34,118 nucleotides of DNA. Source: Acidimicrobiaceae bacterium. GTDB taxonomy: Bacteria; Actinomycetota; Acidimicrobiia; Acidimicrobiales; Poriferisodalaceae. The notes under the pieces are model-generated. The model ran no database searches. It saw only the letters and a program-made list of their open reading frames with translations, and was not told the origin of the DNA. Location: NCBI GenBank assembly GCA_002708935.1, contig PAPO01000006.1, positions 210,041-244,158 on the forward strand, in the 5' to 3' direction. This document shows positions 1-34,118 of the stretch, piece by piece (position 1 is the stretch's first letter; each line of letters begins with the position of its first letter). The translations under genes were made by a program, and so were the position numbers.

Positions 1-77
1 GACAAGTCATCGAGCGCAACAATTCCGCCGAATCGGACAGTTATGTCTGAGACTTCGAGCAACGCCACGCGTTGCAC
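1..77 (-). CDS. ABC transporter ATP-binding protein, LivG-like (5' fragment)
   Basis: Only the first 25 codons lie in the window; the gene runs off the left edge. From a GTG at 77 the reading frame gives LLEVSDITVRFGGIVALDDL from residue 6, which is the first beta-strand and aromatic A-loop region of ABC ATPases. The phrase FGG-x-V-A-L-D-D is typical of LivG/LivF-type branched-chain amino acid or urea importers. A strong Shine-Dalgarno AAGGAG (91-86) lies 7 nt upstream of the GTG. An in-frame GTG three codons later is the alternative start. The 199 nt between it and the tRNA gene must carry its promoter, but I see no convincing boxes. The Walker motifs lie outside the window, so the subfamily is inferred. 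The neighbouring branched-chain amino acid operons make a Liv importer plausible. Confidence 0.7.
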   Translation of the reverse strand, partial: MQRVALLEVSDITVRFGGIVALDDL

Positions 78-276
78 CCCCTCTCTCCTTGAACGCACGG
101 GCTCATTGCCCAGCGAATGCGCAAGTTACCAGCCTAAACCGGTCACGCAAGTTTCGTTTGCCTACTTCTACTATTTCAGTTCTGCTTTCTTAGTCCAAAT
201 ACAGACCAAAAGCGCTGTTCACGCCGATCTATTTTAAGGATTTCTAAAACAAAAATTGGAATTGACAAGTTTTTTG

Positions 277-348
277 TTCGGGGAGGAGGACTCGAACCCC
301 CAACGACTGGACCAGAACCAGATGTGTTGCCAATTACACCATCCCCGA
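277..348 (-). tRNA. tRNA-Gln (anticodon CUG)
   Basis: A complete cloverleaf folds on the minus strand. The acceptor stem is TCGGGGA/TCCCCGA (7 of 7 pairs), the D stem GTGT/ACAC, and the anticodon loop TTCTGGT has CTG at positions 34-36. The anticodon stem has four pairs and one T-T mismatch at its outer end. The T stem is GGGGG/CCTCC with loop TTCGAGT and one G-U pair, and the discriminator is A at 277. CCA is not encoded. It reads CAG codons. It lies just downstream of gltX on the same strand, and gatCAB is also in this window, so it is probably charged with glutamate first and then transamidated. Confidence 0.95.
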
Positions 349-377
349 TCGGATGGGCTCAGTAGAGCAGAACGGTC

Positions 378-405
378 AGGGTAGCGCGCTCATTTGGGCC
401 AACAA
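378..405 (-). promoter_or_regulatory. possible tRNA-Gln promoter
   Basis: On the minus strand TTGTTG (405-400) and TACCCT (383-378) are separated by 16 nt, about 30 nt before the tRNA 5' end. The -35 box overlaps the T-rich tail of the gltX terminator-like hairpin. The -10 match is weak, so this is a suggestion only. Confidence 0.3.
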
Positions 406-426
406 ACAACGTCCTCACCTGAGGAC
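401..426 (-). terminator. terminator-like hairpin after gltX
   Basis: On the minus strand GTCCTC-AGGT-GAGGAC (426-411) forms a 6-bp stem, followed by GTTGTTTGTT (410-401). It begins 13 nt beyond the gltX stop codon. The T tract is interrupted by G, so termination may be partial and some read-through into tRNA-Gln is possible. Confidence 0.5.
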
Positions 427-438
427 CTGCTGCCTGCC

Positions 439-1740
439 CTATGCCGTGCCAAGCTTCGTATGGGCCGCTTCGATTCGTTCTAGGACCTTTTCGCGTCCCA
501 ATGCGTGCATCGATTCAAACAACGGTGGGCCGACCAGTCGACCGGTCACCGCCAACCGAATTGGCGCTTGAGCTTTCCCTAGCTTCATGTCATGCGCTTC
601 GCCGATGGCACGCAAGGTTTCATGCAAGACATCCACATCCCAATCCAAAGTGGCAAACGCTGTTTTCACGGATTCAAGAATCAATGGTGCCTCATCTGTC
701 GTCATGACCTTCTCCCAAGCACTTTGATCAATTTCGGGTGTTTCAAGAAAGAAGAAATCCAACTGCGGCGGCCCTTCGGACAACACGCGAGTGCGTTCCT
801 GCACTAAGGGAGCCACTTTGGATAAACGGTCGTGATCAACCGAGGAACTCCATACCTCGTTTTCCAGCCAGGGCGTTAAGGCCTCCGAGAATTCTTCTTG
901 TGTCATTGCTCGGATGTAGTCGCCGTTGATCGATTCCAACTTCTTGACGTCAAACATTGCCGAAGACGGGTTGACATCTGACAACTGGAATAGCGCGGCG
1001 ATTTCTTCAATTGGGCGCACTTCGATGTCGTCTGGTGGTCCCCAGCCAAGTAAGGCCAAGTAATTGATCATTGCGGCTGCTACGACACCCCGCTCTCGAT
1101 AACTCTCAAGGGCAACGTCGTCTCGTCGTTTTGACAGCTTCTTTCGCTGTTCGTTCACGATTAGCGGCAAGTGAGCGAACTCGGGCATGTCCGTGGCTCC
1201 AAGAGCTTCTCGCAGCATTATGACCTTCGGGGTCACGTTGACAAGATCCTCGCCTCTGACGACATGAGTTATCCCTAAATCAAAGTCGTCAACCGCGTTC
1301 GCGGTAAAGAAGGTGGCGGTACCGTCCGCCCTTCTCACGACGAAGTCTTCAATGTGTTGGTTTTCAAAAACGACAGTTCCTCGAACAGTGTCATTCCAAG
1401 ATGTGGTGCCTTCAGATGGGACGCGAAAGCGAACCGCCCCGTCATCGACGTAGGTCAGTCCGTCCGATATCCATCCTTCAACGGCATCGTTATATAAGTC
1501 GGCTCGTTCGCTCTGCCTGACCGGTTCACCATCAAAGCCAATCTGGAGCCATTCGAGAGACCGGTAGATATTGTCAATTAGTTCTGGTTGGGTGAGTTCA
1601 GCGTTGGTGTCTTCGATCCGAAGGATCAGCTGACCTCCTGTGCTTTGGGCTACAAGCCAGTTGAAGAGTGCCGTGCGCGCTGAGCCGAGATGAAGGGAAC
1701 CGGTAGGGGCCGGGGCGAAACGAAGACGCGTGGTACTCAC
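439..1740 (-). CDS. gltX: glutamate--tRNA ligase
   Basis: Class I synthetase that attaches glutamate to tRNA(Glu) and, because GatCAB is present, probably also to tRNA(Gln). The HIGH-type motif is HLGS near residue 17 in the context APAPTGSLHLGSARTALFNW. The KMSKS-type motif is KLSKR in NEQRKKLSKRRDD, and ITHVVRGEDL is the conserved active-site segment. At 433 aa it is shorter than the usual 470-490. The protein passes directly from GLTYVDDG to AVRFRVPSEG, so it lacks the roughly 35-residue segment (the Cys-rich, zinc-binding region in some bacteria) that normally sits there. The anticodon-binding C-terminus remains. The start is GTG at 1740 without a clear Shine-Dalgarno. It is the last gene of the leuB-cimA operon, 31 nt after the preceding stop. 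Confidence 0.95.
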   Translation of the reverse strand: MSTTRLRFAPAPTGSLHLGSARTALFNWLVAQSTGGQLILRIEDTNAELTQPELIDNIYRSLEWLQIGFDGEPVRQSERADLYNDAVEGWISDGLTYVDDGAVRFRVPSEGTTSWNDTVRGTVVFENQHIEDFVVRRADGTATFFTANAVDDFDLGITHVVRGEDLVNVTPKVIMLREALGATDMPEFAHLPLIVNEQRKKLSKRRDDVALESYRERGVVAAAMINYLALLGWGPPDDIEVRPIEEIAALFQLSDVNPSSAMFDVKKLESINGDYIRAMTQEEFSEALTPWLENEVWSSSVDHDRLSKVAPLVQERTRVLSEGPPQLDFFFLETPEIDQSAWEKVMTTDEAPLILESVKTAFATLDWDVDVLHETLRAIGEAHDMKLGKAQAPIRLAVTGRLVGPPLFESMHALGREKVLERIEAAHTKLGTA

Positions 1741-1771
1741 ATGCTTGAGGGTACGAGAGTATTTGGCTCGT

Positions 1772-2371
1772 TCAGACTTCCCTGCCGAAGATCTCTAAGA
1801 GTTGGGTTTGCTCATCTGCACCGGGAGAAGATGATCTTGATGGGTCGAAGAGTTCTGGCATCTCCGCCATTTGGTCCCGACGCTCCCGAGCCCAAACAAG
1901 CGCAGCTGACACCACCTCATCATCAATCCGGTCGTCTACACCAAGTCCGACAGCCAAATCCCAGGCATGGACTGCCAGGTCACAGGTCCGAACTCGAAGG
2001 AATTCGATAGTAGGAATCGATTGTTCCCCTAGCGCAACTTGTCCTTCTATATCAGCGTCCGCGAACGCTGCTACCACATTGCGCCACGAAACTTCCCATG
2101 CCATTTCCGGATCTTCAACCACTACTTCCGCAGTAATCGACATGACGTCTTCAAATGGGGCGCCTTCAAGAATTCGAGATGCGCGCATATTTTCGACAAC
2201 GCAATGAGCTACTAGGTCGTATACATCCCATTCGTCACATGGGGTTGATGCTTCCCAATACTCGGGGAGAATTTGCCGAATTCGGTAGTCCACTTCGCCT
2301 GCGGCCAGTTGGTGGATCCGAAGCCACGCCGCATCGGGAATTTGCTCACTCAGCACTGTCCGGTGCCGCAA
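1772..2371 (-). CDS. DinB-like metal-binding protein, MDMPI_N/TIGR03086 type
   Basis: This 199-aa protein has the signature of the mycothiol-dependent maleylpyruvate isomerase N-terminal family (DinB/YfiT fold). TPCDEWDVYDLVAH spans residues 43-56 and CDLAVHAWDLAVGLG follows near residues 130-144. His56, Asp131 and His135 sit where the family binds its metal. Family members are often thiol-dependent enzymes using mycothiol, but the substrate cannot be told from sequence. The listed ATG overlaps the upstream gene by 22 bp. An in-frame GTG at 2356, overlapping by 7 bp, is an equally good start and would remove five residues. It lies between a degenerate paralogue and gltX, in the same transcription unit. 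Confidence 0.8.
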   Translation of the reverse strand: MRHRTVLSEQIPDAAWLRIHQLAAGEVDYRIRQILPEYWEASTPCDEWDVYDLVAHCVVENMRASRILEGAPFEDVMSITAEVVVEDPEMAWEVSWRNVVAAFADADIEGQVALGEQSIPTIEFLRVRTCDLAVHAWDLAVGLGVDDRIDDEVVSAALVWARERRDQMAEMPELFDPSRSSSPGADEQTQLLEIFGREV

Positions 2372-2937
2372 GAGGGGTCAGAAGGGTCAACCCAGAGACC
2401 TGAGGGGCGTCCATGTTGGGCTAGGAGGCGTAGTACCGGCGGCGTCGACATATCGACATCAAGTGACTCGAGTGATGGCCACACAGTGACGTCAGGTTCA
2501 ATTACGGATATCCGGTCAACAAGAAGATCATCTAATCCCGTCCCAGCCCGAATAGCCTGCTGGAGGTCGTAGCCGAGCACTGTGAGTTCTACTATTCGCT
2601 GCCACAGCAACTGTCGACGTTGAGGGCTGAATCCCGATTGGTGATCCAAAGCTGAGGCGACCGTTAAGACTGTCCGGATCGATTCAACAACAATTTTGGT
2701 GGGTTCCGTTCCAAGGTCAACCGATTCTGGAACGGTTTGTCCTGTTAATTCTGCGGCTGCCGCCAGGTTTCCGTCAGCGACCTGACACAGCAAGTCACCT
2801 ACTGTCAGATCGTTCATAGGTACAGCTAATGGCATAGGAAGGTGTTCCCATGCTGGCAAACGCATGCGGGCAGCAAAATCCGTGCATGCGCGTCTGTGAA
2901 GACGAAGTAATTCACGATCAGGTGTTGAGTCATTCAT
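2350..2937 (-). CDS. degenerate DinB/MDMPI-like paralogue
   Basis: This 195-aa protein aligns by eye with its downstream neighbour. LAVPMNDLTVGDLLCQVADGN (residues 37-57) matches TPCDEWDVYDLVAHCVVEN, and VELTVLGYDLQQAIRAGTGL matches TCDLAVHAWDLAVGLG. The two histidines that would bind metal in the neighbour are replaced by Gln52 and Leu121; Glu117 is kept. It therefore looks like a DinB-fold subunit that has lost its metal site, perhaps a structural partner of the neighbour. Its ATG overlaps the stop of the upstream gene in an ATGA, which suggests translational coupling. The family assignment rests on this pairwise similarity and is less certain than for the neighbour. Confidence 0.65.
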   Translation of the reverse strand: MNDSTPDRELLRLHRRACTDFAARMRLPAWEHLPMPLAVPMNDLTVGDLLCQVADGNLAAAAELTGQTVPESVDLGTEPTKIVVESIRTVLTVASALDHQSGFSPQRRQLLWQRIVELTVLGYDLQQAIRAGTGLDDLLVDRISVIEPDVTVWPSLESLDVDMSTPPVLRLLAQHGRPSGLWVDPSDPSCGTGQC

Positions 2938-3458
2938 GACAACTCCAATAGTGACGTCCAGTCCGTCGAATACTGCTCTTCGAGGTCACTGGGCGACATC
3001 TTTAAGGTTCGAATAGGAACAGCGGCAACTAGATGGCGAACCTCTGAGTAGTGATGTGATTCAGATAGCCCTTCAAAAAGCCGAGATCGCTCTCTGAGTA
3101 GTTCCGCATCTGCAGAGGCGTCAAGAAAACCCCAGATCCGATAGGCCATCTCTAGGTCATACACAACCGGGGCTCGGCCGAATATAGATGCCCTCTTGAG
3201 AGCTATCTGAACACATCCGCGTTCAACATCATCTAGATGTTCATGTTCGGTGATATGAAGCCGTTCTCTGAAGCTTCGGCAAAGACGTAACGCGTAACCT
3301 TGGTCGGGGCCTTGGTGACCCAAGGAACCACCACTGGGCTGCACGGAGTCAAGGTCTGCTGGGCGACGATTCACCCAACTCGACGGGACCACATTCGGCG
3401 ACCGATAGGTGCTCGCTTCTTCCGTCGGTGACAAAGGTACGTGTCTAGGGGCTGCCAT
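2934..3458 (-). CDS. conserved hypothetical protein, 174 aa
   Basis: I do not recognise a named domain. The N-terminus is proline-rich and probably disordered. Residues 45-60 (SLGHQGPDQGYALRLC) and 84-110 (including ALKRASIFGRAPVVYDLEMA and IWGFLD) look like conserved helical segments, followed by an HHYSEVRHLVAAVP stretch. There is no signal peptide or membrane helix, so it is probably cytoplasmic. From memory, proteins beginning MAAPRHVP with the GPDQGYAL and RASIFGRAPV segments occur in other Acidimicrobiia, which would make it lineage-conserved; I could not check this. It lies 6 nt downstream of cimA and overlaps the next gene by 4 bp, so it is co-expressed with branched-chain amino acid genes. 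No function is proposed. Confidence 0.75.
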   Translation of the reverse strand: MAAPRHVPLSPTEEASTYRSPNVVPSSWVNRRPADLDSVQPSGGSLGHQGPDQGYALRLCRSFRERLHITEHEHLDDVERGCVQIALKRASIFGRAPVVYDLEMAYRIWGFLDASADAELLRERSRLFEGLSESHHYSEVRHLVAAVPIRTLKMSPSDLEEQYSTDWTSLLELS

Positions 3459-3464
3459 AGAAGA

Positions 3465-5111
3465 TCAGTTTAGAGAACTGTCGCCCTGTGCGCGGTGTCG
3501 ATAAAGCGCGTAGACCAACGCGTCACGAAGGGCAAACCAAGAAGCTTCAATAATATTTTCGGATACTCCGATAGTGGTCCATGTCGCCTCGGAGTCAGCG
3601 CTGTCCACTAATACTCGTGTCACGGCACCAGTACCGCGATTGGTGTCAAGGACACGGACTTTGTAATCAGTGAGGTGAACCTCAGATAGTTCCGGGTATA
3701 TGTCAATGACTGCGTTCCGGAAGGCGTTGTCAAGAGCATTGACTGGCCCGTCGCCTTCTCCCACGGTGATCATACGTTCTCCGCCCACAACTATTCGCAG
3801 GGTCGCTTCAGTGTCGAATTGTCGATCTTGCCCTCGCTCCACTAACACTCGGAACGATTCCACATCGAAATAGTCGAACTCTTCCCCTGCAGCGCGCCGC
3901 ATCATCAGCTCTAGAGAGGCATCCGCGACTTCAAAGTGGTAACCCTCATGCTCTAGTCGTTTCATTTCTTCTACGACTTCGACCATCTGTTTATCTTCGA
4001 TTTCTATGCCCAACTGTTCAGCTTTTAATTCAACTGATGCGCGGCCCGACAAATCTCCTAACAAGAACCTCGTGCTGTTTCCAACCGCAGACGGATCTAC
4101 GTGTTCATAGCTATCGGGTCGCCGAGCAATTGCACTGGTATGTAGACCTGCCTTATGTGCGAACGCTGATGTCCCTACATACGGCTGCTGATGTTGTGGT
4201 GGCATGTTCATTAGCTCAGCCACATGGTGTGACACCGACGTCAGTCTCTCAATGTGGTCTTCCGGCAGAGTTTCGATGCCCATCTTCAACGTGAGATTCG
4301 GCACCAGTACCGTGTTGTCACAATTGCCAGTGCGTTCTCCGTACCCGTTGATTGTTCCTTGCACATGCGTGGCGCCGGCAACCACACCCGCCACCGCATT
4401 GGCGACTGCGCAACCTGTGTCATTTTGGGTATGCATTCCAATTTGGACACCATCGAAGTGTCGTACGACATCAGTAACGATTCTCTCAACTTCGTGCGGT
4501 AATGATCCACCGTTGGTGTCGCAGAGCACTAGGCAGTCAGCACCCTGAACCGCTGCTGCTTCGAGAACCTGAAGAGAGAACTCCGGGTTGCGTTTGTATC
4601 CATCAAAGAAATGTTCTGCATCGAAGAACACGCGAAGGCCTTCAGCCTTCAGAAATTCGACGGAGTCGCCAACCATTGCGACCCCTTCATCCAAGGGCTG
4701 CCGTAATGCCTCGGTAACGTGATAATCCCATGATTTTCCGACTATACAAACGGTAGAAGTCCCAGCTTCGACAAGAGAAGACAATGTTTGGTCTTCATCT
4801 ACTCGACCTTTAGGCCGACGGGTTGATCCAAAAGCTACGAGCTGTGAGTTCTTGAGTTCCAGTTCGGTTGCAGCGCGTTGGAAAAATTCTTCGTCTTTGG
4901 GATTGGAACCAGGCCACCCACCTTCGATCCAATGAACCCCGAGGTGGTCGAGTTGTCGAGCCACTTTTAGTTTGTCGTCAGAAGAAACCGAAATACCTTC
5001 AAACTGAACTCCGTCGCGCAAGGTTGTGTCAAAAATCTCAACCTTCTCCGGCCAGGAGACATCACGAACTCCCTGACGATCGACTGAAGGTTGGTTGTTG
5101 TCTTCGGTCAT
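3465..5111 (-). CDS. cimA: (R)-citramalate synthase
   Basis: CimA condenses pyruvate and acetyl-CoA to citramalate, the first step of the threonine-independent route to 2-oxobutyrate and isoleucine. The HMG-CoA-lyase-like TIM barrel starts with [13 protein letters not shown] (residues 27-39) and contains CDTNGG (197-202) and [14 protein letters not shown]. The C-terminal part resembles the LeuA-type regulatory domain. The length of 548 aa and the opening [17 protein letters not shown] favour CimA over LeuA or homocitrate synthase. The usual metal-binding H-x-H is His227-Thr-Gln229 here, so the second histidine is Gln. Its ATG overlaps the leuB stop by 4 bp, consistent with coupling to LeuB, which acts later in the same pathway. 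The Ile-rich leader upstream of leuB probably controls both. Confidence 0.92.
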
Positions 5112-6097
5112 TGATCCCCCTGAGAAATGTTCCCAAGAATTGCTGTAGCAATTTCCTCCGTTGTGCCACTGCTTGGGATCCCTTCGCAGGCCGCCCGGAC
5201 CCGTTGGGCAGTTTCGACGTCACCCAAGAATTCGAGCATCATCACACCTGACAGCACTGCTGCTGTTGGGTTAGCCAGTCCTTGGCCCGCGATATCCGGA
5301 GCGGAGCCGTGCACTGGCTCGAAAAGTGATGGCGCACTCCGGTCTGGGTTGAGATTCGCCGACGATGCAAGTCCAATTCCACCAGCGACCGCTCCGCCGA
5401 GGTCGGTGAGGATATCTCCAAAGAGATTGTCGGTAACAACAACCTCGTAGCGGGTCGGATCTTCCACGAAGTAAATGCAGGCAGCATCAACGTGGTTGTA
5501 GGCAGTTTCGACATCGGGGTATTCCACGGCTACTTCTTCGAACGTCCGTTGCCACAGATCTCCCGAAAACGTCAAAACGTTGGTCTTGTGGACCAATGTA
5601 AGGTGCTTTCGTTCTCGACTTTGAGCCAGCTCAAAGCCGTACCGAATACAACGCTCTGCACCTTTTCGAGTGTTCACAGAGCCTTGGGTAGCGATTTCAT
5701 GAACTGTGCCTTTGCGAAGGAACCCGCCTTCGCCCGCGTAGGTTCCTTCTGTGTTTTCTCTGATGACAACGAATTCGTGACCGTCAGGAAGAACGAACGG
5801 TCGCAAATTGACGTATAGGTCGAGTTCAAATCGCGCTTTCAGCAGAAGCCCTCGTTCTATTACCCCCGGCGGAACTTCGGGAGTGCCAACTGCACCCAGC
5901 AGAATTGCGTCGTAAGCACGCAGCTCCTCAAGTGTTTCATCGGGGAGGACAACTCCATCCTCGAGGTAACGAAAACCCCCTAAACGAAAGTCCGTCGTGT
6001 CCAGGTCCGCACCCGCGGCTCTCATGACATCAAGCGCGACTGAGGTCACTTCGGGCCCGATGCCGTCTCCACCTATAACTGCGATCTTGTGGGGCAC
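5108..6097 (-). CDS. leuB: 3-isopropylmalate dehydrogenase
   Basis: NAD-dependent beta-decarboxylating dehydrogenase of leucine synthesis; it also oxidises the methylmalate intermediate of the citramalate route. The sequence begins [13 protein letters not shown] and contains [38 protein letters not shown] and the metal-binding [20 protein letters not shown]. The length of 329 aa is normal for the shorter actinobacterial type. The start is GTG at 6097, with Shine-Dalgarno AGGAG 8 nt upstream. Homologous tartrate/isocitrate dehydrogenases are the alternative, but pairing with cimA and the leuCD genes nearby favours LeuB. It is the first structural gene after the leader at 6157-6288. Confidence 0.93.
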
Positions 6098-6156
6098 TTA
6101 CTTTCTCCTAGTTCGGTTTATGGACAGAGGTTGATGGGCAAGGCCGTAGAGGCCCT

Positions 6157-6189
6157 ATTAAAGGCAAAGACCGCCCCCGAGGGACGGTC
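6157..6189 (-). terminator. intrinsic terminator (attenuator) in the leuB leader
   Basis: On the minus strand GACCGTCCC-TCG-GGGGCGGTC (6189-6169) forms a strong hairpin with one U-G pair, followed by TTTGCCTTT. It lies between the predicted leader peptide and leuB, about 60 nt before the leuB start, so it can only act as an attenuator. Its 3' arm GGCGGTC is also perfectly complementary to GACCGCC inside the leader-peptide codons (6238-6232). Confidence 0.75.
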
Positions 6190-6194
6190 AATAA

Positions 6195-6217
6195 GCGCAC
6201 ACGTTAAACGTGTGCGC
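6195..6217 (-). promoter_or_regulatory. leader hairpin abutting the leader-peptide stop
   Basis: GCGCACACGT-TTA-ACGTGTGCGC is a perfect 10-bp inverted repeat. Its first base is the last base of the leader stop codon TAG. A ribosome paused on the three Ile codons would cover its 5' arm, while one finishing at the stop would sit against it. That is the placement expected of a pause or anti-antiterminator stem in ribosome-mediated attenuation. Confidence 0.65.
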
Positions 6218-6252
6218 TACGAAATAATGATGGCGGTCAGGTATGCCCTCAC
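6217..6252 (-). CDS. leuB-cimA leader peptide (predicted)
   Basis: An 11-codon frame, GTG through TAG, encodes MRAYLTAIIIS. Three consecutive isoleucine codons (ATC ATT ATT) end one codon before the stop, with one Leu codon earlier. Isoleucine is the end product of the citramalate route that CimA and LeuB serve. The predicted -10 box ends 7 nt before the GTG and there is no Shine-Dalgarno, so the peptide is probably translated from a leaderless transcript. It is followed at once by a 10-bp hairpin and then an intrinsic terminator. The peptide would act in cis through the ribosome and need not have a function of its own. Confidence 0.65.
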   Translation of the reverse strand: MRAYLTAIIIS

Positions 6253-6259
6253 AATCTCT

Positions 6260-6288
6260 ATTGTCGGCAACTTAGAGCGCCACGTCAA
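6260..6288 (-). promoter_or_regulatory. promoter of the leuB-cimA-gltX operon
   Basis: On the minus strand TTGACG (6288-6283) and GACAAT (6265-6260) are exactly 17 nt apart, a good match to the housekeeping sigma consensus. The start site would fall at about 6253-6252, on the GTG of the leader peptide. Confidence 0.65.
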
Positions 6289-6326
6289 ACTGATTACTGA
6301 ACTGCTGGCAGAAACCTAGGGCGCAG

Positions 6327-6355
6327 TTCACACGTCAAGCCGAATTCGATACGCT
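6327..6355 (+). promoter_or_regulatory. predicted leaderless promoter of greA
   Basis: TTCACA (6327-6332) and TACGCT (6350-6355) have a 17-nt spacer. The -10 box fits the actinobacterial TAnnnT form and ends 6 nt before the GTG start of greA, so the mRNA probably begins at or next to the start codon. No Shine-Dalgarno is present. Confidence 0.5.
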
Positions 6356-6361
6356 TTAGGG

Positions 6362-6829
6362 GTGGCTGAATTGCAACACCTTTCTCCTGAAGCCCATGCT
6401 CGTCTCGCCGCTGAGTTCAAAGATCTCACAACCCGCGGCCGGATCGACATTGCCGACAAGATCGAAGAGGCGCGGTTACTTGGAGATCTATCAGAAAACG
6501 GCGATTACCACGCTGCAAAAGAGGAGCAAGGAAAAATGGAGGGGCGGATCCTCCATCTCGCTTCGGTCCTTGAAAATTGTGAAATTGTTGCGCAAACGTC
6601 GAGTGATTCAGTCAACCCCGGTGTCGTAGTGGAAATCCGTTTCAAGGGTGACGAGACAACAGAAAAGTATCTTTTCGGCTCCATAGAGGAACGTGTTGAT
6701 GGCATTGAAGTCATTTCACCCGGTTCTCCGATGGGTCAAGCCCTTGAAGGTGGCGTCGTCGGCCAAGTAGTTGAGTACGAGGCGGGGGCGGGTTCTTTGT
6801 CTGTCGAGATCATCGCGATCGAGGCATAA
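6362..6829 (+). CDS. greA: transcription elongation factor GreA
   Basis: GreA enters the secondary channel of RNA polymerase and stimulates cleavage of backtracked transcripts. The 155-aa protein has the N-terminal coiled coil (about residues 1-75) with the acidic tip LGDLSENGDYHAAKEEQ (about 40-56), and the C-terminal FKBP-like domain ending in SPGSPMGQALEGGVVGQVVE. This is the normal length and layout. The GTG start at 6362 lacks a Shine-Dalgarno, and a -10 box ends 6 nt upstream, suggesting leaderless translation. It is divergent from the leuB operon across a 264-bp region holding both promoters, and the next gene follows after 9 nt. Confidence 0.95.
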   Translation: MAELQHLSPEAHARLAAEFKDLTTRGRIDIADKIEEARLLGDLSENGDYHAAKEEQGKMEGRILHLASVLENCEIVAQTSSDSVNPGVVVEIRFKGDETTEKYLFGSIEERVDGIEVISPGSPMGQALEGGVVGQVVEYEAGAGSLSVEIIAIEA

Positions 6830-6838
6830 CGATTTTCA

Positions 6839-7753
6839 ATGAGCGGTGACGCAACAGTTGCTCCTAGAGAAGCTTCGCAGCAAGACGATCAACAAAACCG
6901 TTTAGTTCTGCCGCGGGGACGTCACTATGAACTGGCGGGGCGCGGACGCACCTTCGCGCGAGTAGTCGAAGCCCCGCCCGGCGCTCCAACGATTCTGCTG
7001 CTTCACGGCTGGACGGCAACAGCTGACCTCAATTGGTACAGCAGCTATTCAGCCTTAGAGGGCAAGTACGGTTTGGTCGCTCTAGATCATCGTGGCCATG
7101 GTCGCGGTATCCGATCCCGAAGGCCTTTTCGTTTAACCGATTGTGCTGATGATGCTGTCGCCCTTCTAGATGAACTTGGAATAGCTCGTGTCATAGCTGT
7201 CGGATACTCAATGGGTGGGCCAATCGCTCAGCTCATCTGGAGGCGACATCCGAAGCGAGTATTAGGTCTTGTGATGTGCGCAACGGCTGCTTCTTTCAGC
7301 ACCACGAAGCAGGACCATGTTCGGTTCGCTGTGATCGGGACTTTGGCTAAAGCAGCGAAGGTAATCCCCAGGGCGCTGCGAGAATTGATTGGTAGCCAGC
7401 TTCTCACAGGAAAGTCGGGTAAAGATCTTCGCCAGTGGGCCGTTGGCGAGTTACGTCGCCATGACCCGCTGAAGCTAATTCAAGCTGGTCACCGCATCGG
7501 ATTGTTCGATAGTCGACGCTGGCTTCGAACAATTGACGTTCCTGTGTCGGCAGTCATAACCACAAGTGATGAAGTTGTGTCCGTATCGCGACAACGAGAC
7601 ATGCTTGAAGTGATTCCGGGGGCGACTAGTCATGAAGTTGAGGGCAGCCACACGGCCTGTGTTGGTAAACCTCAAGAGTTTCGAGAGGCACTTTTATCAG
7701 CAATTGCAGATGTCCTGACAAAGTCCAACTGGACTGAGGCAGGCGCGGACTGA
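6839..7753 (+). CDS. alpha/beta hydrolase
   Basis: This 304-aa alpha/beta-hydrolase-fold protein has an oxyanion-hole segment LLLHGWTATADLNW (53-66), a nucleophile elbow G-Y-S124-M-G-G and the HRGHGRG motif (84-90). A likely acid is Asp in ITTSDEVVS and the catalytic His lies in VEGSHTAC near the C-terminus, so the triad looks intact. A lid of helices lies between residues about 140 and 225. There is no signal peptide; the first 25 residues are polar and probably disordered. It starts 9 nt after greA and precedes leuCD by 52 nt. The substrate is unknown: esterases, lipases and hydrolases of small acyl compounds share these motifs. Confidence 0.85.
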   Translation: MSGDATVAPREASQQDDQQNRLVLPRGRHYELAGRGRTFARVVEAPPGAPTILLLHGWTATADLNWYSSYSALEGKYGLVALDHRGHGRGIRSRRPFRLTDCADDAVALLDELGIARVIAVGYSMGGPIAQLIWRRHPKRVLGLVMCATAASFSTTKQDHVRFAVIGTLAKAAKVIPRALRELIGSQLLTGKSGKDLRQWAVGELRRHDPLKLIQAGHRIGLFDSRRWLRTIDVPVSAVITTSDEVVSVSRQRDMLEVIPGATSHEVEGSHTACVGKPQEFREALLSAIADVLTKSNWTEAGAD

Positions 7754-7805
7754 CACAGTGATGTAGTGCCCTAGCGGCGCGATAGCACGAAAACAAAGGA
7801 TCTAG

Positions 7806-9209
7806 ATGTCCGGTAAGACCCTTAGCGACAAGGTATGGGAACGTCACGTAGTGCGGAGCGGTGACGGTCTACCCGATCTGTTGTACATAGACCTTCACCT
7901 TATTCACGAGGTGACTTCACCGCAGGCTTTCGATGGTTTAAGGATGAACGGCAGAAATGTCCGTCGGCCCGACTTGACAGTAGCTACTGAGGATCACAAT
8001 GTCCCTACCGAAGATATTCATCTGCCGATTGCAGACGAGATCAGCAAAAAACAGGTCGAGGTACTAAGAGAGAACTGTGATGAGTTTGGTATCCAGTTGT
8101 ACCCAATGGGTCATCCGGGTCAGGGCATAGTCCACGTCATCGGGCCGGAGAAAGGTCTCACTTTGCCGGGGATGACCGTGGTGTGCGGCGATAGCCACAC
8201 TTCAACTCACGGTGCATTCGGAGCTCTAGCCTTTGGGATCGGTACATCCGAGGTAGAGCATGTACTAGCTAGCCAGACTCTTCCCCAAAGTCGACCTGGC
8301 ACAATGGCAGTTAACGTTGAAGGTGAAATCCCTGCAGGTGTGACTGCCAAAGACATCGTCTTAGCCATCATCGGGCAGATAGGAACCGGTGGTGGGATCG
8401 GTCACATCATTGAATATCGCGGTTCAGCGATACGGGCCTTGTCAATGGAGGGGCGAATGACTGTGTGCAACATGTCAATCGAGGCAGGTGCCAAGGCCGG
8501 TCTAATAGCTCCAGACGAAGTGACCTTCTCTTACTTGGAAGGTCGACCGCATGCTCCTCAAGGAAAAGACTGGGATGAAGCAGTGACTGAATGGAGCAAT
8601 TTGGTAACAGATAACGATGCCGTCTTCGACAAGTCAGTCGACATCAACGCAGCTCGACTGGAACCCCACGTCACCTGGGGCACGAATCCTGCGCATGTCA
8701 TACCCATCAGCGCGCCAATCCCAGGACCCGATAACTATTCGGATCCGGTGGAGGCGGGCACCGCTGAAAGGGCTTTGGAATACATGGGTTTGACGGCTGG
8801 GACCAAGCTAAGTGATGTCTCAGTAGACACCGTCTTTATTGGGTCCTGCACCAACTCTAGGATTGAGGATCTTCGTCTAGCTGCTCAGGTCGCCGAGGGC
8901 AGAAAGGTAAAGCAGGGGGTTCGGACACTAGTAGTTCCAGGTTCTTTCGAAGTTAAAGCTCAAGCCGAAGCAGAGGGACTTGACCAAGTCTTCAAGAATG
9001 CCGGCTTTGACTGGCGTGAACCGGGCTGCTCAATGTGTTTGGCTATGAATCCCGACAAGTTAGAGCCAGGTGAGCGTTCGGCGTCAACCTCAAACCGGAA
9101 CTTCGAAGGTAGACAGGGTCGGGGCGGAAGAACACACCTCGTCTCACCCGCGGTAGCTGCGGCAAGCGCTATAGCCGGCACTTTCGCAACCCCGGACGAT
9201 TTGGACTGA
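7806..9209 (+). CDS. leuC: 3-isopropylmalate dehydratase large subunit
   Basis: Aconitase-family subunit that, with LeuD, isomerises 2- to 3-isopropylmalate and, in the citramalate route, citramalate to methylmalate. The three [4Fe-4S] ligands are visible as Cys348 (FIGSCTNSR), Cys408 and Cys411 ([12 protein letters not shown]). [20 protein letters not shown] and the C-terminal NRNFEGRQG are family hallmarks, and 467 aa is the normal length. The ATG has AAAGGA about 6 nt upstream. leuD follows after 13 nt. I see no leader peptide or attenuator in the 52 nt upstream, unlike leuB and ilvB. Confidence 0.96.
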
Positions 9210-9222
9210 AGGAGGACCAGTA

Positions 9223-9816
9223 ATGCAAGCAGTTCGAGTACATGAAGGACGGGCGGTACCTCTCGACCGGAGTGACGTTGACACCGACCAAATCATCCCA
9301 AGCGACTGGCTGAAACGAGTCGAGCGCACCGGGTTCGGAAAGGGATTGTTCTCGGAGTGGCGAGACGAGCGAGATTTTATCCTTAACGATGAAAATTATG
9401 CCGGTGCGTCAATCTTGGTGGCAGGCTCCAACTTTGGAACTGGGTCATCACGCGAACATGCGGTCTGGGCACTCATGGATTACGGATTCATGGCCGTGAT
9501 CTCTCCCCGGTTCGGCGACATTTTTAGAAACAACTCGACAAAGAACGGGTTGATTCCATGTCAAATCAGCGAGGATGGGGCTTCTAGACTGAGAGCGGCG
9601 CTCCATGAAGATCCGGACCTATCAGTAACTGTCGATGTCGAACGACTAAAGGTGCTGGTTCCAGCGATAGGCCTAGAGGAAGACTTTCCGATGGACGACG
9701 CTACGAGGGAGCGTTTCCTTGAAGGACTTGACGACATCGGAATCACTCTCCGAAGCAAAGATTCGATTGATGACTACGAAACTGAGCGATCAGGGTGGCT
9801 TCCGAGTACCCGCTAA
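9223..9816 (+). CDS. leuD: 3-isopropylmalate dehydratase small subunit
   Basis: Swivelling domain of the LeuCD heterodimer. DVDTDQIIPSDWLKRVERTG, then AGSNFGTGSSREHAVWAL, then ISPRFGDIFRNNSTKNGLIP are the standard motifs, including the serine/arginine segment that binds substrate. The 197-aa length is normal. A strong Shine-Dalgarno GGAGGA lies 6 nt before the ATG. It is convergent with serA across 22 nt, in which I see no terminator hairpin. Confidence 0.96.
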   Translation: MQAVRVHEGRAVPLDRSDVDTDQIIPSDWLKRVERTGFGKGLFSEWRDERDFILNDENYAGASILVAGSNFGTGSSREHAVWALMDYGFMAVISPRFGDIFRNNSTKNGLIPCQISEDGASRLRAALHEDPDLSVTVDVERLKVLVPAIGLEEDFPMDDATRERFLEGLDDIGITLRSKDSIDDYETERSGWLPSTR

Positions 9817-9838
9817 CAATTGTCCCTAAGAGTCTCTA

Positions 9839-11404
9839 TTAGAGTTCGACTACCGAAGCTGACTGGATCCCATTCTCAGACCTCAAAGTTTCGAGGGTCT
9901 CTTCGGCTATCGAATGATCCGATGCCAACGCCATCAAGGCGTGATCTCCTGCTCCATCGCGTCCCAAGCCCATAAACGAAATATTGACATCCGCCTTACC
10001 CAAGATGGTCCCTACCGTTCCGATCATCCCAGGGAGATCATCATTTCTGATCACCAATATGTGGTTCGCCAACGGCACTTCGACTGAATGATCATCAATC
10101 ATCACGATGCGTGGCTCATTGGCTGAGCGGACAAGGGTCCCTGCTACCGCATGAGATCCTCCACGCACTTCAATAAGGTTGCGGAATTCTCCCGCATCGC
10201 GAGCGCTCGAATCGTTCACGACAATGCCGAGTTCCTCGGCCCGTTGGAACGCGTTGACGAAAGTGACCGGACCATCGCACGATTTATTGAGAATTCCGCG
10301 GAGCGTCGACAAAATCAGGATCTTGGTGTCATAGCCACCGATCTCACCGGCTACCTTCACTTCGATTTCACCTGGGAGTTCACTGACCAACCCGCTAAAG
10401 AACGAGCCGAGCCGCTCGGCGATTCCTAAATAGGGACGCAACGCATCAGATGCCTCCTCAGCTGCAATGTTGACCGCAAACGGAACAAAATCTCCATCAA
10501 GAGCGAGGGCCACCTGTTCAGCGATAGTGAAGCCAGCCCGATCTTGGGCTTCGTCGGTACTCGCTCCTAGATGCGGAGTGACGACCACATCAGCTCTGCC
10601 AAACAAAGGTGAAGTCAACTTGGGTTCGGTATCGAACACGTCAAGGGCGGCTCCAGCGAGATGGCCCTTGTCGAGCGCATCGGCTAGGTCGTCTTCGACG
10701 ACTACACCTCCGCGAGCTGCATTCACTAAGAAAGCACCTTGTTTGAACTTTGTAAATCTTGAAGCGTCAAACAAACCGACTGTGTCTTCGGTCTTTGGTA
10801 GGTGCACAGTCACGAAGTCTGACCGCGCTAACAGTTCATCGAGTCCTACCATTTCAACGTTGACCTCGCGCGCCGATTCAGAACTAACGAATGGGTCGAA
10901 TGCAAGAATCTGCACGTCGAAACCGCTGAGGCGTTGTGCTACTAAGCGACCTACTCGCCCAAGGCCAACTATTCCAATGGTCTTGTGAAGTAATTCGATC
11001 CCTGTCCAAAGACTACGCTCCCAGCGTCCCTCAACTAACGCCCCGTGAGCCTGAGCAATATTGCGAGCAAGAGCTAACAGCAAGCCCACCGAATGTTCAG
11101 CTGCTGAAACCACATTCGATTCCGGTGCGTTGCAAACCAGAATTCCGCGAGAAGTGGCGGCTGCCGTATCCACATTGTCTAAGCCGACTCCAGCTCGTCC
11201 AACAACCTGCAACCGTTTTGCTGCATCAAGAAGTTCGACATCAACTTCGGTTGCTGAACGGACAATCAAGGCATCAAACTCAGAAATGCTTGACCGGAGC
11301 TCTGTTGGAGAGAGGTCTAGGTGTACTTGAACGTCGTGGCCTCGGGCTCGTAGAAGTTCCAGCCCCGTCTCTGCAAGTTTTTCCGTGATCAATACTTTCG
11401 CCAT
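9839..11404 (-). CDS. serA: D-3-phosphoglycerate dehydrogenase
   Basis: First enzyme of the phosphorylated serine pathway, oxidising 3-phosphoglycerate with NAD. The 521-aa form contains the substrate and nucleotide domains (to about residue 310, with GIVGLGRVG at 144-152), an intervening ASB domain (about 315-440) and a C-terminal ACT domain (about 450-521) that usually senses serine. The catalytic set Arg231 (NAARGG), Glu260 (DTEP) and His278 (PHLGAS) is intact. This long type is the one usual in Actinobacteria. It starts 1 nt after the stop of the aminotransferase gene, so the two are co-transcribed and probably coupled. Confidence 0.95.
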   Translation of the reverse strand: MAKVLITEKLAETGLELLRARGHDVQVHLDLSPTELRSSISEFDALIVRSATEVDVELLDAAKRLQVVGRAGVGLDNVDTAAATSRGILVCNAPESNVVSAAEHSVGLLLALARNIAQAHGALVEGRWERSLWTGIELLHKTIGIVGLGRVGRLVAQRLSGFDVQILAFDPFVSSESAREVNVEMVGLDELLARSDFVTVHLPKTEDTVGLFDASRFTKFKQGAFLVNAARGGVVVEDDLADALDKGHLAGAALDVFDTEPKLTSPLFGRADVVVTPHLGASTDEAQDRAGFTIAEQVALALDGDFVPFAVNIAAEEASDALRPYLGIAERLGSFFSGLVSELPGEIEVKVAGEIGGYDTKILILSTLRGILNKSCDGPVTFVNAFQRAEELGIVVNDSSARDAGEFRNLIEVRGGSHAVAGTLVRSANEPRIVMIDDHSVEVPLANHILVIRNDDLPGMIGTVGTILGKADVNISFMGLGRDGAGDHALMALASDHSIAEETLETLRSENGIQSASVVEL

Positions 11405-11405
11405 G

Positions 11406-12602
11406 TCAGTTAGAAACCAGTTCGCCTATTCGGCTTATTCCCTCTACTAAGTCTTCTATTCCCAAAGCAAATGAGAAACGCGCGTATCCAGGTGCTCCGA
11501 AAGCCTCGCCGGGCACAAACGCAACCTTCGCCTCTTCCAAAATGATGGTTGCGAGGTCCATAGTCGTTTCGGCTTCACGCCCTGCTATGCCGCGACCCAA
11601 TAATCCGTTGAGCGAAGGAAACGCATAGAACGCTCCTTCGGGTTCAAGGCACTCCACTCCTTCGATTTCATTTAGCATCCTGTGAATAGTGACTCTGCGC
11701 TCATCAAATGCTGCGCGCATAGTGGCCACATCCTCGAGACCTCCGCTAAGTGCCGCTGTCGCCGCAACTTGGGCAATGTTGCAGACATTGGAGGTTGCAT
11801 GGCTCTGCATATTTGAGGCTGCTTTGATGATGTCAGGGGGGCCGGCCATCCAACCAACTCGCCATCCCGTCATCGCATATGTCTTGGCTACTCCGTTCAA
11901 GACGACACATCGATCCAAGATCTCTGGCACAACCACTGGCATGGAATGATGCTGTGTTTCTCCGTATACAAGGTGTTCATATATTTCATCAGTAATGACC
12001 CATATACCGTTATCGGCAGCCCATCGTCCGATCGCTTCGATCTCCTCTTTCGGATATACAGCGCCCGTCGGGTTTGATGGCGAGACGAAGATCAGTGCCT
12101 TCGTTTTTGTGCTTCTTGCCGTCTCGAGTTGCTCCACGCTCACCCGAAAACCCTGATCTGCGCCCGCGAGCACCTCTATTGGGACCCCTCCAAACATTCG
12201 AATCGACTCCGGATAGGTCGTCCAATATGGGGCCGGGAGTATTACCTCATCGCCCGGGTCAATGAGGCTCATCATCGTGTTAAAGACCGCTTGCTTTCCT
12301 CCGTTAGTAACCAAGAATTGAGCCGGATCAAGCTCAAGACCAGAATCACGGACTGTCTTTTCAGACAAGGCTTTCTTTAACTCAGGAAGTCCGCCTGCAG
12401 GCGAGTAACGGTGATATTTGGTGTCCCCACAAGCAGTGACAGCAGCCTGGACTATGTGAGGTGGCGTCGCGAAATCAGGTTCTCCAGCCCCGAACCCGAT
12501 GACGTTCTGACCCTCAGCTTTCAGGGCTTTCGCCTTCGAATCAACGGCTAGCGTCGCGGATTCGGCGATCTGTCCGACGGCGGACGAAACTCTGTTATTC
12601 AC
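11406..12602 (-). CDS. class I aspartate-type aminotransferase
   Basis: PLP-dependent fold-type I aminotransferase of the Ib aspartate aminotransferase group, probably interconverting aspartate and oxaloacetate with 2-oxoglutarate. Asn177 (SNPTG), Asp205 and Tyr208 (TDEIYEHL) and the PLP lysine Lys240 ([14 protein letters not shown]) are in place, and a C-terminal ARFSFAL carries the carboxylate-binding Arg. The usual Ser before the lysine is Ala here. Length is 398 aa. The GTG start at 12602 has AGGAG 8 nt upstream. It heads the operon with serA and is divergent from serC, so it could also serve prephenate or serine-linked transamination; the substrate is inferred from family only. Confidence 0.88.
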
Positions 12603-12662
12603 GGATAGGCTCCTAAAGGCTTGGGATCTAACTCAAATGGCCCACCGACATAGTGGCAGGCG

Positions 12663-13781
12663 ATGAGCGCAACCGAAACTTCAATTTCTCTTCCCGCCGG
12701 ATTACTTCCTAAAGATGGCCGTTTCGGATCGGGCCCATCAAAAGTTCGGCAGGACGCTATCAGCGCCCTTTTTGAGCTCGCTCCTAACTATCTCGGCACT
12801 AGCCACCGGCAGAAGACCGTTAGAGATCATGTGTCGCGACTGCGAAGTGGCCTTTCTAGTTTGTTCCAACTGCCGGCCGATTGGGAAATTATTTTAGGCA
12901 ACGGCGGGACAACTCTGTTCTGGGACGCGGCTTCTTTCGGCCTGATCGAATCAGTAAGTCAGCACTTAGCCTTTGGAGAATTTTCTTCAAAATTCGCGAC
13001 AGTTGTACAAAAAGCACCGCACCTCGGGGAGCCAGAAGTAATCAGCAGTGAACCGGGTACTTGTCCTTCAGCCGTGTCTTCGAATGTCGACACTTACGCC
13101 CTCACCCACAATGAAACTTCTACAGGTGTAATGGCACCCTTGGTTCGACCAAGTAATGATGGATTAGTACTCGTTGACGCTACATCTGCCGCCGGAGCTA
13201 TTTCTTGGGATCCAAACGAAGTCGATTGTTACTATTTCGCGCCCCAGAAGGCGCTCGCTTCGGACGGTGGCCTATGGCTCGCTGCTTGTTCCCCTTCAGC
13301 TCTTGAACGGATCGAACGACTCTCTTCTGCTGATCGTTGGTCTCCTGCTGGGCTGGATCTAGGCATCGCCCTCGCAAACTCTCGGCAACAACAGACCTAC
13401 AACACTCCGAGCCTCGCAACGATCTTCTTAGCGGCAGAAACGGTCGAATGGATCAATAACTCCGGCGGACTCGCGTGGGCTGAACAACGATGCTTGCAAA
13501 GCAGCGGGATCATCTACCGATGGGCGACCGACCGTTCTTTTGCTCAACCATTTGTACTAGACGCTGACCAGCGATCTCCCGTCGTCTGCACAGTCGACTT
13601 CGAAGGGGTCGACGCGGATACGGTCAGTGCCGTCCTTCGAGCTAATGGCATCATCGACACCGAGTCGTACCGAAAACTTGGCCGAAATCAATTACGGCTA
13701 GCGACCTTCCCTTCGGTAGACCCTGAGGATGTCGAAGCCCTGTGCGCTTGCATCGATTACATCGTGGATGCTTTGGATTAG
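12663..13781 (+). CDS. serC: phosphoserine aminotransferase
   Basis: Second step of serine synthesis, transferring an amino group from glutamate to 3-phosphohydroxypyruvate. The N-terminus LLPKDGRFGSGPSKVR and the context FAPQKALASDGGLW, with PLP lysine Lys196, are those of the mycobacterial-type SerC, and 372 aa is its usual length. LGNGGTTLFWD and THNETSTGV are further family segments. It is divergent from the aminotransferase-serA operon across 60 nt and convergent with yqgE. serB is not in this window. Confidence 0.93.
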   Translation: MSATETSISLPAGLLPKDGRFGSGPSKVRQDAISALFELAPNYLGTSHRQKTVRDHVSRLRSGLSSLFQLPADWEIILGNGGTTLFWDAASFGLIESVSQHLAFGEFSSKFATVVQKAPHLGEPEVISSEPGTCPSAVSSNVDTYALTHNETSTGVMAPLVRPSNDGLVLVDATSAAGAISWDPNEVDCYYFAPQKALASDGGLWLAACSPSALERIERLSSADRWSPAGLDLGIALANSRQQQTYNTPSLATIFLAAETVEWINNSGGLAWAEQRCLQSSGIIYRWATDRSFAQPFVLDADQRSPVVCTVDFEGVDADTVSAVLRANGIIDTESYRKLGRNQLRLATFPSVDPEDVEALCACIDYIVDALD

Positions 13782-13856
13782 CTAGTCCGAAGCGACATGC
13801 TCTCGTCAATATTGTCACTTAGTCACATGGCTAAAAATTGTTTCTCAGCCCCTAAG

Positions 13857-14450
13857 TCAGTTCATATACGACTGGTCGGGGTATATCGAGAGCAGTCTTG
13901 CCGCTGACCTTTGCCGGGCCAACACACTTTGCCAGCATTCAGAAGGATCACACGTCAACTCATCGGGCGTCGAGTCAAAAGTCCACCAGGCCCCTTCTTC
14001 TATCTCCAGACGTAGTTGGCCCGGACTCCACCCTGCGTATCCAAAGTAGAAGCGAACTTTATCCATATCTATTTCGGTCAAATTCATATCTGCTTCAAGA
14101 TCTAACATCGAGATTTGCTCGCTTATCTTGCTTGAGCCACTCACAGCAGAAGATGTTGGCAGCAAGGCCAGCAAAGCATCCGGCTGAACCGGTCCGCCGA
14201 CGAAAACTGTCGAAGAGGACACCTCCGATGTCAACCAAGTCGGAAGGAGCGTTTCCAACGAATCCGTCGAAGGACGGTTAAGGACCACGCCTAAAGACCC
14301 CTCCTGGCCGTGTTCGATCATCAATATGACTGATCGACGAAAGTTCGGATCCTCCAATTGCGGTGTTGCGACAAGAAGGGAGCCCCGATGGGGTACGACT
14401 ATGGGTGTGACCAGCGGCTCTACCACGTCACCAGAGCTTTGGTTGTCCAA
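13857..14450 (-). CDS. YqgE/AlgH family protein
   Basis: Conserved bacterial family (DUF179) of unknown biochemical function. Family hallmarks are RGSLLVATPQLEDPNF (22-37), RSVILMIEHGQEGSLGVVLNRP (39-60), VFVGGPVQPDAL, and FYFGYAGWSPGQLRLEI. It is probably cytoplasmic. The listed start is a TTG at 14450 without a good Shine-Dalgarno. A GTG eight codons in (14426) is an alternative, and homologous proteins usually begin close to the RGxLLVA segment, so the first 10-20 residues may not be real. It follows ilvC on the same strand after 34 nt and may be co-transcribed with it. Confidence 0.88.
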   Translation of the reverse strand: MDNQSSGDVVEPLVTPIVVPHRGSLLVATPQLEDPNFRRSVILMIEHGQEGSLGVVLNRPSTDSLETLLPTWLTSEVSSSTVFVGGPVQPDALLALLPTSSAVSGSSKISEQISMLDLEADMNLTEIDMDKVRFYFGYAGWSPGQLRLEIEEGAWWTFDSTPDELTCDPSECWQSVLARQRSAARLLSIYPDQSYMN

Positions 14451-14484
14451 CAGGCAGCATTGAAACTAATAAACTCCGGTTCGT

Positions 14485-15522
14485 TTATTTGACGTCGCCA
14501 CCTGAAGCTTCAGTTACATCCTGTTTTCCCGCTGTTATCCAAGGCATCATTGCCCTCAGTTCGGCTCCTACAGCTTCAATCGGATGTTCTTTGCCTTCCT
14601 CTACGAGACGCTTGTAGTTGGGGAGGCCGTTTCGATTCTCTTCAATCCACTCGTTCGCGAAAGTACCATCTTGAATTTCTGCAAGGATGCGCTTCATCTC
14701 TGCACGAGTTTCATCGGTAACAATTCGGGGACCTCGAGTTAAGTCACCGTATTCAGCTGTAGTCGATATCGAATACCGCATACCCGCTATTCCGGCTTCA
14801 TAAATAAAGTCCACTATGAGTTTCACTTCATGCAAGGTTTCGAAGTACGCGGACTCAGGCTGATACCCAGCCTCAACGAGAGTGTCATATCCGGCGCGAA
14901 TTAGTTCCGTTAGACCACCGCAGAGCACAACCTGTTCACCGAACAAGTCTGTCTCCGTTTCTTCGGCGAACGTAGTAGTCAAAACGCCGCCTCGAGTGCC
15001 ACCGATTCCCTTAGCGTACGCAAGAGCGTCATTTAAGGCATTACCTGTCGCGTCTTGATGAATAGCGACAAGGGCCGGAACTCCCCCGCCTTCAGCGTAC
15101 GTTCGGCGAACGTTATGACCGGGACCCTTCGGAGCAATCATCCAGACATCAACATCATCAGGAGGCTGAATTTGGTCGAAGTGAATATTAAATCCGTGAG
15201 AGAAAGCGATGGCATTTCCAGCCGACAAGTTTGGTGCGATGTGTTCCGAATAAATGGATGCCTGTTCGGTGTCAGGAAGAGCCATCATCATCACGTCGGA
15301 CCTTTGAGCTGCCTCAGCAATGCTGAGCACTGGGAGTCCTTCAGCCTCCGCTTTCGCGGTTGAAGATGACCCTTCGCGAAGACCTACTACGACGGAAACC
15401 CCACTGTCACGCAGGTTTAAAGCATGGGCATGTCCTTGTGAGCCGTAGCCCATAATTGCAACAGTTCGGTTAGCAAGGTGACTCAAATCCGCATCGTTTT
15501 CGTAATAAATGGTGGCTGGCAT
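14485..15522 (-). CDS. ilvC: ketol-acid reductoisomerase (NADP+)
   Basis: Class I KARI, converting acetolactate or acetohydroxybutyrate to the dihydroxy acids of valine, leucine and isoleucine synthesis. [20 protein letters not shown] (residues 21-40) is the NADPH-binding Rossmann motif, [10 protein letters not shown] and [13 protein letters not shown] line the active site, and [16 protein letters not shown] holds the magnesium ligands. I chose the ATG at 15522, preceded by AGGAG at 6-7 nt, giving 345 aa. A TTG 21 nt further upstream is open but places the Shine-Dalgarno inside the gene. It is the third gene of ilvBNC, with a terminator-like hairpin in the ilvN-ilvC gap. The C-terminal tail beyond the knotted domain is short. 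Confidence 0.95.
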
Positions 15523-15540
15523 CAATGTGCTCCTATTTAG

Positions 15541-15560
15541 CAAAAGCCGCTTTTCGGCTT
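15541..15560 (-). terminator. intercistronic terminator-like hairpin, ilvN-ilvC
   Basis: On the minus strand AAGCCG-AAAAG-CGGCTT (15560-15544) forms a 6-bp stem that runs into TTTTG. It lies in the gap between the ilvN stop and the ilvC start. The stem is short, so it would at most lower read-through, for example to set a lower ilvC level or protect a processed end. Confidence 0.4.
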
Positions 15561-15588
15561 GAGATCCGTTCGTTTCTTAGAGTAATTC

Positions 15589-16095
15589 TCAGCCACCAAG
15601 GTGGCCTAGTGCAATCCGTCCCGTTCGTTGAAGCTCGATAATTCCAAATTTACGCAACGCTGTCTCGCAAAGATCAAGCTCAGTTGGGTGGGCGTGGACG
15701 CTGACTATTAATTCTTCTTCATTTGAATCGACCACGGAGCCCCCGAACTGATCAATTACCTGTCGCATAGCCTCAGCATCACTTGACGCGACCCGAGCAA
15801 GCATCAACTCTCGTTCGACCGAAGACCCAGGCTGCAACTCGGTGATATCCAAAACATTCACCAGCTTGTCGAGTTGCTTCGCTATTTGTGTTGCATCAGT
15901 ATTGTGGACATCTACGACGATGCTGATTCGACTTCGTGACGGGTCATCGGTCGGTGCGACGGCGAGGGAGAAAATATTGAAACCCCGCCGACTAAACAAC
16001 CCCGCTATTCGCGACAAGACCCCGAACCTATTCTCAACCAGAACCGACAAAATGTGAAGGTTCTGCTCACCCTTGGCGGCAGTTACGTCCGTCAT
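15589..16095 (-). CDS. ilvN: acetolactate synthase small (regulatory) subunit
   Basis: Regulatory subunit that activates IlvB and confers valine feedback inhibition. The N-terminal ACT domain covers about residues 12-85 (LHILSVLVENRFGVLSRIAGLFSR is its first strand-loop-helix), and a C-terminal ALS_ss domain follows (VERELMLARV through FGIIELQRTGRIAL). The 168-aa length is normal. Its ATG overlaps the ilvB stop in an ATGA, consistent with stoichiometric coupled translation. Confidence 0.95.
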   Translation of the reverse strand: MTDVTAAKGEQNLHILSVLVENRFGVLSRIAGLFSRRGFNIFSLAVAPTDDPSRSRISIVVDVHNTDATQIAKQLDKLVNVLDITELQPGSSVERELMLARVASSDAEAMRQVIDQFGGSVVDSNEEELIVSVHAHPTELDLCETALRKFGIIELQRTGRIALGHLGG

Positions 16096-17831
16096 GAAGG
16101 TGCCGAACCCTTTGCCTTGGCATCAGCGTCACCTTCTGGCCCAAGAATAATGTCGTCGTTTGATCCTCCGGCAGGAACCATCGGATAAACCTTCTCGAAT
16201 GCGTCCACCCGAAAGTCGATAACGACGGGTCGGTCATTGATTGCATTTGCTTTCTCGATCGCAGATAGCACCTCTTCAGCGGACTCAACTCGAATACCCG
16301 CACATCCCATCGCTTCCGCCCAGCCGACATAGTCGGGGTGGTCTGGGCTTAAGTAAACCTCGCTGTAGCGCTCGTCATAAAATAACTCTTGCCATTGTCT
16401 AACCATGCCCAGGTACGCATTATTCAAGATTGCAATCTTGACGGGAATGTTCTCAGCTGCCGCTGTAATTAACTCCTGTGCGGTCATTTGGAAACAGCCA
16501 TCACCGTCAATAGCCCACACTGTCCTATTTGGCTGACCTGCCTTCGCCCCAATTGCAGCGGGCACGGCAAACCCCATAGTCCCAAGACCCCCAGAATTAA
16601 CCCACGTGTACGGGTGGTCAAATTTCCAAAATTGACTTGCCCACATCTGGTGCTGACCGACCCCGGCCACCACGATGGTGTCATCTGGCGTGTTGTCTCG
16701 CAGTTGTTCAAGCACGAACTGGGGCTTCAACGGGAAACCACTATCAGCTTGTTCATACTGCAGAGGATGCTGCTCCTGCCAACCGCTGATAGTTGATTTC
16801 CATTCCGAGCGTTCGACATCAGACCCACCCGAAGCTTCATATTCCTCAATTAACGCCTCCAGGGCTCGGAGCGCGTCTCCCTGTACCGCCACATCAGGGA
16901 GTCGAACTTTGCCATGTTCTGCGGGATCTATATCAACATGAATGATCTTGGCATCGGGAGCAAAAAATTCAGTGTTCCCAGTAACCCTGTCATCGAAACG
17001 CGCTCCGAGGTTGATTAACAGGTCCGACCGCTGGAAAGCCATGACCGCTGTGTAATTCCCATGCATACCTGGCATCCCGAGACAAAGCGGATCTCGATCT
17101 GGGAACACTCCTCGTGCCATCAAAGTCGTAGCCACATGAATGCCGGTTAGGTCGACGAATCGTTTCAAAGCATCTGCAGCGTGAGCTTTGAGTAATCCTC
17201 CTCCTGCGTATATAACCGGTTTCTCGGCAGCGCGAATGAGCTCTACCGCTTCAGTAATTTTGTCCGCGTCCACATCAGTAATCGGGTTATACCCGGGCAA
17301 GTCAATTGCGTCCGGCCAATACCATTCCATGATTTCGTTACTGACGTCTTTGGGGACATCTATCAGTACTGGGCCTGGTCGACCCGTGGTGGCTATATGA
17401 AATGCTTCTTTGACTATTCTCGGTATATCCGCAGGATCGGTAACCAAATAGTTGTGCTTGGTAACCGCCATCGTGATGCCGGTCGTATCGCATTCTTGAA
17501 AAGCGTCTGACCCAATTGAACCAAGGGCAACCTGGCCTGTTATCGCCACCATGGGTATTGAGTCCATGTAGGCATCACAAAGGGGCGTCACAATATTGGT
17601 GGCAGCGGGGCCGCTAGTGACAATCGCTACGCCCGGCTTCCCAGTAACGTGCGCGTAGCCTTGAGCCATGTGACCAGCACCTTGCTCGTGTCGGACTAAA
17701 ACGTGGCGAATTTTGGAATCAAGAATTGGGTCGTATACAGGCAGGATCGCTCCGCCGGGAAGACCGAACATGACCTCAACGTCACACATCTCAAGACTCT
17801 TTACGAGGGCTTGAGCGCCGGTCAGTTCCAT
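16092..17831 (-). CDS. ilvB: acetolactate synthase large (catalytic) subunit
   Basis: Thiamine-diphosphate enzyme that makes 2-acetolactate from pyruvate, or 2-aceto-2-hydroxybutyrate from pyruvate and 2-oxobutyrate. The catalytic Glu49 lies in VRHEQGAGHMAQGYA, and the ThDP/Mg motif runs from GDGCFQMTAQELITAAAENI to LNNAYLGMVRQWQ. GSDAFQECD and FDDRVTGN are standard IlvB segments. At 579 aa it is full length, with an acidic, probably disordered C-terminal tail. The ATG has GGAGAAG about 6 nt upstream. It heads ilvBNC and lies behind the leader peptide and terminator at 17893-18028, so it is probably attenuated by branched-chain aminoacyl-tRNA supply. Confidence 0.96.
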   Translation of the reverse strand: MELTGAQALVKSLEMCDVEVMFGLPGGAILPVYDPILDSKIRHVLVRHEQGAGHMAQGYAHVTGKPGVAIVTSGPAATNIVTPLCDAYMDSIPMVAITGQVALGSIGSDAFQECDTTGITMAVTKHNYLVTDPADIPRIVKEAFHIATTGRPGPVLIDVPKDVSNEIMEWYWPDAIDLPGYNPITDVDADKITEAVELIRAAEKPVIYAGGGLLKAHAADALKRFVDLTGIHVATTLMARGVFPDRDPLCLGMPGMHGNYTAVMAFQRSDLLINLGARFDDRVTGNTEFFAPDAKIIHVDIDPAEHGKVRLPDVAVQGDALRALEALIEEYEASGGSDVERSEWKSTISGWQEQHPLQYEQADSGFPLKPQFVLEQLRDNTPDDTIVVAGVGQHQMWASQFWKFDHPYTWVNSGGLGTMGFAVPAAIGAKAGQPNRTVWAIDGDGCFQMTAQELITAAAENIPVKIAILNNAYLGMVRQWQELFYDERYSEVYLSPDHPDYVGWAEAMGCAGIRVESAEEVLSAIEKANAINDRPVVIDFRVDAFEKVYPMVPAGGSNDDIILGPEGDADAKAKGSAPS

Positions 17832-17892
17832 GGGTCTTCTCCTAATAACAGATTCAAAATTTCTTTGGCGGTCGAATTTGGGTACAGCCCGT

Positions 17893-17921
17893 AAACGGAA
17901 ATGGTCCCCTAAGGGACCATT
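17893..17921 (-). terminator. intrinsic terminator (attenuator) in the ilvB leader
   Basis: On the minus strand AATGGTCCC-TTAG-GGGACCATT (17921-17900) is a perfect 9-bp stem whose last bases begin the tract TTTCCGTTT. It ends about 60 nt before the ilvB start. Its 5' arm TGGTCC is complementary to GGACCA within the leader-peptide codons (17979-17974). Confidence 0.75.
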
Positions 17922-17924
17922 AAC

Positions 17925-17955
17925 AAGCGGGATCGAATGACCCGCTTACGCGGGT
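17925..17955 (-). promoter_or_regulatory. alternative hairpins in the ilvB leader
   Basis: Two mutually exclusive stems share one strand. ACCCGC-GTAA-GCGGGT (17955-17940) has six pairs and a GNRA-type loop that contains the leader stop codon. AAGCGGG (17947-17941) can instead pair with CCCGCTT (17931-17925) in seven pairs. This is the 1:2 versus 2:3 arrangement of classical amino-acid attenuators. The 2:3 stem ends 3 nt short of the terminator, so how it would block termination is not settled by the sequence. Confidence 0.6.
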
Positions 17956-17993
17956 ACTACGAGAAAGCGAGACTGGTCCGTATCTGATCGCAC
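17946..17993 (-). CDS. ilvBNC leader peptide (predicted)
   Basis: A 15-codon frame, GTG through TAA, encodes MRSDTDQSRFLVVPA. Consecutive Leu-Val-Val codons (CTC GTA GTA) sit three to five codons before the stop, as expected for a peptide that senses branched-chain aminoacyl-tRNAs. The stop codon lies in the loop of the first hairpin. The predicted -10 box ends 6 nt before the GTG and no Shine-Dalgarno is present, so it is probably translated from a leaderless mRNA, like the leuB leader. An overlapping ATG frame (18001-17957) has no such codon cluster and is rejected. Confidence 0.62.
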   Translation of the reverse strand: MRSDTDQSRFLVVPA

Positions 17994-17999
17994 GAAACC

Positions 18000-18028
18000 A
18001 TTTTGGCGGCGTGAAATGCCAGTCGCAA
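18000..18028 (-). promoter_or_regulatory. promoter of the ilvBNC operon
   Basis: On the minus strand TTGCGA (18028-18023) and CAAAAT (18005-18000) are 17 nt apart. The start site would fall on or next to the GTG of the leader peptide at 17993. The layout matches the leuB leader promoter almost base for base in spacing. Confidence 0.55.
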
Positions 18029-18085
18029 CTTCAGAAGCCAGAACTCTCAGCGGTTTCACGAACTCACAGCTAGATTCAAGACCCG

Positions 18086-19351
18086 ATGACACGGCTGTCA
18101 GGCACCACTCGCCTCATGTTTTTGGCCTTTGCAACGATCGCTGTAATCGCGATATTGCAAATCCCCACCCCAATTTCTGAGAGTTCCATTGACCGGCGAG
18201 CCGAAATTTGGTGGCAATCAAAAACACAGAACTCTACTCAATCGCAAGATTCCAGAGAATTTGTACTTTCCAACGAACCCTGCCCCAACAACATTCCTTT
18301 GCTCGAGCCAAAGCAAGTCGATGTGGTCGACCTGGACTTGTCTCTTTTCCTTGACTTACCTGGGGCTATCGCTTTGGTCTTCCTTGACGCTGAAAAGGGT
18401 TTCGTCGCGGAAAGGAACGGCCTCGTTTATGCGTTTGATGCTGAAGGCGTATTGGCTGAGCCTGTCATCAACATCACTTCCGACACCAGCAATGAAATGG
18501 ATCAAGGGCTATTGGGGTTAGCGATTTCCCCCGACAAGAACTGGTTGTACCTCAATCGAACTGACTTGCGCGGTTCGAGCGTAGTAACGGCTCATTCTTT
18601 GGAGTTAGGTATGTCAAACCCAGGAACAGGGGTAGAAATCATCGTTGTCGATCAGCCATCAGCGATGCACAACGGTGGTGATCTGGCGTTTGATTCGGAA
18701 GGCCGTTTGCTTGTGTCTTTCGGCGATGGAGGGGGCTTGGGGGACCCTAATGGTCATGGTCAGGATCTTTCGACTCCTTTGGGAGCTGTCCTACGTCTCG
18801 ATGTAAACCCGAACGAGTGGCCACCTCACAAACCAGCGGTTGGCAATCCAGATCTTGGTCCCGGTTCTGATCCTCGGATTTGGGTCAGCGGGGTTCGGAA
18901 CCCTTTTCGTTTCTCATTCGACAAAACCACTGGTGACCTGTGGCTCACGGATTTGGGCCAACAATGCGTTGAAGAGCTAAATGTTTTGACCTCGGCAGAT
19001 GCTGGCGCCAATTTGGGTTGGAATCTCGTTGAAGGCTCGCGACCGTTCCTCGGGGCAAATAGCTCGTCGCTGCGTAGACCAAATTTTGAGTACCGCCACG
19101 GACGGGGTCGTTGCGCGATTATCGGCGGATTCGTCGTCCATGGTGGACCCCACCCAATTCTTGAGGATCGTTACCTGTTTAGTGATATGTGCGGGGCACA
19201 GTTGATGGCTTTGAAGTTGGACGAAGACCCATCAGTACTGGCACTCCCCTTACACGCAGCGCAACCGGTAGCTTTCGTCGCTGGTCAAGCTCAGGATCTT
19301 TATCTCATCGACCTTGCCACCGGTGTATGGCAGATACGCCTCAAAGAGTGA
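18086..19351 (+). CDS. PQQ-type glucose/sorbosone dehydrogenase-like protein
   Basis: This 421-aa secreted or membrane-anchored beta-propeller belongs to the GSDH family (soluble PQQ aldose sugar dehydrogenase-like). A hydrophobic segment at residues 9-27 acts as signal peptide or anchor; there is no lipobox. Family motifs are GLLGLAISPD (141-150), MHNGGDLAFDSEGRLLVSFG (194-213, with the candidate catalytic His195), DLSTPLGAVLRLDVNP and SGVRNPFRFSFD...LWLTDLGQ. Known relatives oxidise aldoses in the periplasm using PQQ, but many family members have no tested activity, and no PQQ synthesis genes are visible here. It is divergent from ilvB and is followed after 6 nt by a MATE gene, so the two are co-transcribed. 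Confidence 0.82.
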   Translation: MTRLSGTTRLMFLAFATIAVIAILQIPTPISESSIDRRAEIWWQSKTQNSTQSQDSREFVLSNEPCPNNIPLLEPKQVDVVDLDLSLFLDLPGAIALVFLDAEKGFVAERNGLVYAFDAEGVLAEPVINITSDTSNEMDQGLLGLAISPDKNWLYLNRTDLRGSSVVTAHSLELGMSNPGTGVEIIVVDQPSAMHNGGDLAFDSEGRLLVSFGDGGGLGDPNGHGQDLSTPLGAVLRLDVNPNEWPPHKPAVGNPDLGPGSDPRIWVSGVRNPFRFSFDKTTGDLWLTDLGQQCVEELNVLTSADAGANLGWNLVEGSRPFLGANSSSLRRPNFEYRHGRGRCAIIGGFVVHGGPHPILEDRYLFSDMCGAQLMALKLDEDPSVLALPLHAAQPVAFVAGQAQDLYLIDLATGVWQIRLKE

Positions 19352-19357
19352 GTCCGA

Positions 19358-20662
19358 TTGTTTCGCCGAACTCCACATGACCGCGCCATTTTGGTTGTAG
19401 CGCTGCCTGCTTTTGGCGCATTGATCGCTGAGCCCATTTATGTGTTGACCGATACGGCAATAGTCGGTCATATCAGCACCGAGGCGCTCGCTGGCCTGGC
19501 GGTCGCAGCCGCGATTTTGTTAACCGTCTTTTCCATGCTCATCTTTTTGGCGTACGGCACCACGGGAATAGTCGGTCGTCTTCTCGGCTCAGGTCAACAT
19601 CGAGAAGCTGCTACGCAGGGTACCCAAGCGGTGTGGCTCGCTATGTTCTCGGGTGCTGTGGTCACAGTCGGCATCGCGATCTGGTCGGGAGCCTTGGTGG
19701 ACCTGTTTGAACCAACTGCTCTCGTACGAAAAGAGGCATTGACGTATTTAAGAATTAGCTTGGTCGGACTTGTCGGACAGCTCATAGTGATGAGCGGAAC
19801 TGGCTACCTGAGGGGTCTGCAGGATACGCGCACTCCCCTGGTGGTTGCCGTCGCCGGGGCGCTGATAAATCTAGGGTTGGAACTGGTTTTGGTTTTCATC
19901 TTTGATTTAGGTATCGCCGGGTCGGCCTGGTCAACGGTGGTTGCTCAGTGGTTATGTGCTTTGGCATATCTGACTGTTATTGGCCGAGCAGCACGAAAGC
20001 TCAGGGCACCCGTTCGGCCTGACTTTCAACGTCTCTTCCGCTACGCCCGCGTCGGATTCCATTTGTTCGTGCGCACCAGTGCTCTGCGCGTCTCATTTCT
20101 GTTGGCCGCCGCTATCGCGGCACGGAAGGGCACCACACAATTAGCGGCACATCAGATAAGTATTGAAGTATGGAGTCTGCTCGCATTGGGCTTGGATTCG
20201 GTGGCCATTGCCGGTCAAGCGTTGATCGCGAAGTTTTTGGGTGCCGGCCAGGTCGACACCGCTAAAGCCGCTAGTCGCCGGATGATCGGATTGAGTGTGC
20301 AGATCGGGTGTGTAGGTGGCGCACTGCTCTTGGCTGCCCGTTCACCAATTGCGAAGTTATTTACTAACGATCCAAGCGTGGCGGAGTTAACCGGGTTTCT
20401 TTTTATTTTTGTCGCTCTAAGCCAGCCTCTGAATGCTCTGGTATTCGGGATTGACGGGATCCTGATCGGTGCAGGAGATCTCCGGTTCTTGGCATGGGCA
20501 ATGATCGGTACCTTCGCCGGGTTCGCTGTGTGCGCGTTTGCTACCACGACTCTGGGGATGGGTTGGCTATGGGCCTGTCTGGTCGCCTTAATGATCTTCC
20601 GGGGCGGAGTGGTGTGGGGCAGATTCAAACAAGAGGGCTGGATTCGCGTTGGCGTCGAATAA
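19358..20662 (+). CDS. MATE family efflux transporter, DinF-like
   Basis: Integral membrane antiporter of the MATE superfamily, exporting organic cations or drugs against H+ or Na+. The 434 aa hold about twelve hydrophobic segments in two halves. ALPAFGALIAEPIYVLTDTA (14-33) is the characteristic first helix with its Pro and the D-T-A-I-V-G-H motif, and SGTGYLRGLQDTRTPL is the family loop. The DinF branch is suggested by this loop. The start is a TTG at 19358, with GAGTGAG upstream overlapping the previous stop; no in-frame ATG is close. It follows the sugar-dehydrogenase-like gene by 6 nt. The substrate is unknown. Confidence 0.9.
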   Translation: MFRRTPHDRAILVVALPAFGALIAEPIYVLTDTAIVGHISTEALAGLAVAAAILLTVFSMLIFLAYGTTGIVGRLLGSGQHREAATQGTQAVWLAMFSGAVVTVGIAIWSGALVDLFEPTALVRKEALTYLRISLVGLVGQLIVMSGTGYLRGLQDTRTPLVVAVAGALINLGLELVLVFIFDLGIAGSAWSTVVAQWLCALAYLTVIGRAARKLRAPVRPDFQRLFRYARVGFHLFVRTSALRVSFLLAAAIAARKGTTQLAAHQISIEVWSLLALGLDSVAIAGQALIAKFLGAGQVDTAKAASRRMIGLSVQIGCVGGALLLAARSPIAKLFTNDPSVAELTGFLFIFVALSQPLNALVFGIDGILIGAGDLRFLAWAMIGTFAGFAVCAFATTTLGMGWLWACLVALMIFRGGVVWGRFKQEGWIRVGVE

Positions 20663-20730
20663 CACTCCGCTAACCATTGGACCAGGTCTAGTGCTACAAA
20701 CTTGTACTGCAAACGGAGATAGAGGTTCCT

Positions 20731-21138
20731 ATGCCATCGATCGAAGCGATCGAGGACATCGGCAGTCGCCATCGGGCGCGCCTGAAAGCAGCATCCCTAG
20801 GGTCCTGTCAAAATTTATTGGAGGCTGGGGCAACTAGGCGCGGTCGACGCATCATTTCCGAAACTGTGGGCGTAGCTGAGAGCAGGGTCCTTGAGTGGGT
20901 CAACAAGGCGGATCTAATGCGAATAAACGGTATCTCTACCCGGTATGCACAACTATTAGAGGCTGCCGGAGTCGACTCAATTCGCAAACTTCGAAAACGT
21001 AGACCCGCGCATTTGCACCAATCACTAGTCATCGAAGATGCAAAGCGTCGAAAACGATTAGTTAATCGTCTACCTTCGAAAAAAGAGGTCAGCGCCTGGG
21101 TCAAGCAAGCCAGGAAACTTCCCCAAATAGTCAAATAA
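20731..21138 (+). CDS. DUF4332 domain protein
   Basis: A small 135-aa basic protein with two helix-hairpin-helix-like repeats: IEAIEDIGSRHRARLKAASL (4-23) and MRINGISTRYAQLLEAAGVD (about 63-82), the latter followed by SIRKLRKRRPAHLHQSL. This is the DUF4332 pattern, related to DNA-binding HhH modules, so nucleic-acid binding is plausible but untested. The C-terminus LVNRLPSKKEVSAWVKQARK is typical of the family. The ATG has AGAGG 7 nt upstream. It is 68 nt downstream of the MATE gene and convergent with gatB; its stop codon lies in the loop of a hairpin. Confidence 0.8.
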   Translation: MPSIEAIEDIGSRHRARLKAASLGSCQNLLEAGATRRGRRIISETVGVAESRVLEWVNKADLMRINGISTRYAQLLEAAGVDSIRKLRKRRPAHLHQSLVIEDAKRRKRLVNRLPSKKEVSAWVKQARKLPQIVK

Positions 21139-21152
21139 ATTTATTGGGGAAG
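21118..21152. terminator. hairpin between convergent DUF4332 gene and gatB
   Basis: CTTCCCCAA (21118-21126) and TTGGGGAAG (21144-21152) are perfect 9-bp inverted repeats around a 17-nt A/T-rich loop. The left arm is the end of the DUF4332 coding sequence and the right arm ends 1 nt before the gatB stop. On the minus strand a short TTTCC follows, on the plus strand no T tract, so it may protect mRNA ends rather than terminate efficiently. Confidence 0.45.
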
Positions 21153-21153
21153 G

Positions 21154-22560
21154 TCAACCCCGGCGCTGTCGAAGAATCGATGAGACCGCTTTACCGTCAG
21201 CTTGCCCCTTTGACGCTTTCATAACAGCTCCTACAAACACGCCCTGGACCTTTTCTTCGCCTTCGCAGAACTTCTCCCAAGCGTCTGGGTTTTCCGCTAT
21301 CGCGGTATCAACCATCTTTTCTAGTTCCGTCGAATCCATTGATTCGAATCCATGTTTCTGAGCTATCGAGGTGGGGTCGAGCCCACTTTCGACCATTTCG
21401 GCAAGAATCTGTTTGCTCTGCGTAGCAGTTAAAGCACCCACCTGTTCCATTTCAATTAATTCAGCAAAATGAGCGGGATCGAGTTTGTCTGCTCCATCAA
21501 TTGTCAGGTTCTGGACTGCATGATTGATGGCTCGGCCGGCATTAGCACCAAGGTCTGCGGCGTTGGAAACTAACCGCGCTAGTCCCTTACTCACGACAGT
21601 GGCAGCGGTTTCCATATCAACCCCAGCAAGAGCGACGAGCTTTTCTCTCTGCCGTGCCGGTAATTCCGGCATCGCCGCCGCTATTTCGTTGATCCATCGC
21701 CTGTCAGGGTCGAGCAGCACAAGGTCCGGTTCCGGAAAATATCGGTAGTCGTTAGCTTCTTCTTTCGATCGTAAGGTGTGTGTTCTCCCATCTTCTGACC
21801 AATGACGGGTTTCTTGTCTCGGTTCTTCGCCAGCCTCATAGAGGTTTATGTGACGCTCAGCTTCATAGGTGACGGCTCGCTGTAACGAACGCAGCGAATT
21901 GAGGTTCTTTATTTCGCAACGGGTACGCAGCTCCTGCGAACCGACTGGACGCACGCTTACGTTCGCGTCGACACGCATTGACCCTTCTTCAAGGCGCGCT
22001 TCCGACGCTTCGGTTGTTATCAGTATTGCTCGGAGTTCTTCAACATAGGCTCTGGCATCTTCGGCGGATCTGATGTCTGGCCTAGAAACGACCTCCAACA
22101 GAGGAACACCAGCCCGGTTGTAGTCGACTAGGGCCTCTTGAGCTCCATGTATTCGGCCGTCTTCTCCACCAAGGTGAGTGGTTTTTCCTGCATCTTCCTC
22201 AAGATGAGCACGTTCAATGCCCACACGTGTCCCATTCGGCAAATCCAACATGCCGTCAACACAGATAGGACGGTCATACTGACTTACTTGATAATCCTTA
22301 GGCATATCCGGGTAGAAATAGTTTTTTCTATGAAACACCGACGGTTGAATTTCACAACCCAGAGCCAATCCGATGGTCATAGCTAGTTCAACCGCTCGCC
22401 GATTCAAAACGGGTAGGGACCCTGGTAAACCAAGACAGACCGGGGTGATATTTGTGTTTGGCTCGTCGCCAAATCTATTCGGCGCATGTGAGAACAATTT
22501 TGTTTCGGTTGCCAACTCTACGTGAACTTCTAGGCCGACTACGACTTCCCAATCAGTCAT
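21154..22560 (-). CDS. gatB: Asp/Glu-tRNA(Asn/Gln) amidotransferase subunit B
   Basis: Kinase and tRNA-recognition subunit of GatCAB; it phosphorylates the Glu on Glu-tRNA(Gln) and receives ammonia from GatA. The cradle domain opens with WEVVVGLEVHVEL and contains PVCLGLPGSLPVLN, FHRKNYFYPDMPKDYQVSQ and YRYFPEPDL. The C-terminal YqeY-like tail ends MKASKGQADGKAVSSILRQR. I chose the ATG at 22560, which overlaps the gatA stop by 4 bp and gives 468 aa. A longer open frame upstream to 22740 lies wholly inside gatA and is not supported. Confidence 0.95.
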   Translation of the reverse strand: MTDWEVVVGLEVHVELATETKLFSHAPNRFGDEPNTNITPVCLGLPGSLPVLNRRAVELAMTIGLALGCEIQPSVFHRKNYFYPDMPKDYQVSQYDRPICVDGMLDLPNGTRVGIERAHLEEDAGKTTHLGGEDGRIHGAQEALVDYNRAGVPLLEVVSRPDIRSAEDARAYVEELRAILITTEASEARLEEGSMRVDANVSVRPVGSQELRTRCEIKNLNSLRSLQRAVTYEAERHINLYEAGEEPRQETRHWSEDGRTHTLRSKEEANDYRYFPEPDLVLLDPDRRWINEIAAAMPELPARQREKLVALAGVDMETAATVVSKGLARLVSNAADLGANAGRAINHAVQNLTIDGADKLDPAHFAELIEMEQVGALTATQSKQILAEMVESGLDPTSIAQKHGFESMDSTELEKMVDTAIAENPDAWEKFCEGEEKVQGVFVGAVMKASKGQADGKAVSSILRQRRG

Positions 22561-23987
22561 GCGGTACCTCGCTCCGGAGCCTGCGACTCGATAAATGACG
22601 CCGCTTGAAACATCTGGGCTTCCCCTAATTGGGGCGCCATTATCTGCACCCCAACTGGCATTCCGCTCTGGCCTGTTCCGAATGGGACGGAAATCGCAGG
22701 GTCGCCAACCAGATTGCTGGGCACGGTACAGGTATCGCATCGGTACATGTTCATCGGGTCGGACCGCTCGCCAAATTTGAACGCTACTGACGGCGAGGTC
22801 GGCGATAAGAGAAGGTCATGATTCGCGTATACCGCGTCAAAGTCTCTCCTGGTAAGAGTTCTGACCTTCTGAGCTTTTCCGTAATAGGCGTCATAGTAGC
22901 CAGCGCTCAAAGCGAACGTTCCCAACATAACTCGGGCAATGACTTCGTCGCCGAACCCGTCTCTTCTGGTAGCTGAATTCATGGCTGCTACCTCGCTGCC
23001 TTCGGCTCTGAGGCCATATCGGACACCGTCGTAGCGAGCTAGGTTGCTGGAGGCTTCGGCTGGCGCGATCACATAGTACGCGGTTAGCCCGTATTCAACC
23101 GCTGGTACCGAAACCAAGTCAACGGTGGCTCCGCCAGCTCTTAAAGCGTCAGCGGTTTGGTGAACTTGGGCGACGACGTCTTCATCGATGCCTTCCAAAA
23201 GTTCAGAAACCAACCCAATGCGAAGACCTTCAACTCCACGCTCGAGACCATGGCTGAGGTCGGGTACTGGTGAAGGGATCGACGTGCTATCCAGAGGGTC
23301 GTGACCTCCAATTATTTCCAAAACTAAGGCTGCGTCTGCTACATCGTCGGCAAAGGGTCCGATCTGGTCGAATGACGAAGCAAACGCCACTAGGCCGTAT
23401 CTACTGACCAGGCCGTACGTCGGCTTTACACCTACCACTCCACAGAGCGCTGCTGGCTGCCGGATCGATCCTCCAGTATCTGAACCCAACGCGAGGGGAG
23501 CAAAGCCTGCGGCTACGGCAGCGGCAGATCCGCCGCTGGATCCTCCGGGTACTCGGGTTAGGTCATGAGGGTTGCGTGTCGGGCCGAAGGCAGAGTGTTC
23601 GGTCGAACTCCCCATCGCAAACTCGTCCAGATTAGTTTTGCCGATGATGACAGCCCCCGCTGCGCGAAGCCGTTGCACAACTGTGGCGTCGTATGGCGGC
23701 TCCCATCCCTCAAGGATCCGCGAAGAACAGGTGGTCGCAAGATTTCTGGTGCAGAGGTTGTCTTTTAGAGCCACCGGTATGCCCGCGAGCGGTCCAGGGT
23801 CACGCCCGGAGGCAACGGTTTCATCAATCTTGCCAGCAACCTCGATAGCCGTTTCACGGTCAACCAAATTGAACGCATGAACATCTCGCTCTTTGGCATC
23901 AATTGTCTGGAGGAAGTCCTCCAAAACATCCGTCGCGCTTTTACGAGATTCCCGAATATCCGACGCCAATTCTCTAGCGGAGTTCAA
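22557..23987 (-). CDS. gatA: Asp/Glu-tRNA(Asn/Gln) amidotransferase subunit A
   Basis: Amidase-signature subunit that releases ammonia from glutamine for GatB. The Ser-cisSer-Lys triad is Lys75 (VALKDNL), Ser150 ([15 protein letters not shown]) and Ser174 ([12 protein letters not shown]), with the 24-residue spacing usual in the family. The length of 476 aa is normal. [22 protein letters not shown] near the C-terminus carries substrate-binding residues. Start and stop overlap gatC and gatB by 4 bp each, so the three subunits are translationally coupled. Confidence 0.96.
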
Positions 23988-24286
23988 GATGACTCTCCCA
24001 AAATAGGGGGAACCCGGAATTGGCCATCTGCAACATCTGGAGCTTGTGCCAACACCTCTTGGGGTTCGATAGTGGGACCCACGACATCGTCTCTGAGAAC
24101 ATTCGATAGTGGGTACGGGTGCGACATTGCTTCAACGGATGCAAGATCGAGCCCCTCCAACTGACTGACATGATCAAGTATTTTTCCAAGATGCTCAGTG
24201 AAGTGAACCAATTCCTCAGGGTCGAGTTCAATACGCGCCAGTGAAGCTATGTGGGCAACAAGATCTTGTGAAAGTGGTTGACTCAT
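23984..24286 (-). CDS. gatC: Asp/Glu-tRNA(Asn/Gln) amidotransferase subunit C
   Basis: A 100-aa belt-like subunit that wraps GatA and GatB together. VAHIASLARIELDPEEL and the C-terminal LRDDVV...FRVPPILG are the family landmarks, and the length is normal. It starts 22 nt after the ferredoxin stop and overlaps gatA by 4 bp. The Shine-Dalgarno is weak. Confidence 0.94.
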   Translation of the reverse strand: MSQPLSQDLVAHIASLARIELDPEELVHFTEHLGKILDHVSQLEGLDLASVEAMSHPYPLSNVLRDDVVGPTIEPQEVLAQAPDVADGQFRVPPILGESS

Positions 24287-24308
24287 AGTGTTTATTCTCG
24301 AAAGCAGT

Positions 24309-24632
24309 TCACATGTAGGGGTCGTTCTCGCTCAGGGGTTCTTGCCACCATTCCACAGATGAGGGTTCCCAATCCTCAGCGGCAAGAGGATAGATGCAAT
24401 CTACGGGACATGGATCCAAACACTTGTCGCAGCCCGAACACAATTCCGGCAAGATAATCACATCAATACCATGATTAAAGATCGCGCCGAAATTTGGCGG
24501 ACAGGCGCGAACACATGCATCGCAGTTGATGCATTCAGACATATCTATGTACATAGGGGGATTCGGCCATTTGGCGTTACGTTCGCGCTTTTCGATTCGC
24601 TCCAGTCGCGCTGGACTGTTTCCCGATGCCAT
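24309..24632 (-). CDS. ferredoxin with two 4Fe-4S motifs
   Basis: A 107-aa electron-transfer protein. Cys motifs CINCDACVRACP and CSGCDKCLDPCP supply eight cysteines for two [4Fe-4S] clusters. A basic 25-residue N-terminal stretch precedes the fold and an acidic, Trp-rich tail follows it. It is cytoplasmic, with no signal sequence. The ATG at 24632 is preceded by TACAAT ending 7 nt upstream, so it may be leaderless; an internal ATG at MYIDMSECINC is the alternative start. It heads the gatCAB operon, 22 nt before gatC, although transamidation needs no redox partner. Its electron partner cannot be read from the window. Confidence 0.9.
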   Translation of the reverse strand: MASGNSPARLERIEKRERNAKWPNPPMYIDMSECINCDACVRACPPNFGAIFNHGIDVIILPELCSGCDKCLDPCPVDCIYPLAAEDWEPSSVEWWQEPLSENDPYM

Positions 24633-24639
24633 CTAGAGA

Positions 24640-24645
24640 ATTGTA
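24640..24645 (-). promoter_or_regulatory. -10 box of the ferredoxin-gatCAB operon
   Basis: TACAAT on the minus strand (24645-24640) is one base from the consensus and ends 7 nt before the ferredoxin ATG, placing the transcription start at the start codon. I see no good -35 box at 16-18 nt. Confidence 0.45.
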
Positions 24646-24693
24646 CGGGGCTAGTTTCGTTCCAAATCGGCAACTAGCTACAACTCTTGGTTA

Positions 24694-26541
24694 TTAATCA
24701 GACAGGACCCACAAGAGGACTGCAGAATCGGGCGCCAACATCGTTCCAGCCGGGGGTTCTGTTGCCTGAACCAGCTCTCCTTCACCCGCAATTTCCCCGA
24801 GCTTGAGTCCCACCTCATCTAGACGTTGCTCGGCTTCCACAACGGTAAGACCTCTCATGTCAGGCACCTCTCGTCGATCCGGACCAGCTGAAAGCGTCAA
24901 TGAGACCGTGGACCCTCGTTCCACCAACAAGCCTGGCGTCAAGCTCTGCCGCACAACTATGCCTTGGAGCACGGAGTCACTGACCTCGTAATTCAAAATC
25001 CGCCCGGTAGTTAATTGAAGAGCATTCAGTGCTTCCTCCGCACTTTCCTGATCAAGACCTACTAGCTGCGGAACGGTTCGAGGGACAGGGCCTCCGGAAA
25101 CAACAAGCACCGCCCGAGTTCCCGGTTCTCTCAAAGACCCGGCGAGCTCTGTCTCGCCATCAATCAAGAGCTTTATCACTTCACCGGCTGCGATCGTCTC
25201 GTCGTAGAGCGGCTGCACAAGGTCAACTTCAAATCCTTTGCTTGCAAGACGAGCAGAAGCAGCCTCAGTTGACAAACCGAGAACTAGTGGGGTCATGCGC
25301 AGGCGCGGTCCGCTGGCCACTTCAACGATAAGCATCGCTCCTTCTGCTAGACGACTTCCAGCTTCGGGTCGCTGTGCTATCACGATTCCGTTGGGGACTT
25401 CGTCGGTGCGGACCTGGTCTTCATCAAGAATCCACGCAACTGAGTCAGCGATGGCCCGAACCTCGCCGATGGTGCGACCGGTGTACTGGTCAACCAGGTG
25501 AGTAGAAACACCTTGTGGGCGGACACTACTCACAGCCCACGCAGTTGCAGCAGAAAGCAACATCAGAACACCAAGCGCAGCTGCTCCCACTTTCCACACG
25601 GGCCGCCAACGAACTTGCTTGAAGTCTGCAGCTTCCGCCTGCACTCTCTGCTGACCCTGATTCGCGGTTGTGAGCGGACTCGCAAGGGACTCAGGGATAG
25701 CAATAGGTGCTGGTTTCACGAAGCTCGCGGCCGCGTCGATAAGTCCTTCCATCAGAAACTTGGCATCACAACGCATGTCTGGATCGGGATCGAGAGCCGA
25801 TTCAAAAACGTCTTGCGCGGGACCAAGGTCCGGTCTAGTAGATATTTTTTCTTGGCCCGCTGCGTCAGCAGCTTCGGTCATGGTCGAAGTTCCCTCGGCC
25901 GCAACCCAGAGAGTCATTGCAAGGGAATAGACATCAGATTCCGGACTGCTAAGACCCTTACTAGTTTCAGGCGCCAGAAACTCTTGTGACCGGTCGTCAA
26001 CACCAGTTCCCACAAGGTCAAGACGTCCGGCTTCAGCGGCTCCTAACGCATTACCCAAATAAACTGCCGAAAGTTTCGAAGATGTATTCAAACCTAGGGT
26101 CACGTTGCCCGGTGAAATATCTCCATGGCAAATCTCGTTACCATGAAGGGCTTCAAGGCCTGAGGCGAGTTCGACACCTAGTTTGACTACTTGGGCCGCG
26201 TTAAGTCTGTGCCCGGCTGCCAAGAAAGACCCGAGAGTAACCCCGGGGCAATGTTCGACTACGACGTAGACGCTCTCTCGAAATCGGCCCCAGTCATGTA
26301 CCTGTTCTATGCAGGGGTGCGACACCAACGCCGCCTTAGTCGCATCAACTACGAGATATCTCGCAAATTCAAGATCTTCGGAAATCGAGGGGCCAAAAAT
26401 CTTGATGGATACCTGATCACCAGTCTCTAGGTCATGAGCGAGATAGTTGACTGAAGCCTGGGCGTGACTCTGGTAGGTCATGAGTCGGTAACGGTCATCT
26501 AGAACTCGACCCGTTAATTCGTCTGACTCGTCAAGAGGCAC
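24694..26541 (-). CDS. PASTA-domain Ser/Thr kinase-like protein, probable pseudokinase
   Basis: This 615-aa transmembrane receptor has PknB layout: kinase-like domain (about 15-275), linker, membrane helix (about 316-338) and four extracellular PASTA repeats (about 346-413, 415-485, 488-553 and 557-615). PASTA domains bind peptidoglycan or lipid II. In the kinase part Lys47 (SIKIF), Asp141 and Asn146 of the catalytic loop (CHGDISPGNV) and the APE motif (190-192) remain, but the glycine-rich loop is SHAQAS with no glycine. The DFG motif is replaced: the segment is AVYLGNALG at about 159-167, with no Asp. The HRD arginine is Gly. It is therefore likely a pseudokinase or weak kinase. The start is GTG at 26541, with TACTGT ending 6 nt upstream. 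It is divergent from a small membrane-anchored protein. Confidence 0.88.
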   Translation of the reverse strand: MPLDESDELTGRVLDDRYRLMTYQSHAQASVNYLAHDLETGDQVSIKIFGPSISEDLEFARYLVVDATKAALVSHPCIEQVHDWGRFRESVYVVVEHCPGVTLGSFLAAGHRLNAAQVVKLGVELASGLEALHGNEICHGDISPGNVTLGLNTSSKLSAVYLGNALGAAEAGRLDLVGTGVDDRSQEFLAPETSKGLSSPESDVYSLAMTLWVAAEGTSTMTEAADAAGQEKISTRPDLGPAQDVFESALDPDPDMRCDAKFLMEGLIDAAASFVKPAPIAIPESLASPLTTANQGQQRVQAEAADFKQVRWRPVWKVGAAALGVLMLLSAATAWAVSSVRPQGVSTHLVDQYTGRTIGEVRAIADSVAWILDEDQVRTDEVPNGIVIAQRPEAGSRLAEGAMLIVEVASGPRLRMTPLVLGLSTEAASARLASKGFEVDLVQPLYDETIAAGEVIKLLIDGETELAGSLREPGTRAVLVVSGGPVPRTVPQLVGLDQESAEEALNALQLTTGRILNYEVSDSVLQGIVVRQSLTPGLLVERGSTVSLTLSAGPDRREVPDMRGLTVVEAEQRLDEVGLKLGEIAGEGELVQATEPPAGTMLAPDSAVLLWVLSD

Positions 26542-26620
26542 AACCCGACAGTATCGCTAGTAACGGACACTCTCATCGCGTCGAATTTCAACCGCTTCGA
26601 TATTCGGCCATGATAGGGAG

Positions 26621-27085
26621 GTGGAGAAGCCTCGAAAAGGCGATGAGTCAATGGACCATGACGCTGTGAACTGGAGCCTTAGGAAAGGTGTTGCCTCATC
26701 CTTGACGATACTGGTAGTCCTCTCTCTAGGGTTGGTGATTTGGGTCGCCTCATCGACTCGGGGGGCGCCACAGCCGACTACTTTGCCGAGTGGACTCCTA
26801 GCAGTGATCCCTGAAGAAGGGGACCAAGCTCCGAAACAGACCTTGGTTGGTGTTTCCTTAAGTCCTGGTTGGGAGCCAACTCTCATAATTGATGACGTCG
26901 CTATTCCCAATAATCAACTAAATGCTGGTACTCAACAACTAGGAGAATTCTTCTTTAGCCCCGGCAGCGACATGGTGATCTCTCAGTTACGACGAGGCCT
27001 CATTTGCGCGAGGGTTATCGCTATTCCGGTCATTGATGTCGAGGCAGACAACATTAATTATCAGTGGTGCTGGACCTCTTTCTAA
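26621..27085 (+). CDS. small membrane-anchored protein, function unknown
   Basis: I recognise no family. The 154-aa product has a single N-terminal hydrophobic helix (about residues 26-44, SSLTILVVLSLGLVIWVASS), preceded by positive charges, so the remaining 110 residues are probably outside the membrane. That part is a likely small beta-rich domain ending NYQWCWTSF, with two cysteines (CAR and QWCW) that could form a disulfide. The GTG at 26621 sits too close to GGGAG; the ATG at 26651, eleven codons in, is an equally likely start. It is divergent from the PASTA kinase-like gene with 79 nt between, and convergent with ligA. A role at the cell envelope is only a guess from topology and neighbour. 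Confidence 0.6.
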   Translation: MEKPRKGDESMDHDAVNWSLRKGVASSLTILVVLSLGLVIWVASSTRGAPQPTTLPSGLLAVIPEEGDQAPKQTLVGVSLSPGWEPTLIIDDVAIPNNQLNAGTQQLGEFFFSPGSDMVISQLRRGLICARVIAIPVIDVEADNINYQWCWTSF

Positions 27086-27094
27086 TTCAGCTCC

Positions 27095-30112
<3,018 letters not shown>

Positions 30113-30115
30113 CGC

Positions 30116-31144
30116 CTATATTGCCGTTGCTCCGCCAATGACAAGGTCATCGATATAGAACACCACGGCCTGGCCCGGCGCCACCTTCCGGTGGGCGTCA
30201 ACCCACTGCACGTTGCCATCGGCGGTCAGAGAACCGGACGCCTGGTTTCCGTGAGCACTGATTTGAACCTGCACTGGTCCTATGTAGGGCTTGTCTGCCC
30301 ACACATGATCAGCCAACTGCACTTGCTCTGACAATAAATCCTGGGCACCGCCAACGACTACTCGCCGAGATGGAACATCAACATGGACCGCGTAGGTCCT
30401 ATCCGCGTTGCCACCAAGGTTCAGTCCTCTTCTCTGTCCGATGGTTACCAACTCAACCGCGTCGATAGTGCCCAGATCGTTACCTTCTACGTCGACGACA
30501 TCCGCAGTGTGCAGGTCAAGCCGGTCCGACAGAAAACTGGTACGTCCCTCAGAGGCCGTGATAAAGCAAACGTCTTGGCTATCGGGTTTTGCCGCTGATC
30601 GAAGACCCTGATGATGCGCTAGCTCGCGCACTTCGCTTTTCGTCATTTCTCCAACTGGGAACCGAAGCATGGAGAGGTCCTGCGCTGTCAGCATGTATAG
30701 GACGTAGGACTGGTCTTTGCCGTCATCGACCCCGCGCGCGAGTCGCAATCCTCTATCGGTTTCGATGATTCTGGCGTGGTGGCCAGTAGCCACCAAGTCA
30801 AATCCCAATTTCTTGGCGCGACTAACGAGAGCATCGAACTTTATGTGCCGGTTACATTCAATGCATGGGTTAGGGGTCAAACCCGCCGCATGCGCGTCTA
30901 CGTACGGACTAACCACATGTCGATCAAACTCTTCGCCGTAGTTGAAGACAAAGTGATCAATATCTAATTGCTGTGCGACACGACGAGCGTCATCAACATC
31001 GGAAACCGAACAGCACCCTTGATCTTGGGGACCTCCCCAAAGTTTGAGAGTCACCCCGGTTACATCATGGCCCTGTTCCTTCATGAGGGCAGCCGAAACA
31101 GCGCTGTCGACACCTCCTGACATCGCGACCAGCACGCGACTCAC
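30116..31144 (-). CDS. mnmA: tRNA-specific 2-thiouridylase
   Basis: Inserts sulfur at C2 of wobble uridine 34 in tRNAs for Gln, Lys and Glu. The ATP pyrophosphatase loop SGGVDS (9-14), the catalytic pair Cys94 (NPCIECN) and Cys193 (SQDVCFI), and GHHAR (121-125) are intact. C-terminal beta domains end in GQAVVFYIDDLVIGGA. The length of 342 aa is slightly short but complete. Its start codon overlaps the stop of the cysteine desulfurase by 4 bp, consistent with that enzyme being its sulfur donor. Confidence 0.95.
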   Translation of the reverse strand: MSRVLVAMSGGVDSAVSAALMKEQGHDVTGVTLKLWGGPQDQGCCSVSDVDDARRVAQQLDIDHFVFNYGEEFDRHVVSPYVDAHAAGLTPNPCIECNRHIKFDALVSRAKKLGFDLVATGHHARIIETDRGLRLARGVDDGKDQSYVLYMLTAQDLSMLRFPVGEMTKSEVRELAHHQGLRSAAKPDSQDVCFITASEGRTSFLSDRLDLHTADVVDVEGNDLGTIDAVELVTIGQRRGLNLGGNADRTYAVHVDVPSRRVVVGGAQDLLSEQVQLADHVWADKPYIGPVQVQISAHGNQASGSLTADGNVQWVDAHRKVAPGQAVVFYIDDLVIGGATAI

Positions 31145-32286
31145 GATGCACCTCTGAGCTGCTCCACACAGCCAGGTATCGCCTCGACAGCGTGCTCAAC
31201 TTCCCAATTTTCAGTGCACCAGCCAAGCGAAAGCCGCAATGATCCGGCAGCAACAGTCCTATCCATTCCCATAGCAGCTAATACATGTGAAGGATCCATG
31301 GCTCCAGAAGCACAAGACGCAGCAGCGGAAGCCATCACCCCATGTCGTTCGAGCAACACCAGCAAAGCTTCACTCTCGACATCTTCAATAACTATCTGCA
31401 GAATCCCTGCAGCCCTTTGTGATTGGGGAATCGTTTCAAAACAACCAGGTATCGCTGTAGTTAGAGCACTAGCGAGCCGTTCGCTGAGGCCACCCAAGCG
31501 ATCAATCTCACTCTCCCTTGATTCGTCAAGGCACTGTAAAGCGACTCCTAAGGCCACGATGCCGGCCGTGTTATGCGTGCCACTCCTACGTTCTGCCTCT
31601 TGTCCCCCACCAAGTATTTGCGGAACTACGGCAACATGGTTTCGAACCGCCAACAGGCCGATCCCTTTGGGTGCGCCAAATTTGTGCCCGCTAAGCGACA
31701 TCATGTCTGCCTGACGCGCAGCATTAACGATGTCGAGCCAATTAACGGCTTGAACGGCATCTGTGTGCAGCAACGCCTGAGGGGCGCAACGATCTCTTAC
31801 TTCAGCAACCGCTTCGAGATCAATAATTCTGCCCGACTCATTGTTAACCAACATCACCGACACAACCGAAACATCCTCGTCAAGCACGGCTTCGAGATGT
31901 TCGAGATCGATGTCACCGTCCGAAGTGACTCCAACCAGCCGCCCATTATGAGATTCCACCGGATAAAGCACTGCGTGATGTTCAGTTTCAGGACAGACAG
32001 CGATTCCATTTGGGTTGCATACTCCATGAATCGCAAGATTGTCTGATTCAGTACCGCCGCTAGTGAAGACAATCTCGTGTGGCCCAAATCCTAAAAGCGT
32101 TGCACAGACTTCTCGAGCATCATCGATGGCTGCTCTGGAGGATCGAGCCATTCGGTGCCCACCTGATGGATTACCGAAGTGCTCGGTTAAGTAGGGCATC
32201 ATTGCATCAAGAACAACTGGCCTAATCGGAGTCGAGGCAGCACAATCGAGGTACACCGGGCGATCTAACTTGGCTGTCTCCATCAC
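31141..32286 (-). CDS. cysteine desulfurase, NifS/IscS type
   Basis: PLP enzyme that removes sulfur from cysteine and passes it on as a persulfide. The opening YLDCAASTP, then TSGGTESDN, the PLP lysine Lys202 in SLSGHKFGAPKG, GGGQEAERRSGTHN and the catalytic Cys325 in AAASCASGAMDPSHVL are all present. Length is 381 aa. The short active-site loop next to Cys325 fits class I (IscS/NifS-like) enzymes. The start is the GTG at 32286 or the ATG immediately after. It overlaps mnmA by 4 bp, so tRNA thiolation is its likely main client; it may also serve Fe-S assembly. It is divergent from a methyltransferase across 24 nt. Confidence 0.93.
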   Translation of the reverse strand: MMETAKLDRPVYLDCAASTPIRPVVLDAMMPYLTEHFGNPSGGHRMARSSRAAIDDAREVCATLLGFGPHEIVFTSGGTESDNLAIHGVCNPNGIAVCPETEHHAVLYPVESHNGRLVGVTSDGDIDLEHLEAVLDEDVSVVSVMLVNNESGRIIDLEAVAEVRDRCAPQALLHTDAVQAVNWLDIVNAARQADMMSLSGHKFGAPKGIGLLAVRNHVAVVPQILGGGQEAERRSGTHNTAGIVALGVALQCLDESRESEIDRLGGLSERLASALTTAIPGCFETIPQSQRAAGILQIVIEDVESEALLVLLERHGVMASAAASCASGAMDPSHVLAAMGMDRTVAAGSLRLSLGWCTENWEVEHAVEAIPGCVEQLRGAS

Positions 32287-32310
32287 CCCAAGGCTACGCC
32301 CCGAAATAAA

Positions 32311-33072
32311 GTGAGCGACATGGAGCTGTCGAATTCAGTCAACTACCTGTGTTCAACTTACGGAGATGCCTTTGCTGATGTTTATGACGATTGGTACCAG
32401 CAGGTCACAGATGTTGAAGGGACAGTAGCTCTCATAAGCAATCTTTCCGAAGGTCTCGATGTCTTAGAGTTGGGCGTTGGGACCGGTCGCTTAGCGCTAC
32501 CAATCGCAGCCGCCGGAGTACCTATCACCGGTGTCGACTCATCTTCAGAAATGCTCAAACATCTAACCGCTAGAGATACTTCGGGGCTGGTTACCACTCA
32601 TCTAGCCGATATGTCTAGGTGGCTTCCGGCCGGGCAGTTCAAAGTAATTTTTTGTGCCTACAACACATTTTTTAATCTTGTCGATCCAGACGACCAAGAA
32701 AAATGTCTTCAGCTTGTCAGCGATCATTTAACACCCGACGGCCTGTTCGTTCTAGAAGCTTTTGTGCCATCAAATTATTCTCTTCTACCGACCAGGGGTG
32801 TCGAGTCCCGCCACACGACGGAAGCTACTGTGCTCAACATCACAGTCCGAGAAAAGATGTCCGGAGTTGTGCGAGGCCAAAGCGTCCAGTTGGGTGATGC
32901 GGGACCCATCCTTAGACCTTGGCGAATCCTTATTAAAACGCCCGATGAACTGGACCAGGTGGCCGCTCGACACGGCTTGGATTTGGTGGAACGGTGGCAA
33001 GATTGGTATCAAAGGCCCTTTACCAGCAGTAGCGATCATCATGTCTCGGTCTACGCTTCAACCAGTTCTTAA
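32311..33072 (+). CDS. class I SAM-dependent methyltransferase
   Basis: A 253-aa Rossmann-fold methyltransferase. Motif I is VLELGVGTGRLALPIAAAGV (about residues 50-69), followed by the acidic ITGVDSSSEML that binds SAM ribose, the ADMSRW segment and motif IV-like FKVIFCAYNTFFNLVDPDDQ (about 109-128). The C-terminal half carries a beta-rich region like the Methyltransf_25/YqeM-type proteins. No membrane segments. The substrate is unknown. The start is GTG at 32311 or ATG at 32320; neither has a clear Shine-Dalgarno, and only 24 nt separate it from the divergent desulfurase gene. The next gene follows after 30 nt. Confidence 0.85.
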   Translation: MSDMELSNSVNYLCSTYGDAFADVYDDWYQQVTDVEGTVALISNLSEGLDVLELGVGTGRLALPIAAAGVPITGVDSSSEMLKHLTARDTSGLVTTHLADMSRWLPAGQFKVIFCAYNTFFNLVDPDDQEKCLQLVSDHLTPDGLFVLEAFVPSNYSLLPTRGVESRHTTEATVLNITVREKMSGVVRGQSVQLGDAGPILRPWRILIKTPDELDQVAARHGLDLVERWQDWYQRPFTSSSDHHVSVYASTSS

Positions 33073-33102
33073 TTGTGTTCCGAAAATAGAAGGCAAAGGT
33101 CA

Positions 33103-34118
33103 ATGCAAGTCCAGGTCTCGATAGATCTTCCTGCAGCCCCTGCAGAGGTATGGGGTTATTTACGAGACATCACGAAGCATTCTGAGTGGATGATGGATGC
33201 ACTCAGTGTGGATTTGACATCGGAGATCTCCGAAGGTGTCGGGGTTACCTTTGTTTGCCTAACAGCTGTCGGTCCTTTTCGACTTCGCGACCATATGGAA
33301 GTGGTTGCGTGGGAACCTGAGAAACTCATGGCTGTTAAACACTCAGGCCTCGTGGCTGGAGTCGGCCAATTCACCCTTTCTCCTATTTCAGCAGGAACGC
33401 GTTTTAGCTGGGACGAGTCGATTGATTTGCCGTGGCATTTCGCGGGCAAGATTGGAGAACGACTTGCGAAACCAATCCTGACTGCAATCTGGCAACGAAA
33501 TTTGAAGAGTCTCAGAAAAAGAATTCTCCAACGACAGGAAGCGGGAACAGGGGCGGAACCAGGAGGACTCATCGGTATCGGTTCTGAATCGGAACTGCGC
33601 CACTACGGCCCAGATCATGTGATTCGCACAAGTACCCGAGAGCAGGACTTGTCCCGAGAAGCTGAAGCATTGGAGATAATGGCATCTAGAGGTTTTCCGG
33701 CCCCTCAATTAGCCGAACGCTTATCTGCGTCTTCGCTCGTGATAGAGCGCATCGAGGGTCCAACCATGCTGGAAGACCTCACATCAAGGCCATGGACATT
33801 GAACAGACATGCAAAAAACCTTGCCCGTTTACACAAGGCACTCGGAACAATCCCCGCTCCATCAGATTGGGAGAGGGTCAGCGAAGGTGATTCCATCGTC
33901 CACTTGGACCTACATCCGGGCACCATCAAAATAAGTAACGGTAAACCAATAGTGTTGAACTGGAACAGGTCATCTCGCGGATCCTCGTCATTTGATGCAG
34001 CAGTGACCTATGTGATTCTCCGAACAGCTGAATCGAATAGCGGGCGGCTATCCCACTTGCTTATAGGTAGCCTCAGGAAACGATTCGCCAAGGTTTTTGT
34101 GAACGAATTCGGTGCTGC
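33103..34118 (+). CDS. SRPBCC domain fused to degenerate APH-type phosphotransferase (3' cut)
   Basis: The first 338 codons are in the window and the frame is open to the right edge. Residues 1-145 look like an SRPBCC/START-like ligand-binding domain (VQVSIDLPAAPAEVWGYLRD, then GPFRLRDHMEVVAWEPEKL). Residues about 155-338 match an actinobacterial phosphotransferase (APH) family: LSREAEALEIMASRGFPAPQ, LVIERIEGPTMLEDL and HLDLHPGTIKI (267-277). The catalytic Asp269 is kept, but the Mg-binding Asn is Thr274 (acc) and the Asp of the usual IDW is Asn286 (aac) in VLNWNRSSRG. Kinase activity is therefore doubtful. The ATG at 33103 has AAAGG 4 nt upstream and lies 30 nt after the methyltransferase. 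Function unknown; a lipid or polyketide-like ligand is a possibility only. Confidence 0.72.
   Translation, partial: MQVQVSIDLPAAPAEVWGYLRDITKHSEWMMDALSVDLTSEISEGVGVTFVCLTAVGPFRLRDHMEVVAWEPEKLMAVKHSGLVAGVGQFTLSPISAGTRFSWDESIDLPWHFAGKIGERLAKPILTAIWQRNLKSLRKRILQRQEAGTGAEPGGLIGIGSESELRHYGPDHVIRTSTREQDLSREAEALEIMASRGFPAPQLAERLSASSLVIERIEGPTMLEDLTSRPWTLNRHAKNLARLHKALGTIPAPSDWERVSEGDSIVHLDLHPGTIKISNGKPIVLNWNRSSRGSSSFDAAVTYVILRTAESNSGRLSHLLIGSLRKRFAKVFVNEFGA

Follow-up and report, generated by a model that had tools for sequence, protein, structure and literature searches.

Attenuators of the Escherichia coli trp/ilv type need overlapping 2:3 and 3:4 hairpins, and whether transcription reads through or terminates depends on stalling of the ribosome at control codons. 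Leaders with runs of codons for branched-chain amino acids (BCAA) have been described upstream of ilvB genes in several actinobacteria. The ilvBNC leader of Corynebacterium glutamicum is leaderless, and its antiterminator and terminator hairpins are adjacent, with only three bases (GCC) in common (PMC11857589). In the ilvB-II motif, P1 by definition overlaps the upstream open reading frame (uORF), and the antiterminator is formed by the loop of P1 together with the right shoulder of P2. The ilvB1 uORF of Mycobacterium tuberculosis carries LVVI codons, GUA being one of the control codons, and the position of the ribosome on them decides the fate of the terminator; this leader, found only upstream of ilvB1NC, is modelled with a mutually exclusive terminator and antiterminator (PMC13236596). 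A study from 2005 described BCAA codon runs and terminators before ilvB in Corynebacterium, Mycobacterium and Streptomyces, with codons that overlap the terminator. It left the mechanism open, as parts of an attenuator were missing, and it included no Acidimicrobiia, leuB or cimA (PMC1262725).

We analyzed a 34,118-nucleotide stretch of the genome of a marine Acidimicrobiaceae bacterium (the window, to which all positions refer), in which an isoleucine-type attenuator had been predicted in front of leuB-cimA. The leader found there resembles those of C. glutamicum ilvBNC and the ilvB-II motif (PMC11857589, PMC10272879) in its leaderless BCAA peptide, in a hairpin directly before an intrinsic terminator, and in its association with a BCAA operon. 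Whereas the first hairpins of C. glutamicum overlap the uORF and the antiterminator shares GCC with the terminator, in the present leader the stop codon is where the first hairpin (P1) begins, and P1 has no nucleotide in common with the terminator (T). The genes also differ, being ilvBNC in C. glutamicum and leuB-cimA or cimA, as well as ilvB, in the present leaders. The family could be a limit case of the C. glutamicum design, with zero shared bases. In the open-access literature searched, we found no published leader before leuB or cimA, in Acidimicrobiia, or of this architecture.

Anatomy of the leuB leader and its genes

The leader is located on the minus strand between the start of leuB (6097) and that of greA (6362, plus strand). 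A sigma-70-type promoter (6260..6288) consists of TTGACG (6288-6283), a 17-nt spacer and GACAAT (6265-6260), which agrees in strand, place and spacing with the original prediction. It is the sole promoter-like match within positions 6000-6450 (0.3 expected). Seven nucleotides past the -10 box, a GTG (6252) opens a uORF (6217..6252) that is probably leaderless, because its start codon is so close to that box. The uORF encodes the 11-codon peptide MRAYLTAIIIS, exactly as had been proposed, and ends in TAG (6219-6217); three adjacent Ile codons (ATC ATT ATT, 6223..6231) occupy positions -4 to -2 before the stop.

P1 (6194..6218) begins with the A of this TAG. The prediction of a perfect 10-bp hairpin on the stop codon thus had the position right and the length wrong, as the stem has 11 bp, closed by a 3-nt loop. 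After the spacer TATT (6190..6193) comes T (6160..6189), with a 9-bp stem (6189-6169) and a U-rich tail (6168-6160; TTTGCCTTT). T had been called strong; the terminator and its tail are there, but the U-tract is moderate. No other terminator-like match occurs in the same region of ~450 nt (0.3 expected), and the P1-T segment folds at -31.6 kcal/mol, versus -15.3 kcal/mol for shuffled sequences (z = -6.2). A further short hairpin (GGGCC...GGCC, about 6155-6135, minus strand) is located downstream of T and is seemingly kept, with altered sequence, in the genus.

The genes that follow, all on the minus strand, begin with leuB (5108..6097; NF002898, above its curated cut-off) as the first gene of the putative operon. 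It overlaps by 4 nt with cimA (3465..5111), which encodes citramalate synthase (TIGR00977; 682.6 bits, cut-off 450). Contiguous with cimA are three small ORFs and gltX (together 439..3458; gltX 439-1740), whose product also scores above its curated NCBIfam cut-off. Within the leuB-gltX gene set, we found no internal promoter or terminator signals clearly above chance, and the order cimA-three ORFs-gltX is kept, with small gaps, in the five same-genus genomes that we checked. A single operon from leuB to gltX is therefore likely, given the tight succession of genes, their conserved order and the lack of clear internal signals. If so, the supply of isoleucine may also tune gltX. A tRNA-Gln gene (CTG anticodon; 276-348, minus strand) follows gltX.

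Conservation and the choice of control codons

Conservation in relatives had been proposed as the check on the prediction, and it was found both in the genus and in most genera of the class. In all same-genus loci that we read, which include one from the marine actinobacterium MedAcidi-G3, the promoter with its -35 and -10 hexamers, the uORF frame, the Ile run, the stop, P1 and T are kept. The run reads ATC ATT ATT or has four Ile codons, and once it is Val-Ile-Ile-Ile; changes in length are whole codons (3 nt, in frame) at the run itself. The N-terminal residues of the uORF and the loop of P1 are the variable parts. A covariance model (R1) built from 26 loci matched 230 out of 395 Acidimicrobiia genomes and 139 out of 184 genera, with two or three copies in some 30 genomes. 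Weaker R1 matches were obtained upstream of ilvB or leuB in other classes of Actinomycetota (e.g., loci L167, L169, L200 and L201). We discarded the matches in some very large Actinomycetota genomes (L202, L204 and L207), which look like chance terminators beside other genes. The leader had no match to any curated model in Rfam 15 (4227 families), and a comparison of 14 related loci with Rfam yielded a single subthreshold match, to Phe_leader (31.6 bits; threshold, 55).

To see how codon content relates to the genes, we grouped the leaders by the first downstream gene: leuB (n = 49, nearly all then followed by ilvE or cimA), cimA alone (n = 17), or ilvB (n = 34). All 17 leaders of cimA alone have Ile at positions -2, -3 and -4. 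In leuB leaders, position -2 is Ile in 94%, and positions -3 to -5 are mostly Val or Ile, with almost no Leu. At positions -5 to -2 of ilvB leaders, 97 to 100% of codons are for Leu, Val or Ile, chiefly Leu and Val. Branched-chain codons make up 0 to 24% at positions -1 and -7. The single codon between run and stop is free. The argument that isoleucine makes sense for the pathway is hence stronger than originally put, with Ile-only runs before cimA alone, mainly Leu/Val runs before ilvB, and Ile/Val runs before leuB(-ilvE)-cimA. Where cimA directly follows leuB (in this genus and in L107), the runs are Ile-only or nearly so. It would be sensible to connect this with the lack of ilvE, a transaminase gene, in these operons; two lineages form the basis for this. 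In L153, L138 and L164, an Ile-only leader is located between ilvE and cimA within an apparent leuB-ilvE-cimA cluster, placing cimA under its own control.

Synonymous choice at these positions is also skewed. In the leaders of leuB and ilvB, 57 to 75% of Val codons at control positions are the rare codon GTA, versus 3.7% of Val codons in the downstream genes, and ATT is likewise enriched over background. This roughly 15- to 20-fold overrepresentation of GTA suggests that sensitivity to a single species of tRNA-Val has been selected for. The stop codon is TAG in 97 of the 101 leaders, versus 22 of 86 downstream genes. The spacing to the -10 box across copies is a partly circular measure, as start codons were picked using the -10 score; spacing within the genus is unaffected.

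Short ORFs are common, and one could in principle have come to stand beside an ordinary terminator by chance, though none of our results favoured this. Conservation throughout the class and codon content specific to the downstream gene contradict this, and we regard a chance origin as excluded for practical purposes (its probability is vanishingly small) because the frame, the Ile run, the hairpins and the promoter are conserved and R1 finds the leader in 230 of 395 genomes.

The window contains a second leader (17900..18028, minus strand), in front of ilvBNC (17831-14485, minus strand). It has a promoter (TTGCGA-N17-CAAAAT), a leaderless uORF with a GTG start (MRSDTDQSRFLVVPA; 17993-17946) that ends in FLVVPA, a P1 (17948-17924) that begins within the TAA stop, and a terminator (17921-17900). 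One genome thus carries two leaders, of the Ile type for leuB-cimA and of the Leu-Val type for ilvBNC. In same-genus genomes, the ilvB leader is kept, including an LVV-type run, the hairpin on the stop codon and the terminator, and in-frame insertions occur; in L233, a Pro codon replaces Leu in the run. The R1 model misses the ilvB leader of the window, probably because its hairpin sequences differ. In the ilvB leaders of L232, L233 and L234, the loop of P1 (TACTACGA) and the stretch of control codons (TCGTAGTA in L232 and L234) are complementary to each other. The loop in the window reads TCATTCGA, and this pairing is not kept there.

Two separate hairpins and no detectable antiterminator

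In each of the 101 copies, the stretch bounded by the stop codon and the end of T folds as exactly two separate and compatible hairpins. P1 starts 0 to 3 nt into the stop codon and T follows 0 to 6 nt after P1, again in 101 of 101 copies (4 nt in the leuB leader of the window). Both helices covary strongly. Cells with both sides of a pair changed numbered 128 in an alignment of 80 distinct sequences, versus 28 in shuffles, and 130 in one of 42, versus 31; compensatory changes far exceed those in shuffled or slid controls. The fitting of these alignments to the model tilts the numbers in its favour, but the margins are large. P1 as DNA is a near-perfect palindrome of 25 nt, so it might serve as the operator of a regulator, with the uORF incidental. 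An operator would conserve its sequence, whereas P1 varies with compensation at all 8 of its 8 modelled pairs. With P1 also locked to the stop codon and the codons tracking the pathway, this explanation is very improbable.

We then looked for pairings beyond the two hairpins by comparing own with swapped duplexes among the uORF, the P1 arms, the loop, the spacer, the T arms, the tail and 60 nt downstream. Only the pairings of P1 and T stood out (z of about -7 to -13). A few other segment pairs had z values between -2 and -2.6, which is what one would expect when several tens of tests are run. No conserved antiterminator mutually exclusive with T was detected in the 101 copies by this test, which is uncalibrated on classical attenuators and which a weak or invariant pairing could escape. 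A longer P1 that takes in the base of T, in the style of the boundary trinucleotide of C. glutamicum, showed no coevolution. Neither did pairing between the P1 loop and T; with this, and with a P1 that starts at the stop codon, the family falls outside the ilvB-II definition. Because no mutually exclusive structure was found, T is predicted at equilibrium wherever the ribosome stands: it is about equally likely with the ribosome stalled or at the stop, with a mean probability of at least 0.92 per group.

Classical attenuation could still operate through a lineage-specific antiterminator, in which GACCGCC of the uORF pairs with GGCGGTC, the 3' arm of T. The minimum-energy fold of positions 6253-6098 does use this pairing, but the GACCGCC stretch is under the ribosome whenever it is stalled or terminating. 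Within the same genus, the pairing is broken without compensation by GAACGCC in the uORF (L018 and L021) and by GACGG in T (L017 and L022), and over the 101 copies, complementarity between uORF and T is no better than in swapped or shuffled controls. We therefore consider such an antiterminator unlikely. We also rejected the idea that one frame stays open beyond the stop to allow readthrough or frameshifting, as the three frames are equally open (94, 94 and 92 of 101).

The comparison with the trp/ilv type is thus divided. The leaders have a short ORF in which consecutive codons specify products of the pathway (Ile, Val and Leu runs, whose positions are fixed and whose content goes with the gene) and an intrinsic terminator before the structural genes; an antiterminator that excludes the terminator was not found, and for this reason we do not place them in the strict classical class. 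They are best filed as leaders that work like BCAA attenuators and are related to the actinobacterial ilvB-type leaders, neither ilvB-II nor strictly classical.

Proposed mechanism and implications

The leuB-cimA(-gltX) leader would be a transcription attenuator in which the ribosome serves as the sensor of charged tRNA-Ile, with folded P1 leading to readthrough. Judging from the features of the leader and its relatives, we give this reading a probability of roughly 0.82. The isoleucine attenuator of the original prediction is supported by the conservation and by codons that match the gene; the antiterminator of the textbook mechanism is not. Besides the predicted folding of T in both ribosome states, an observation from Streptomyces coelicolor counts against the attenuator model: there, as reported secondhand, codon changes in the ilvB leader were without effect (cited in PMC1262725).

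The ribosome would load on the 5'-terminal GTG and translate the 11-codon uORF. With ample Ile-tRNA, it would reach the TAG, where its leading edge would cover about 12 nt and open P1; with P1 melted, T would form and transcription would end before leuB. With scarce Ile-tRNA, it would stall at the Ile codons, P1 would stay folded, and RNA polymerase would continue into leuB-cimA. The geometry is as one would design it for the ribosome to report on P1. The leading edge of a ribosome lies about 15 nt beyond the first base of the P site. In a ribosome whose A site holds the stop codon, this edge covers the 5' arm of P1. If the A site is at the first Ile codon, the edge gets only as far as the T of TAG, and P1 is left intact. 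Readthrough with P1 folded would be the direction of regulation expected for a biosynthetic operon.

How folded P1 would prevent termination is the less secure step. Since P1 and T share no nucleotides, we infer a steric action: with 4 nt between it and the base of T, P1 would hinder T in or at the RNA exit channel without competing base pairs. T closes to its base inside the channel while its 5' flank threads out, and a helix 0 to 6 nt upstream may not fit. Phage protein P7 causes antitermination by plugging the RNA exit channel (PMC6624301). In the literature searched, we found no direct precedent for such a step with an RNA hairpin, and a computational study in which clustered hairpins favour termination (PMC8355165) counts against it. 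We rate the steric step, taken alone, somewhat short of even odds.

P1 might instead be a mere pause hairpin that synchronises RNA polymerase and ribosome, with readthrough under starvation brought about by the coupled ribosome or by a protein factor (NusA or NusG). In trp and his attenuators, pause hairpins lie ahead of the terminator, and P1 recalls them in position. Leaderless initiation would also gain from a pause, a suggestion that has been made for C. glutamicum (PMC11857589). Pausing, however, leaves the 0- to 6-nt distance between P1 and T in 101 of 101 copies unexplained and gives no account of how a ribosome tens of nucleotides behind prevents T, and we find it doubtful. Returning to steric hindrance by P1, we tentatively extend it to the whole class, although the odds run against so general a claim: all these leaders may use a minimal attenuator, in which a hairpin locked to the stop codon blocks a nearby terminator by proximity alone and the terminating ribosome melts the hairpin, switching off the block.

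These leaders add a widespread amino acid-sensing family to a class without described ones in the literature searched, and they would connect the citramalate route to isoleucine, represented by leuB-cimA, with the sensing of that amino acid. They also raise the question of whether a hairpin beside a terminator can prevent termination without competing for its bases. This question is testable thanks to about a hundred diverged copies, in which the two hairpins covary separately and no antiterminator was detected. Finally, given the tight link between codon content and downstream gene, leader peptides can be used in assigning pathways.
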